A stretch of DNA of 49,029 nucleotides, taken from contig DATBAK010000058.1 in the NCBI GenBank assembly GCA_036271555.1, forward strand, positions 1-49,029, given 5' to 3'. Numbering within the stretch: the stretch's first letter is position 1; each line of letters opens with the position of its first letter. Positions 1 to 49,029 of the stretch are shown piece after piece. Source of the DNA: Acidimicrobiia bacterium (GTDB lineage: Bacteria; Actinomycetota; Acidimicrobiia; IMCC26256; PALSA-610). The translations under genes were made by a program, and so were the position numbers. The notes under the pieces are model-generated. The model saw only the letters and a list, made by a program, of their open reading frames with translations, ran no database searches and had not been told where the DNA came from.

Positions 1-1630
<1,630 letters not shown>

Positions 1631-1641
<11 letters not shown>

Positions 1642-2545
1642 GCTTCAATCCGTCGAGCGTGTGCTGCACGCGCGCGACGAGCGACTTGGCCTCGGGGACC
1701 GTCAAGGCGAAGAAGTCGGCGTCGTCGAGGTGGTCACCAAGTCCGAGGAGCACGAGCGGTGTGGTCGTGTCCCTCGCCGTGCCCGGTCCCGCCGCGATCA
1801 CGGCGGCCGGTCGGGCCTGGATCTCGGCGGTTCCGTCGGGTCGCGGGTTCCATCGGCGTCGTCCGCGTTCGATGTCGAAGAGGAGATCGCGGCGCGCGAG
1901 CAGTCGCGCACGAAACCCCGAGTGAAGGAGCGAGACGTCGCCGAGCGTCATCTCATCGCTCCAGTACCCATTGTCGATCCAGCTCGGTTCGAGGCCGGCT
2001 GCCCGTCGGAGCGCGTACCCGCGGTCGGAAGCGCTGCTCACGCCGAACCACTTCCACAGGAGGTGGACGGCACGCGGTCCGCGACCGCCGAACTCGCCGC
2101 TCGCACCGCCCGCGAGCCAGACGAAGGCCGCGGCGCAACGGGCCGCGTCGCGGCTCCTGCGGAACGGGCGCGGATCGCGACGCGCGACGCGGGCGATGAG
2201 GCGCCGCGTGATGGTTCGGAACTCGACGTCGAGCGTGGCATCGCAATAGCGATCGCTCAGCGCCACGACCTCGCTGACGAACGCGTGATCTGCCGGTTCG
2301 ACGACCGACCAGTTGAACGGCTCGTCGGGGATCGGCACGGCGTCGAGCGTCGCGAGTGCGTCGGCATCGCCCACGCGCGCGATGAGGCTCGCGAGCAGAG
2401 AGTCGCGACGGCCCTCGCGTTCGAGCCGTTCGCACGCGCCGAGATCCATCGGCATGTCGTCCATGTACATGTCGTCCGTGTACCTGTCGTCGGGGTCGAC
2501 CGCACGGAGGTAGGGGGCGGGTTGGAACTGACCGTTTTCATCCAT
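1631..2545 (-). CDS. Hypothetical protein, 304 aa
   Basis: Unrecognised soluble protein. I start it at the ATG at 2545 ([11 protein letters not shown]), because the longer frame up to 2590 begins with a poor Arg/Val-rich stretch. No signal peptide or membrane segment is visible. An acidic Met/Asp-rich N-terminus (about residues 20-35) precedes a mostly helical middle. Residues about 95-190, ending in [19 protein letters not shown], look like a small helical domain finishing in a helix-turn-helix-like segment, loosely reminiscent of the DUF6398 type; that is a weak guess. The last 45 residues form a separate alpha/beta-looking tail. It is convergent with leuS, overlapping by 11 nt, and divergent from comEA with 136 nt between start codons. 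Confidence 0.7.
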
Positions 2546-2681
2546 GCGCGCATCATGACGACGGGGTGTGACAACGAAGCACACTCTCATGCAGGTTTTC
2601 GCTGTCGCACCCGCTTGCTACGGTGACGGCGCTTCCCTCGCACTTCCTCCGGTCTGTTCGCGCGCACCCGGAGGTCTGTGC

Positions 2682-3425
2682 ATGGTCGATCCCGTTCCCG
2701 AGCTCGACATCGGCGCGCCGGTTCGTCCGACACTGCCGCCGACGTCGGCGGAACGCTGGGCGCAGTGGCGTCACGACCCGCGCGTCTTCACGGCCGCGCT
2801 GATCGTCGTCGCGCTCGCGGCCGGCGCGTGGTGGCTGCGCCTGTCGAGCGCCGATCCGTCGGGCGCGTCGCCGCGCACCGACGCGCGCGCGAGCGCGGCG
2901 GCGACGGTTGCACCGACGTCGTCGATCGGCCCGACCACCACGAGCGCGGCCGCGTATGTCGTCGACGTGGTCGGCGCGGTACGAAAGCCCGGTGTCGTCT
3001 CGTTGCCGGGGAGCGCGCGCGTCGTCGACGCGGTGAACGCCGCGGGGGGAGCGCTGCCGACCGCCGATCTCGATCGCATCAATCTCGCCGCGCATCTCGT
3101 CGACGGCATGCGCATCGCGGTGCCGCGGCGCGGCGCGCCCGCCGACGAAGCCGGGCCGACGAACGACCCCGGCGCCGCCGGCGCCGCCGGCGGGGCAGGA
3201 GCGGCCGGCGCGTCCGGAACGCCGACACCGTCGACCCCGATCGACCTCAACACTGCGACCGAACCGCAGCTCGAGGCGTTGCCGGGCATCGGTCCGTCGC
3301 TCGCGCAGGCGATCCTCCAGGAACGCGAGCGCGAAGGCGGCTTCCACTCGGTCGACGACCTCCGCCGCGTGCGCGGCATCGGCGACGTTCGCTTCGCGCA
3401 GCTGCGCGGGCTGGTGACGGTGTGA
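2682..3425 (+). CDS. comEA: ComEA-like competence DNA-binding protein
   Basis: Membrane-anchored receptor for double-stranded DNA during transformation-type uptake. The 247-residue protein has a cytoplasmic N-terminus, one membrane helix (about residues 36-52), an SLBB beta-grasp domain (91-149, with VVDVVGAVRKPGVVSLPG), an Ala/Gly linker (164-180) and a C-terminal helix-hairpin-helix pair (187-247, with DLNTATEPQLEALPGIGPS). The ATG at 2682 is chosen because GGAGGT lies at 2670-2675 with 6-nt spacing; an upstream in-frame ATG at 2568 lacks this. Its stop overlaps the comEC start by 4 nt (GTGA), which indicates translational coupling. Whether this organism is naturally competent cannot be told from this locus alone. 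Confidence 0.93.
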   Translation: MVDPVPELDIGAPVRPTLPPTSAERWAQWRHDPRVFTAALIVVALAAGAWWLRLSSADPSGASPRTDARASAAATVAPTSSIGPTTTSAAAYVVDVVGAVRKPGVVSLPGSARVVDAVNAAGGALPTADLDRINLAAHLVDGMRIAVPRRGAPADEAGPTNDPGAAGAAGGAGAAGASGTPTPSTPIDLNTATEPQLEALPGIGPSLAQAILQEREREGGFHSVDDLRRVRGIGDVRFAQLRGLVTV

Positions 3426-4945
3426 ACGGCGTCCCGAGCTTCGAGCCCGGTCCCGTGATCGCGACCCTCGCCGCGGTCGCCGGCGTCCTCGCGGGCCAGC
3501 GCGCGGGCCCGGACCCCGCGTCGCTCGTCCTGTTGGTCGGCGGGCTCGTGGTCCTCGCGTCGATCGCGGTGCGGGGCTCACGGCGCGTGCTGCTCGCGTC
3601 GGTCGGCGTCGCCGCGCTCACCTTCGCGTGCACGCAGCGTGCGCTCGCGGGCGAGGCGCATTCGCCGCTGACCGCGCTCGCGACGCGCGGGCCGCTGGTC
3701 ACGGTCTCGGGCACGCTCGTCTCCGATCCCGGCGGTCCCGCGTACATCGCCTCCGCGCTGCTGCGTGTCACCACGCTCGCGATCGACGGCGCGCCGCCGC
3801 AGCACATCGACGCGCGCGTGCTCGTGCGTGCGACCGGAACCGACTCGAGCGAGTGGCGCGTGCTCGCCGAGGGCGACGCGGTGAGCGCAACCGGATTGTT
3901 GCGACCACTCGTCGGACGTGATCGCGACGCGCGCTGGCAGCACGCGGTGGCGCTGCTCACCGAGCCACGACTCGTGAGCTTCGACGATCCACGGGCGCCT
4001 CCGTTCCGTGTCGCCAACGCGCTGCGCGACATCGTCCTGCGCGGCACGCAACCGCTCGACCCGACCGACCGCGCGCTCCTCGCGGGCTTCCTGGTCGGCG
4101 ACGTGCGCGGCGTACCGAAGCCGGTCACCGACGACTTCCGCGACTCCGGTCTCACGCATCTGCTCGCGGTCTCGGGCGAGAACGTCGCGTTCGTGCTCGC
4201 GCTCGTCGGACCCCTGTTGAGAAGATGTTCGCTGCGAGGTCGCCTCCTCGGTGGGCTCGCGCTGCTGATCGTGTTCGGTTGCGCGACGCGCTTCGAGCCG
4301 TCGGTGTTGCGCGCCGAAGTCATGGCCGCGTTCGCGATGGCCGCGGCGTTCGTCGGTCGTCCGGCCCCGGCGGGTCGGTTGCTGTGCGGTGCGGTGATCG
4401 TGTTGCTCGTCGCCGACCCGTTCTTGCTGCACTCGCTCGGGTTCCAGCTCTCGGTCGCGGCCACCGCCGCGATCGTCGGCGGCGCGCCTGCGATCGCGAG
4501 GAGGCTGCCGGGACCGGAGTGGTTGCGACTCCCGCTCGCGGTGTCGGTCGCCGCGCAAGTGGGCGTCACGCCGGTGCTGCTGGCGACGCGCGGATCGGTG
4601 CCGGTCGTGTCGCCGCTCGCGAACCTCGTCGCGGTCCCGCTCGCGGAGCCCCTCACGGTCGTGGGCTTCGTGCTCGCGTCGGTCGCCGGTGTGTTCGGCG
4701 GGCACGCGCCACGGCTGTTCGCACTCGGCTTCGCGCCGGTGGCGGCCATGCTGAGCTGGGTCCGCATGGTCGCGCACCTCGGCGCGCGAGTCCCCGTCCA
4801 GCTGCACATTCGCGGCGCGCTCGCGGTCGTCGCGATCGGCGCGCTGGCGGCGGCGGTCCGCCGAGAACGCGGCGGTAGGGTGCCGGACCGGAGCAGGCGA
4901 GCGGGCGACGCTCGGGAGGGTGACGGTCCGTGCCGGACGGAGTGA
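3422..4945 (+). CDS. comEC: ComEC/Rec2-type DNA uptake channel, short form without a nuclease-like domain
   Basis: Polytopic inner-membrane protein that should form the channel for single-stranded DNA import. The GTG start at 3422 overlaps the comEA stop. The 507-residue protein has N-terminal hydrophobic helices, an extracytoplasmic DUF4131-like region (about residues 50-190), and the competence domain beginning near residue 220 with the signature SGLTHLLAVSGENVAFV (about 241-257), followed by repeated hydrophobic helices to about residue 480. Full-length ComEC proteins usually continue into a metallo-beta-lactamase-like domain with HxHxDH; here the frame ends in a short basic tail and no such domain follows. 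The next gene begins inside its 3' end. Confidence 0.92.
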   Translation: MNGVPSFEPGPVIATLAAVAGVLAGQRAGPDPASLVLLVGGLVVLASIAVRGSRRVLLASVGVAALTFACTQRALAGEAHSPLTALATRGPLVTVSGTLVSDPGGPAYIASALLRVTTLAIDGAPPQHIDARVLVRATGTDSSEWRVLAEGDAVSATGLLRPLVGRDRDARWQHAVALLTEPRLVSFDDPRAPPFRVANALRDIVLRGTQPLDPTDRALLAGFLVGDVRGVPKPVTDDFRDSGLTHLLAVSGENVAFVLALVGPLLRRCSLRGRLLGGLALLIVFGCATRFEPSVLRAEVMAAFAMAAAFVGRPAPAGRLLCGAVIVLLVADPFLLHSLGFQLSVAATAAIVGGAPAIARRLPGPEWLRLPLAVSVAAQVGVTPVLLATRGSVPVVSPLANLVAVPLAEPLTVVGFVLASVAGVFGGHAPRLFALGFAPVAAMLSWVRMVAHLGARVPVQLHIRGALAVVAIGALAAAVRRERGGRVPDRSRRAGDAREGDGPCRTE

Positions 4946-5850
4946 GCGTGCGACCATTTGGCGGCATGTCCACTGCGGTGGTGCCGTACCCGACGATCCG
5001 GCTCGGGCCGGTGCGCCACGACGTGACCACCCGCACCCTGGTGATGGGCATCCTGAACCGCACGCCCGACTCGTTCTACGACCGCGGCGCGACGTGGGGC
5101 TTCGACGCGTTCCTCGAACGCGCCGCCGCGCTCGTCGACGCGGGCGCGGATCTGCTCGATGTCGGCGGTGTGAAGGCCGGCCCCGGTCCCGACGTGGGGG
5201 AGCAGGAGGAGCTCGACCGGGTGATCCCGGCGGTCGAGGCTCTGCACGCGCGGTTCGAGACGCCGATCTCGGTCGACACCTGGCGCGCATCCGTGCTCGA
5301 CGCGGGCTGCGCGGCGGGCGCGGTCGTCGGCAACGACATCAGCGGCTTCGGCGATCCCCACTACCTCGCGGTCGCGAAACGCCACGAGGCCACCGTTGTC
5401 GCGACCCACATCCGCCTGAAGCCACGCGTGCCCGATCCCGAGCCTCGTTACGACGATCTCGTCGCCGACGTCGAGACGTTCCTGCTCGACCGCGCGCGCC
5501 GCGCCGAAGCCGCCGGCCTCGCTCCCGAGCAGATCGTGCTCGACGCCGGCCTCGACCTCGGCAAGACACCGGCGATGAGCGCGGTGCTGCTGCGCGAGTC
5601 CGCGCGCCACGCCTCGCTCGGCTACCCGCTGCTCTTGTCGGCGTCGAACAAGCGGTTCCTCGGCGAGCTGCTCGCGCTCGACATCGACGACCGCCGGCCC
5701 GAGTCGCTCGGCGCGGTTGCCTACGGCGTGCTCGCGGGCTGCCGCGTCGTGCGGGTCCACGATGTCGCGGGCACCGCGAGCGTGTGCCGGGTCGTCGAGG
5801 CGATCCTCGCGTCGCGCTTCGCGACCGCGGCGACGGTCGGCGCGCCGTGA
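4930..5850 (+). CDS. Dihydropteroate synthase homologue of the FolP2 type
   Basis: TIM-barrel protein of the pterin-binding family, 306 residues. The N-terminal strand MGILNRTPDSF with the catalytic Asn, SVDT, the GND of strand 4, the Asp of LDAGLDLGKTP, SNK and the C-terminal RVHDV are all present. The second loop, normally GESTRPG with the Thr-Arg pair that holds the pterin pyrophosphate, reads GGVKAGPG instead. As I recall, mycobacterial FolP2, which fails to replace true DHPS, carries the same VGGVKAGPG sequence, so folate synthesis should not be assumed. The GTG start at 4930 has GGGAGGG nine nt upstream; GTG 4942 (GTGA overlap) and ATG 4966 are alternatives. It is coupled to comEC and holA. 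Confidence 0.88.
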   Translation: MPDGVSVRPFGGMSTAVVPYPTIRLGPVRHDVTTRTLVMGILNRTPDSFYDRGATWGFDAFLERAAALVDAGADLLDVGGVKAGPGPDVGEQEELDRVIPAVEALHARFETPISVDTWRASVLDAGCAAGAVVGNDISGFGDPHYLAVAKRHEATVVATHIRLKPRVPDPEPRYDDLVADVETFLLDRARRAEAAGLAPEQIVLDAGLDLGKTPAMSAVLLRESARHASLGYPLLLSASNKRFLGELLALDIDDRRPESLGAVAYGVLAGCRVVRVHDVAGTASVCRVVEAILASRFATAATVGAP

Positions 5851-6938
5851 GTGGGTCCGTGCACCTCGTCAAGGGCGACGACCCGGTGTTGCGGAATGCC
5901 GCGGTCGATCGTCTCGTCGCCGAGCTCCTCGGCGAAGAATCGCGCGACTTCGCGCTCGAGGACTACACCGCGCCCGGCCGGCGACGCCCGGGTGCGGGTG
6001 CGGCCGACGAACCGAGCGACGCCGACGACGCCGCCGGCGACACCGGAATCGTGCAGGCGATCGTCACGGCGCTCGCGAGCCCACCGTTCGTGACGTCGCG
6101 GCGGGTCGTCGTCGTGCGCGAAGCCGGCGCGCTGAACGCGGCCGCGGGCGAAGCGATCGCGCCGTTCGTCGCCGAGCCTTCCGACGGCATCGCGCTCGTG
6201 CTCGTCGCGGGGGGCGGGCGCATGGCGAGCGCGCTCGAGAAGGCATTGAAGGCCACCGGCGCGCCGACGATCGCCCCCGAGTCCGAGCGCACCGACAGCG
6301 TGTTGAAGTCCGAGGCGCGCCGCGTCGGCATCGGCTTCACCGCGCCCGCGTCGCAGCTCGTCACCGACCACCTCGGCGAGGACGCAGGCCGCGTCATCGA
6401 GCTCGTCGCGCTGCTGCACGGCGCGTTCGGCGACGGCGCGACGATCGACGTCGACGATGTCGAGCCCCATCTCGGTGAAGCCGGCGGCGTCCCGCGCTAC
6501 GAGCTCACGAACGCGATCGACCGCGGCGACACCGCGGCCGCGCTCGACACCCTCCACCGTCTGCTCACTGCGACGAGCGCGCGCGACCCGAGGCCGCTGC
6601 ACCCGATGCAGCTCGTCGCGACGCTGGTGCCGCACTACCAACGCATGCTGCGCCTCGACGACCCTGCGATCCGTACCGAGCAGGACGCGGTCGCGGCACT
6701 CGGCGGGAAGGTGAAGCCCTATCCTGCGCGCCGCGCGATGGAAAGTGCGCGCCGGCACGGCACCGAGGGTTTGCACGAGGCGTTCGGGCATCTCGCGCAG
6801 GCCGAGCTCGACCTGCGCGGCGCGACCGGTGCCGACAACGACACCGTGATCGAGGTGCTCGTCGCGCGGCTCGCGTCGCTCGCGCGCCGTCGGGGCGCCG
6901 GTGCAGCCGCGCCGTCCGGCGGCAAGCGTCGGCGCTGA
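5847..6938 (+). CDS. holA: DNA polymerase III subunit delta
   Basis: Clamp-loader subunit that opens the beta sliding clamp during chromosome replication. The GTG start at 5847 overlaps the preceding stop by 4 nt (GTGA). The 363-residue protein starts with the typical SVHLVKGDDPVLRNAAVDRLV, has an AAA-like N-terminal region with RRVVVVREAG and IALVLVAGGGRMASALEKALK, and a helical C-terminal collar (about residues 210-345) with YELTNAIDRGDTAAALDTLH. An acidic Asp/Ala-rich insertion (about residues 45-70) is probably a surface loop. It ends 9 nt from the convergent rpsT. ComEA-ComEC-HolA-S20-LepA is a common bacterial order, which supports the call. Confidence 0.93.
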   Translation: MSGSVHLVKGDDPVLRNAAVDRLVAELLGEESRDFALEDYTAPGRRRPGAGAADEPSDADDAAGDTGIVQAIVTALASPPFVTSRRVVVVREAGALNAAAGEAIAPFVAEPSDGIALVLVAGGGRMASALEKALKATGAPTIAPESERTDSVLKSEARRVGIGFTAPASQLVTDHLGEDAGRVIELVALLHGAFGDGATIDVDDVEPHLGEAGGVPRYELTNAIDRGDTAAALDTLHRLLTATSARDPRPLHPMQLVATLVPHYQRMLRLDDPAIRTEQDAVAALGGKVKPYPARRAMESARRHGTEGLHEAFGHLAQAELDLRGATGADNDTVIEVLVARLASLARRRGAGAAAPSGGKRRR

Positions 6939-6947
6939 AGGAAGGAG

Positions 6948-7223
6948 CTACTCGGCCGAGGCTGCAGCAGCCGCCGCGGCGGCGCGCATGAGGCGCGACG
7001 TGCGGCGGGCGGCCTGGTTCTTGTGGATCGTGCCCTTGGCGGCGGCCTTGCCGAGGCGCTTCTGCGCCAGGTTCACCGCGGCCGTGGCGTCGTCGCTGCC
7101 GGCCGCCATCTCGACGTGCGCACCCTTGATACGGGTCTTCAACTCCGAGCGCACGGCCTTGTTACGGACGCGCCGCTTCTCGTTGGTGAGGATCCGCTTC
7201 TTCTGACTCTTGATGTTCGCCAT
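6948..7223 (-). CDS. rpsT: 30S ribosomal protein S20
   Basis: Primary 16S rRNA-binding protein of the small subunit. The 91-residue, Lys/Arg-rich helical protein begins MANIKSQKKRILTNEKRR and contains GTIHKNQAARRTSRLMRA, both typical for S20, then ends in a poly-Ala tail. The ATG at 7223 is the first residue of the conserved start; the frame stays open upstream for about 2 kb only because it lies antisense to lepA. It is convergent with holA (9-nt gap) and divergent from lepA. Confidence 0.97.
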   Translation of the reverse strand: MANIKSQKKRILTNEKRRVRNKAVRSELKTRIKGAHVEMAAGSDDATAAVNLAQKRLGKAAAKGTIHKNQAARRTSRLMRAAAAAAAASAE

Positions 7224-7267
7224 AGGACGTGCGCACAAGCCTTTGGGCCGGAATCGAGAACCGGGAG

Positions 7268-7273
7268 ACTGTA
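7268..7273 (-). promoter_or_regulatory. Candidate -10 box for rpsT
   Basis: On the minus strand TACAGT lies 44 nt upstream of the rpsT ATG, leaving a leader of roughly 37 nt. No convincing -35 hexamer is seen at 16-18 nt, so this is a weak assignment. Confidence 0.35.
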
Positions 7274-7340
7274 GCAGCGACCTCGCCGCCGGCCCATAAG
7301 GGAGAATGGACGGGTTCGACCCCCCGACAGAGATGACTCC

Positions 7341-9125
7341 GTGACGTCCCTCGACCACATCCGCAATGTCTCGATCATCGCCCACATCGACCACGGCAAG
7401 TCGACGTTGGCGGATCGGCTGCTCGAGCTCACGGGCGCCGTCGACGCGCGCGACATGCGCGCGCAGTACCTCGACACCATGGAGCTCGAGCGCGAGCGGG
7501 GCATCACGATCAAGGCCCAGAACGTCCGCCTCGAGTACAAGGGCTATGCGATCCACCTGATCGACACCCCCGGTCACGTCGACTTCGGCTACGAGGTGTC
7601 GCGTAGCCTTGCCGCGTGCGAGGGCGTGATCCTGCTCGTCGACTCGTCGCAGGGCATCGAGGCGCAGACGCTCGCGAACGCGTACCAGGCGATCGAGCAC
7701 GACCTCGCGATCGTCGCCGCGCTCAACAAGATCGATCTCCCCGCGGCGGAGCCCGATCGGCGCGCCGCGGAGCTCGAGCGCGTGCTCGGTCTGCCCGCGG
7801 AGGAGACGTTGCGGATCTCCGCGAAGACGGGCGTCGGCGTCGCCGAGCTGCTCGACGCGGTGATCGCACGCGTGCCGCCGCCGGTCGGCGATCCCGACGC
7901 GCCGTTGCAGGCGCTGATGTTCGACTCGATCTACGACACGTATCGCGGCGTCGTCAGCTCGGTGCGCGTGTTCAACGGCGCGCTGCACACGGGCGCGCGC
8001 CTCCGCTACGTGCACGCGGGTGAGAACTATGACGCCGACGAGGTCGGCGTGCGCCTGCCGGTGCCCACCCCGGTCGCGATGCTCGGTCCGGGCGAGGTCG
8101 GGTACCTCATCACCGGGGTGAAGGACGTCGGTCAGGCGAAGGTCGGCGAGACCGTCACCGACGCGTCGAAGCCCGCGCCCGCGCTCGAGGGGTATCGCGA
8201 AGCGAAGCCGATGGTCTTCTGCGGTCTCTATCCGACCGAAGGCGACGACTACGCAGACCTGCGCGAGGCGCTCGAGAAGCTCCAGTTGAACGATTCGTCG
8301 TTCACGTACGAGCCCGAGACGTCGGGCGCGCTCGGGTTCGGCTTCCGCTGCGGATTCCTCGGCTTGCTGCACATGGAGATCGTGCGCGAGCGGCTCGAGC
8401 GCGAGTACGACCTCGCGCTCGTCGCGACCGCGCCGAACGTCGAGTACCAGGCGATCACCACGAACGGGAACGTCGTCGTCGTCGACAACCCGTCGACGAT
8501 GCCGGAGCCGGGCACCATCGACCGGATCGAAGAGCCCTACGTGCGCGTCACGATCCTCTCGCCGACCGACTACATCGGCACGCTGATGGAGCTCGCGCAG
8601 CAACGACGCGGAACGCTCGACAAGATGGACTACCTCTCGGAGGACCGCGTCGAGATCGTCTACGAGCTGCCGCTCGCGGAGATCGTCACCGACTTCTTCG
8701 ACCAGATGAAGTCGCGCACCCGCGGCTACGCGTCGCTCGACTACGAGCCGATCGGCTACCGACCGTCGAACCTGGCCAAGGTCGACGTGTTGCTCAACGA
8801 CGTTCCCGTCGACGCGTTCTCCGCGATCGTGCACCGCGACAAGGCGTACGACTACGGCCGCAAGATGACGGTGAAGCTGCGCGCGCTCATTCCGCGACAG
8901 CTCTTCGACGTGCCGATCCAGGCCGCAATCGGTGGTCGGATCATCGCTCGCGAGACGGTCAAGGCGCGGCGCAAGGACGTGACCGCGAAGTGCTACGGCG
9001 GTGACATCACGCGCAAGCGCAAGCTGCTGGAGAAGCAGAAGGAAGGGAAGCGCAAGATGAAGTCGGTCGGCCGCGTCGAAGTCCCGCAGGAAGCCTTCGC
9101 CGCCGCGCTCAAGCTCGATGAGTAA
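7341..9125 (+). CDS. lepA: Elongation factor 4 (LepA) GTPase
   Basis: Translational GTPase that acts on stalled or mistranslocated ribosomes. The 594-residue length is normal. The G domain has G1 AHIDHGKST (about residues 14-22), the RGITIKAQ switch I, G3 DTPGHVDF and G4 NKIDL. These are followed by the beta-barrel domain, EF-G-like domains III and V ([20 protein letters not shown]), and the LepA-specific C-terminal domain with [19 protein letters not shown] and VEVPQEAF. The GTG at 7341 directly precedes the conserved [12 protein letters not shown]. It is divergent from rpsT, with 117 nt between the start codons. Confidence 0.97.
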
Positions 9126-9308
9126 CGCGTAAACCGTTCGCCGGGGCGTCGCGCGTTGCGGCGCTCGGCGCCGGTCGGTCGCCGGACCCCACCCGCCCGC
9201 CGCACGCGCGTTGCGAACTACGCCGCCGTGCCAGGCGCGGCGACTTCCGCCGGCGCCGACGTCCGGCGACGTTCCCGACACCGAACGCCGCGGTGGCGAC
9301 CGCCGCGG

Positions 9309-9611
9309 TCAGCGAATACGCGACGGTGCGACTGGCCGACCCGCAGGAAGCGGTTCCGCGGAACCGTTTCTGACGCGCACGTCAGCGTTCTCATGGATTG
9401 CGACCACCGATCGATCAGAACGAGTGCCGCGCCAACGCGTCTCGAACGCCGCGATCGTCTCGATCACGTTGCTGATGGTGAACTCGACACGCCGGATTTC
9501 GGAACGATCCGAGGCGATACCGCGACGCAACCGATCATGGTGCGCCCGCGCGGTGGTCGGAGACGCGTCCGATACGCGTTGGACCGTGCATCTCCATCGC
9601 GAGGCCGGCAA
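9309..9611 (-). CDS. Possible small hypothetical protein (low confidence)
   Basis: This open frame encodes up to 100 residues. In its middle part (RRVEFTISNVIETIAAFE) nearly every codon ends in G or C, like real genes of this genome, whereas the flanking N-terminal stretch is Arg/Ser-rich and looks non-coding. A shorter product starting near 9525 at TTG is possible. No domain is recognised and no ribosome-binding site is visible. Its end contains the 16-bp palindrome. It may be a decayed gene. Confidence 0.25.
   Translation of the reverse strand: MPASRWRCTVQRVSDASPTTARAHHDRLRRGIASDRSEIRRVEFTISNVIETIAAFETRWRGTRSDRSVVAIHENADVRVRNGSAEPLPAGRPVAPSRIR
9349..9364. repeat. 16-bp perfect palindrome
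   Basis: CGGTTCCGCGGAACCG reads the same on both strands. The symmetry continues imperfectly outward as GAAG and TTTC with one G-T pair. It lies downstream of lepA and could be a hairpin terminator with a CGCG loop or a protein site; nothing nearby decides between them. Confidence 0.6.
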
Positions 9612-9633
9612 GCGGCGCGTTTGCTCGGTGACG

Positions 9634-10776
9634 TCAGCCTCGGGGCAGTCCGAGGATGCGTTCGCCGATGACGTCGCGCTGGACCTCGCTGGTGCCGCCG
9701 CCGATCGTCAGCGCGGGGGAGTAGAGGAAGCCGTAGCCCCAGGCGCCGGCGCGATCCTCGTAGGGGGATGCGTCGGCGAGGAGGCCGTCGGTGCCACAGA
9801 GGTCGAGCGCGAGCTGCATGACGTGTTGGCCGTGCTTGTCGGCGAGCGTCTTGCGCACCGACGCCTCGGGTCCGGGCTCGAGGCCGCGCAGGCGCGCCGA
9901 CACGGTGCGCAGACGGATGAGCCGCAGCACCTCCGACTCGATGTGCAGCGCCGCGAGTCGCTGGCGCAGCGCGCGCGACCGCACGCCCCCGTGCGCGCGC
10001 ACGAGATCCAACAGGTCGTTGGTCGTCGGACCGCGACCCCACAGCGCGCCCTCACCCGACAGTGAGACGCGCTCGTTGCCGAGCGTGACCTTCGCGAGTC
10101 GCCAACCGTCGTGCTCGGTGCCGACGACGTTCGCGGCAGGCACGCGCACGCCGTCGAAGATCACTTCGTTGAACTCGTGCGTGCCCGTCATCTGCACGAT
10201 CGGTCGCACGGTGACGCCCGGCGACTGCATGTCGAGCACGAAGTACGTGATGCCCTGGTGCGCCTCGGCCGCCGGATCGGTTCGCGCGAGCAGGATCCCC
10301 CAACGCGCGAACTGCGCGAGCGTCGTCCAGACCTTGCCGCCGTTCACGACATACTCGTCGCCGTCGCGTGTCGCGCGCGTGCGCAACGACGCGAGGTCGG
10401 AGCCGGCGTCGGGCTCGCTGAACAGCTGGCACCACAGCTCGGATCCGTCGAGGATTCCGGGCAGCCAGCGCGCCTGCTGCTCCGCGTTGCCCGCGACGAG
10501 CAGCGTGGGCCCGGCCCATCCGATCCCGATCGGGTTCAGGGGACGTGGCGCCTTCGCGACGCGCAGGACCCCGTCGATCGCGAGCTGCTCGGCCGGACCC
10601 GCGTCGACGCCGTAGGGGCGGGGCCAATGCGGCGCCGCGTATCCGGCGCGGGCCAGGCGGGCCACGAAGTCGGCCGGGAATCGCCCGCCGGGCGCGGTCG
10701 CGGCGAGAAATGCCTCGCACTCCCGGGCCGCGGCCTCGGCGCCCGCGTCGGCCGAATCGACGGTCGTGGACTCCAC
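9634..10776 (-). CDS. Acyl-CoA dehydrogenase family protein
   Basis: FAD-dependent dehydrogenase, 380 residues, expected to introduce an alpha-beta double bond into an acyl-CoA thioester. The N-terminal helical domain is followed by the beta domain with LFSEPDAGSDLASLRTRA and VNGGKVWTTLAQFA (FAD/substrate contacts), then the C-terminal four-helix domain ending in GGGTSEVQRDVIGERILGLPR, the usual FAD-dimer motif. The sequence resembles FadE-type enzymes of actinobacterial lipid or steroid side-chain degradation; the substrate is unknown. GTG at 10776 is preceded by a TAGCGT box only 6 nt away, so the mRNA is probably leaderless. No partner ETF, thiolase or hydratase gene is adjacent. Confidence 0.92.
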   Translation of the reverse strand: MESTTVDSADAGAEAAARECEAFLAATAPGGRFPADFVARLARAGYAAPHWPRPYGVDAGPAEQLAIDGVLRVAKAPRPLNPIGIGWAGPTLLVAGNAEQQARWLPGILDGSELWCQLFSEPDAGSDLASLRTRATRDGDEYVVNGGKVWTTLAQFARWGILLARTDPAAEAHQGITYFVLDMQSPGVTVRPIVQMTGTHEFNEVIFDGVRVPAANVVGTEHDGWRLAKVTLGNERVSLSGEGALWGRGPTTNDLLDLVRAHGGVRSRALRQRLAALHIESEVLRLIRLRTVSARLRGLEPGPEASVRKTLADKHGQHVMQLALDLCGTDGLLADASPYEDRAGAWGYGFLYSPALTIGGGTSEVQRDVIGERILGLPRG

Positions 10777-10782
10777 GGGCCG

Positions 10783-10788
10783 ACGCTA
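10783..10788 (-). promoter_or_regulatory. Candidate -10 box for the acyl-CoA dehydrogenase gene
   Basis: TAGCGT on the minus strand ends 6 nt before the GTG start. This spacing fits transcription starting at the start codon (leaderless). Confidence 0.55.
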
Positions 10789-10827
10789 ACCCTCGAGCCG
10801 AGCATCCGGCCCGGTCGTCGGTGCCGA

Positions 10828-11451
10828 ATGCGCAGCGTGACTGCGATCCTGCTCCCTCCCGGCGCGTGCGATCCTGTCGTCATCGATCCTTCTCCCAATT
10901 CCGACGATGGCGAGCTCGTCTCGGCCATCGCGGCCCGCGACGACGGGGCGCTGGCGGAGGCCTATCGCCGCCACGGTCCGAACTGCTTCGCGCTCGCGCG
11001 CCGGGTTCTCGTCGACCGCGCGCTCGCCGAAGAGGTCGTGCAGGAGATCTTCATCCGGCTCTGGAACCAGCCGCTGCGCTACGAGCCCGCGCGTGGCTCA
11101 TTGCGCTCGTTCCTCGTCGCGCAGGCCCACGGGCGCAGCGTCGACCTGTTGCGCGCCGAGACCGCGCGCCGCCGCCGTGAAGAGAAGGAGGCCCGTCAGC
11201 GGTTCGACCCGGTGCTCGACCTCGGTCGCGAGATCGTCAACCTCAACGAGGGCGAGACCGTGCGCGACGCGCTCGCCGCGTTGCCCGAGCCCGAGCGCGT
11301 CGCGATCGAGCTCGCGTACTTCGGCGGGCACACCTACCGCGAGGTCGCGGCGATGCTCGAACAGCCCGAGGGCACGGTGAAGAGCCGCATCCGAGCCGGT
11401 CTGCTCCGGTTGCGCGCCGCGCTCGTCGAGGCGGGGATCACGGAATCATGA
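10828..11451 (+). CDS. ECF-type RNA polymerase sigma factor
   Basis: Group IV sigma factor, 207 residues from ATG 10828 (GTG 10837 is an alternative). Region 2 spans about residues 28-105 (ELVSAIAARDDGALAEAYRR, DRALAEEVVQEIFIRLW, GSLRSFLVAQAHGRSVDLLR). Region 4 spans about 140-200 (LPEPERVAIELAYFGGHTYR, AAMLEQPEGTVKSRIRAGLL). Regions 1 and 3 are absent, as expected. The stop overlaps the anti-sigma start by 4 nt (ATGA). The pairing with an RskA-type anti-sigma places it near the SigK-like groups and suggests release by regulated proteolysis of a membrane anti-sigma. The inducing signal is not evident from the neighbours. Confidence 0.92.
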   Translation: MRSVTAILLPPGACDPVVIDPSPNSDDGELVSAIAARDDGALAEAYRRHGPNCFALARRVLVDRALAEEVVQEIFIRLWNQPLRYEPARGSLRSFLVAQAHGRSVDLLRAETARRRREEKEARQRFDPVLDLGREIVNLNEGETVRDALAALPEPERVAIELAYFGGHTYREVAAMLEQPEGTVKSRIRAGLLRLRAALVEAGITES

Positions 11452-12200
11452 GCGACGCGCGCGACCACTCGGTCGACGACCTCCTGGCTGCCTTCGCGCT
11501 CGACGCCGTCGAGCCCGAGGAACGCGCGCGGGTCGAACGGCACCTCGCCGTCGATCCCGACGCGCGCGCCGAGGTCGACGCGATGCGCGAGACCGCGGCC
11601 GTGCTCGCGTCGGTTCCGCGCGAAGGCCAGGGCGCGTCTGCCGATCTCTGGGACCGCATCGCCGCCGCGATCAAGACCGACGACGAAGCACCGGAGCGCA
11701 CCGCCGTCGAGCCGATCCCGATCACGAGGACACACGGCGCGCGATCGGTTCCGATGCGCGTCTTCGCGCCGATCGCCGCCGCGGCGGCGATCCTCGTCGT
11801 GGTGCTCGCGTTCGCGGTCGCGAACCGTGCTCCGAGCCGTGTCGGCGACACCGCGGCCGCGTACCGCCACGCGGTCGCGCACGGTGCGACGACGGTCGCG
11901 CTCGACACCGGCGCGCACGCGCCCGTTGCCGAGATCGCGTTGCAGTCCGACGGCACCGGATACCTGCGCAACGAGCACCTCGCGGCGCTGCCGGCCGGCC
12001 GCACGTACCAGCTGTGGGCGGTGAACGGCACCGGTGCTTCGCAGACCGCGATCTCGGCGGGTGTGCTCGGTCCCGACCCGAGCGCGGTCGCGTTCCACGT
12101 CGCGTCTGCGCCCGACGCGTTCGCGATCACGGTGGAGCAGGCGCCGGGGGTCGTGCAGTCGACGCAGCAACCCGCGGCCGTGGGCGAGGTGAACGCCTGA
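11448..12200 (+). CDS. RskA-type membrane anti-sigma factor
   Basis: Single-pass membrane regulator of 250 residues that should hold the upstream sigma factor inactive. The cytoplasmic anti-sigma domain (residues 1-55, HSVDDLLAAFALDAVEPEER then RVERHL) lacks the HxxxCxxC zinc motif. A membrane helix follows at about 104-126 (FAPIAAAAAILVVVLAFAVA). The extracytoplasmic RskA domain covers about residues 135-240, with ALPAGRTYQLWAVNG and a closing AITVEQAPG strand. ATG at 11448 overlaps the sigma stop. Its own stop overlaps the probable hemW start, so three genes read as one coupled unit. Confidence 0.9.
   Translation: MSDARDHSVDDLLAAFALDAVEPEERARVERHLAVDPDARAEVDAMRETAAVLASVPREGQGASADLWDRIAAAIKTDDEAPERTAVEPIPITRTHGARSVPMRVFAPIAAAAAILVVVLAFAVANRAPSRVGDTAAAYRHAVAHGATTVALDTGAHAPVAEIALQSDGTGYLRNEHLAALPAGRTYQLWAVNGTGASQTAISAGVLGPDPSAVAFHVASAPDAFAITVEQAPGVVQSTQQPAAVGEVNA
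12186..12191 (+). promoter_or_regulatory. Ribosome-binding site supporting a CTG start for hemW
   Basis: GAGGTG lies five nt before CTG 12197. No ATG, GTG or TTG exists in the hemW frame between 12014 and the conserved N-terminal strand. Confidence 0.5.
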
Positions 12201-13324
12201 TCGCTCCGGATCCGTTCGGTGTCTACGTACACGTGCCGTTCTGCGCGCACCGGTGCGATTACTGCGACTTCGCGACGTGGACGGACCGCGCGCACCTCGT
12301 CGACGACTACGTCGACGCGTGTGTCACCGATCTCGGACGCCGCGCGCCGCAGCCCGCGACGAGCGTCTTCTTCGGTGGCGGCACGCCCTCGTTGATCCCG
12401 GCCGAGCAACTCGTCCGCGTCCTCGACGCGATCCCGCGCGCCGACGACTGCGAGGTGACGGTCGAGTGCAATCCCGACTCGGTCGACGACGCGAAGCTCG
12501 CGTCGTACCGCGAGCACGGCGTGAACCGGCTGTCGTTCGGCATGCAGTCGAGCCGCGCGCACGTGCTCGCCGCACTCGGCCGGACGCACGACCGTGCAAA
12601 CGTCGCGCGTTCGATCGCCGCCGCGCGCGACGTGGGCTTCGCGCGGGTGAGCGTCGACCTCATCTACGGCACGCCGGGGGAGTCCCTCGACGACTGGCGC
12701 CGCACGCTCGACGACGCGCTCGCACTCGAACCCGATCACGTGAGCGCGTACGCGCTGACCGTCGAGCCCGCGACCCCGCTCGGCAAGCGCGTCGCCGCGG
12801 GCACCGCACGATCGCCCGACGACGACGACCAGGCCGACAAGTACGCGATCGCCGACGAGCGTCTCTCGGACGCGGGCTTCGAGTGGTACGAGATCTCGAA
12901 CTGGGCGCGCCCAGAACAGGAGTCTCGCCACAACCTCCTGTACTGGACCGGTGCCGATTACCTCGCGATCGGTTGCGCCGCGCACGGCTACACGGACGGC
13001 CGCCGCTGGTGGACCGTGCGCACGCCCGAGCGCTACATCGAGCGCGTCGCGCAGGCGGACTCCACCGAAGCCGACTCCGAGACGCTCGATCCCGCCGCAC
13101 GCGAGGAAGAGGCGTTCGCGCTCCTCCTCCGACTGCGCGCCGGCGCACTCCTTCCGGCCGCGGCCCTGAAGACCGCCGGAGCCCTCGCCGACGGCGGCCT
13201 CCTCGATCCCGCCGCCCTGCCCGAGCGCGTGGTCCTCACCCGGTCGGGACGGCTCATGGCCTCCGACGTCACCGCCCGCCTCCTCCTCGCGCTCGAAGCG
13301 GGCTCGATACCGAGTCGCACGTGA
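12197..13324 (+). CDS. hemW: Radical SAM heme chaperone HemW (formerly HemN-like)
   Basis: Radical SAM protein thought to insert heme into respiratory proteins rather than oxidise coproporphyrinogen. The 375-residue protein begins at the conserved strand FGVYVHVPFC; the [4Fe-4S] motif is C16-x3-C20-x2-C23 (CAHRCDYC). Further landmarks are FFGGGTPSLI, VTVECNPDS, RLSFGMQSS, SVDLIYGTPGES and a C-terminal HemN-like region with YEISNWARP and RHNLLYW. The HemN-specific extra N-terminal segment is absent, which favours HemW. The start is unusual: CTG 12197 overlaps the anti-sigma stop (CTGA); the only standard alternative, GTG 12014, would overlap rskA by 187 nt and add an Arg/Gly-rich tail. Confidence 0.92.
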   Translation: MIAPDPFGVYVHVPFCAHRCDYCDFATWTDRAHLVDDYVDACVTDLGRRAPQPATSVFFGGGTPSLIPAEQLVRVLDAIPRADDCEVTVECNPDSVDDAKLASYREHGVNRLSFGMQSSRAHVLAALGRTHDRANVARSIAAARDVGFARVSVDLIYGTPGESLDDWRRTLDDALALEPDHVSAYALTVEPATPLGKRVAAGTARSPDDDDQADKYAIADERLSDAGFEWYEISNWARPEQESRHNLLYWTGADYLAIGCAAHGYTDGRRWWTVRTPERYIERVAQADSTEADSETLDPAAREEEAFALLLRLRAGALLPAAALKTAGALADGGLLDPAALPERVVLTRSGRLMASDVTARLLLALEAGSIPSRT

Positions 13325-13337
13325 TCCGACGGTCTCC

Positions 13338-13411
13338 CATCCCGCGTGCGGAGCGGCGAGCGGCGGCGCAGCCGAGCGGGCCCGGTACCCCGGCTCGCAG
13401 CGAGCGCGACC
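13338..13411 (-). repeat. Copy E of a dispersed intergenic element (reverse orientation)
   Basis: Read on the minus strand this stretch carries GGTCGCGCTCGC (13400-13411) and, further on, GCTCGCCGCTCCGCACGC. The 24 nt at 13338-13361 match 35440-35463 in inverted orientation at 22 of 24 positions. It lies between hemW and the hrcA operator. Confidence 0.55.
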
Positions 13412-13418
13412 GGAAGCG

Positions 13419-13445
13419 CTGGCACTCGGTACCATTGAGTGCCAA
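13419..13445. promoter_or_regulatory. CIRCE operator (HrcA-binding site)
   Basis: Inverted repeat CTGGCACTC - 9 nt - GAGTGCCAA, close to the classical TTAGCACTC-N9-GAGTGCTAA. A TACCAT -10-like hexamer (13430-13435) sits in the 9-nt spacer, so bound HrcA would block polymerase directly. It lies 41 nt upstream of the hrcA ATG, fitting autoregulation of hrcA-dnaJ. Confidence 0.9.
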
Positions 13446-13486
13446 TCCGCCGCCGTCCCGGCGGACCGGTTCCGGGTGGGAGCCCC

Positions 13487-14524
13487 ATGACTGAGCCCGA
13501 GCAGGTCCTCGACGACCGCAAGTCGGCGATCCTGCGCGCCATCGTCGAGGAGTACGTCGCGTCGGCGCAGCCGGTCGGGTCGCAGACGATCGCCCACACC
13601 CGCGACCTCGGCGTCTCCGCCGCGACGGTGCGCAACGAGATGGGCGCGCTCGAGCGCGAGGGCTTCATCACCCAGCCCCACACCTCGGCCGGCCGCATCC
13701 CGACCGACAAGGGCTACCGCTTCTACGTCGACCGCTTCACCGGCGAGGGCTCGCTGCCCGCGCCCCAGCGCCGGGAGGTTGCCGACTTCTTCATGTCGGC
13801 GGTGGGCGTGATGGACGACCTCCTCCTCAACACGAGCCAGCTGCTCGCGCGCCTCACCTGCCACGCCGCAGTCATCGTCGGTCCGCAGCCCGATGTCGCG
13901 GTCGTCGTCGGCTTGACGCTCGTGCGGCTCCAGCCGCGGGTCGTGCTCGCAGTCGTCGTGCTGTCGAACGGCGCGGTCGAGAAGGAGCACGTCGTCCTCG
14001 ACTTCGACGTGAGCGACGACGACGTCGCCGCCGCGAACGCGCAGCTGTCGCGCCACCTGCTCGGCTCGACGTTCGCGACCATCAGTGATCCGCCGCGCGC
14101 GTCCGGCCGACCCGACCTCGCGCAGCGGCTCGCCGGCGACATCTGCGACGCGCTCCGCCACCGCGCGGCGATCGGTAGTGAGCCGTTGTTCGTCGGCGGT
14201 GCGAGCCGCCTCGCCGCCGAGCACGAGGCGTTCGCGAACGCGAACGTCGCGGCGCGCCTGCTCGACCTGCTCGAGGAGCACGTCGTGATGGTTGCGCTCA
14301 TGCGTGAGCTGCTCGGCCCGGGCGTGACCGTGCGCATCGGTTCCGAGCACGAGAGCACCGACCTGCGCGACTGCTCGGTCGTGCTCGCGCCGTATCTCGT
14401 CGAGGGTCAGCCCGGCGGTACGGTCGGTGTTCTCGGCCCGACGCGCATGGACTACCGCCAGGCCCAGGCCGCGGTCGCCACGGTGTCGCGCCTGCTCAGT
14501 CGTTCGCTCTCCCACTCGACGTGA
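13487..14524 (+). CDS. hrcA: Heat-inducible transcription repressor HrcA
   Basis: Repressor of class I heat-shock genes that binds CIRCE. The 345-residue protein starts at ATG 13487 after a GGTGGGAG ribosome-binding site. The N-terminal winged helix (about residues 5-80) includes LRAIVEEYVASAQPVGSQTI, VSAATVRNEMGALEREG and the wing HTSAGRIPTDKGYRFYVD. A GAF-like core and dimerisation region follow (about 90-340), with a C-terminal GGTVGVLGPTRMDYRQA. The gene is preceded by a CIRCE element and its stop overlaps the dnaJ start (GTGA). Confidence 0.97.
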   Translation: MTEPEQVLDDRKSAILRAIVEEYVASAQPVGSQTIAHTRDLGVSAATVRNEMGALEREGFITQPHTSAGRIPTDKGYRFYVDRFTGEGSLPAPQRREVADFFMSAVGVMDDLLLNTSQLLARLTCHAAVIVGPQPDVAVVVGLTLVRLQPRVVLAVVVLSNGAVEKEHVVLDFDVSDDDVAAANAQLSRHLLGSTFATISDPPRASGRPDLAQRLAGDICDALRHRAAIGSEPLFVGGASRLAAEHEAFANANVAARLLDLLEEHVVMVALMRELLGPGVTVRIGSEHESTDLRDCSVVLAPYLVEGQPGGTVGVLGPTRMDYRQAQAAVATVSRLLSRSLSHST

Positions 14525-15645
14525 CGACCACCCCGATGCAGGACTTCTACGAGATTCTCGGCGTCACCCGCAGCGCCACCGACGACGAGATCAAGAAGGC
14601 GTACCGCGCGCTCGCGCGGCAGTACCACCCGGACGCGAACCCCGGCGACGCCGACGCCGAAGCGCGCTTCAAGGAAGTGTCGGTCGCGTACGAGACACTG
14701 CGCGATCCCGAGAAGCGCCGGCGCTACGACATGTTCGGCGCCGAGGGTCTCGGCCAGGCCGCGGGCTTCGGCGGCGGGGACTTCGGGCTCAACGACCTGT
14801 TCGACGCGTTCTTCGGCGGCGACGCCTTCGGCCGTGCACGCGGTTCGGCGGGGCCGCCGCGCGGGCAGGACGCCGAGACGGCGATGGAGCTGACGCTCGA
14901 AGAGGCCGCGTTCGGCGTGACCCGCACGCTCGAGATCACGATGCCCGTCGAGTGCGACACCTGTGGCGGCGACGGCGCCGCCGAGGGCACGCACGCGGAG
15001 ACCTGTCCGACGTGCGAAGGCCGCGGCGAGGTTCGCCAGATGCGGCGTTCCATCCTCGGCCAGCTCGTGACCGCGGGTCCGTGCCCCCAGTGCAGCGGTC
15101 TCGGCACGATCGTGCCGAACCCGTGTCCGACCTGTCGCGGCGAGGGTCGTCACCGCGGGACGCGCAGCCTCGACGTCGAGGTGCCGCCGGGCATCGACGA
15201 CGGGCAACGGCTGCGGCTCGCGGGTCGGGGCCCTGCCGCGCCGCGCGGCGGCGGAGCCGGCGACCTCTACGTCGGCGTGCGCATGCGGCGCGATCCGCGC
15301 TTCGAGCGCCGCGGCGACGACCTCTACCGCCTCCAGCGCGTCGCGCTCACGCAGGCCGCGCTCGGTGCCGAGGTCGAGATCGAGACCCTCGACGGGCCCG
15401 AGGTCGTGATCGTCGAGCCGGGTACGCAACCCGGTGCGGTGCAGCGCATCCGCGGGAAGGGCATGCCGTCGCTGCGCACCGGGCGGCGCGGCGACATCCT
15501 CGTCGAGCTCGACGTCGAGGTGCCGACCGACCTCACCGGCGACCAGGCCGAGCTGCTCGCGCAGTTCGCCGCGCTCCGCGGCGAAGAGGTGTCGCCGCCC
15601 AAGGATCACGGACTCTTCTCGCGCATCAAGTCCGCCTTCCAATGA
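14521..15645 (+). CDS. dnaJ: Chaperone protein DnaJ (type I Hsp40)
   Basis: Co-chaperone stimulating the DnaK ATPase, 374 residues. The J domain (about residues 8-72) has the catalytic HPD at 36-38. A Gly/Phe region follows (GFGGGDFGLNDLFDAFFGG), then four CxxCxGxG zinc repeats (CDTCGGDG, CPTCEGRG, CPQCSGLG, CPTCRGEG), the substrate-binding barrels and a short C-terminal dimerisation tail. GTG 14521 overlaps the hrcA stop. In actinobacteria this hrcA-linked copy is usually the second DnaJ, separate from the dnaK-grpE-dnaJ operon; that it is a second copy here is inferred, since the rest of the genome is not seen. Confidence 0.96.
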   Translation: MTTTPMQDFYEILGVTRSATDDEIKKAYRALARQYHPDANPGDADAEARFKEVSVAYETLRDPEKRRRYDMFGAEGLGQAAGFGGGDFGLNDLFDAFFGGDAFGRARGSAGPPRGQDAETAMELTLEEAAFGVTRTLEITMPVECDTCGGDGAAEGTHAETCPTCEGRGEVRQMRRSILGQLVTAGPCPQCSGLGTIVPNPCPTCRGEGRHRGTRSLDVEVPPGIDDGQRLRLAGRGPAAPRGGGAGDLYVGVRMRRDPRFERRGDDLYRLQRVALTQAALGAEVEIETLDGPEVVIVEPGTQPGAVQRIRGKGMPSLRTGRRGDILVELDVEVPTDLTGDQAELLAQFAALRGEEVSPPKDHGLFSRIKSAFQ

Positions 15646-15652
15646 GTGTGCG

Positions 15653-15689
15653 CTCTGGTCGGGCTCGCACGCTTCGCCCTCCGGACGCC
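15653..15689 (+). repeat. Copy A of the dispersed intergenic element
   Basis: CTCTGGTCGGGCTCGC followed by CTTCGCCCTCCGGACGCC begins seven nt after the dnaJ stop and aligns along its length with copy B at 41112-41150. Confidence 0.5.
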
Positions 15690-15754
15690 CCAGTCGCAGG
15701 TTTCGACGGGCCGCGAAGCGACCCCGCGATCGTGGCGGTCGCGGCGCGCGCACG

Positions 15755-16543
15755 GTGAACGCGGCCTGCGCCGCGGACGAAGCCGCGGCCGCGCACTGCT
15801 TCGTCGACGCGCTCGACACCGCGGTCACCGTCGAGGGCGCCGACGGCCATCACCTCCAGCGCGTCCGCCGGTTGCGCGTCGGTGAGCTCGTCACCGCGGC
15901 CGACGGCGACGGCCGGTGGCGGCGCTACGTGGTCGCGAGCGCGGAGCCGGGCCGCCTGCTGTTGCGCGCCGACTCCGAAGTCGCGTGCGAGCCCGAGCCT
16001 GCGCCGGGAGTGTCGCTCGCGGTCGCGCTCACGAAGGGCGCGAAGCTCGAGACCGTCGTCGCGCAGTTGACCGAGCTCGGCGTGCGCCGCATCGAGCCGG
16101 TGCGGGCCCGTCGGTCGGTCGTGCGTTGGGACGACGACCGGGCCGCGGCCGCGGTCGACCGGCTCCGCTCGGTCGCGAGGGAGGCGGCGATGCAGTGCCG
16201 GCGGGCACGGGTGCCCGACGTCGCGCCGGTGGCCGATCTCGCCGCCCTCACCGGCCGCCCCGGCCTCGTGATCGCCAGCCGCACGGGCGATCCGGCCGAA
16301 GCGCTGGCCGCGCCGCCGGCCGGGGAGGTCTGGACGGTCGTCGTCGGGCCGGAGGGTGGGTTCGATCCCGGCGAGGTCGAGGCGCTCGGCCCCGCGGCCG
16401 TCATCAGATTGTCACCGTACGTGCTGCGCGCCGCGACCGCGCCGGTCGTAGCGGCCGCTTTGCTCGTCGCGCGAGCGTCCCCTGGGCCTGATGTGGTCAG
16501 TGATGCTTCGATCACCCAAAGTGAGTCCCCCTCGGAAGCATGA
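15755..16543 (+). CDS. rsmE: 16S rRNA (uracil-1498-N3)-methyltransferase RsmE
   Basis: SPOUT-class methyltransferase that modifies U1498 in the 30S decoding region. The 262-residue protein has an N-terminal PUA-like domain (about 15-75, with GHHLQRVRRLRVGELVTAADG) and the knotted SPOUT domain with ALTKGAKLETVVAQLTELGV, VVGPEGGFDPGEVEALG and the C-terminal knot LSPYVLRAATAPVVAA. GTG 15755 is the only sensible start close to the conserved region. The gene follows dnaJ by 109 nt, a widespread arrangement. Its last codons contain a candidate BldD box. Confidence 0.94.
   Translation: MNAACAADEAAAAHCFVDALDTAVTVEGADGHHLQRVRRLRVGELVTAADGDGRWRRYVVASAEPGRLLLRADSEVACEPEPAPGVSLAVALTKGAKLETVVAQLTELGVRRIEPVRARRSVVRWDDDRAAAAVDRLRSVAREAAMQCRRARVPDVAPVADLAALTGRPGLVIASRTGDPAEALAAPPAGEVWTVVVGPEGGFDPGEVEALGPAAVIRLSPYVLRAATAPVVAAALLVARASPGPDVVSDASITQSESPSEA
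16512..16524. promoter_or_regulatory. Candidate BldD box 1 upstream of bldD
   Basis: TCAC-CCAAA-GTGA is a perfect inverted repeat matching the Streptomyces BldD consensus as I recall it (TNAC-N5-GTNA). It lies inside the 3' end of rsmE, 88 nt before the bldD start. Confidence 0.6.
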
Positions 16544-16568
16544 CTTTCACGTAGCGTGCTGGTATTCT
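16540..16568 (+). promoter_or_regulatory. bldD: Candidate bldD promoter with BldD box 2 in its spacer
   Basis: A -35-like ATGACT (16540-16545) and a -10 TATTCT (16563-16568) are separated by 17 nt. In the spacer, TCAC-GTAGC-GTGC (16547-16559) matches the TNAC-N5-GTNA pattern with one mismatch. The two boxes are 35 bp apart, on nearly the same helix face. This suggests negative self-regulation. Confidence 0.5.
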
Positions 16569-16611
16569 CAGCCGCGGGGCTGGTACGGGCGCAGGGGTGA
16601 GGGAGTTCGGG

Positions 16612-17109
16612 GTGTCGAGCAGCGGAGCACGTGTCGGGGAGCGTCTCAGGGCGATCCGCCGGCAAAAGGGCCTTTCCCTCCACGATGTGGAGGCACGGTC
16701 GAACCTCGAGTTCAAGGCGTCCGTTCTCGGCGCCTACGAGCGCGGCGAGCGGGCCATCTCGGTCCCGAGGCTGTTGCGGCTCTCGGAGATCTACGAGGTG
16801 CCCGGCGACCAGCTGCTGCCTCGGGACTCCGAGTCCGAGATCAACCTCGCCGATGCCGGCACCACGTCGGGCCTGTCGCTCGACACCGGCTACACGATCG
16901 ATCTCACTCGCCTCGGCGACGTCGACGATCCCGACGCGGCGATCCTGTCGCGCTACGCGCGCACGATCCAGCTGCAGCGTCAGGACTTCAACGGCAAGAT
17001 GCTGACGATTCGGCGCGACGACCTGCGCGTGTTGGCCGCGGTGCTCGACCGGGGCGTCGAAGAGCTCGGCTTGCGCTTCGACCAACTCGGTCTGCGCGCC
17101 ACCACCTGA
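16612..17109 (+). CDS. bldD: BldD-type global regulator with cyclic-di-GMP signature
   Basis: Small XRE-family regulator of 165 residues that matches Streptomyces BldD end to end. The N-terminal helix-turn-helix (about 8-70) reads VGERLRAIRRQKGLSLHDVE and VLGAYERGERAISV, close to the BldD YERGDRAVTV. The C-terminal ligand domain carries R123-Q-D125, eight residues, then R134-R-D-D137, fitting the RxD-x8-RxxD motif that binds a cyclic-di-GMP tetramer. GTG 16612 is preferred over 16597: GAGGGAG lies about six nt upstream, and the product then begins like BldD (SS, then LRAIR at equal distance). It stands alone between rsmE and phoH, with candidate BldD boxes upstream. Confidence 0.9.
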   Translation: MSSSGARVGERLRAIRRQKGLSLHDVEARSNLEFKASVLGAYERGERAISVPRLLRLSEIYEVPGDQLLPRDSESEINLADAGTTSGLSLDTGYTIDLTRLGDVDDPDAAILSRYARTIQLQRQDFNGKMLTIRRDDLRVLAAVLDRGVEELGLRFDQLGLRATT

Positions 17110-17145
17110 GGTTGCGAGCCGCGCCGGAGCGTTCGTCGGCGCCGC

Positions 17146-17151
17146 TACGCT
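17146..17151 (+). promoter_or_regulatory. Candidate -10 box for phoH
   Basis: TACGCT ends 10 nt before the TTG start; no Shine-Dalgarno sequence is present. A very short leader or leaderless mRNA is likely. Confidence 0.45.
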
Positions 17152-17161
17152 GACGTCTGCC

Positions 17162-18130
17162 TTGGCAACTTCCGCGGCGTCCACGCAGGTCAAGATCCTC
17201 GTCCCGGGCAACCACTTGATGGTCGGCCTGCTCGGTCAACGCGACGAGCTGCTGCGCATGGTCGAAGACGCGTTCCCCGTGTCGATCCACGTGCGCGGCA
17301 ACGAGATCACCGTGACCGGCGAGGAAGCCGAGACCGAGCGCGTCGGCCGGCTGTTCGAGGAGCTCGTCGTCCTGCTCGAGCGCGGTCACGAGCTCGACCG
17401 CGACAACGTGTCGCGTTCGATCGAGATGTTGAAGGCCGACCAGCGTCCGAGCGAGGTGCTGACCGTCGAGGTCGTGAAGGGTCGCAAGACCGTGCGGCCG
17501 AAGACGAGCGGTCAGAAGCGCTACGTCGACGCCGTGCGCGAGAACACGGTCACGTTCGCGATCGGACCCGCGGGCACCGGCAAGAGCTACCTCGCGGTCG
17601 CGCTCGCGGTGCAGGCGCTCCAGGCGAAGCAGGTGAACCGCATCATCCTCACCCGTCCGGCGGTCGAGGCCGGCGAGCGACTCGGGTTCCTGCCCGGCGA
17701 CGTCCTCGCGAAGGTCGATCCGTATCTGCGGCCGCTGTACGACGCGCTCTACGACATGGTCGAGCCCGAGGCGATCGGCCGGCTCATGGAACGGGGCACG
17801 ATCGAGGTCGCGCCGCTCGCCTACATGCGCGGCCGCACGCTCAACGACTCGTTCATCATCCTCGACGAGGCGCAGAACACCACCGCCGAGCAGATGAAGA
17901 TGTTCCTGACGCGGCTGGGCTTCGGGTCCAAGGCCGTCGTCACCGGCGACATCACGCAGATCGATCTGCCCGACGGTCGCGGCCGTTCGGGGCTGCTGGC
18001 GGTGCGCTCGGTCCTCGACGACATCGACGGGCTCGTGTTCGTCGAGCTGGGCAGCAGCGACGTCGTGCGGCACCGCATCGTGCAGGACATCGTCGACGCG
18101 TACGAGCGCCACGAGACGAGCAAACCGTGA
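17162..18130 (+). CDS. phoH: PhoH-like ATPase
   Basis: Cytoplasmic P-loop ATPase of the PhoH/YbeZ family, usually encoded beside YbeY and linked to ribosome and RNA quality control. The 322-residue protein has an N-terminal RNA-binding-like region (about 1-80, SIHVRGNEITVTGEEAE), Walker A GPAGTGKS (near residue 138), ILTRPAVEAGERLGFLPGD, Walker B FIILDEAQN and the sensor TGDITQIDLP. The TTG start at 17162 is supported by the conserved VKILVPGNHLMVGLLG close behind. ybeY follows after 136 nt. Confidence 0.93.
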   Translation: MATSAASTQVKILVPGNHLMVGLLGQRDELLRMVEDAFPVSIHVRGNEITVTGEEAETERVGRLFEELVVLLERGHELDRDNVSRSIEMLKADQRPSEVLTVEVVKGRKTVRPKTSGQKRYVDAVRENTVTFAIGPAGTGKSYLAVALAVQALQAKQVNRIILTRPAVEAGERLGFLPGDVLAKVDPYLRPLYDALYDMVEPEAIGRLMERGTIEVAPLAYMRGRTLNDSFIILDEAQNTTAEQMKMFLTRLGFGSKAVVTGDITQIDLPDGRGRSGLLAVRSVLDDIDGLVFVELGSSDVVRHRIVQDIVDAYERHETSKP

Positions 18131-18163
18131 GTGCCGTGACCCGGCGCGCACGATCCGGTCTTT

Positions 18164-18208
18164 CCCACGCGGCGAAGGCGGCGAGCGGAGCGACCCGTCG
18201 AGCTCGCC
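18164..18208 (-). repeat. Possible degenerate copy F of the intergenic element
   Basis: On the minus strand this reads GGTCGCTCCGCTCGCCGCC, resembling the second half of the element. The match is weak. It lies between phoH and ybeY. Confidence 0.25.
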
Positions 18209-18266
18209 AGAGAGCGCCCGAAGTCGCGACCCGAAGGGGAGCGACTGAAGTAGCGAGCGAATCGAC

Positions 18267-18791
18267 ATGAGCGACGAGATCGACAGCACGGTTTTCGTGG
18301 CGGACGAGCAGCACGACGTCACCGTCGACCTGCTGCGGTTCTCACGACTCGCGCGCCTCGTGCTCGACTCCGAGCGCGTCGCTCCCGACGTGCACGTCGC
18401 GCTCGTGTTCGTCGACGAGGCCGCGATGGCGCAGCTGAACGAGCGCTTCCTCGGCAACGCGGGCGCGACCGACGTCCTCGCGTTCCCGATCGACGACGAC
18501 GTGCCCGAGAGCGGACGGGTTCCCGACCGCGGCGGCAGGGGTCCGGGTTCGGCGAGCGAGGCGACCGAGCCGCCGGTGCTGCTCGGCGACGTCTACGTGT
18601 GTCCCGTGGTTGCCGAGCGCAACGCGACGCAACGCTCGATCGCGTTGGACGCGGAGCTCGCGCTGCTCGTCGTGCACGGTCTGCTGCACCTGCTCGACTA
18701 CGACCACACGGAACCCGAGGAGACCGAGGCGATGCAGGGTCGCGAGCGAGAGATCCTCGCGGCCTTCGCCGAGGACGAGGCACGGAGCTGA
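18267..18791 (+). CDS. ybeY: Endoribonuclease YbeY
   Basis: Zinc-dependent RNase for 16S rRNA 3'-end maturation and ribosome quality control. The 174-residue protein carries the hallmark H-x3-H-x5-H in HGLLHLLDYDH (about residues 134-144), preceded by NERFLGNAGATDVLAFPID and GDVYVCP. A Gly/Arg-rich insertion (about 80-100) is slightly longer than in most homologues. The ATG start is used. It is followed six nt later by the CNNM-type gene, forming phoH-ybeY-CNNM-era. Confidence 0.95.
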   Translation: MSDEIDSTVFVADEQHDVTVDLLRFSRLARLVLDSERVAPDVHVALVFVDEAAMAQLNERFLGNAGATDVLAFPIDDDVPESGRVPDRGGRGPGSASEATEPPVLLGDVYVCPVVAERNATQRSIALDAELALLVVHGLLHLLDYDHTEPEETEAMQGREREILAAFAEDEARS

Positions 18792-18797
18792 ACGACG

Positions 18798-20078
18798 GTG
18801 GGTGCGCGCGCGGGATCCATTGTCGCGATCGTGGTGCTGTTCGGCGCGTCGGCCGTGCTCGCGATGTCGGAGACCGCGTTCACGAAGGCGAGCCGCATCA
18901 AGCTCGCGACGCTCGCCGACCACGGTGACCGGCGCGCCGCGCGCGTCCTCGGTCTGCTCGACCAGCAGGAGCGCACGCTCAACTCGGTGCTGCTGTTGTT
19001 GCTCGGATGCCAGATGGTGTCGGCGACGCTGCTCGGCTCGGTGCTCGAGCCCACGTTCGGCACCGCCGGCCTGTTCATCGGCAGCGCGCTCGAGATCACG
19101 GTGTTCTTCACGTTCGCGGAGGTCGCGCCCAAGACCTATGCGGTGACCCATCCCGAGCGCGCGGCGTCGCAGATGTCGGGCCTGTTGTCGTTCGTCACGC
19201 ATTTCGCGCCGCTGCGCGTGCTGACGCGCGGCTTCATCGGCATCGCCAACGTCATCCTGCCGGGGCGTGGCCTCGCGAAGGGTCCGTTCATCACCGAGAA
19301 CGAGATCCTCACGATGGCCGACGTCGCGGCCAACGAGGAGGAGATCGAGACCGAAGAGCGTGAGCTCATCCACTCGATCTTCGAGTTCGGCGACACGGTC
19401 GCGCGCGAGGTGATGCTGCCCCGGCCCGACATGGTCGCAGTCGAAGCCGACGCGACCGTCGACGAAGCCGTGAACACGATGATCTCGGCCGGTTACTCGC
19501 GCACGCCCGCGTACGAGAAGAGCACCGACAACATCATCGGGCTCGTCTACCTGAAGGACCTCGTGGGGCTGCAGACCGAGGGCCAGGGGAGCGAGCCCGT
19601 GCGCGGTGCGGTGCGCGAGGCGGTCTACGTGCCGGAGTCGAAACGGGTCGCGGAGCTCCTGCGCGAGATGCAGCAGCAGAAGTTCCACATGGCGATCGTC
19701 GTCGACGAGTACGGCGGTACTGCGGGGCTCGTGACGCTCGAGGACCTGCTCGAGGAGATCGTCGGCGAGATCACCGACGAGTACGACGTCGAGGAGCCCC
19801 AGGTCGAGCACCTCCCCGACGGCTCGCTGCGCTGCCCGGGCCGCACCCCGATCGACGACGTGAACGAAGAGCTCGACGCGCACCTGCCCGACGACGAGTG
19901 GGACACCGTCGGCGGTCTCGTGTTCAACACGCTCGGGCACGTCCCCGAAGAAGGGGAGTGCGTCCTCGTCGACGGGCTCGAGTTCTGCGCCGAGCGCGTG
20001 CAGGGCCGGCGCATCGTGTCGGTGCTCGTGCACCGCGTGCGTGCGAGCGACGCAGTGCCCGAATCGCAGCCGTCGTGA
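18798..20078 (+). CDS. CNNM/CorC-type membrane protein with CBS pair
   Basis: Hemolysin C/CorC family, 426 residues, probably involved in Mg2+ or other divalent cation export. An N-terminal CNNM domain has about four membrane segments (IVAIVVLFGASAVLAMSETA with the conserved SETA motif, then AEVAPKTYAV). A CBS-domain pair follows (about 200-320, REVMLPRPDMVAVEADATV and MAIVVDEYGGTAGLVTLEDL), then a C-terminal CorC/HlyC FAD-like domain (about 340-415). GTG 18798 starts six nt after ybeY. No distinct terminator separates it from era. Confidence 0.92.
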   Translation: MGARAGSIVAIVVLFGASAVLAMSETAFTKASRIKLATLADHGDRRAARVLGLLDQQERTLNSVLLLLLGCQMVSATLLGSVLEPTFGTAGLFIGSALEITVFFTFAEVAPKTYAVTHPERAASQMSGLLSFVTHFAPLRVLTRGFIGIANVILPGRGLAKGPFITENEILTMADVAANEEEIETEERELIHSIFEFGDTVAREVMLPRPDMVAVEADATVDEAVNTMISAGYSRTPAYEKSTDNIIGLVYLKDLVGLQTEGQGSEPVRGAVREAVYVPESKRVAELLREMQQQKFHMAIVVDEYGGTAGLVTLEDLLEEIVGEITDEYDVEEPQVEHLPDGSLRCPGRTPIDDVNEELDAHLPDDEWDTVGGLVFNTLGHVPEEGECVLVDGLEFCAERVQGRRIVSVLVHRVRASDAVPESQPS

Positions 20079-20145
20079 GCGGCCGGACGCAGGCCGCACG
20101 CGCGCCGTCGCGCCGTGTGGATCGAGCGCTGAAGGTCGCAGCCGG

Positions 20146-21051
20146 ATGAGTGACGCGGAGTCGACGTTCCACTCGGGTTTCGTCGCGATCGTCGGGCGGC
20201 CCAACGTCGGCAAGTCGACACTGGTGAACCGCATCGTCGGGCGCAAGGTCGCGATCGTCTCCGACAAGCCGCAGACGACGCGCAACGAGATCCGCGGCGT
20301 GCGCACGACGCCGACCGACCAGATGGTGTTCCTCGACACGCCGGGCGTGCACAAGCCGCGCACGTTGCTCGGTGAGCGGTCGAACCAGCGCGCGCTCGCG
20401 ACGCTCACCGAGGTCGACGTCGTGTGCGTGGTGATCGAGGCGAACGCCGCGGTCGGGCCGGGTGATCGCTTCGTCGCGCAGGCCGCGCGCGACAGCGGCT
20501 CGCCACTCGTCCTCGTCGTGAGCAAGACCGACCGCGCGACGCCCGACGAGATCGCGACGCAGCTCGCACGCGCGGAGGAGCTCGCGGCGTTCGAGGCGTA
20601 CGTGCCCGTATCGGCGCGCAAGGGCGCCGGTGTCGATGCCCTCGTCGGCGAGCTGCTCGCTCGCATGCCCGAGGGTCCGCACTACTACCCGGAGGGCGTC
20701 GTCACCGATCAGCCCGAGGCGTTCCTCGCGGCCGAGCTGCTGCGCGAGCAGCTGCTCAAGATCGCGCGCGACGAGCTGCCGCACTCGATCATGGTGGTGG
20801 TCGACGAGGTCGAGGAGCGGGAGAGCGCCGCCGGCCCGCTGGTCGCGTTCCACGCCCGCGTGCTCGTCGAACGCGAATCTCAGAAGGGGATCGTCGTCGG
20901 TCGCGGCGGCGAGGTGTTGAAGACGGCGGGGACCGCGGCCCGGCGCGAGCTCGAAGCGCTGCTCGGCACGCGGGTGCACCTCGAGACCCGGGTGAAGGTC
21001 GAGCCCCGCTGGCAGCGCCGCGCGCAGGCGCTCGATCGCCTCGGGCTGTGA
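20146..21051 (+). CDS. era: GTPase Era
   Basis: Ribosome assembly GTPase that binds the 3' end of 16S rRNA. The 301-residue protein has G1 GRPNVGKST, switch I QTTRNEIRGV, G3 DTPGVH and G4 SKTD, then the C-terminal KH domain with ESQKGIVVGRGGEVLKTAG. ATG 20146 is preceded by GAAGG about ten nt upstream; an in-frame upstream extension to 20041 would overlap the CNNM gene and is Arg-rich. In many actinobacteria recO or uppS follow era directly; here an oxidase operon intervenes. Confidence 0.97.
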   Translation: MSDAESTFHSGFVAIVGRPNVGKSTLVNRIVGRKVAIVSDKPQTTRNEIRGVRTTPTDQMVFLDTPGVHKPRTLLGERSNQRALATLTEVDVVCVVIEANAAVGPGDRFVAQAARDSGSPLVLVVSKTDRATPDEIATQLARAEELAAFEAYVPVSARKGAGVDALVGELLARMPEGPHYYPEGVVTDQPEAFLAAELLREQLLKIARDELPHSIMVVVDEVEERESAAGPLVAFHARVLVERESQKGIVVGRGGEVLKTAGTAARRELEALLGTRVHLETRVKVEPRWQRRAQALDRLGL

Positions 21052-21190
21052 CGCCGATTTGCGCCCTTGTGAACGACGCGAACGTCGATGACGCACAAGT
21101 TGCTGCCGGTCGCGGCGTGACGGATAGAGTCGCCGCGACGAGCCGGTCCGGTGCATCGCCGGACCCGCGCGCGGGGGTGAGAACGGTCGG

Positions 21191-22264
21191 ATGACCAGCC
21201 AGCGGAGGCAACCGAGACGTCGCCGTCGCACGATGCGCGCGGGTGCGCTCGTCGCCGCGATCACGTTGCTCGCGGCCGGGTGCAACGGCAACAACAACAA
21301 GCAGAACTCGCTGCACCCCGATGGTCCGGCCGCGCACAAGATCCTGAACCTCTTCACGCCGTTCTTCTGGATCGCGGTCGTCATCGGCATCGGCGTGCTC
21401 GTCGCGACGATCATCCTGCCGCTCAGGTTCCGTCGCCGCGAAGGCAACGAGAACCCGAAGCAGGTTCACGGCAACTCCACGCTCGAGATCACGTGGACGA
21501 TCATCCCCGTGCTCATCCTCGCGGTGATGGCGATCTTCACCGTGCCGACGATCTTCCAGCTCGCGAAGACGCCGAAGGGCCCGAACGTCATCCACGTCGA
21601 CGTGATGGCGCACCAATGGTGGTGGGAGTACAAGTACCCGAAGGAGAACATCTACACCGCGAACGAGCTGCACATCCCGATCAACCGACCGGTGGTGCTC
21701 TCGATGACGTCCGACAACGTGATCCACGACTTCTGGGTGCCCGAGCTCTCGGGCAAGAAGGACGTCGTGCCGGGCCAGACGAACGTCGAGGTGATCCAGG
21801 CCGAGAAGCCCGGCACCTACCTCGGGCAGTGCGCGGAGTACTGCGGCCTGAGTCACGCCGACATGCGCCTGCGCGTGATCGCGCAGACGCAGGCCGACTA
21901 CGACACCTGGGTGCAGACGCAGCAGGCGCCGCCGAGCGCGGCCGACCTCGCCGAGTTCAAGAAGCTCGGCACCGAGTACAGCTGCACGACGTGCCACATG
22001 TTCCAGGGCGTGTCGAAGGCCGAGGTCGGCCCGAACCTCACGCACCTCGCGGACCGCGAGATCTTCGCCGGCGGCAAGTACGACCTGACCTTCGACAACT
22101 TGTGGAAGTGGGTGCTGAACGCGCCGAGCCGCAAGCCCAACCAGTGCCCGCGTCTGCCGCAGCCCGATCCGTGCAAGGTGGGGATGCCGTCGATGGAGAA
22201 GACGTTCGGCATGTCAGCCGGCCAGGCGCAGGACATCGCCCACTTCCTGCTGACGCTGCACTGA
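21191..22264 (+). CDS. ctaC: Cytochrome c oxidase subunit II fused to cytochrome c (caa3 type)
   Basis: Membrane-anchored electron-entry subunit, 357 residues. A lipoprotein signal ends in LAAGC31, then two transmembrane helices (about 50-75 and 90-115). The cupredoxin domain includes the aromatic stretch HQWWWEYKYP, and the CuA site C214-x3-C218-x3-H222-x2-M225 (CAEYCGLSHADM). The C-terminal extension is a c-type cytochrome with CTTCH at residues 265-269 and a Met-rich end (GMPSM) that could supply the axial ligand. The fusion marks a caa3 oxidase that can take electrons without a separate soluble cytochrome c. It is first in a six-gene operon. Confidence 0.96.
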   Translation: MTSQRRQPRRRRRTMRAGALVAAITLLAAGCNGNNNKQNSLHPDGPAAHKILNLFTPFFWIAVVIGIGVLVATIILPLRFRRREGNENPKQVHGNSTLEITWTIIPVLILAVMAIFTVPTIFQLAKTPKGPNVIHVDVMAHQWWWEYKYPKENIYTANELHIPINRPVVLSMTSDNVIHDFWVPELSGKKDVVPGQTNVEVIQAEKPGTYLGQCAEYCGLSHADMRLRVIAQTQADYDTWVQTQQAPPSAADLAEFKKLGTEYSCTTCHMFQGVSKAEVGPNLTHLADREIFAGGKYDLTFDNLWKWVLNAPSRKPNQCPRLPQPDPCKVGMPSMEKTFGMSAGQAQDIAHFLLTLH

Positions 22265-22304
22265 TGTTCATCGCCACCGTTCGCAGTCTGGAGGTCGCAG
22301 CGAG

Positions 22305-24212
22305 ATGACGACCGTCGAAGACGCGCTGACCCACGTCGAGACCAAACCCGTCAACCGGATGTTGCAGCGCCCGCGCTCGACGACGGGCGCGTGGAGTTGG
22401 TTCACGACCGTCGACCACAAGAAGATCGGCATCCTCTACGGCGTCACCGCGCTCGCCTTCTTCCTCATCGGGGGCATCGAGGCGCTCCTGATCCGCGTGC
22501 AGCTCTGGGGCCCGAACGGCACCGTGCTCACCGCGAACCAGTACAACCAGGTCTTCACGATGCACGGCACCACCATGATCTTCCTCATGGGCATGCCGTT
22601 GTCGATCGCGTTCGGCAACTACCTGATCCCGCTCATGATCGGTGCGCGCGACGTCGCGTTCCCGCGCATCAACATGTTCGGGTACTGGGTCTTCCTGCTC
22701 GGCGGCCTGTTCCTCTACTCGAGCTTCGTGCTCGGCGGCGCGCCGAACGGCGGTTGGTTCGGCTACGCGCCGCTCACCAGCACGCCGATGTCGAAGGGCT
22801 TCTTACCCGGCCACGGTCCCGACTTCTGGACCATCGGCCTGATCATGCTCGGCATCGGGTCGGTGACGTCGGCGCTCAACTTCATCGTCACCGTGATCAA
22901 CATGCGCGCGCCGGGCATGTCGATGCTGCGCATGCCGGTGTTCGTCTGGATGATGACGGTCGTCGCGTTCCTCACGCTGTTCGCGATGCCGATCGTCACC
23001 GCGGCGCTGATGATGGTGTACCTCGACCGAAATTTCGGCACGAACTTCTTCAACGCGTCGATGCACGGTGATCCGTTGCTGTACCAGAACCTGTTCTGGC
23101 TGTTCGGGCACCCCGAGGTCTACATCCTCATCCTGCCGGGCATGGCGGTCGTGTCCGAGATCCTGCCGGTGTTCTCGCGCAAGCCGTTGTTCGGCTACAG
23201 CGTCGTCGTGTTCTCCGGCATCGCGATCGGCTTCCTCGGCTGGGGCGTGTGGGCTCACCACATGTTCGCGACGGGCATCGGTCCGGTCGCGCAGTCGGCG
23301 TTCGGTGTGTCGACGATGATCATCGCCGTCCCGACCGGCGTGAAGATCTTCAACTGGTTGGGCACGGTGTGGGGCGGCGCGGTGCGGTTAGCGACACCGA
23401 TGCTCTACGCGCTCGGGTTCATCGCGATGTTCACGCTCGGCGGGCTGTCGGGCGTCATGTCGGCGATCGTGCCGGCCGACACGCAGCAGACCGACTCGTA
23501 CTTCGTGGTCGCGCACTTCCACTACGTGCTGTTCGGCGGCCTCGTGTTCGCGCTCTTCGGCGGCTTCTACTACTGGTGGCCGAAGGTCTTCGGGAAGATG
23601 CTCGACGAGCGCTTGGGCAAGACGAGCTTCTGGATCATGCTCATCGGCTTCAACCTCACGTTCTTCCCGATGCACATCGTCGGGCTCGAGGGCATGCCGC
23701 GCCGCACCTACACCTACGGCGCCGGTCTCGGCTGGGATCTGCTGAACAAGCTCGAGACCGTGGGCGCGTTCCTCATCGCCACCTCGGTCCTCGTCTTCAT
23801 CGTGAACATCGTGCACACGAAGTTGCGCGGCGAGCCCTGTGGCGAGGATCCCTGGGACGCGCGCACGCTCGAGTGGGCGACGTCGTCGCCGCCGCCGGAG
23901 TTCAACTTCGCGGAGATCCCGATCGTCACGAACCGTGACGAGTGGTGGCACCGCAAGTACACCGAGGACGAGGACGGCCGGCTCGTGCGCCTGCCCGCCG
24001 GTGCCGCGACCGCGACCGCCGAGCCCGAGGCGCACCACCACATCCACATGCCGTCGCCGTCGTACTGGCCGCTGCTCTTCACGATCGGCCTGCCGATCCT
24101 CGGCTACGGCTTCGTGTTCAAGAACTGGTGGCTCGTCGGGCTCGGCGCGGTGTGGCTGATGTTCGGCATGACCGGCTGGGCGACCGAACCGTCGACGGAG
24201 CCGGGAACATGA
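22305..24212 (+). CDS. ctaD: Cytochrome c oxidase subunit I with C-terminal extension
   Basis: Catalytic heme-copper subunit, 635 residues. It contains FTTVDHKKIGILYG, the heme a ligand region FTMHGTTMIFL, the CuB His-Tyr crosslink motif GHPEVYILILPG (near residue 269; the Glu marks an A1-type proton channel) and VAHFHYVLFGG with the heme ligands (about 404-406). After the usual end (DARTLEWATSSPPPEF) there is an acidic linker, a His-rich HHHIH, and two further hydrophobic helices (about 585-630) resembling a small subunit IV. GGAGG lies about ten nt before ATG. The stop overlaps the subunit III start (ATGA). Confidence 0.97.
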   Translation: MTTVEDALTHVETKPVNRMLQRPRSTTGAWSWFTTVDHKKIGILYGVTALAFFLIGGIEALLIRVQLWGPNGTVLTANQYNQVFTMHGTTMIFLMGMPLSIAFGNYLIPLMIGARDVAFPRINMFGYWVFLLGGLFLYSSFVLGGAPNGGWFGYAPLTSTPMSKGFLPGHGPDFWTIGLIMLGIGSVTSALNFIVTVINMRAPGMSMLRMPVFVWMMTVVAFLTLFAMPIVTAALMMVYLDRNFGTNFFNASMHGDPLLYQNLFWLFGHPEVYILILPGMAVVSEILPVFSRKPLFGYSVVVFSGIAIGFLGWGVWAHHMFATGIGPVAQSAFGVSTMIIAVPTGVKIFNWLGTVWGGAVRLATPMLYALGFIAMFTLGGLSGVMSAIVPADTQQTDSYFVVAHFHYVLFGGLVFALFGGFYYWWPKVFGKMLDERLGKTSFWIMLIGFNLTFFPMHIVGLEGMPRRTYTYGAGLGWDLLNKLETVGAFLIATSVLVFIVNIVHTKLRGEPCGEDPWDARTLEWATSSPPPEFNFAEIPIVTNRDEWWHRKYTEDEDGRLVRLPAGAATATAEPEAHHHIHMPSPSYWPLLFTIGLPILGYGFVFKNWWLVGLGAVWLMFGMTGWATEPSTEPGT

Positions 24213-24844
24213 CGACGACGGTCGCGACGACCGATCACGGGCATCCCGCCACGCCGACGCACGTCGCGGGCGGCCACCCGACGAACACCGGGATCAGCAA
24301 CGTCAAGATCGCGATCTGGGCGTTCCTCGGATCGGAGTGCCTGTTCTTCGGTGCGTTCATCTCGACGTACCTGCTGTACCGCGGGCGGGACACGATCGGT
24401 CCGAAACCGAAGCAGCTGTTCACGATCCCGTTCACCTCGTGCACGTCGTTCATCCTGCTGATGAGCTCGCTCACGATGGTGCTCGCGCTCGCCGCGATCC
24501 AGCGGGGCGACCACCGTCGCTTCCGCATCTGGATCCTGTCGACCGCGCTGTTCGGCCTCACCTTCATCGGTGGCCAGGTCTACGAGTTCACGAGCTTCTA
24601 CCGGCAGGGCCTGAACCTGCACGTGAACCTCTTCGGCTCGACGTTCTTCATCCTCACCGGCCTGCACGGCGCGCACGTGACGGTCGGCATCTTCTGGCTG
24701 CTGTCGTTGTACAGCCGGTCGATGCAGGGAAAGCTCGGTACCGAGGAGTCCGAGGCCGTCGAGGTCGCGGGCCTGTACTGGCACTTCGTCGACATCGTGT
24801 GGATCTTCATCTTCACCGCGATCTATCTGGTTCCCTACCACTAG
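24209..24844 (+). CDS. ctaE: Cytochrome c oxidase subunit III
   Basis: Integral membrane subunit, 211 residues, with about five transmembrane helices. Landmarks are KIAIWAFLGSECLFFGAFIS, GQVYEFTSFY, LTGLHGAHVTVGIFWLL and the C-terminal YWHFVDIVWIFIFTAIYL. The ATG at 24209 overlaps the ctaD stop by 4 nt. The His/Thr-rich N-terminus is cytoplasmic. The next gene starts 13 nt downstream. Confidence 0.96.
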   Translation: MTTTVATTDHGHPATPTHVAGGHPTNTGISNVKIAIWAFLGSECLFFGAFISTYLLYRGRDTIGPKPKQLFTIPFTSCTSFILLMSSLTMVLALAAIQRGDHRRFRIWILSTALFGLTFIGGQVYEFTSFYRQGLNLHVNLFGSTFFILTGLHGAHVTVGIFWLLSLYSRSMQGKLGTEESEAVEVAGLYWHFVDIVWIFIFTAIYLVPYH

Positions 24845-24857
24845 GACCGCGATTTCC

Positions 24858-25253
24858 ATGAGCGACCAGGTCACCGTCGATCCCCAGGCCACCGGGCTCG
24901 TCCCGCTCGGCGGGGGCGCCGCGATCGCGACCGAGGGCGGCGGTGTCGTCGCGACCCAGCCGCACGGCAAGCCGCACCCGACGCCGCAGCAGTACGTGCT
25001 GGTGGCGGTCATCCTCGTCGTGGTCACCGGGTTCGAGATCGCGACGTCGTACCTCGAGGGCGACGTCAACTCGAACCTGATCATCGCCGCGCTCGGGATC
25101 ATGGCGGCGCTCAAGTTCTTCTTGGTCGTCGCGTGGTTCATGCACCTGCGGACCGACAGCAAGGTGCTGCGGCGCTTCTTCCTCATCGGTCTCGGCGCCG
25201 CGCCGGTGCTGTACCTCGTCGTGCTGCTCATGCTCCACTTCGCCAGGTACTGA
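24858..25253 (+). CDS. Cytochrome c oxidase subunit IV-like protein
   Basis: Small membrane protein of 131 residues: a Gly/Pro-rich N-terminus, then three hydrophobic helices (about 47-66, 73-95 and 105-127) with KFFLVVAWFMHLRTDSKVLR, typical of the prokaryotic COX4 family. Its stop overlaps the next start (TGATG). Subunit I already carries a subunit IV-like tail, so the complex may have two such parts. Confidence 0.88.
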   Translation: MSDQVTVDPQATGLVPLGGGAAIATEGGGVVATQPHGKPHPTPQQYVLVAVILVVVTGFEIATSYLEGDVNSNLIIAALGIMAALKFFLVVAWFMHLRTDSKVLRRFFLIGLGAAPVLYLVVLLMLHFARY

Positions 25254-26110
25254 TGCCGCGCGCCTCGTTCCCCGCGTGGCAACCGCACCCCGACGTCTGG
25301 CTCGTCGTCGGCCTCCTGGTCGCGGCGTACGCGGTCGCAGTGGCGCGGGTGGGCCCGAAGCACGTGCGCGCGGGCGAAGCGGTGGTGACGCGCTTCCAGA
25401 TCGCGTGCTTCGGTGCGGGCGCGCTCGCGATCCTGATCGCGTCCGACTACCCGATCCACGACCTCGCCGAGCACTACCTCTTCAGCATCCACATGGTGCA
25501 GCACCTCACGTACTCGTTGGTCGCCGCACCGCTGCTGCTGCTCGGGACGCCCGCGTGGATGGCGCGCGCGCTGCTCTCGCCGCCCGGCTTCTATCGCGCC
25601 ATGCGCTGGGTCGCCCGCTTCTTCCCCGCGACGATCCTCTTCAACGCGGTCGTCGTCTTCATCCACGTCCCTGCGGTCGTCGACGTCGCGCTGCGTTACG
25701 GGATCGTGCACTTCGGTGTGCACACACTCGTGCTGCTCTCGTCGATCATCGTGTGGACGCCGATCCTGAGCCCGCTGCCCGAGGTGCCGCGCCTCTATCC
25801 GCCGATGGGGATGCTCTTCTTGTTCCTCCAAGGCGTGATCCCGACCGTCCCGGCCTCGTTCCTCACGTTCGGCTCGAGGCCGCTGTACCACGTGTACGCG
25901 ACGTTCCCGCGGCTGTGGGGCGTCAGCGCGCTCACCGACATGCAGGTCTCGGGGCTGATCATGAAGATCGGCGCCGGCCTCCTCATCTGGGGCGTGATCA
26001 CTATCGTCTTCTTCCGCTGGATCAAGCGCGAGGAGATCGATTCCGGCCCGCTGTCCACGTCACGCGAGCTCGACCGTGAGCTCGTCCGTCTAGGGATGAC
26101 GCAACCATGA
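25253..26110 (+). CDS. CtaG-like (caa3) oxidase assembly factor
   Basis: Polytopic membrane protein, 285 residues with about seven helices, of the CtaG_caa3 family that helps copper delivery or assembly of caa3 oxidases. Typical features are HDLAEHYLFSIHMVQHLTYS with several His, LLLLGTPAWMARALL, HFGVHTLVLLSS and QGVIPTVPASFLTFG. ATG 25253 overlaps the preceding stop; its stop overlaps the cupredoxin start (ATGA). It is unrelated to the Cox11 family, which is also called CtaG. Confidence 0.93.
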   Translation: MPRASFPAWQPHPDVWLVVGLLVAAYAVAVARVGPKHVRAGEAVVTRFQIACFGAGALAILIASDYPIHDLAEHYLFSIHMVQHLTYSLVAAPLLLLGTPAWMARALLSPPGFYRAMRWVARFFPATILFNAVVVFIHVPAVVDVALRYGIVHFGVHTLVLLSSIIVWTPILSPLPEVPRLYPPMGMLFLFLQGVIPTVPASFLTFGSRPLYHVYATFPRLWGVSALTDMQVSGLIMKIGAGLLIWGVITIVFFRWIKREEIDSGPLSTSRELDRELVRLGMTQP

Positions 26111-26889
26111 GCGACGACGAGACCCCGACGCCCGACGCAGCGGATGCCGCCGAAGCATCCACTGCCGCGCCCGAGGCCACCGGCGATGCGGCGAAAGCCG
26201 TCGTCGACGCGCCCGCCGGGACGGTCGCGAGCGCGGACGCACCCGTGCTGGTGGCACCGGCCGACGCCGCGTACCCGACCGGTCCCGTCGACCGGCCGAC
26301 GTTCCGGTCGAAGTTCCTCGCGCCGTTGATCGTGCCGGTCGGGGTCGCCGCCGCGATCGTGTTCTACGTTTTGAACGTCTCGCGCATCTTCCTCGCGAAC
26401 GACGAGACGCTCGCGTTGGTGTTCGCGTCGGTCATCACCGTGCTGATCCTCGGCGGCGGCACCGCGCTCGCGGCCGCGCCGAAGGTGCGGGGCTCGTCGC
26501 TCACGTTGGTGGTCGCCGGCTCGCTGCTCGTGCTGCTGCTCGGCGGTCTGATCTCGATCGGTGCGGCGTCGCCGAACGTGGCGAGCGGGCCGACCCAGTG
26601 CACGCCGGTGAAGTCGAAGATCACGACGGTCGCGGGCGAGAACAACACGCTCTCGTTCACCCCGAACAAGCTGACCGCGAAGGCGGGCTGCGTGCAGCTC
26701 TCGGTGAAGTTCGACGGGACCCACACGTTGCAGTTCGACTCGGGTGCGGCCGCGTCCGCGTTCCCGACGCTCGATCAGAACCAGGATTCGTGGGCGGGAA
26801 CACTCCCCGCGGGCACGTACGCGTTCCACTGCACGATCCCGGGCCACGCCAGCGCGGGCATGGTCGGGACGCTCACCGTCACGTCGTAG
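26107..26889 (+). CDS. Membrane-anchored cupredoxin, probable blue copper protein
   Basis: 260 residues. An acidic Ala/Asp/Pro-rich N-terminus (1-65) is followed by three hydrophobic helices (about 72-97, 100-120 and 128-150) and an exported cupredoxin domain (165-260). The type 1 copper ligands are visible: H206 in THTLQF, C242, H247 and M252 in CTIPGHASAGM. It is translationally coupled to the oxidase assembly gene and closes the operon, so a role in electron delivery to, or copper supply of, the caa3 oxidase is likely (inference). A hairpin overlaps the stop. Confidence 0.88.
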   Translation: MSDDETPTPDAADAAEASTAAPEATGDAAKAVVDAPAGTVASADAPVLVAPADAAYPTGPVDRPTFRSKFLAPLIVPVGVAAAIVFYVLNVSRIFLANDETLALVFASVITVLILGGGTALAAAPKVRGSSLTLVVAGSLLVLLLGGLISIGAASPNVASGPTQCTPVKSKITTVAGENNTLSFTPNKLTAKAGCVQLSVKFDGTHTLQFDSGAAASAFPTLDQNQDSWAGTLPAGTYAFHCTIPGHASAGMVGTLTVTS

Positions 26890-26903
26890 TTCCGTCTACG
26901 ACG
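26882..26903. terminator. Bidirectional hairpin between cupredoxin and lipid kinase genes
   Basis: CGTCGTAG-ttccgt-CTACGACG forms an 8-bp perfect stem that includes the last codons of both convergent genes. There is no T-run. Confidence 0.6.
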
Positions 26904-27777
26904 CGGGCACCCGCACGCGCAGCGCGCCGGGCTTCGGCTCCATCGTCGCGGGCAGCGGTCCGACGCGTTCGCCGTCGGCCCACACCTCCATGTCGTCGCG
27001 ACCGGGGGTCTCGACGCACACGCGCGCGCCGCGGTACGACGAGATGCCGGGCACCGAGAGGTGCGTGCCGCCGAACACCTTGGGGAAGTGGCGGACGAGC
27101 TGCGCGCGGCTGATGTCGCCGATGACGCAGACGTCGAGCAGCCCGTCGTCCATGCGCGCGTCGGGCACGATCCGCATGCCGCCCGCGTAGGCGCGGCTGT
27201 TGCCGACCGCGACCATCCACGCGCGCAGCTCGTACACGTCGTCGTCGACGGTGATGCGGAAGTCGCGCGGCGAGTAGTCGGCGAGGGTTCGGAACACCGC
27301 GGCGACGTAGAGCGGTGTGCCCGAGAGCCGCTCGACGGTGTTCGCCCAACGGTTCGCCTCGGCGTCGAAGCCGGAGCAGGTGACGCACGTGTACCAGTGG
27401 CCGTTCACCATGCCCAGGTCGACGGTGAGGTCGCGGCCGTCGGCGAGCACGCCGATCGCGTCGAGCGGACGCGTGCGGTCGTAGCCGAGCGTCACCGCGA
27501 AGTCGTTGCCCGCGCCGACAGGGACGATCGCGAGCCGGCGATCGGTCTCGGCGGCGACGCCGGCGAGCAAGCCGACGGTGCCGTCGCCACCCGCGGCGAC
27601 GAGGTCGCGCCCGTCGGCCGCGGCCTTGCGCGCGAGGAGCTCCGCGTCGTCGCGCGACGACGAGACGACGACTTCGGCATCGACGTCGGCCTGGCGGACG
27701 AGCGCGCGCAGCGCCGGTGCGAGATCACGACGACGCATCCGTCCGGCGGCCGGGTTCAGGACGACGGTCCACGGCAT
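26896..27777 (-). CDS. Diacylglycerol kinase family lipid kinase
   Basis: DAGK/LCB5-type lipid kinase, 293 residues, expected to phosphorylate diacylglycerol or a related lipid at the membrane. The N-terminal domain starts with VVLNPAAGRMRR and holds the nucleotide-binding GGDGTVGLLAGV (about 62-74) and PVGAGNDFAVTLG; the beta-sandwich C-terminal domain has VGNSRAYAGGMRIVPDARMD. ATG at 27777 has a TAGCGT box six nt upstream, so the transcript is probably leaderless. It is divergent from uppS with only 36 bp between start codons. Confidence 0.93.
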   Translation of the reverse strand: MPWTVVLNPAAGRMRRRDLAPALRALVRQADVDAEVVVSSSRDDAELLARKAAADGRDLVAAGGDGTVGLLAGVAAETDRRLAIVPVGAGNDFAVTLGYDRTRPLDAIGVLADGRDLTVDLGMVNGHWYTCVTCSGFDAEANRWANTVERLSGTPLYVAAVFRTLADYSPRDFRITVDDDVYELRAWMVAVGNSRAYAGGMRIVPDARMDDGLLDVCVIGDISRAQLVRHFPKVFGGTHLSVPGISSYRGARVCVETPGRDDMEVWADGERVGPLPATMEPKPGALRVRVPAS

Positions 27778-27783
27778 CGTCCG

Positions 27784-27789
27784 ACGCTA
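27784..27789 (-). promoter_or_regulatory. Candidate -10 box for the lipid kinase gene
   Basis: TAGCGT on the minus strand ends six nt before the ATG (leaderless geometry). Confidence 0.5.
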
Positions 27790-27800
27790 CCCGGCGGCAC

Positions 27801-27806
27801 TAGCTT
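27801..27806 (+). promoter_or_regulatory. Candidate -10 box for uppS
   Basis: TAGCTT ends seven nt before the GTG start. It is 11 nt from the divergent box for the lipid kinase. Confidence 0.5.
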
Positions 27807-27813
27807 CGGCCTC

Positions 27814-28533
27814 GTGCCCGATCTCGATCCGAACCGGATCCCCCGACACGTCGCGGTGGTCATGGACGGGAACGGCCGGTGGGCGCAGAAGCGGGGATTG
27901 AAGCGGACCGAGGGGCACGCGGCGGGTGAAGAGGCGTTGTTCGACACGGTCGAGGGCGCGCTCGAGATCGGCGTGCGCTGGCTCACGGTGTACGCCTTCT
28001 CGACCGAGAACTGGCGGCGTCCGCTCGACGAAGTCCGCTACCTCATGGGCTTCAACGAGCGGCTGCTCATGCAGCGGCGCGACGAGCTGCACGGCAAGGG
28101 TGTGCGCGTGCGCTTCATCGGACGGCGCGGTGGGCGCGTGCCGCGGCGCGTGCGCCAGCGCATCGAGGAGACCGAGGCGCTCACGCAGGGCAACCGCCGG
28201 CTCACGCTGACGTTCGCGTTCAACTACGGCGGCCGCGCCGAGCTCGTCGACGCGATCGGCGCGATCGCGTCGGAGGTTGCGGCCGGGCGACTCGACCCGG
28301 GTCGCATCGACGACAAGGTCGTACGCCGCCACCTCTACGCGCCCGACATGCCCGACCCCGACGTGCTCGTGCGCACGTCGGGGGAGTACCGCATCTCGAA
28401 CTATCTGCTGTGGGAGCTCGCGTACTCCGAGCTCGTGTTCACCGACGTGCTCTGGCCCGACTTCCGGCGTGAGGATCTGTTCGAGGCCGTCGCCGAGTTC
28501 CAGCGCCGCGAGCGCCGCTTCGGCGCGGTCTGA
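27814..28533 (+). CDS. uppS: Isoprenyl transferase (undecaprenyl or decaprenyl diphosphate synthase)
   Basis: Cis-prenyltransferase that makes the polyprenyl carrier for cell-wall synthesis, 239 residues. It begins at GTG 27814 and contains VAVVMDGNGRWAQKRG (catalytic Asp and P-loop), GHAAGEEALF, TVYAFSTENWRRP, FAFNYGGRAELVDA and the C-terminal RTSGEYRISNYLLWELAYSE with the active-site Arg/Ser and Glu. The product chain length cannot be told from sequence alone. A strong hairpin follows the stop. Confidence 0.96.
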   Translation: MPDLDPNRIPRHVAVVMDGNGRWAQKRGLKRTEGHAAGEEALFDTVEGALEIGVRWLTVYAFSTENWRRPLDEVRYLMGFNERLLMQRRDELHGKGVRVRFIGRRGGRVPRRVRQRIEETEALTQGNRRLTLTFAFNYGGRAELVDAIGAIASEVAAGRLDPGRIDDKVVRRHLYAPDMPDPDVLVRTSGEYRISNYLLWELAYSELVFTDVLWPDFRREDLFEAVAEFQRRERRFGAV

Positions 28534-28543
28534 TCGCAAGGAT

Positions 28544-28563
28544 CGACGGGGATGGCCCCGTCG
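28544..28563 (+). terminator. Hairpin downstream of uppS
   Basis: CGACGGGG-atgg-CCCCGTCG is an 8-bp perfect stem with a 4-nt loop, 11 nt after the stop. No T-run follows. Confidence 0.6.
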
Positions 28564-28598
28564 CGCGGCCCGTGTTCCGGCCGCGCCGGCGCGCCCGG

Positions 28599-28604
28599 TA
28601 CGCT
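28599..28604 (+). promoter_or_regulatory. Candidate -10 box for the small lipoprotein gene
   Basis: TACGCT ends six nt before ATG 28611 (leaderless geometry). Confidence 0.5.
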
Positions 28605-28610
28605 ACGCAA

Positions 28611-29105
28611 ATGGGACAACTGGGGCGGCGGGTCGGAGTGGCGATGCTGGTGATGCTCGCCGCGGCGTGTGGGACGGCGTCGGCGTCGGTGGTGACGCTC
28701 GCGTCGTACGCGGCCGGGACGTGGAACTGCTCGACGACCATCCATGCCGGTGGGCAGAGCATCACCCTGAAGCCGAACGCGGTCGTGACCGAGTCGAGCT
28801 CCACCACGGGCGCGGTGACGATCACCATTCAGTATCCGCAGGCGCCCAAGCCGTACAAGCTCTCGGGCGCGTGGAAGCTCTCCGGCACCGACCTGGCGGT
28901 GCAGTGGAGCAAGCGCAACTTGGGCGCGGCCGAGGCGAAGCCGATCGCGTTGAACACGAAGCAGTTCCGGATCAAGAGCGGCAAGGGCGCGAACGCGAAG
29001 TGGTCGACGGTGACGGCCGACCGGAAGTCCCGCTCGGTGACGTTCGGCTTCCCACTCGAGCCGGGCGGCTCGCCGAATCAGAAGATGACCTGCCGCAAGG
29101 CCTGA
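28611..29105 (+). CDS. Putative secreted lipoprotein, unknown function
   Basis: 164-residue exported protein. ATG 28611 starts a basic-hydrophobic signal (GRRVGVAMLVMLAAAC) with a lipobox ending near Cys 20. The mature part is Thr/Ser/Lys-rich and looks all-beta (WNCSTTIHAGGQSITLKPNA, VTITIQYPQ); its two remaining Cys, in the WNCS motif and near the C-terminus, may form a disulfide. No family is recognised. It lies between uppS and recO and has its own -10 box directly upstream, so it is probably not cotranscribed with them. Confidence 0.72.
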   Translation: MGQLGRRVGVAMLVMLAAACGTASASVVTLASYAAGTWNCSTTIHAGGQSITLKPNAVVTESSSTTGAVTITIQYPQAPKPYKLSGAWKLSGTDLAVQWSKRNLGAAEAKPIALNTKQFRIKSGKGANAKWSTVTADRKSRSVTFGFPLEPGGSPNQKMTCRKA

Positions 29106-29121
29106 GGACCGCTTCGAGAAT

Positions 29122-29127
29122 TACACT
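29122..29127 (+). promoter_or_regulatory. Candidate -10 box for recO
   Basis: TACACT ends six nt before ATG 29134. No Shine-Dalgarno sequence is present. Confidence 0.55.
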
Positions 29128-29133
29128 CGTGTC

Positions 29134-29859
29134 ATGAGTGGCCTGTACCGGGACGACGGGGTCGTGCTGCGCACGATCAAGCTCGGGGAGGCCGACCGGA
29201 TCGTCACGATCTTCTCGCAGGGCCATGGCAAGATCCGCGCCGTCGCGAAGGGTGTGCGCAAGACGTCGAGCCGTTTCGGCGCGCGCCTCGAGCCCGCGAC
29301 TCACGTCGCGCTCCAGTGCTACAAGGGCCGCGAGCTCGACGTCGTCACGCAGGCCGAGACGATCGAGTCGAACCGCGCCGTGCGCGAGGGCTATCAGATG
29401 CTCACGCACGCGATCCCGATGCTCGAGGTCGTCGACCACGTCACGCCCGAGCGCGATCCGAACCCCGCGCTCTACCGCATGCTCACCGGCGCGCTCCGCA
29501 CGCTCGGTGAGCGTCGCAGCGCGCTCGTCACCACTGCGTTCTTCTGGAAGCTGCTGAGCCTCGAAGGCTTCCAACCGATGCTCGACGGTTGCGCGCGCTG
29601 TGCTGCGGAAGGCGACGACATCGAGCTGCGCGCCTTCGACCTCGCCGACGGCGGGATGTTGTGCGCGTCGTGCGCCACGCTCTCCGGTCGCGCGGTCACG
29701 CCCGCGGCACTGACCCTGCTGCGGTTGCTGCTCGGCGGCGGCCTCAACGTCGCGCTCGCGGAGCCGCCGGGCCCGACGACGCGCGAGGTGGAGCGTCTCG
29801 CGTTGATGGCGGTCGAGTATCACCTCGAACGTCGCCTCCGAAGCGCGACGCTGCTCTGA
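29134..29859 (+). CDS. recO: DNA repair protein RecO
   Basis: RecFOR-pathway mediator that loads RecA on SSB-coated DNA, 241 residues. The OB-fold N-terminus reads YRDDGVVLRTIKLGEADRIV and KIRAVAKGVRKTSSRFGARL. A helical middle follows (FFWKLLSLEGFQPMLDGC), then a zinc-binding pair CARC and CASC (about residues 152-178). The start is ATG 29134 with a -10-like box immediately upstream. A hairpin spans the stop codon. Confidence 0.95.
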   Translation: MSGLYRDDGVVLRTIKLGEADRIVTIFSQGHGKIRAVAKGVRKTSSRFGARLEPATHVALQCYKGRELDVVTQAETIESNRAVREGYQMLTHAIPMLEVVDHVTPERDPNPALYRMLTGALRTLGERRSALVTTAFFWKLLSLEGFQPMLDGCARCAAEGDDIELRAFDLADGGMLCASCATLSGRAVTPAALTLLRLLLGGGLNVALAEPPGPTTREVERLALMAVEYHLERRLRSATLL

Positions 29860-29876
29860 TCACACCGCTGATCAGA
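29855..29876 (+). terminator. Hairpin across the recO stop codon
   Basis: TCTGATCA-caccgc-TGATCAGA is an 8-bp perfect stem starting inside the last recO codons. Confidence 0.5.
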
Positions 29877-29906
29877 AGCAATCCCGGGAAAATCCAGGCC
29901 CCCGAC

Positions 29907-29912
29907 TAGCCT
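29907..29912 (+). promoter_or_regulatory. Candidate -10 box for glyS
   Basis: TAGCCT ends eight nt before ATG 29921. There is no Shine-Dalgarno sequence. Confidence 0.5.
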
Positions 29913-29920
29913 GAAACCTC

Positions 29921-31231
29921 ATGGCCAAGAACGACTTGATGGACCGCGTCGTCAATCTGACGAAGCGGCGGGGCTTGGTCTTTCCCTCCAGCGAGATCTA
30001 CGGCGGCTTCCGTTCCACGTGGGATTACGGGCCGTTGGGCGTCCTCCTGAAGCGCAACGTGAAGGACGCGTGGTGGCGCTCGATGGTGCAGCTGCGCGAC
30101 GACATCGTCGGCCTCGACAGCGCCATCCTCATGGCGCCGAAGGTGTGGGAGACGAGCGGTCACGTCGCCACCTTCACCGACCCGCTCGTCGACTGCCGCA
30201 ACTGTCACGAACGTTTTCGCGAGGACCAGCTCCCCGAGTCGGGCGCGTGCCCGAACTGCGGCGTGAAGGATCAGTTCACGGACGCGCGTCAGTTCAACCT
30301 GATGTTCAAGACGCATGTCGGCCCCGTCGAGGACGACGCGTCGGTCGCGTACCTGCGCCCCGAGACCGCGCAGGGCATCTTCGTGAACTTCAAGAACGTG
30401 CAGACGACCGCGCGCCGCAAGCCGCCGTTCGGCATCGCGCAGATCGGAAAGTCGTTCCGCAACGAGATCACGCCCGGCAACTTCCTCTTCCGCACTCGTG
30501 AGTTCGAGCAGATGGAGATGGAGTACTTCGTGCCGCCCGACGAGGCGCCGAAGTGGTTCGAGTACTGGGTGCAGCAGCGGTTCAACTGGTACGTCGAGCA
30601 CGGCATCCCCGAGTCGATGCTCCGCATCCGGCCGCACGATGCCGAGGAGCTGTCGCACTACTCGGCGGGCACCTCCGACGTGGAGTTCCTCTTCCCGTGG
30701 GGTTGGGGCGAGCTCGAAGGCATCGCCAACCGCACCGACTTCGACCTCCGTCGTCACTCCGAGGAGTCCGGCGACGACCTCTCGTACTTCGACCAGGCGA
30801 CGAACGAGCACTACCGGCCGTACGTGATCGAGCCCGCGTCGGGTGCCGACCGGGCGACGCTCGCCTTCCTGCTCGCCGCGTACGCCGAGGAAGAGGTGAA
30901 CGGCGAGCCGCGCACGACGCTGCGACTGCATCCGCGCCTCGCGCCGACGAAGGTCGCGGTGCTCCCGCTCTCGAAGAAGGACGAGCTCGCGCCGCTGACG
31001 AACGAGGTCGCCGGCGCGCTGCGACCGCACTTCCAGATCGACACGGATACGGCGGGCGCGATCGGTCGTCGGTACCGACGGCAGGACGAGGTCGGCACGC
31101 CGTACTGCGTCACGATCGACTTCGAATCGCTCGACGATCAGGCGGTCACGGTGAGGGAGCGGGACTCGATGGGGCAGGAACGCGTGCCGGTGAAGGCACT
31201 GCTCGACCACCTCCGCACCCGGTTCGATTGA
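29921..31231 (+). CDS. glyS: Glycyl-tRNA synthetase (alpha2 type)
   Basis: Class II aminoacyl-tRNA synthetase charging tRNA-Gly, 436 residues, of the homodimeric bacterial/eukaryotic type. Motif 1 contains [20 protein letters not shown]; a Cys-rich insertion (DCRNCHERF and ACPNCGVKD, about 89-113) may bind zinc. Motif 2 has [17 protein letters not shown] and [20 protein letters not shown]. Motif 3 lies in the [12 protein letters not shown] segment. The C-terminal anticodon-binding domain (about 330-436) has [19 protein letters not shown] 29921 is probably translated from a leaderless mRNA. Confidence 0.97.
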
Positions 31232-31307
31232 CGATGGAGCAGGTGAACGGTCACTGCCCGTCGAGGCGAGGCCCCGTGCCCGTACGAGCGAACATGCGAC
31301 CAAGGTG

Positions 31308-32318
31308 ATGGACGACTATTACGAGTTGCTCGACGTCGCGCCCGATGCCGACCGCGAGGAGATCCGCGGCGCGTACCGCACCAAGCGCGACGACCTGCAG
31401 GCGCAGGACGGCGACGACACGCGCGGCAAGGTCGCGGAACTGAACCGCGCGTGGAACGTGTTGTCGGACCCGACCCAGCGTCAGCGCTACGACGACCGGC
31501 TCGCGCGGGCGCGGGAGTCGGGTGACGACGGCGACGGCGAGCACCACGACGACCGTGACGGCGAGGATGGCGGCGAGCGACCGGTGCCGGTCACGCGCGC
31601 GCAGCGGCGCGAGGAGATCCGCCACGCGCGGCAGAACCGCATGACGGCAACCGTCACGCTGCCGAACGGGCTCGTCGTCGCGCCGGTGCGCCGCCGCCTC
31701 GTGGCGCTCGCGACCGATGTCGTCATCCTGCTCGCGTTGTTCTCCGCGGTGCAGCTGATCGGCGCGCGCCAGGTCGACAAGCGCTTTCCCGGTGAGCGCT
31801 CGCACGCGTCGGCGCTGCAGAAGCGCGTCGACGCGGTCGACAAGACGATCGACGCCGACAAGAAGAAGGTGTCGGCCGCGAAGGACAAGCACGACACCGC
31901 GGCGGAGAAGACCGCGACCGACGAGCAGAACGCCGATCAGAAGAAGAAGGACGGCTACAACAAGGAGATCGACGACATCAACCGGGACTTCGCGCCCGGG
32001 CTGAAGGTCGTCTACGCGATCGGGGTGTTGGTCGCGTTCCTCTATCTCGTCCCGTTGACCGCGCTGACCGGCCAGACGGTCGGCAAGCGGTTGCAGAAGA
32101 TCCGTGTCGTTCGGGTTGCCGACGGGTCGCCGGTGGGTTGGAAGCCCACGCTGATCCGTTTCGGCCTGCCGCTCGGTGTCGCCATGCTCCTCGGTGTCCT
32201 CATCCTCGGTGAGTTCGCGTTGCTGCTCGGGATCATCTTCATCATCGGCTGGGTGAACCGGCCCGATCGCCAGGGCATCCACGACCGGTTGGCGAAAACG
32301 GTGGTCGTCGAGGCGTGA
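31308..32318 (+). CDS. J-like domain fused to an RDD membrane domain
   Basis: 336 residues, start ATG 31308 (GTG 31305 possible). The N-terminus is a J-domain-like module (1-65, DYYELLDVAPDADREEIRGA and LNRAWNVLSDPTQRQRYDDR), but the HPD between helices II and III is missing (KRDDL there). An acidic Asp/His/Glu linker follows (about 68-90), then an RDD domain: the first helix RRRLVALATDVVILLALF (about 128-147) and GQTVGKRLQKIRVV and GIHDRLAKTVVV at the end. Between the first two helices lies a charged Lys/Asp/Ala coiled coil of about 60 residues. RDD proteins are suspected transporters or antiporters; the function here is unknown. It lies downstream of glyS. Confidence 0.8.
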   Translation: MDDYYELLDVAPDADREEIRGAYRTKRDDLQAQDGDDTRGKVAELNRAWNVLSDPTQRQRYDDRLARARESGDDGDGEHHDDRDGEDGGERPVPVTRAQRREEIRHARQNRMTATVTLPNGLVVAPVRRRLVALATDVVILLALFSAVQLIGARQVDKRFPGERSHASALQKRVDAVDKTIDADKKKVSAAKDKHDTAAEKTATDEQNADQKKKDGYNKEIDDINRDFAPGLKVVYAIGVLVAFLYLVPLTALTGQTVGKRLQKIRVVRVADGSPVGWKPTLIRFGLPLGVAMLLGVLILGEFALLLGIIFIIGWVNRPDRQGIHDRLAKTVVVEA

Positions 32319-32361
32319 GAATGTTGAGACCAGTCGAATCTCGTGCCGGAGGCCCGCTCCC

Positions 32362-34995
32362 ATGACCAAGTACGTCTATGGCTTCGAAGAAGGCTCGAAG
32401 GAGCAGAAGTTCCTGCTGGGGGGCAAGGGCGCCAACCTCGCCGAGATGACGATTCTCGGCCTTCCCGTACCACCGGGATTCACGATCACGACCGAGGCGT
32501 GCAACGCCTACATGCAGCGCGACAACGCGTTCCCCGACGGCCTCCTCGACGAGGTCGCGAAGGCGCTCGAGCAACTCCAGGACAAGATGGGCAAGCGGCT
32601 CGGCGACCCCGTCGACCCGCTGCTCGTGTCGGTGCGCTCGGGTGCGCCCTTCTCGATGCCTGGGATGATGGACACCGTCCTCAACCTCGGGCTGAACGAC
32701 GACTCGGTCGGCGGCCTCGCGCGCCAGACCGGCAACGAGCGCTTCGCGTACGACTCGTACCGCCGCTTCGTGCAGATGTTCGGGAAGATCGTGCTCGACG
32801 TCTCCGGCGAGCACTTCGAGGACGCGCTGCACGACCTGCTCGAGGAGAAGAAGGTCACCAACGAGACCGAGCTCGACCGCACCGCGCTCGAAGGGCTCGT
32901 CGCGACGTTCAAGGGCATCGTCAAGAAGGAAGCGGGCGTCGACTTCCCCGACGATCCGCAGGAGCAGCTTCGCTACGCGATCGAAGCCGTGTTCCGCTCG
33001 TGGAACGGTGACCGCGCGCGCGTCTACCGCCGCATGGAGAAGATCCCCGACGATCTCGGCACCGCGGTGAACGTGCAGACGATGGTGTTCGGCAACAAGG
33101 GCGACGACTCCGGTACCGGAGTCGCGTTCACGCGCAACCCCGCCACCGGCGAGCGCGCGCCCTACGGCGACTTCCTCGCCAACGCACAGGGTGAGGACGT
33201 CGTCGCCGGCATCCGCATCACCGAGCCGCTCGACGCGATGGCCAACGACTTCCCCGAGTCGCATCAGCAACTGCTCGACGTGTTGGCGAAGCTCGAGCTG
33301 CACTACCGCGACATGTGCGACACCGAGTTCACCGTCGAGCAGGGTCGCCTGTTCATGCTGCAGACGCGCGTCGGCAAACGCACCGCGCTCGCGGCGTTGC
33401 GCATGGCCGTCGAGATGCACGAAGAGGGACTGATCTCGAAGAACGAAGCGGTGCTGCGCGTGCAGCCCGACCAGCTCGACCAGATGCTGCACCCGCAGTT
33501 CGACCCCAACGCGAAGTACACCGTGCTCGCGAAGGGTCTCAACGCGTCGCCCGGCGCAGCCGTGGGGCGCGTCTACTTCACGGCCGACTCCGCGGAATCG
33601 CATCACAACGACGGTGAGCGCGTGATCCTCGTGCGGCCCGAGACGTCGCCCGACGACCTGCGCGGCATGATCGCGGCGGAGGGCATCCTCACATCGCGCG
33701 GCGGTCTCGTCAGCCACGCGGCCGTCGTTGCGCGCGGCATGGGCACGCCCGCGATCTGCGGTGCCGAGGCCGTGCGCATCGACCTCAAGACGCGCACGTT
33801 CACCGTCGGTGACGTGACCGTGCGCGAAGGCGACGTCGTGTCGATCAACGGCACGACCGGTGAGGTCGTCGTCGGCGAGGTCGCGGTCGTGACGCCCGAG
33901 CCGAGCGGTCCGTTCGGCACGGTGCTCGACTGGGCCGACGAGTTCCGCGTGCTGGGCGTGCGCACCAACGCCGATCTGCCCGAAGACGCGAAGCGCGCGC
34001 GTGAGTTCGGCGCCGAAGGCATCGGCCTCTGCCGAACCGAGCACATGTTCCTCGGCGACCGGCTGCCGATCGTGCAGCGGATGATCCTGGCGTCGAACGA
34101 CGAGGAAGAGGCCGCCGCGCTCGAGGAGCTGCGGCGCGTGCAGCGCTCCGACTACGTCGGGATCCTCGAGGCGATGGACGGGCTGCCGGTCACCGTGCGC
34201 CTGCTCGACCCGCCGCTGCACGAGTTCCTGCCCGACATCGAGGAGCTGATCGTCGCGCAGGCGAAGGGCGAGCTCGACGCAAAGGGCGAGCAGCTCCTCG
34301 CGGCGGCGCGCGCGTGGCAGGAAGTGAACCCGATGCTCGGGACGCGCGGCTGCCGGCTCGGCATCCTGAAGCCCGGCCTGTACCGCATGCAGGTACGGGC
34401 ACTCATGGAAGCCGCGGTCGAACGCAAGCAGGCGGGAGGCGATCCGCGCGTCGAGATCATGATCCCGCTCATCGTCAACCGCGCCGAGCTCGCGATGCTC
34501 GACGAGTGGGTGCGCGAGGTCGCGACCGAGGTGCTCGCGGCCGCGGGTGTCGACCTGCACTACACCGTCGGCACGATGATCGAGACGCCGCGCGCCGCGA
34601 TCGACGCGGCCGACATCGCGGAGGTCGCCGAGTTCTTCTCGTTCGGTACGAACGACCTCACGCAGATGACGTTCGGCTTCTCGCGCGACGACGTCGAGAG
34701 CCGGCTCATGCCCGCGTATCTCGCGGACAAGCTGCTGCGCGTGAGCCCGTTCGAGGAGATCGACGTCGAGGGTGTCGGCAAGCTCGTCGAGATGGGCGTG
34801 CGCGAGGGTCGGGCGACGCGCCCGGACCTCAAGCTCGGCATCTGCGGTGAGCACGGCGGCAACCCGGCGTCGGTGCACTTCTGCGCGGAGGTCGGCCTCG
34901 ACTACGTGTCCTGCTCGCCGTACCGCGTGCCGATCGCGCGGCTCGCCGCCGCGCACGCGGCGCTCGGCGCGGGCGGACCCGGCGGCACCGCGTAG
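32362..34995 (+). CDS. ppdK: Pyruvate, phosphate dikinase
   Basis: Interconverts pyruvate, ATP and phosphate with phosphoenolpyruvate, AMP and pyrophosphate; 877 residues, normal length. The ATP-grasp domain begins VYGFEEGSKEQKFLLGGKGA with SVRSGAPFSMPGMMDTVLNL. The swivelling domain has the phospho-His motif GGLVSHAAVVARGMGTP (near residue 455). The PEP/pyruvate TIM barrel has GLCRTEHMF, GTRGCRLG, FSFGTNDLTQMTFGFSRDD and the catalytic Cys in VSCSPYRVPIARLA. GGAGG precedes the ATG with about nine-nt spacing. It may serve PPi-linked glycolysis or gluconeogenesis; no neighbouring regulatory protein (PDRP) is seen. Confidence 0.97.
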   Translation: MTKYVYGFEEGSKEQKFLLGGKGANLAEMTILGLPVPPGFTITTEACNAYMQRDNAFPDGLLDEVAKALEQLQDKMGKRLGDPVDPLLVSVRSGAPFSMPGMMDTVLNLGLNDDSVGGLARQTGNERFAYDSYRRFVQMFGKIVLDVSGEHFEDALHDLLEEKKVTNETELDRTALEGLVATFKGIVKKEAGVDFPDDPQEQLRYAIEAVFRSWNGDRARVYRRMEKIPDDLGTAVNVQTMVFGNKGDDSGTGVAFTRNPATGERAPYGDFLANAQGEDVVAGIRITEPLDAMANDFPESHQQLLDVLAKLELHYRDMCDTEFTVEQGRLFMLQTRVGKRTALAALRMAVEMHEEGLISKNEAVLRVQPDQLDQMLHPQFDPNAKYTVLAKGLNASPGAAVGRVYFTADSAESHHNDGERVILVRPETSPDDLRGMIAAEGILTSRGGLVSHAAVVARGMGTPAICGAEAVRIDLKTRTFTVGDVTVREGDVVSINGTTGEVVVGEVAVVTPEPSGPFGTVLDWADEFRVLGVRTNADLPEDAKRAREFGAEGIGLCRTEHMFLGDRLPIVQRMILASNDEEEAAALEELRRVQRSDYVGILEAMDGLPVTVRLLDPPLHEFLPDIEELIVAQAKGELDAKGEQLLAAARAWQEVNPMLGTRGCRLGILKPGLYRMQVRALMEAAVERKQAGGDPRVEIMIPLIVNRAELAMLDEWVREVATEVLAAAGVDLHYTVGTMIETPRAAIDAADIAEVAEFFSFGTNDLTQMTFGFSRDDVESRLMPAYLADKLLRVSPFEEIDVEGVGKLVEMGVREGRATRPDLKLGICGEHGGNPASVHFCAEVGLDYVSCSPYRVPIARLAAAHAALGAGGPGGTA

Positions 34996-35009
34996 CCGGT
35001 TTCGTCGCC

Positions 35010-35423
35010 GTGTTGCAGCTCGATGCGGAAGGCGTGCGCGCCTTCATCGAATCGGTCTGGCCGGGCGCGTTCGAGGCGTACGAGATCATCTCGTTGTCGG
35101 AAGGGCGCGCCGTCGTTCGGCTGACGCATCAGCAGCGGATGTTGCGGCCCGGCGGCACCGTGTCGGGGCCCTCGCTGATGGCGCTCGCCGACGTCGCGAT
35201 GTGGGTCGCGGTGCTCGCCGTCGTCGGCCCGGTCGCGATGACGGTGACGACGCACCTCGACATCGACTTCCTACGCTTCGTCGGCGCGCACGACGTCGTT
35301 GCCGACACGCGATTGCTGAAGGTCGGCCGCTCGTTGGCCGTCGGCGACGTGTTGATGACCGCCGACGGTTCCGCGGAGCCGTGCGCGCGTGCGTCGGTGA
35401 CGTACGCGATCCCGCCGTCTTGA
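35010..35423 (+). CDS. PaaI-family hotdog thioesterase
   Basis: 137-residue single hotdog-fold protein, probably an acyl-CoA thioesterase. The central helix region RPGGTVSGPSLMALADVAMW is the usual PaaI-type active-site stretch, and the following strand VTTHLDIDFLRF fits the family. The GTG start at 35010 is 14 nt after the ppdK stop. The substrate is unknown. It is followed by a copy of the dispersed repeat. Confidence 0.85.
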   Translation: MLQLDAEGVRAFIESVWPGAFEAYEIISLSEGRAVVRLTHQQRMLRPGGTVSGPSLMALADVAMWVAVLAVVGPVAMTVTTHLDIDFLRFVGAHDVVADTRLLKVGRSLAVGDVLMTADGSAEPCARASVTYAIPPS

Positions 35424-35425
35424 TC

Positions 35426-35463
35426 GTCGCACTCGCTTCGCTCGCCGCTCCGGACGCGAGATG
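35426..35463 (+). repeat. Copy C of the dispersed intergenic element
   Basis: It begins three nt after the thioesterase stop with GTCGCACTCGCTTCG and continues GCTCGCCGCTCCGGACGC. The 24 nt at 35440-35463 match copy E inverted at 22 positions. Confidence 0.6.
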
Positions 35464-35496
35464 CCACCGCGTCTGGTCGCATGCCGACGGTGCGTC

Positions 35497-35940
35497 GTGA
35501 CCGAGTGGCGGCAGGACGGATTTCTTGTCACCGACGATCCGGCGCGCGTCGACGTCGAGGTCGTGCACGCGTACCTCTCGACGGAGTCGTACTGGGCGAC
35601 ACATCGCACGCGTGACGAGACCGCGGCCGCGCTCGCGGCGTCGTGGTGCTTCACGTTGATCGACGAGGCGACGGGCGGAGTCGTCGGGTTCGCCCGGCTC
35701 GTCACCGATCGCGTCACGTACGGCTGGGTCGCGGACGTGTTCGTCGCGTCCGCGATGCAAGGGCGCGGGTTGGGCGTGTTCCTGATGGAGTGCGTCGCCG
35801 ACGCGGCTTCCGGGATCAACCGCCTTCAGCTCGGCACGCGCGACGCGCACGGGTTGTACGCCAAGTTCGGCTTCACCCCGCACTCGTATCCCGAGCGCGC
35901 GATGGAACGCCTCCTCCGCCCGCTGGCCCCGCCCGCCTGA
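35497..35940 (+). CDS. GNAT-family N-acetyltransferase
   Basis: 147-residue acetyl-CoA-dependent acetyltransferase of unknown substrate. The family order is visible: SYWATHRTRDETAAALAAS, then CFTLIDE, GVVGFARLVTD and the acetyl-CoA loop VADVFVASAMQGRGLGVFLM (Q/R-x-x-G-x-G/A as QGRGLG), followed by a C-terminal GLYAKFGFTP. GTG 35497 begins right before TEWRQDG; ATG 35461 is an alternative, but it would start within the upstream repeat. The gene is convergent with a lipoprotein gene across a double hairpin. Confidence 0.87.
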   Translation: MTEWRQDGFLVTDDPARVDVEVVHAYLSTESYWATHRTRDETAAALAASWCFTLIDEATGGVVGFARLVTDRVTYGWVADVFVASAMQGRGLGVFLMECVADAASGINRLQLGTRDAHGLYAKFGFTPHSYPERAMERLLRPLAPPA

Positions 35941-35954
35941 CCTGGGACCTTCGC

Positions 35955-36003
35955 ACTTCTGGGCCATTGGATTCCCCTGAGGGGAACTGAAGGGCCCAGA
36001 AGT
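35955..36003. terminator. Two-tier bidirectional hairpin
   Basis: The outer arms ACTTCTGGGCC (35955-35965) and GGCCCAGAAGT (35993-36003) enclose an inner perfect hairpin TTCCCC-TGA-GGGGAA (35972-35986). It lies between convergent genes and touches the last base of the minus-strand one. Confidence 0.7.
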
Positions 36004-36626
36004 CAGTCGTCGTTCGCCTTGCAGCGACCGATGCGCGCCGGCGTCACGGTCGGGATCGGCGTGATCGTGAGCGTGCTGGGCGATCCGGGCGGCGTCGGCG
36101 GCAGGCCATTCGTTCCGGACGCTTGTTCCCGGGCACCGGAGCGCGCGCCGATGCGACGCAGCGCCGACGCGTGGAAGTCCTGGTTCGTCAGCGTGAAGTC
36201 CCGCCCGACCGGTGTGCTCACCCGGGACGCGAACACGACGACGCCGTCTTCGACCAGCGCGAGCTGCGTGCCGACGTGTGCACGCGTGAACGAGGAGATC
36301 TGCGCACCCGCGTCGCGGTCGAACGCCAGCAAGATGTTCCAACCGACCGATGGATCCGTGCACGAGACGCGATAGCTCGAGAGACCGTCGGCGCGTGCGA
36401 GCGTCGTGCCGAGCGCGAAGCACTTGCCGTCCTGCTCGGTGCCGAATCCGGGGACCTGACCGGCGCGGCACGGCGGCTTCGACTCTGCGGTCACGACCCG
36501 CAGGAACGGCGCCTGCCGGTCGACCGGCCCAGGTGTCGTGGTGGTCGTCACCGCGGACCGGCCGCCGCCGCACGCCGAGAGGGCGACGACCGCCGCCGCG
36601 ACGCACAACCGCATCCGCCCGCCCAC
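36003..36626 (-). CDS. Lipoprotein with a SecD P1-head-like domain
   Basis: 207-residue exported protein. The signal MRLCVAAAVVALSAC has a lipobox Cys, then a Thr-rich linker. The core (about 40-160) has FLRVVTAESKPPC, KCFALG, SVGWNILLAFDRDAGAQISS, FTRAHVGTQLALVEDGVVVF and RDFTLTNQD, a pattern like the periplasmic P1 head of SecD (FDxxGAxxFxxxTxxNVGxxLAIVLDG). The Pro/Thr-rich C-terminus ends RCKANDD. GTG 36626 is chosen because a TACGCT box lies eight nt upstream; ATG 36614 is an alternative. No SecDF transmembrane part is present. Its role is unknown; a surface chaperone-like function is only a guess. Confidence 0.72.
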   Translation of the reverse strand: MGGRMRLCVAAAVVALSACGGGRSAVTTTTTPGPVDRQAPFLRVVTAESKPPCRAGQVPGFGTEQDGKCFALGTTLARADGLSSYRVSCTDPSVGWNILLAFDRDAGAQISSFTRAHVGTQLALVEDGVVVFASRVSTPVGRDFTLTNQDFHASALRRIGARSGAREQASGTNGLPPTPPGSPSTLTITPIPTVTPARIGRCKANDD

Positions 36627-36634
36627 GACGGCGC

Positions 36635-36640
36635 AGCGTA
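36635..36640 (-). promoter_or_regulatory. Candidate -10 box for the SecD-head lipoprotein gene
   Basis: TACGCT on the minus strand ends eight nt before GTG 36626. Confidence 0.45.
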
Positions 36641-36733
36641 GGGGATTCGGCGAACTGATCGAGTTTCGTGACGCGCCTGCGTCGCTCTTCTCGATCAGAT
36701 CGAGCGGTCGGCTTCGCTGTCGCACCCCCTCGG

Positions 36734-36739
36734 TACGCT
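36734..36739 (+). promoter_or_regulatory. Candidate -10 box for dgt
   Basis: TACGCT ends six nt before GTG 36746 (leaderless geometry). Confidence 0.5.
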
Positions 36740-36745
36740 GATCCC

Positions 36746-37840
36746 GTGAAGGAACCGGCTCGGCTCACCGTCGTCGACGACGTGGCGCACGCGCATCCGG
36801 ACGCGCTCGCGGTCGTCGGCGGGGCACTGCTGGGGCGAGAGGAACGCGAGGGCGACCTCGCGCAACGGCTCGCGCCGGGCGCGACCCGGCCGTCGGGTGC
36901 GGGCACGCGCGCCCGGGCCGAGGATCCCGATCCGTACCGTCTGTGCTTCGAACGCGACCTCGACCGCATCAAGCACTCGCGACCGTGGCGCCGGCTCGCG
37001 GGGAAGTGTCAGGTGTTCGTCGCACCGGAGGACGATCATCTGCGCACGCGGCTCACGCACGCGGTCGAGGTGGCGCAGGTCGCGTCGGGCATCGCGTGCG
37101 CGGCGAACCTGTGTCTTCCGCTCGTCGAGGCGATCGCGCTCGCGCACGACTGCGGCCACGGCCCCGCCGGCCACGCGTCGGAAGACGCGTTCGCGCCGTA
37201 CCTCCCCGGGGGCTACGACCACGCGGTGTACGGCGCCGACGTCACGCTCGAGCCGTTGAACCTGTGCGTGCAGACACTCGACGGTGTGCGCAACCACTCG
37301 TGGCGCCGGCCGCCGCCCGCCACACCCGAGGGTGAGGTCGTCGCGTGGGCCGACCGCATCGCGTACGTGTGCCACGACTTCGAGGACGCGTGCCGCGCCG
37401 GGCTGATCGCGCCGACCGACCTGCCCGCGCCGGTCACCGACGTGGTCGGAACGCGTAGCTCCGAGCAGATCGGGGCATTCGTGCACGCGGTGCTCGACGG
37501 CATCGACCGCACCGGTCGCGTCTCGATGACCCAACGGGAAGCGGACGCCCTCGCCGCGTTCCGGCAGTTCAACTTCGAGCGCATCTACCTGCGCCCCGCG
37601 TCGCTGCGCCAGGCGGATCGCGTGATCAGCCTGCTCAGAGGCTTGGTCGACTGGTACGTCGACGTGCCGGCGCGACTGCCCGAGGGTGCGACCGGCGCGC
37701 ACCCGGATCTCGAACCCGGTACCCCCGAGGCCGCGGCGGTCGCGGTGCGGTACGTCTCGGGCATGACCGACCGGTTCGCGCTCGCGCAGGGCGTCGAGCT
37801 CCTCGGCATGCGGTTCGAGACGCTTCCCCGCGGCGTCTGA
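36746..37840 (+). CDS. dgt: dGTP triphosphohydrolase-like HD-domain protein
   Basis: Deoxynucleotide triphosphohydrolase family, 364 residues, converting dGTP or dNTPs to the nucleoside plus triphosphate. Seen are DPYRLCFERDLDRIKHSRPW, RLAGKCQVFV, the HD metal site HLRTRLTHAVEVAQVASGIA and ALAHDCGHGPAGHASEDAF, and WADRIAYVCHDFEDACRAG. GTG 36746 is chosen for the -10 box six nt upstream and for excluding an Arg/Ser-rich extension. It lies directly before dnaG, as in many actinobacteria. Confidence 0.93.
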   Translation: MKEPARLTVVDDVAHAHPDALAVVGGALLGREEREGDLAQRLAPGATRPSGAGTRARAEDPDPYRLCFERDLDRIKHSRPWRRLAGKCQVFVAPEDDHLRTRLTHAVEVAQVASGIACAANLCLPLVEAIALAHDCGHGPAGHASEDAFAPYLPGGYDHAVYGADVTLEPLNLCVQTLDGVRNHSWRRPPPATPEGEVVAWADRIAYVCHDFEDACRAGLIAPTDLPAPVTDVVGTRSSEQIGAFVHAVLDGIDRTGRVSMTQREADALAAFRQFNFERIYLRPASLRQADRVISLLRGLVDWYVDVPARLPEGATGAHPDLEPGTPEAAAVAVRYVSGMTDRFALAQGVELLGMRFETLPRGV

Positions 37841-37844
37841 GCTT

Positions 37845-37859
37845 CTTGGTCGCGCTCGC
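37845..37859 (+). repeat. Partial copy D of the dispersed intergenic element
   Basis: TTGGTCGCGCTCGCC lies five nt after the dgt stop and matches the start of copy B (41114-41128) at 14 of 15 positions; the second half is missing. Confidence 0.4.
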
Positions 37860-37863
37860 CCCG

Positions 37864-37869
37864 TAGGCT
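37864..37869 (+). promoter_or_regulatory. Candidate -10 box for dnaG-rpoD
   Basis: TAGGCT ends ten nt before ATG 37880. No Shine-Dalgarno sequence is present, so a very short leader is implied. Confidence 0.45.
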
Positions 37870-37879
37870 TGGACACGGC

Positions 37880-39682
37880 ATGGGGATCGTCGACGACGAC
37901 GTGGCGCGGGTCCGTGACGCGACCGACCTCGTCGCGTTGGCGGGTGAGCACCTCGCATTGAAGCGGTCGGGTCGGCGCTTCGTGGGCCTGTGCCCGTTCC
38001 ACCCCGAGAAGACCCCATCGTTCTCGATCAATCCCGAGCAGGGCGTGTACTACTGCTTCGGCTGCCAGGCGAGTGGCGACGCGATCACGTTCGTGCGCGA
38101 GGTCGAGCATCTCGACTTCGTCGACGCGGTCGAACGGCTCGCGGCGCGCGCCGGCATCCAGCTTCGTTACGACGACACGTCCTACTCACAGGACCGCAAG
38201 CGGCGCGATCGGCTGCAGGCCGCGGTCGCGGCCGCGATCGACTTCTACCACCAGCGTTTGATGACGCACGAGGACGCAGGCCTCGCGCGCCGTTACCTCC
38301 GCAGCCGTTCGTATGAACGAGAAGCGGCGGAGCGGTTCATGCTCGGCTCCTCACCCGACGGTTTCGACGAGCTGTCCCGTCACCTCCAAGCGCAGAAGTT
38401 CTCGCGTGCCGACATCACCGACGCCGGCCTCGGATTCGTCAACCGCGCCAACAAGATCCAGGACGCCTTCCGCGGTCGCGTCATGTTCCCGATCTACGAC
38501 CAGCGCGGCGAAGCGGCCGGGTTCGGCGCGCGCTCGCTCGACGGCACGCCACCGAAGTACAAGAACACACAGGAGACGCCGATCTACCAGAAGAGCCGGC
38601 TGCTCTACGGCCTCAACTGGGCGAAGTCGGAGATCGTGGCGCGCGGCGAGGTCGTGATCTGCGAGGGCTACACCGACGTCATGGCGTTCGTGCTCGCCGG
38701 CGTGCCGAACGTCGTCGCCACGTGCGGTACCGCGCTCGCCGACGAGCACTTCACGATGCTGAAGAACTTCGCGCGCAAGGTCACGCTCGCGTACGACGCC
38801 GACGCGGCGGGGCGCGCGGCCGCGGAGCGCTGCTACCAGTGGGAGCAGAAGTTCGAGGTGCAGTTCCAAGTCGCCGACCTCCCCGCGGGTCGCGACCCCG
38901 GCGATCTCTGGCCCGCCGACGCGCCCGCGCTCGTCGCGGCGGTCGAGCGCGCCGCGCCGTTCCTCGAGTTCCGAGTGGATCGACTGCTCGAAGCCGGCGA
39001 CCTCACGACGATCGAAGGTCGCGCGCGCGCGGCGGGCGCGGCCGCGGCGCTCGTGGCCGAGCATCCGAACGAGCTCGTGCGCGATCAGTACGTGGTGAAG
39101 CTCGCCGGTCGATTGCAGATCAACGACGATCGCCTGCGCGAAGCAGTGGAGCGATCGCGACGCGGCGATCGGCCCGCGTCTGCGCACACCGCGACGACGA
39201 GCGCGCCACCCGTGCGCACGCGTCCCGTCGACCGCCGCGAGCTCGATGCGCTGCGCTGGGCCGTGCACGCGCCGACCGACATCGGCGGCCGCATCGCGCT
39301 CGAGCTGTTCTCCGATCCGCTGGCCCGGGCGGCGTGCGCGGCGCTGCTCGAGGCCCCGTTTCGGAAGGCGGTCGCGGACGCGGAGCCCGAAGTGGCGAAA
39401 TTGCTCGAAAGACTCGCGGTCGAAGATCCGATAGCCGACGGTCGACCTGCCGATGAGATGGTCGTACGGGTCGTGGTGAACCTGGTGGAAGCGTCAAGTC
39501 AGCGCCTCCTTGCGTCGATGGTGAACGAAGGAGACGTTCGGTCGTCCGAGCTCAAGGTGCTGCTCGATCTTCTCGTGCGCCGCCGGGGGAACGACGAGTG
39601 GGCCGCGGCCGAGGAGGTCGCCGACCAATTGGTAGGGTGGATCGTGGCCGCGGAGCCGAATGGTGACGATGGAAACATCTGA
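37880..39682 (+). CDS. dnaG: DNA primase
   Basis: Synthesises RNA primers for replication, 600 residues. The N-terminal CHC2 zinc domain has [14 protein letters not shown] and [16 protein letters not shown]. The catalytic core includes [20 protein letters not shown] and the Toprim residues in [12 protein letters not shown] and [13 protein letters not shown] flexible Ala/Thr/Arg linker (about 430-455) leads to the C-terminal helicase-binding domain. The 3' end overlaps the rpoD start by 23 nt, which suggests cotranscription as a macromolecular synthesis operon. Confidence 0.97.
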
Positions 39683-41108
39683 CGACGCGACCGAAGCGAG
39701 CGCGTCGCACCCTTCGAGCCTCGGCGCGACGAACGCGTCCGTCGATCATCTCGACGCCGACGATCACCGTCTCGCCGAGCTCGTCGCGCGCGGACGTGAG
39801 CGCGGCTTCGTGACGTCGGGTGAGGTGTTCGCCGCGTTCCCCGATCTCGAGCCCGCGACCGACGAGCTGTCGTCGATCTACTCGCGCATCGAAGCGCAGG
39901 GCGTGAAGATCGAGGACGAGATCCGCGCCGAGCTCGAGCTCGAGGATCAGCAACGCGTCATCGGCGACCGCGAGCCCGAACCCGCCGCGCGCCGGCGTCC
40001 GAGTGAGCACCGACCGGGCGAGGCCGTGACCCGTCCCGGCGCCGCGCCGGCGCGGCGCATGTCGTACGACGAGGACGAAGGAACGCTCGCGCGCCCGTTG
40101 CGCGCCGCCAGCGAGTTCGGCAGCTTCGATCCCGTGCGGATGTACCTCAAGGAGATCGGCAAGGTTCAGCTGCTCTCCGGCGAGCAGGAAGTGATGCTCG
40201 CGAAGCGCATCGAAGCGGGTGTGTTCTCGCAGCTCGAGCTCGACGTGTGCGAGCAGCTTCCGACCGTGCTCGCGTTGTTCCATCAGGTCGGTGCGCTGCC
40301 GGCTGCGCCGATCGTGCCCTCGGACTGGGTGCTTCCCGAGCGCGACCTGTCGGCGCGCCTTGCGGTGGTGCGCGACGGCGAGCTCGCCAAGAAGCAGCTC
40401 ACCGAGGCGAACCTCCGCCTCGTGGTGTCGATCGCGAAGCGCTACGTCGGGCGCGGCATGTCGCTGCTCGACCTCATCCAGGAGGGCAACCTCGGGCTCA
40501 TCCGTGCCGTCGAGAAGTTCGACTACACGAAGGGCTTCAAGTTCTCGACCTACGCGACGTGGTGGATCCGCCAGGCCATCACACGCGCGATCGCCGACCA
40601 GGCGCGCACGATCCGCATCCCCGTACACATGGTCGAGACCATGAACAAGGTGATGCGCGTGCAGCGTTCGATGCTCCAGGAGCTCGGTCGCGAGCCGACG
40701 GTCGAAGAGGTCGCCGCGAAGTGCGAGCTCACGCCCGACCGCGTGCGCGAGATCCAGCGCATCGCTCAGGAGCCGGTGTCGCTCGACACGCCGGTCGGCG
40801 AAGAGGACGACAGCTTCCTCGGCGACTTCGTCGAGGACCCGACCGCGATCGCGCCGGCGATGGCGGCCGACCGCAAGCTCCTCCTCGAAGACCTCGAAGA
40901 GGCGCTGCGCGAGCTGAACCCGCGCGAGCAACAGGTCGTGCGGCTGCGCTTCGGTCTCGAGGACGGTCAGATCCGCACGCTCGAAGAGGTCGGACGAGAG
41001 TTCGGCGTCACGCGCGAACGCATCCGTCAGATCGAGTCGAAGACGCTCGCGAAGCTGCGCCACCCGACGCGTTCGCAGCGTCTCCGCGACTACCTCGAGG
41101 GAACCTGA
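39660..41108 (+). CDS. rpoD: Primary RNA polymerase sigma factor (sigma-70/SigA)
   Basis: Housekeeping sigma factor, 482 residues. Region 1.1-like acidic helices (about 30-85) precede an Arg/Pro-rich spacer, region 1.2 ([20 protein letters not shown]), region 2 with the -10-recognition helix ([20 protein letters not shown]), region 3 ([20 protein letters not shown]) and region 4 ([39 protein letters not shown]). ATG 39660 lies within the dnaG end; GTG 39663 and ATG 39669 are close alternatives, and GGAG at 39652-39655 suits the first two best. Confidence 0.96.
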
Positions 41109-41111
41109 GCC

Positions 41112-41150
41112 CTCTGGTCGCGCTCGCCGACGCTCGCCGTTCCTGACGCC
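41112..41150 (+). repeat. Copy B of the dispersed intergenic element
   Basis: It begins three nt after the rpoD stop: CTCTGGTCGCGCTCGCC then GCTCGCCGTTCCTGACGCC. It aligns with copies A and C in the same orientation relative to the upstream gene. Confidence 0.6.
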
Positions 41151-41208
41151 GCCGTCGTCGAGTCGGGCGAGCCGCGCAGCGACTCGTCCGTTCTGGCGGG
41201 AACTCGCG

Positions 41209-41214
41209 TAGCTT
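41209..41214 (+). promoter_or_regulatory. Candidate -10 box for the EVE-domain gene
   Basis: TAGCTT ends six nt before ATG 41221 (leaderless geometry). Confidence 0.5.
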
Positions 41215-41220
41215 CCAGGC

Positions 41221-41688
41221 ATGGCGCGCTGGTTGTTGAAGTCGGAGCCCGACGTCTTCTCGTACGACGATCTCGTGCGATCGAAGCGCGAGCCGTGGGA
41301 CGGCATCCGCAGCTATCAAGCGCGCAACTTCATGCGCGCGATGAAGGTGGGGGAGCAGGCGATCTTCTACCACTCGAACGCGAAGCCGCCCGGGGTCGCG
41401 GGCGTCTGCAAGATCGTGAAGACCGCGGAGCCGGATCCGACGCAATTCGATCCGGCGACCAAGTACTACGACGCCGCGAGCAAACCCGAGGACCCGCGCT
41501 GGGATCTCGTCACGATCGCGCCCGTGCGCGCGTTGCCGTTCGTCTCGCTCGACGAGTTGCGTACGGTTCCCGAGCTCGTGAACTGCCGCCTGCTCGCGAA
41601 GGGCAACCGGCTGTCGGTCGTACCGCTCACCGATGCCGAGTTCGACGTGATCGTCGCGTTCGCTCGGAGCCGCAAGCGCAAACGCTGA
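41221..41688 (+). CDS. EVE-domain protein
   Basis: 155-residue PUA-like EVE domain, of the family related to thymocyte nuclear protein 1, thought to bind modified bases in DNA or RNA. The protein is the domain alone: RWLLKSEPDVFSYDDLVR at the start, WDGIRSYQARNFMRAMKVGE, AIFYHSNAKPPGVAGVCKIV and the C-terminal RLSVVPLTDAEFDVIVAF. No restriction or defence genes are adjacent, so a house-cleaning or RNA-related role is as likely as defence. It ends six nt before the convergent small membrane protein. Confidence 0.93.
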   Translation: MARWLLKSEPDVFSYDDLVRSKREPWDGIRSYQARNFMRAMKVGEQAIFYHSNAKPPGVAGVCKIVKTAEPDPTQFDPATKYYDAASKPEDPRWDLVTIAPVRALPFVSLDELRTVPELVNCRLLAKGNRLSVVPLTDAEFDVIVAFARSRKRKR

Positions 41689-41694
41689 GGCGCG

Positions 41695-41943
41695 CTACTC
41701 GCCCGACGCGGTGGGGAACTGCAGCACGATCGCGCTGCGCTCCTCGCGTGCTTCTTGCAGCCGGACCACCGCGAGCTCGAGCAGCGCGCGGCTCTTCTCC
41801 GCGACGAGGTCGAGCTTGAGGTCGCCGAGGACGGTCTGGATCTGCTCGAAGCGCTCGCGCCCGGCCTGCGCGCCGAAGTAGTAGCCGACCGCGAGGCCGG
41901 TGAGGAAGGCGGTCCGTCGTCGCATGCCGACGTTGTATCGCAT
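41695..41943 (-). CDS. Small YtxH-like membrane-associated protein
   Basis: 82 residues from ATG 41943 (ATG 41925, beginning MRRRTAF, is an alternative). It has one N-terminal hydrophobic segment, TAFLTGLAVGYYFGAQAG, followed by a charged amphipathic helix GRERFEQIQTVLGDLKLDLV and a helical tail. The VGYYFGAQAGRERFEQI pattern recurs in short actinobacterial proteins of unknown function and resembles YtxH. No ribosome-binding site is obvious. Confidence 0.75.
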   Translation of the reverse strand: MRYNVGMRRRTAFLTGLAVGYYFGAQAGRERFEQIQTVLGDLKLDLVAEKSRALLELAVVRLQEAREERSAIVLQFPTASGE

Positions 41944-42026
41944 CACCCGAGGTGCGTGCTTCGAACGGTCGCGTCGGGCCCGGCTGGTAGTGTCACCCCT
42001 CGTGCCCGAACCCGGTTCGGGCGCAT

Positions 42027-42102
42027 TCCGGGGTAGCTCAACCGGCAGAGCGAGCGGCTGTTAACCGCTAGGTTGAGAGTTCGAGTCTCTCCCCCGGAGC
42101 CA
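42027..42102 (+). tRNA. tRNA-Asn (anticodon GTT)
   Basis: A complete cloverleaf is visible: acceptor TCCGGGG (42027-42033) pairs with CCCCGGA (42092-42098), D arm GCTC/GAGC, anticodon stem AGCGG/CCGCT with loop CTGTTAA (anticodon 42060-42062), T arm GAGAG-TTCGAGT-CTCTC, discriminator G, and CCA encoded in the DNA. Confidence 0.97.
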
Positions 42103-42387
42103 TACCGATTCGCTTCGAGGCCCGGCGCGCGAGGTTGCGCCCGCCTCGGCGACCCTGCGCCGGACGGAATGAGGGCCTCGGACCTCACCGTGATGCCGAC
42201 CGTGCAAGGCACGCCGATCACCTGCCGCGCGTCGTCGGCGCGTCACGCGCGTGGCCTTCAACACGCGCACGCGTGTCGCGCGCGCATCGCAATTCGTGAC
42301 GAAAGCATTTTGCGCGCGAGTGAGCGACGCGTTTGGGTAGGCGCGTCGTGACCCGCTCACTGGGGGCGGGAGATGTGGGAGGTAAGT
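42103..42387 (+). other. 285-nt region between tRNA-Asn and the beta-helix gene
   Basis: No gene is seen. An 8-bp inverted repeat CGAGGCCC (42116-42123) / GGGCCTCG (42173-42180) with a long loop may stop transcription after the tRNA. Further on there is a CG-alternating stretch and a small AT-richer patch near 42300. No clear promoter was found. Confidence 0.5.
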
Positions 42388-43455
42388 GTGAGGAGACTTT
42401 GCAAGGTCGCGATCATGGGCGCCGCGGTCACGCTGGCGATGCCGCTCTTCATGGGCACCGCGGGCGCGGTCGGTGGAACCCGCTACGTCGCGCCGACGGG
42501 CACCGACACCGGTGCCTGCACTGCGCACGCTCATCCGTGCGCGACGATCAGCTACGCGGTGGGACAGGCGAATGCCGGCAACACGGTGAACGTGGCGGCC
42601 GGCACGTATCACGAGACGGTGGCGCTCACGAAGCCGCTCGTGTTGAAGGGTGCGGGCGCGGCCACGACGACGATCGACGGCAACGGCATCGATTCCGTCG
42701 GGTCGGAGTACGGAGTGCTGTATGTCGGCGCAACCGGCGGGACGACCGCGGTGAGCGGGTTCACGATCACGAACCCGTATCCGGATTCGTACACCGGCGG
42801 TGAGCCGGAAGCGGTCGCGCTCGCGGACACGAATGCGAGCGACACCGTGAACCTGCACAACAACGTCATCACCGAGGGGTCGTCCGACGCGAATGCTTCG
42901 ACGGACTTCCCGATCGGCATCGACTCGTTCAACAACGCGGCGTCGACGACGATCCGGAGCAACACGGTCGATGGCTTCTTCCAGGGCATGCTGCTCGAGG
43001 ACAACGGTCCCGCGCAGGTGCTCTCGAACACCGTGCAGAACGGCATCTCCGAAACCGCCGACACGACGACGTATGCGGCCGAGGGCGTGTTCTTCCTCTC
43101 TGATCTCGCGCAGTCGGTCACGGGGCAGGTTGCGAACGGCAACACGTTCCGGGGCTACGGCGGCTACGGCGTGATCATGGAAGCGGGCTACAACAACGGG
43201 AACTGCACCGACAACCCGTGCAACGGGTCGATCAGCGGTTCTCTCGCTCGCAACACCTTCACGCTCGATCCGGGCGTCGCGGGAACCTCGGCGATCGTGC
43301 TCGAGGCCAAGTTCAATGGCAACGACCTCACCGCGACCGTCGCGGGAAACCAGGGCACCGTGATGGCGCCGTCGACGGCGATCAGTGAGAGTGCAACCGG
43401 CGGCGCGACGTTCCATGTCACGTCGAGCAACAACGCGATCCGCGTCATCCACTAG
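42388..43455 (+). CDS. Secreted right-handed parallel beta-helix protein
   Basis: 355-residue exported protein. The signal peptide RRLCKVAIMGAAVTLAMPLF ends near TAGA. The mature part opens with RYVAPTGTDTGACTAHAHPC then ATISYAVGQANAGNTVNVAAG and GTYHETVAL, the usual start of pectin-lyase-like beta-helices. Repeated short strands follow with N-rich turns (NNVITEG, SNTVDGF, SNTVQNG, GNTFRGYG, RNTFTLD). GTG 42388 is preferred because GGGAGG lies five nt upstream; ATG 42373 overlaps that site. No catalytic residues are assigned; it may bind or cleave polysaccharide. Confidence 0.85.
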   Translation: MRRLCKVAIMGAAVTLAMPLFMGTAGAVGGTRYVAPTGTDTGACTAHAHPCATISYAVGQANAGNTVNVAAGTYHETVALTKPLVLKGAGAATTTIDGNGIDSVGSEYGVLYVGATGGTTAVSGFTITNPYPDSYTGGEPEAVALADTNASDTVNLHNNVITEGSSDANASTDFPIGIDSFNNAASTTIRSNTVDGFFQGMLLEDNGPAQVLSNTVQNGISETADTTTYAAEGVFFLSDLAQSVTGQVANGNTFRGYGGYGVIMEAGYNNGNCTDNPCNGSISGSLARNTFTLDPGVAGTSAIVLEAKFNGNDLTATVAGNQGTVMAPSTAISESATGGATFHVTSSNNAIRVIH

Positions 43456-43465
43456 CGACTGCGCA

Positions 43466-43495
43466 CGAGGCCCGGGCTCGCGAGCTCGGGCCTCG
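43466..43495. terminator. Bidirectional hairpin between convergent genes
   Basis: The arms CGAGGCCCG (43466-43474) and CGGGCCTCG (43487-43495) pair perfectly, and the inner GCTCGCGAGC extends the stem to a CGCG loop. Confidence 0.7.
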
Positions 43496-43539
43496 CCGCG
43501 AGCAGATCGGTCTTCGAGTCGCCGCCGGGTCCCGCGCCG

Positions 43540-45525
43540 TTACGGGCCGAACGTCGACGTGAGCTCGGGCGGAGGCGCGGCCGCGACCTCGGCGGGCGTC
43601 ATGATCGACACGCGCAACCATTCGTCGCCGAGGATCGTCCGCTCGCGCGCGAGCCGGGTCTCCAGGTTCGCGGCCTGCTCGGTGGTCACCGCGGCCGACC
43701 TGACGTAGCCCGACTGCACCAGCTCCAGTAGCGCCCGGCTCGTGAGCATCGTGCGCGCGTCCTTTCCGTAGCGGTTGAAGAGAGCCTCGATGTACGCGCC
43801 CCGTTGCGCGCCGGCGAGCGCGACGCCGCTGACTGCGAGGGTGAACGGTTGCTTCTCGACCGCGACGACGAACCGGTCGATGAGCGCCGCATACCTGGGA
43901 TCGAAGACTTCGTGCGCGACGACGCGGCCGGGTGTCGGCGGGGCGGTGTCCTTGCCGCTCGAGATCACGATCACCGAAGGATGCGTGGCCGGTTGGAAGT
44001 CGCGGTACGAGCCGTAGGCGCGCGCGGAGTTCGGCGAGAGCTGTACCGCGATGCCGTCCTGTACGAGCCGGAACGTCAGGTGGTTGCCGACGCTGAGCGC
44101 CGCGGTGCCGCCGCGGTACACGACGGCGACCGGATGATCGCGGTCGACGTTGGGCAGCACGAGCGTGTCGATCGTGCGCTCCAGGGTGAATGCTTCGGCC
44201 TCGCGCGGCACGTCGTCGGAGCCGTGGGTCACGACCGTCGTGGCCGCGAGCACGGCGAGCACGACGACGACGGCAACGCGAGCCAATCGCGACATGGCGC
44301 GCCGGTCGGGCCGCCACGGCACGAACGTCGCGACCGCCCAGCCGAGCGTCATCCATGTGAGGAACGCGGCGGCCCACCACCAGCGAAACTCCGATGCGCG
44401 GTTCGCCTCGATGCCACGCGGGACGTTGGCGCCGTTCACGACTCCGACGGCGACGAGGACGAGCGTCACCACCGCGAGGCGCGCCAGCGCGCGATTCCGA
44501 CGCGCCGCGGCGAAGAGCACCGCGACGAGCGCGAGCAACTCGAGGCCGGCGACGACTGTTCGCAGCGCGTTCGCGTGATGGATCAGCGTGAGCCCGGTGA
44601 CGTCGCGCATCGCGAGCAGCGTGGGCGGCACGATCGCGTGACCGAGCTGCGTCACCGCGGACGTGAGTCCCTGCGTGGGGCGGCCGCCGTCGCGCGCGAA
44701 GCGCACGATCTGCGTGAGATTTCCGGGATGCCGCGCGAGCTCGTCGATCGCGACCGGCAGCCACGCGACGGACGCAATGGCCAGCGCGCCGACGACGAAT
44801 CGAGAGCCGTGGTCGGGTCGTTGCGCGCGGACACGAGTGAGCACGAGCGCGACGAGTCCGCCGATGACGAGTGGAACGACGACGAGGTCGGTCGCGAGAT
44901 GTTGTTGCGCCGCATACGTCGCGACGAAGGCAGTGACGGGCAGAAGCGCGAGGTCGCCGTCGGCGAGCGCCCAGACGAGCACGGCGGTGCACAGGGTCGA
45001 GTACATCGTCATGTTGGAGCTGAGCGTCGCGCTGAGCACCGACGTACCCGCGGCGAAGAGCAGTGCCTCCATGAGCACGCCCGCGCCGAGTAGCACGCGC
45101 ACGCCGGCGCGCCGGTAGATCGCCCACAGTGCGATGAGCACGAACGTCGCGTTGATCGTGGCCGCGCCGAGCAGCGGTCCCGTCCGTTCGCCGAGCAATC
45201 GCACGGGCACGGCGAGCAGGTAGAACTCGATCGGGCCTGGGTGCTGCGTGAAGATCTTCTTGCCGTACACGTACGTCGTCGACGGCAGACCGGTGAGCGG
45301 AGGATGCCGGCTGAAGACGTCGAGCGCGCGCGTCGCGATGTTCGCGTCGTCGCCGCTCGGCACCCAGCCGTCGTGATACGCCCGCACGAGCGACACGACG
45401 AACGGAACGAGCACCGCCGCGAGCAACGCCGCCGCGAGGAGCCGGTCCCGCCCCTGGAGGTCGCGCAGGCGATGCGGCGGCTCGACCGGACCGGTCCCAT
45501 CGCTCCTGGGTCTCGAAGTGTCCAC
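43540..45525 (-). CDS. Large polytopic membrane protein, possible GT-C-type glycosyltransferase
   Basis: 661 residues from GTG 45525. After the first helix (LLAAALLAAVLVPFVVSLV) comes an extracytoplasmic loop with an Asp pair (GWVPSGDDANIATRALDVFS) and HPPLTGLPSTTYVYG, a layout like GT-C enzymes that use polyprenyl-linked sugars. About nine or ten more helices follow up to about residue 440. The last 220 residues are an extracytoplasmic domain with VVYRGGTAALSVGNHLTFRL and VIVISSGKD. No family is firmly recognised. It is a single gene, convergent with the beta-helix gene. Confidence 0.75.
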   Translation of the reverse strand: MDTSRPRSDGTGPVEPPHRLRDLQGRDRLLAAALLAAVLVPFVVSLVRAYHDGWVPSGDDANIATRALDVFSRHPPLTGLPSTTYVYGKKIFTQHPGPIEFYLLAVPVRLLGERTGPLLGAATINATFVLIALWAIYRRAGVRVLLGAGVLMEALLFAAGTSVLSATLSSNMTMYSTLCTAVLVWALADGDLALLPVTAFVATYAAQQHLATDLVVVPLVIGGLVALVLTRVRAQRPDHGSRFVVGALAIASVAWLPVAIDELARHPGNLTQIVRFARDGGRPTQGLTSAVTQLGHAIVPPTLLAMRDVTGLTLIHHANALRTVVAGLELLALVAVLFAAARRNRALARLAVVTLVLVAVGVVNGANVPRGIEANRASEFRWWWAAAFLTWMTLGWAVATFVPWRPDRRAMSRLARVAVVVVLAVLAATTVVTHGSDDVPREAEAFTLERTIDTLVLPNVDRDHPVAVVYRGGTAALSVGNHLTFRLVQDGIAVQLSPNSARAYGSYRDFQPATHPSVIVISSGKDTAPPTPGRVVAHEVFDPRYAALIDRFVVAVEKQPFTLAVSGVALAGAQRGAYIEALFNRYGKDARTMLTSRALLELVQSGYVRSAAVTTEQAANLETRLARERTILGDEWLRVSIMTPAEVAAAPPPELTSTFGP

Positions 45526-45689
45526 TTCCCCCCGCTGGATCCCCGGGCGCCGACGCGGAGGTTAGGCCGTGGTCGCTCTCGACATCCGGTACCAACCGGT
45601 ACCGCACCCGCCGCCGTTCAGTCGGAGTTCGCGCCGCGTTCGCCCATCCGTGGGCGCTTCGCAAGGTCGCCGCGATAAACCAGCACGCG

Positions 45690-45944
45690 ATGAGTGATCT
45701 CGCACCGCGGCCGTCGGGCCGCGCCGTCGATCCGGCGTCGCTCGAGCTCGAGCAGTGGCGACGCTTCGTGCATCTCCTCTTGCTGCTCGTGCAGTCGGGC
45801 CGACTCGACCCGGCCGACGGCATGGCGCTCGTCGAGGCCCTCGGCCAGCCGCCGGACGTGGCGCGCGGACGCCGCGCCCTGTTCGAGATCATGCGCCGTC
45901 ATGAACCCGGCGCCTGTGGCGACGAGTCGGTGCGCTCGGCCTGA
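45690..45944 (+). CDS. Small hypothetical protein, 84 aa
   Basis: ATG 45690. The sequence is helical with an amphipathic centre (LELEQWRRFVHLLLLLVQSG, then GRLDPADGMALVEALGQPPD) and an Arg-rich end. No signal or transmembrane segment is convincing, although LLLLLV is hydrophobic. No family is recognised. Codon usage favours G/C in third positions, unlike the antisense frame, but no ribosome-binding site is seen. Confidence 0.5.
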   Translation: MSDLAPRPSGRAVDPASLELEQWRRFVHLLLLLVQSGRLDPADGMALVEALGQPPDVARGRRALFEIMRRHEPGACGDESVRSA

Positions 45945-46105
45945 CGACGCCTTCGCGGCGCGTGTGATCCGACGGGACCACCGCGGCGAACCGGTACCAT
46001 CGACTCCGATCCCGGTGGGCTCGATCGGACGAGGTGCGATCCGGCAACAGAGGGGGTGGACGTGACACACGGGCGCGGCGCGCGAGCCGCGACGCGGCGA
46101 AACCG

Positions 46106-47011
46106 GTGAGCAGCACCCCGATCGCGCCGGACGTCACACCGGGGGAGCGCGGCTCCCGCCGGGCGATGCTGCCCGACGGCCGTGGTGTCGGCTACGCCGA
46201 CTGGGGCGACCCCGACGGCCGGCCGGTCCTCTTCTTCCACGGCACTCCCGCGAGCCGGCTCGCGGTCGAGTGGGCCGAGGTCGGCGCCGCCGAGCGCGGC
46301 GTGCGCCTGCTGTCGCTCGACCGGCCCGGAATCGGGCTCTCGGATCCCGCGCCCGGCCGCTCGTTGCTCGACTGGGCGCGCGACGTCGACGCCTTCGCCG
46401 ACGCGTTGGGTCTGGATCGCTTCGCGATTGCGGGATGGTCCGGTGGCGGGCCGTACGTGCTCGCGTGTGCGTACGCGCTGAGCGATCGGCTCACCGACGC
46501 CGCGGTGCTGAGCGGCTGCGGTCCGCTCGACTCGGGCTTCGCGCGCCGAAGCTCGGCGATGTTCGATCGCACGCTGCTCGCGCTGAGCCTGCGCGCGCCG
46601 CGCGTGGGACGTCTGCTGCTCCGACCGGCGGAGATCGCGGCGCGTCGGACGCCACGCCTCGCGGCGAAGAGTGCCGAGCAGGACATGTCGCCGACCGACC
46701 TCGAGATCTTCCGCCGGCTCAATCCCGACCCGCGGCGCGCGATGGACTTCTTCGTGGAGGCGTTCCGGAACGGCAGCGCGGGGGTCGTCGACGACTACCG
46801 CGTGCTCGCGTCACCGTGGGGCTTCGAGCCCGAGCAGGTCGAGTTCCCGGTCCACTTCTGGCACGGCGACGACGACCGCATCGTCGTGATCGCCGAGGCC
46901 CGGGCCGTCGCGCAGCGCATGCCGCACTCCACCTTCACGACCATCCCGGGCGAGGGCCACATGATGATGATGGCCCACTTCGAAGAGATCCTCGACGCGC
47001 TGAGCGCCTGA
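46106..47011 (+). CDS. Alpha/beta hydrolase
   Basis: 301-residue hydrolase of unknown substrate. The oxyanion region VLFFHGTPASRL, the nucleophile elbow GWSGGGPYVLA (Ser), the acid in HFWHGDDDRIV (Asp) and the His in GEGHMMMMAHF make a complete triad. The insertion between (SMDRTLL to EAFRNGS) forms the helical cap. GTG 46106 is an estimate; the conserved part begins near RRAMLPDGRGVGYADWGD, so ATG 46166 is possible. No cofactor or pathway partner is adjacent. Confidence 0.87.
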   Translation: MSSTPIAPDVTPGERGSRRAMLPDGRGVGYADWGDPDGRPVLFFHGTPASRLAVEWAEVGAAERGVRLLSLDRPGIGLSDPAPGRSLLDWARDVDAFADALGLDRFAIAGWSGGGPYVLACAYALSDRLTDAAVLSGCGPLDSGFARRSSAMFDRTLLALSLRAPRVGRLLLRPAEIAARRTPRLAAKSAEQDMSPTDLEIFRRLNPDPRRAMDFFVEAFRNGSAGVVDDYRVLASPWGFEPEQVEFPVHFWHGDDDRIVVIAEARAVAQRMPHSTFTTIPGEGHMMMMAHFEEILDALSA

Positions 47012-47066
47012 CCGACCCGCCGGCCGTACACTCTCGGCAACGGTCCGCGGTCTCCGGGGGGAAGCC

Positions 47067-47915
47067 ATGCAGACGCTCGAGCCCGATCCGGCACAGCGCG
47101 CGTCGTCGCATTCGCGCTTCACGTGGATGGCCGGCGGCGTCGCCGCGGTCGTCGCGGCGGCCGCGATCTCGTATGCGGTCGGCACGGCGCACGAGAAGAC
47201 GAAGACGGTCGTGCAGACCGTGTCGGCGACGCCGGCGAAGAGTACGAAGGCCGCACCGACGTGCATCCCCGGTGCCGCGCCGACCTCGTGCAACACCGAC
47301 GAGGCGAAGGAGCTCGCGATCCCGGACCAGCCGTTGAACGCGCCGACGCGCACGGTGCTCTCGCAAGAGCTCGTCGCCGCGCGCGCGGCCGCGCTGCGTT
47401 ACCCGACGGTCGCCGACGCCGAGAACGCGCACATGCTGCAGGCCGGGCAGTTCTCGCCGTTGACCGGCGCACACTTCATCAACATCGGGGCGATGGTGCC
47501 GCACGGCACGAACGTCCGCTACGGCGGGTTCGACGCGTCGCAGCCGCAGTCGCTGATCTACGACGGCAGCGACCCGACGTCGCGCGTCATCGGGGTGATG
47601 TACCTGTCGCTGTCGGTGCTGCCGCCGCAGGGTTTCGCGGGTCCGAACGACCATTGGCACCGGCACACGAACACGTGCGTCGTGTACCAGGGCGCAAAGA
47701 TCGTCGTGCCGTTCGCGGCCGACTCGGACGTGACGGAGCCGATGTGTGCGGCGAAGCACGGTCAGTTCATGCGCGAGACCGCGTGGATGGTGCACGCGTG
47801 GGTCGTGCCCGGGTGGGAGAGCCCGAGCGGCGTGTTCTCGCACGACAACTCCGACGTGCGCTGCGCGAACGGGTCGCTCAAGACGGACGCGGTCGGTTTC
47901 TGTCAGGGAACGTGA
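47067..47915 (+). CDS. Membrane-anchored exported protein with His-rich motif, unknown
   Basis: 282 residues, ATG 47067 after GGGGGGAA. One N-terminal helix (about 18-38, FTWMAGGVAAVVAAAAISYA) anchors it, followed by a Thr/Lys linker and a globular part (about 85-282). The motif DHWHRHTNTCVVY (about 194-206) and the later HAWVVPGWESPSGVFSHDNS look like a metal site in a cupin-like or beta-rich fold. Six Cys could form disulfides. No family is recognised. Similar WHRH proteins may exist in other actinobacteria, but I cannot name one. Confidence 0.75.
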   Translation: MQTLEPDPAQRASSHSRFTWMAGGVAAVVAAAAISYAVGTAHEKTKTVVQTVSATPAKSTKAAPTCIPGAAPTSCNTDEAKELAIPDQPLNAPTRTVLSQELVAARAAALRYPTVADAENAHMLQAGQFSPLTGAHFINIGAMVPHGTNVRYGGFDASQPQSLIYDGSDPTSRVIGVMYLSLSVLPPQGFAGPNDHWHRHTNTCVVYQGAKIVVPFAADSDVTEPMCAAKHGQFMRETAWMVHAWVVPGWESPSGVFSHDNSDVRCANGSLKTDAVGFCQGT

Positions 47916-48019
47916 GCGCGGTCGTTGCGCTGCGCGTGATCGTCGCGTTGCGACGCGGTGTGACGAAGGTCGACGCTGCGCGCGGGTGACGCCACAGCTG
48001 CGCGCGGGTAGGACGGCTG

Positions 48020-48080
48020 GCGGAGCCCGTGCGCGTGAAGCGCCTGACCCCATCACGCCACCCACGCGTACGGGCTCCGC
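48020..48080. repeat. 18-bp inverted repeat with 25-nt loop
   Basis: The arms at 48020-48037 and 48063-48080 pair over 18 positions with a single G-U pair; both contain the core AGCCCG/CGGGCT. It is stronger than most terminators in this window. Confidence 0.65.
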
Positions 48081-48128
48081 TTGCGCGCGCGTTGCGCCCG
48101 CGGTGTCGACGCCGGCTTCGGCGACGCG

Positions 48129-48160
48129 CGAAGGCCCCGCCACTTGCTGCGGGGCCTTCG
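48129..48160. terminator. Bidirectional 12-bp terminator hairpin
   Basis: CGAAGGCCCCGC-cacttgct-GCGGGGCCTTCG is a perfect stem with an 8-nt loop between convergent genes. Only a short GTT follows on the plus strand. Confidence 0.75.
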
Positions 48161-48214
48161 GTTCAGAGAACGCGCCTCACGAACGTGGCGAGCGCCCTCG
48201 GGTCGCGGTGCGGC

Positions 48215-48820
48215 TCAGACGTAGCTGTAGGAGATGAGGAGATCGCAGCTCGCTCCGGCCTTCGTCTTGGTCAACGGTCCGCCCGGGGTGAGCGGAGGCG
48301 CGAAGAGCATCACGCCGCTCCCACCGGAGCACGACAGGGTGCCGGTGCTCGGCGCCTCGATCGCCATGTAGTCACCCTTCTTCACCGGCACGTTCACCGC
48401 GAACGTCTGAATGGTGAAGCTGTGCCCACAGCCGCCCTGACCGGCGTAGTTGATGACGGGGCCGTTCGCGATGACCTGCGCCTTGTGCTTCGACGGGATC
48501 GCCTTCGCGACCTGAAGCGTGAAGCTGCCCGCTACGCACGAGATCAAGCTGATATGCAGAATCTTGCCATTTTTCGGTGCAGTGAAGTTGCTGCCGTTCT
48601 CGAACGCCGACGTTGCGACCCAGGTGCAGTCAGCGTGATTCGGAATGTGTGCGCTCTCGTCGCAGGAGTAGCCATCCTGCGCATTCGACGGCTGGCTGTG
48701 CTTCGTGAGTTTCGCCCCGAAGGACGTCGGTGTTGCGGCCTGAGCCGACACGGCCTGAGCCCCAAAGGTCAACAGCCCCGCGGCCGCGATTGCACACACG
48801 AGAATTCGCCCGTTTCGCAT
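48215..48820 (-). CDS. Secreted protein of unknown function
   Basis: 201 residues from ATG 48820, chosen for GGGAGGG about six nt upstream. The signal peptide RNGRILVCAIAAAGLLTFGA ends near VSAQA. The mature part is beta-rich with six or more Cys (YSCDESAHIPNHADCTWVA, SLISCVAGSFTLQV, GGCGHSFTIQTF, TLSCSGGSG, ASCDLL), consistent with a disulfide-stabilised beta-sandwich. No family is recognised. Base composition is a little less GC-rich than the neighbours. A leadered promoter is visible upstream. Confidence 0.75.
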   Translation of the reverse strand: MRNGRILVCAIAAAGLLTFGAQAVSAQAATPTSFGAKLTKHSQPSNAQDGYSCDESAHIPNHADCTWVATSAFENGSNFTAPKNGKILHISLISCVAGSFTLQVAKAIPSKHKAQVIANGPVINYAGQGGCGHSFTIQTFAVNVPVKKGDYMAIEAPSTGTLSCSGGSGVMLFAPPLTPGGPLTKTKAGASCDLLISYSYV

Positions 48821-48857
48821 CCTGCCCTCCCACTCGTCCGGATCCCCACCGTGGCGC

Positions 48858-48886
48858 ACGCTACGGACGGCTTGCACGATGCGCAA
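48858..48886 (-). promoter_or_regulatory. Promoter of the secreted-protein gene
   Basis: On the minus strand TTGCGC (48881-48886) and TAGCGT (48858-48863) are separated by exactly 17 nt, with a leader of about 30 nt containing a Shine-Dalgarno site. It is the clearest -35/-10 pair in the window. Confidence 0.6.
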
Positions 48887-48991
48887 CCATGCGCGAACCG
48901 CAAACCGCCGAGCCTCTCCGTCGGCGAGCAGGGGCGAGTCGTTATCGTGGCGACGTGCGGCGAAAGGCGCCGTATTTGCAGGAGATTCTCC

Positions 48992-49029
48992 GGGCCCGTA
49001 GCTCAGTGGTCAGAGCAGGGGACTCATAA
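48992..49029 (+). tRNA. tRNA with CAT anticodon, 3' part cut off by the window
   Basis: Acceptor GGGCCCG, TA, D arm GCTC-AGTGGTCA-GAGC and anticodon loop CTCATAA (anticodon 49025-49027) are visible. It could be elongator tRNA-Met or the lysidine-modified tRNA-Ile; the missing half prevents a decision. Confidence 0.85.

Follow-up and report, generated by a model that had tools for sequence, protein, structure and literature searches.

A true BldD orthologue in Acidimicrobiia: predicted cyclic-di-GMP-dependent self-repression and a probable GGDEF-EAL gene target

BldD and related cyclic-di-GMP switches

BldD is the Streptomyces sporulation switch worked by cyclic-di-GMP. Work on it has so far, to our knowledge, been confined almost entirely to mycelial, sporulating actinomycetes, and the class Acidimicrobiia is one for which we know of no Streptomyces-type sporulation.

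The closest described system, BldD of Streptomyces coelicolor and S. venezuelae, shares with the locus presented here its two-domain architecture, the RxD-x8-RxxD ligand signature and the 13-bp TNAC-N5-GTNA box (PMC4151990). Direct targets of the Streptomyces protein include the diguanylate cyclase or cyclic-di-GMP enzyme genes cdgA, cdgB, cdgC and cdgE (PMC8325347), and bldD itself is listed as a target in the portions of PMC4255298 drawn on here. In these same portions Chater and Chandra describe a convincing bldD orthologue in Acidimicrobium ferrooxidans, a member of the class considered here, and suggest a role in simpler actinomycetes; they give no binding sites, ligand or targets for it, and because the gene was already reported in Acidimicrobium, its occurrence in this class was already on record. 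A second parallel is the RsiG-WhiG switch of Rubrobacter, a cyclic-di-GMP switch of Streptomyces development that also occurs in unicellular actinobacteria and whose suggested targets include enzyme genes, although RsiG, unlike the present protein, is an anti-sigma factor and not a DNA-binding repressor (PMC8325347). A search of one literature library found no paper on BldD in Acidimicrobiia, and the titles and abstracts retrieved for BldD in non-sporulating or unicellular actinobacteria included no study of its function in them.

The bldD locus and its product

The window analysed here, a stretch of 49,029 nucleotides, belongs to the 4.68 Mb genome (104 contigs) of a soil actinobacterium whose nearest named relatives are Acidimicrobiia, with isolate IMCC26256 in the same order, bearing out the original prediction of an actinobacterial class different from that of Streptomyces. 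The bldD coding sequence (positions 16612–17109, forward strand) starts with GTG, encodes 165 residues and is preceded by a putative ribosome-binding site, AGGGAG (16600–16605), plausible for that start. As had been proposed, it lies between rsmE (15755–16543) and phoH (17162–18130), both on the same strand, a neighbourhood that sets it apart from Streptomyces bldD; the rsmE–bldD linkage extends across the class, and phoH directly follows bldD mainly within the order. A bldD gene was identified in 50 of the 58 genomes from the order and in 168 of 391 good genomes of a phylum sample. Five records titled as Bifidobacterium breve metagenome-assembled genomes, yet carrying Acidimicrobiia-type bldD loci of 59–69% identity, appear to bear misassigned titles.

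The claim that the product resembles BldD over its full length is supported by Pfam and NCBIfam and by PDB matches to both solved halves. Pfam HTH_3 and HTH_31 match the N-terminal DNA-binding domain (approximately residues 8–70, positions 16633–16821), and BldD-like_C (PF21179) matches residues 95–159 (positions 16894–17088) with 67.4 bits against a cut-off of 27. Sequence searches of the PDB retrieved the S. coelicolor BldD DNA-binding domain (2ewt, E 1e-16) and C-terminal domain (5khd and 4oay, E about 1e-11). The NCBIfam BldD model NF050110 covers residues 6–160 with 140.6 bits (E 4e-41), below its 250-bit equivalog cut-off, which is a naming threshold, set high, and no functional trait. 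An AlphaFold2 model (mean pLDDT 75.9) superimposes on 2ewt with a TM-score of 0.89 by target length at 51% identity, and on complexes of the BldD C-terminal domain with cyclic-di-GMP with TM-scores of up to 0.88 at 42–44% identity (0.88 and 44% for 4oaz), these identities marking the distance from the Streptomyces protein. A BldD-type N-terminal helix-turn-helix domain and a BldD-like C-terminal domain are thus both present, and the genome holds a single BldD match. Judged by these comparisons, ORF 16612–17109 is a true BldD orthologue in Acidimicrobiia.

The predicted cyclic-di-GMP site

The ligand signature is present exactly as claimed, R123-Q-D125 (positions 16978–16986) followed after eight residues by R134-R-D-D137 (17011–17022), and R123, D125, R134 and D137 are invariant in 30 relatives and across the order, and kept in a wider sample. 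In Streptomyces further ligand contacts are made by Ile110, Asn118, Ser123, Arg130 and Lys84 (PMC4151990). Equivalents of Ile110, Asn118 and Arg130 are retained as I119, N127 and R139, and Ser123 is conservatively replaced by T132. The exception is Lys84, a phosphate contact said to be Lys or Arg in all homologues (PMC4151990), which in the alignment with S. coelicolor BldD corresponds to Gly93; this position is mostly Gly in the order and variable across Acidimicrobiia. Lys84 is a secondary contact, outside the RxD-x8-RxxD signature.

Absence of this contact could favor a reading in which BldD binds its boxes constitutively or under control of another signal, cyclic-di-GMP not controlling it in the lineage. 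We consider this improbable, since none of the four base-reading residues varies within the order, all are kept beyond it, and the genome is rich in the relevant enzyme domains, with 17 GGDEF and 14 EAL domains above cut-off. The search for diguanylate cyclases, a check named along with the original prediction, was thus positive.

Predicted BldD boxes upstream of bldD

Two candidate self-binding sites had been proposed upstream of the gene, and both hold as predicted boxes, scoring 14–16 bits on the class motif described below. On the training background their scores are 14.2 and 13.5, where the next best position reaches 0.6; when the base composition of the genome itself is used, they are 16.0 and 14.2. 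Dinucleotide shuffling of the upstream region, repeated 2000 times, never produced two sites of at least 13.5 and produced one such site six times. The two boxes differ in their conservation. The one-mismatch site TCACGTAGCGTGC (16547–16559) lies, as predicted, between a putative -35 element, ATGACT (16540–16545), and a putative -10 element, TATTCT (16563–16568, with an extended TGG preceding), filling part of the 17-bp spacer that separates them, and it is the conserved site of the two. It belongs to a block, GACTTTCACGnnnCGTGCTGnTA, common to several genera of the family, whose distance to the start codon varies. The perfect site TCACCCAAAGTGA (16512–16524) exists as stated, but because rsmE extends to 16543 it falls within the last codons of that gene, and it has no counterpart at this position in relatives. 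Paired boxes upstream of bldD recur at nine loci from several families, so that the pair at 16512 and 16547 may represent a common arrangement.

More general support comes from a de novo motif search, to which the BldD box was not supplied, over the sequences upstream of bldD in the class, 80 in all after removal of near-duplicates. It recovered YCAC-KSWSM-GTGR (in full, nYCACKSWSMGTGRn) in approximately 85% of the regions, with a log-likelihood of 224 as against 32–33 for shuffled sets; as read from this consensus, the class motif is the Streptomyces BldD box. Of 54 upstream regions from other Acidimicrobiia, 11 contain a perfect TNAC-N5-GTNA match; the expectation is 1.3, and none of 200 shuffles gave more than four. 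Because related sequences are not fully independent, such motif figures exaggerate how many separate events they represent. Among held-out readable bldD upstream regions 14 of 21 score at least 12, several with two boxes, the 95th percentile of 480-nt upstream windows in the genome being 10.9. Several seemingly empty upstream regions turned out to carry strong boxes farther out; at three loci inspected to -420 there was no strong box near bldD.

A conserved block containing -35 and extended -10 elements might simply be a promoter, its likeness to a BldD box incidental and bldD not autoregulated. Indeed, in this family the box lies wholly inside the promoter spacer, as part of one long conserved block. 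Against this, the same palindrome appears in other families at many distances from the start codon, often paired, and was recovered without motif input, and promoter conservation is not expected to produce symmetry about a CWG centre. We regard this explanation as very improbable.

A GGDEF-EAL gene as a probable further target and a proposed mechanism

Beyond bldD, one further probable target is well supported. A gene encoding a GAF-GGDEF-EAL protein (contig C5, 111734–114301) is preceded by a 13.9-bit box, and its three closest orthologues, from two other genera and of 40–45% identity, carry boxes of 16.0, 15.5 and 15.5 bits, none of the scores in this set arising in more than 8 of 2000 shuffles. 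The box lies between two divergently oriented genes and may therefore act on the opposite one, which encodes a small secreted protein, in place of or along with the GGDEF-EAL gene. What the protein controls, left open in the original prediction, can be answered in part: bldD itself and, probably, one or more genes of the GGDEF-EAL type.

From the computed protein family, conserved ligand residues and conserved boxes we infer ligand binding, DNA binding and repression, and we assign a probability of roughly 0.8 to the reading that this true BldD represses itself in a cyclic-di-GMP-dependent manner, with at least one GGDEF-EAL gene probably repressed as well. As in Streptomyces BldD, two C-terminal domains would be bridged by four cyclic-di-GMP molecules, and the resulting dimer would bind TNAC-N5-GTNA boxes via its two helix-turn-helix domains. 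Bound at 16547–16559, it would occlude the -35/-10 spacer and keep RNA polymerase out; bldD would thus be repressed by its own product at high cyclic-di-GMP, the ligand acting as co-repressor in a negative autoregulation that the 16512 box may strengthen. Repression of at least one GGDEF-EAL gene would probably close a cyclic-di-GMP feedback loop. Class-wide autoregulation and such a loop on a cyclic-di-GMP enzyme are the likely additions to what is known, and the class-wide self-site together with the conserved site at an enzyme gene makes a BldD role outside sporulation directly testable.

These sites also suggest a connection of BldD to cyclic-di-GMP enzymes that predates Streptomyces development. 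A speculative extension is that early actinobacterial BldD was a regulator of cyclic-di-GMP homeostasis and surface lifestyle repressing itself and GGDEF-EAL genes, that its sporulation role arose later in the Streptomyces line, and that Acidimicrobiia keep the older role.

Genome-wide search for other boxes

Whether the motif is enriched upstream of genes was another check named beforehand, and its outcome was mixed. In 1.25 Mb of the genome the class motif gave 11 promoter matches of at least 12 bits as against 2.2 in column-permuted controls, none of 60 reaching 11, whereas with bldD masked and spacer-changed controls there were 10 matches against a mean of 4.4, an approximately twofold excess, and one other spacer also gave 10. 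The sampled part of a relative, genome G044, showed no excess of promoter boxes. Taken together, the two kinds of control and the relative lacking an excess indicate an enrichment that is real but modest in this genome, with promoter boundaries that are approximate because genes were called with a simple purpose-written script.

Behind the best sites lie two GGDEF-EAL genes, a Tad-like protein, large secreted proteins and polysaccharide genes. Boxes upstream of such genes, and their excess over permuted columns, would fit a master regulator with wide control over surface structures (the Tad-like protein, secreted repeat proteins and polysaccharide genes) and over cyclic-di-GMP enzymes. This broader role seems doubtful, given the smaller excess over spacer controls and its absence from G044. 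Pairwise footprinting with G044 further argues against it, a box occurring in both genomes at only 1 of 86 shared promoters, where it is probably the own operator of a MerR-family gene, as does the HU gene, rejected as a target since its site is not conserved in readable relatives. Most box-bearing genes other than bldD are leads only; for one of these candidates, UDP-glucose dehydrogenase, orthologues were found.

Simpler pattern searches were of little help. A strict Streptomyces-like core, TNACNCWGNGTNA, gave three genome matches, the same as its reversed control, and is therefore useless here. TCACN5GTGA occurs 50 times in the genome against 7 for its reversed control, a raw count that misleads because 16 of the 19 occurrences in the 1.25 Mb sample fall in coding sequence.

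The second GGDEF-EAL gene, C10:133717–135765, was rejected as a conserved target, since the two boxes that precede it in this genome are absent from its homologues, which are distant (30–33%). Its upstream region holds a 30-codon ORF (MLKWKPLANAGVIAALTAVYTVLAAPVKWR), and a -10-like element lies between the two boxes, which are separated by 31 bp. Another GGDEF protein (C77:38629–39522) has a called N-terminus, SGLGRGLSSILP, that resembles the start of ParB and could be a start-call artefact. The genome also encodes a FliA/WhiG-type sigma factor (C36:88482–89159) that scores above the NCBIfam cut-off.

Follow-up and report, generated by a model that had tools for sequence, protein, structure and literature searches.

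The window analyzed here, a 49,029-nucleotide stretch of contig DATBAK010000058.1 from an Acidimicrobiia bacterium (assembly GCA_036271555.1), carries between its glyS and ppdK genes a reading frame that joins a J-like domain to an RDD membrane domain, which we refer to as J-RDD. The frame at 31308 to 32318 and its fused make-up had both been proposed in the initial annotation; the coordinates were confirmed, giving a protein of 336 amino acids, and both domains scored above their Pfam cutoffs. Ranks below follow GTDB usage, in which we take the order to be IMCC26256, the family PALSA-610, and the class Acidimicrobiia; the NCBI taxonomy lists IMCC26256 under unclassified Actinomycetes. The features of the locus are the following.

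29921..31231, plus strand: glyS, the upstream neighbor, 76 bases before the J-RDD start (NCBIfam NF003211, 640.6 bits)
31308..32318, plus strand: J-like/RDD fusion gene (J-RDD), 336 amino acids, ATG at 31308 and stop codon ending at 32318 (open reading frame, Pfam, orthologs)
31308..31505, plus strand: J-like domain, helices I to IV kept, without HPD, residues 1 to 66 (Pfam DnaJ, AlphaFold2, VIA-align)
31440..31493, plus strand: helix III/IV signature LNRAWNVLSDPTQRQRYD, residues 45 to 62, the most conserved soluble stretch
31506..31679, plus strand: linker, partly disordered, residues 67 to 124 (pLDDT below 50 at residues 74 to 88)
31677..32297, plus strand: RDD domain, interrupted by the hairpin insert, residues 124 to 330 (Pfam RDD, 74.3 bits)
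31680..31778, plus strand: RDD TM1 region, residues 125 to 157 (predicted helix 127 to 159, hydropathy peak 136 to 147)
31779..32003, plus strand: charged helical hairpin insert, predicted to be extracytoplasmic, residues 158 to 232 (predicted helices 161 to 193 and 197 to 254; composition; flanking charge)
32004..32069, plus strand: RDD TM2, residues 233 to 254 (AlphaFold2 model, hydropathy and charge)
32070..32315, plus strand: basic loop after TM2, TM3, TM4, and C-terminal QGxHDRxAKTxVV motif, residues 255 to 336 (alignment, model, charge)
32362..34995, plus strand: ppdK, the downstream neighbor, 43 bases after the J-RDD stop (NCBIfam TIGR01828, 1307 bits)

Pfam DnaJ (PF00226) matched residues 3 to 62 of the protein at 41.5 bits (cutoff, 27.8), and Pfam RDD (PF06271) matched residues 124 to 330 at 74.3 bits (cutoff, 24.1). 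Since about 75 residues (158 to 232) separate the first two RDD helices, the latter match extends over 207 residues on a 137-position profile. The initial annotation had placed about 60 charged residues at this point; the insert is indeed located between RDD helices 1 and 2, but it is about 75 residues long and only 34 of them are charged (18 Lys and Arg and 16 Asp and Glu in the 76 residues counted). Profile comparison found none of the rest of DnaJ beyond the J domain. The AlphaFold2 model, which was based on a 28-sequence alignment (mean pLDDT, 88.9; pTM, 0.62), has a J-type helical hairpin fold at residues 4 to 70 with pLDDT mostly above 90, a low-confidence linker at residues 74 to 88 (pLDDT below 50), and a single long helical hairpin that continues TM1 and returns into TM2. 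When the whole model was compared with the PDB using Foldseek, no match was obtained at an E value of 0.001 or better, and the best rows were J domains.

Structural alignment with VIA-align matched the J-like part to the J domain of CbpA (3ucs; Z 12.1, RMSD 1.7 over 69 residues) and to DnaJ in its complex with DnaK (5nro; Z 9.7, RMSD 1.1 over 60 residues). With a profile score above the cutoff and a four-helix J fold, J-RDD belongs to the DnaJ superfamily, and the concern that its N-terminal region might not fold as a J domain was not borne out by the prediction. All 28 aligned members had Pfam matches to DnaJ as well as to RDD at an E value of 0.001, and the distant member L067 scored 27.3 for DnaJ, just under the cutoff of 27.8. 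The loop between helices II and III in the 336-residue protein reads QAQDGDD, and the HPD motif is absent. HPD was found in J-RDD members from 0 of 36 genomes of the order (35 sequences were scanned, with L061 and L091 coming from one genome, and L066 and L068 were read by eye), whereas all 20 control J domains, picked by hand from protein-search matches in 20 genomes of the order, have it. It is also present in all four other J proteins of the source genome. These data uphold the initial annotation's central observation, namely, that the helices of the J domain are kept while HPD is missing.

The loss of HPD is structural, in that the J hairpin no longer spans a fixed length. Measured between the A of AYR in helix II and the A of AW or AY in helix III, it covers 29 residues in 19 of 20 controls and 28 residues in the remaining one, but anywhere from 19 to 39 residues in the 28 aligned J-RDD members. 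In the AlphaFold2 model of a distant member without the hairpin insert, both J helices are lengthened (residues 18 to 40 and 47 to 68), and the domain still has a J fold (Z 10.7, RMSD 2.4 over 70 residues against 6rzy). The helix III/IV consensus AW[NQ]VLSDPxQRxRYD is nearly invariant among J-RDD members, with A48, W49, L52, D54, Q57, and D62 identical in 28 of 28 aligned sequences. Given that the length of the J hairpin varies and helices III and IV are kept, constraint on the tip that carries HPD has been lifted.

We also compared substitution rates in 11 pairs of relatives. The dN/dS of the J-like domain was 0.00 to 0.33, lower than that of the linker in 10 of the 11 pairs and lower than that of the hairpin insert in 8 of them, in a set of pairs that share members and are thus nonindependent and in which several dS values exceed 1. 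These low ratios indicate that the domain is not decaying. Since the HPD tip has been lost while the rest of the J-like domain is under purifying selection, these results argue that the domain has been selected for a function other than one in the DnaK cycle.

Residue 20 in helix II is Arg or Lys in 28 of 28 aligned members, and residue 24 is so in 22 of 28. These basic residues are presumably the ones that face DnaK in DnaJ, and their partial retention means that some contact with DnaK may survive. That J-RDD still acts as a DnaK co-chaperone through an HPD-independent contact is nevertheless highly improbable, because HPD is absent in 36 of 36 genomes, the length of the J hairpin is not conserved, and even changes to HPN or QPD abolish stimulation (PMC13254874). 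J-RDD lacks the HPD of functional DnaK co-chaperones (classes A to C) and fits the definition of type IV (J-like) JDPs, in which HPD is nonconservatively replaced in a recognizable J domain (PMC13254874). The suggestion that the fusion is not an ordinary co-chaperone is hence well supported by the HPD counts (0 of 36 versus 20 of 20) and by the variable length of the hairpin tip. The canonical DnaJ of the same contig (14521 to 15645) resembles J-RDD in its J fold and in the sequence of helices I, III, and IV, but it differs in having HPD and further DnaJ parts.

In the membrane part, all 28 aligned members share the three residues after which the RDD family is named (R130, D137, and D326). The protein thus has the Arg at the start of TM1, the Asp within TM1, and the Asp near the C terminus that define the RDD signature (PMC5996927). 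J-RDD is like other members of PF06271 in this signature and in its four predicted helices, but unlike them in the added J-like domain and, in most members, in an insert of 64 to 102 residues between helices 1 and 2. VIA-align matched the RDD part to 7t92_A (Z 10.7, RMSD 3.7 over 132 residues), a match that may amount to no more than a shared arrangement of helices. Averaged over the 28 members, net charge was +2.5 before TM1, -0.4 just after TM1, 0.0 before TM2, +3.7 after TM2, and +1.8 after TM4. This positive-inside pattern suggests that the J-like domain and the C terminus are cytoplasmic and that the hairpin is extracytoplasmic.

The hairpin stretch was 64 to 102 residues long in 26 of the 28 aligned members and was essentially absent (9 residues) in the other 2. 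It is also absent in seven more distant genomes, making nine members without it (L038/L060, L039/L085, L063, L065, L087, L061, L066, L067, and L068), and a coiled coil was accordingly rejected as a defining feature of J-RDD. Its sequence was the fastest-changing part of the protein in several of the pairs in the dN/dS comparison, and VIA-align matches to Snf7 and seryl-tRNA synthetase fall in a range where only a common helical arrangement may be shared. The hairpin resembles a spacer or a rapidly evolving contact site. The initial annotation had suggested tethering or sensing. Tethering is plausible given the cytoplasmic J-like domain, the flexible linker, and the RDD membrane domain, whereas the case for sensing by the coiled coil is weaker, since the hairpin evolves quickly and is missing from nine members.

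As the main alternative, the RDD domain could be the working unit, either a cation/proton antiporter or another small transporter, with the J-like domain and the hairpin as regulatory or stability add-ons. An RDD protein of Halobacillus andaensis is reported to be an Na+(Li+, K+)/H+ antiporter that needs D154, a conserved C-terminal Asp (PMC5996927). The equivalent of D154 in J-RDD is D326, which is invariant in 28 of 28 members and is the only residue that we matched to one required by the antiporter, in a comparison that draws RDD function from this one paper. In addition, two families have lost the J part but retain the RDD domain at this locus. The antiporter also requires R124, R129, and D158, yet these are not general RDD features (PMC5996927). 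Weighing these points, we consider a transporter role possible but unlikely. The source genome also encodes an RDD paralog (L008 976 to 2037, contig C1) about 3.5 kb from dnaK and near dnaJ; it has a long Pro/Gln-rich C-terminal tail, and no J domain was seen in it.

The J-RDD fusion was found in 36 of 58 genomes of the order, whose actinobacteria are for the most part uncultured, and in 10 of 14 genomes of the source genome's own family. The 36 comprise 28 aligned, nearly full-length matches and 8 mostly more distant ones at the same locus (G044, G028, G032, G033, G034, G035, G036, and G037). The same fused frame thus occurs in 36 genomes at one locus, including the single-contig genome G008, and is under purifying selection, so that an assembly or gene-calling artifact joining two genes, which the initial annotation had allowed for, can be dismissed with near certainty. 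At the same locus, G005 and G006 have RDD only, and in G001 and G003 glyS is followed directly by ppdK; the locus is cut by contig ends in G016 and G046, and 14 other genomes of the order have no informative locus. Two further genomes differ in this interval. In G031 (L097 850 to 1500), the glyS-ppdK interval contains a short remnant of RDD whose frame shifts part way, reflecting either decay or an assembly error, and G030 (L101 1040 to 1510) has a different open reading frame of about 120 residues that matches neither RDD nor J.

In a phylum-level sample, 2 of 246 genomes matched J-RDD at an E value of 1e-10, both of them from the same order. In a class-level sample of 148 genomes, the full-length matches among those listed were all within the order, although adjacent weak J and RDD pieces in other orders could escape the listed matches. 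A contig scan returned 29 loci, 27 of which were J-RDD; the remaining two, L062 (Burkholderiales) and L064 (Deltaproteobacteria), matched in the J region only. No widespread J-RDD family emerged from the samples searched. Since the contig scan was seeded on the helix III motif and other J-RDD fusions would escape it, a fusion that bears HPD may exist elsewhere in bacteria.

In each of the 27 J-RDD loci retrieved, the gene is immediately flanked by glyS on one side and ppdK on the other, such that the fusion is conserved in relatives beside both genes. Where the contig was long enough, the gene order was often that of a housekeeping cluster, uppS-recO-glyS-J-RDD-ppdK-dgt-dnaG-rpoD (NCBIfam was used to check the neighbor names; matches to dgt and to some of the uppS, dnaJ, and rpoD models fell below the model cutoffs, but the best rows agree). 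Going only by the gaps of 76 and 43 bases, glyS, J-RDD, and ppdK may be cotranscribed, and a scan that was at chance level overall found no terminator-like site on the plus strand in the stretch separating the glyS and ppdK frames. Elsewhere in the class, outside this order, the 1.5 kb upstream of ppdK contained no J-RDD or RDD match in any of 25 loci (from 24 of 30 genomes) and contained glyS in 7 of the 25. A ppdK tree of 53 rows put the rows from other orders, followed by family f2, outside the J-RDD members; the fork uniting the rest had a support of only 91/82 and was drawn open. In f2, glyS adjoins ppdK with nothing between. The RDD-only loci of G005 and G006 and the remnant of G031 fell inside the J-RDD part of the tree, and families f4 and f16 keep RDD at the locus after losing the J part. 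The simplest reading of these gene orders is that J-RDD was gained once, within the order, into an older glyS-ppdK pair and that afterward the J part was probably lost at least once and the hairpin more than once, as read from a tree with weakly supported forks. In G044 (L052, L081), the ppdK beside J-RDD is 61% identical to that of the source genome, compared to 70 to 81% for most members of the order, as if it had been replaced.

Neither RDD proteins nor J-like (type IV) proteins without HPD are new in themselves. For their fusion, we found no paper naming one among the open-licence papers searched. Whether HPD deviations are accidents of evolution or have been selected for is called enigmatic in a recent review (PMC13254874). 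J-RDD provides a directly readable bacterial case, with dozens of orthologs at one locus in which the HPD tip has been lost and hairpin length is free. Moreover, its J-like domain is small, soluble, and amenable to testing.

We propose, with moderate confidence, that J-RDD is a J-like membrane protein of type IV (HPD-less), specific to this lineage, that functions as a tethered docking module outside the DnaK cycle. The cytoplasmic J-like domain would serve as the protein-docking module, with helices III and IV as its retained face, while the flexible linker and the four-helix RDD domain would hold it at the inner face of the membrane and the extracytoplasmic helical hairpin would be a spacer or a secondary contact site. 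J-RDD would not stimulate the ATPase of DnaK; its more likely role would be to hold or stabilize another protein, whether client or partner, at the membrane, in the way that CJD1 and CPP1 may illustrate in chloroplasts. We infer this docking role on top of the directly established domain make-up, HPD loss, conservation, locus, and selection on the J-like domain. Three points count against it: the basic residues of helix II are partly retained, families f4 and f16 have lost the J part, which implies that docking can be given up, and a designed J analog without HPD stimulated Hsc70 (PMC13254874).

CJD1 appears to be the nearest working parallel. It combines an N-terminal J-like domain lacking HPD with three TMs downstream of it. 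In the assays reported, it did not behave as a co-chaperone: an E. coli dnaJ/cbpA mutant was not rescued by it, and no binding to stromal HSP70 was seen in yeast two-hybrid assays; it did, however, bind ARC6 (PMC3196505). The J-like domain of CPP1 stabilizes POR on thylakoids (PMC9407819). Both are like J-RDD in having a J-like domain and a membrane location, a likeness at the level of architecture only (PMC3196505, PMC9407819). Unlike J-RDD, CJD1 is specific to photosynthetic organisms, and the parts of the report on which we draw describe neither its membrane part as RDD nor an extracytoplasmic hairpin insert (PMC3196505).

Full-length DnaK is encoded in the source genome, so a link between J-RDD and DnaK is possible. 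Pam16/Tim16, unlike J-RDD, is mitochondrial, has a known partner in Pam18, and is not known to carry an RDD domain. It is like J-RDD in being an HPD-less J-like domain at a membrane machine, and it pairs with Pam18 and restrains it (PMC13254874); helices II and III are involved in the pairing (PMC3196505). Since helix III is the conserved face of J-RDD and the source genome encodes both DnaK and an HPD-bearing J protein with apparent membrane stretches, the J-like domain might similarly pair with a true J domain, that of DnaJ or of the membrane J protein encoded by contig C10, and restrain or position DnaK at the membrane; we regard this pairing as quite improbable. A broader version of the docking proposal, which we consider doubtful, is that J-RDD is a bacterial, independently evolved counterpart of the Pam16/CJD1 principle, in which an HPD-stripped J domain would be reused for docking at the membrane, mounted on an RDD scaffold from which a helical hairpin points outward, and would recruit or restrain a J protein, DnaK, or a client there, perhaps with an outside signal relayed via TM1 and TM2 to the docking face. 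The C10 protein (136582 to 136770, L003), which is 266 residues long, carries HPD and has two apparent membrane stretches, making it a possible membrane partner.
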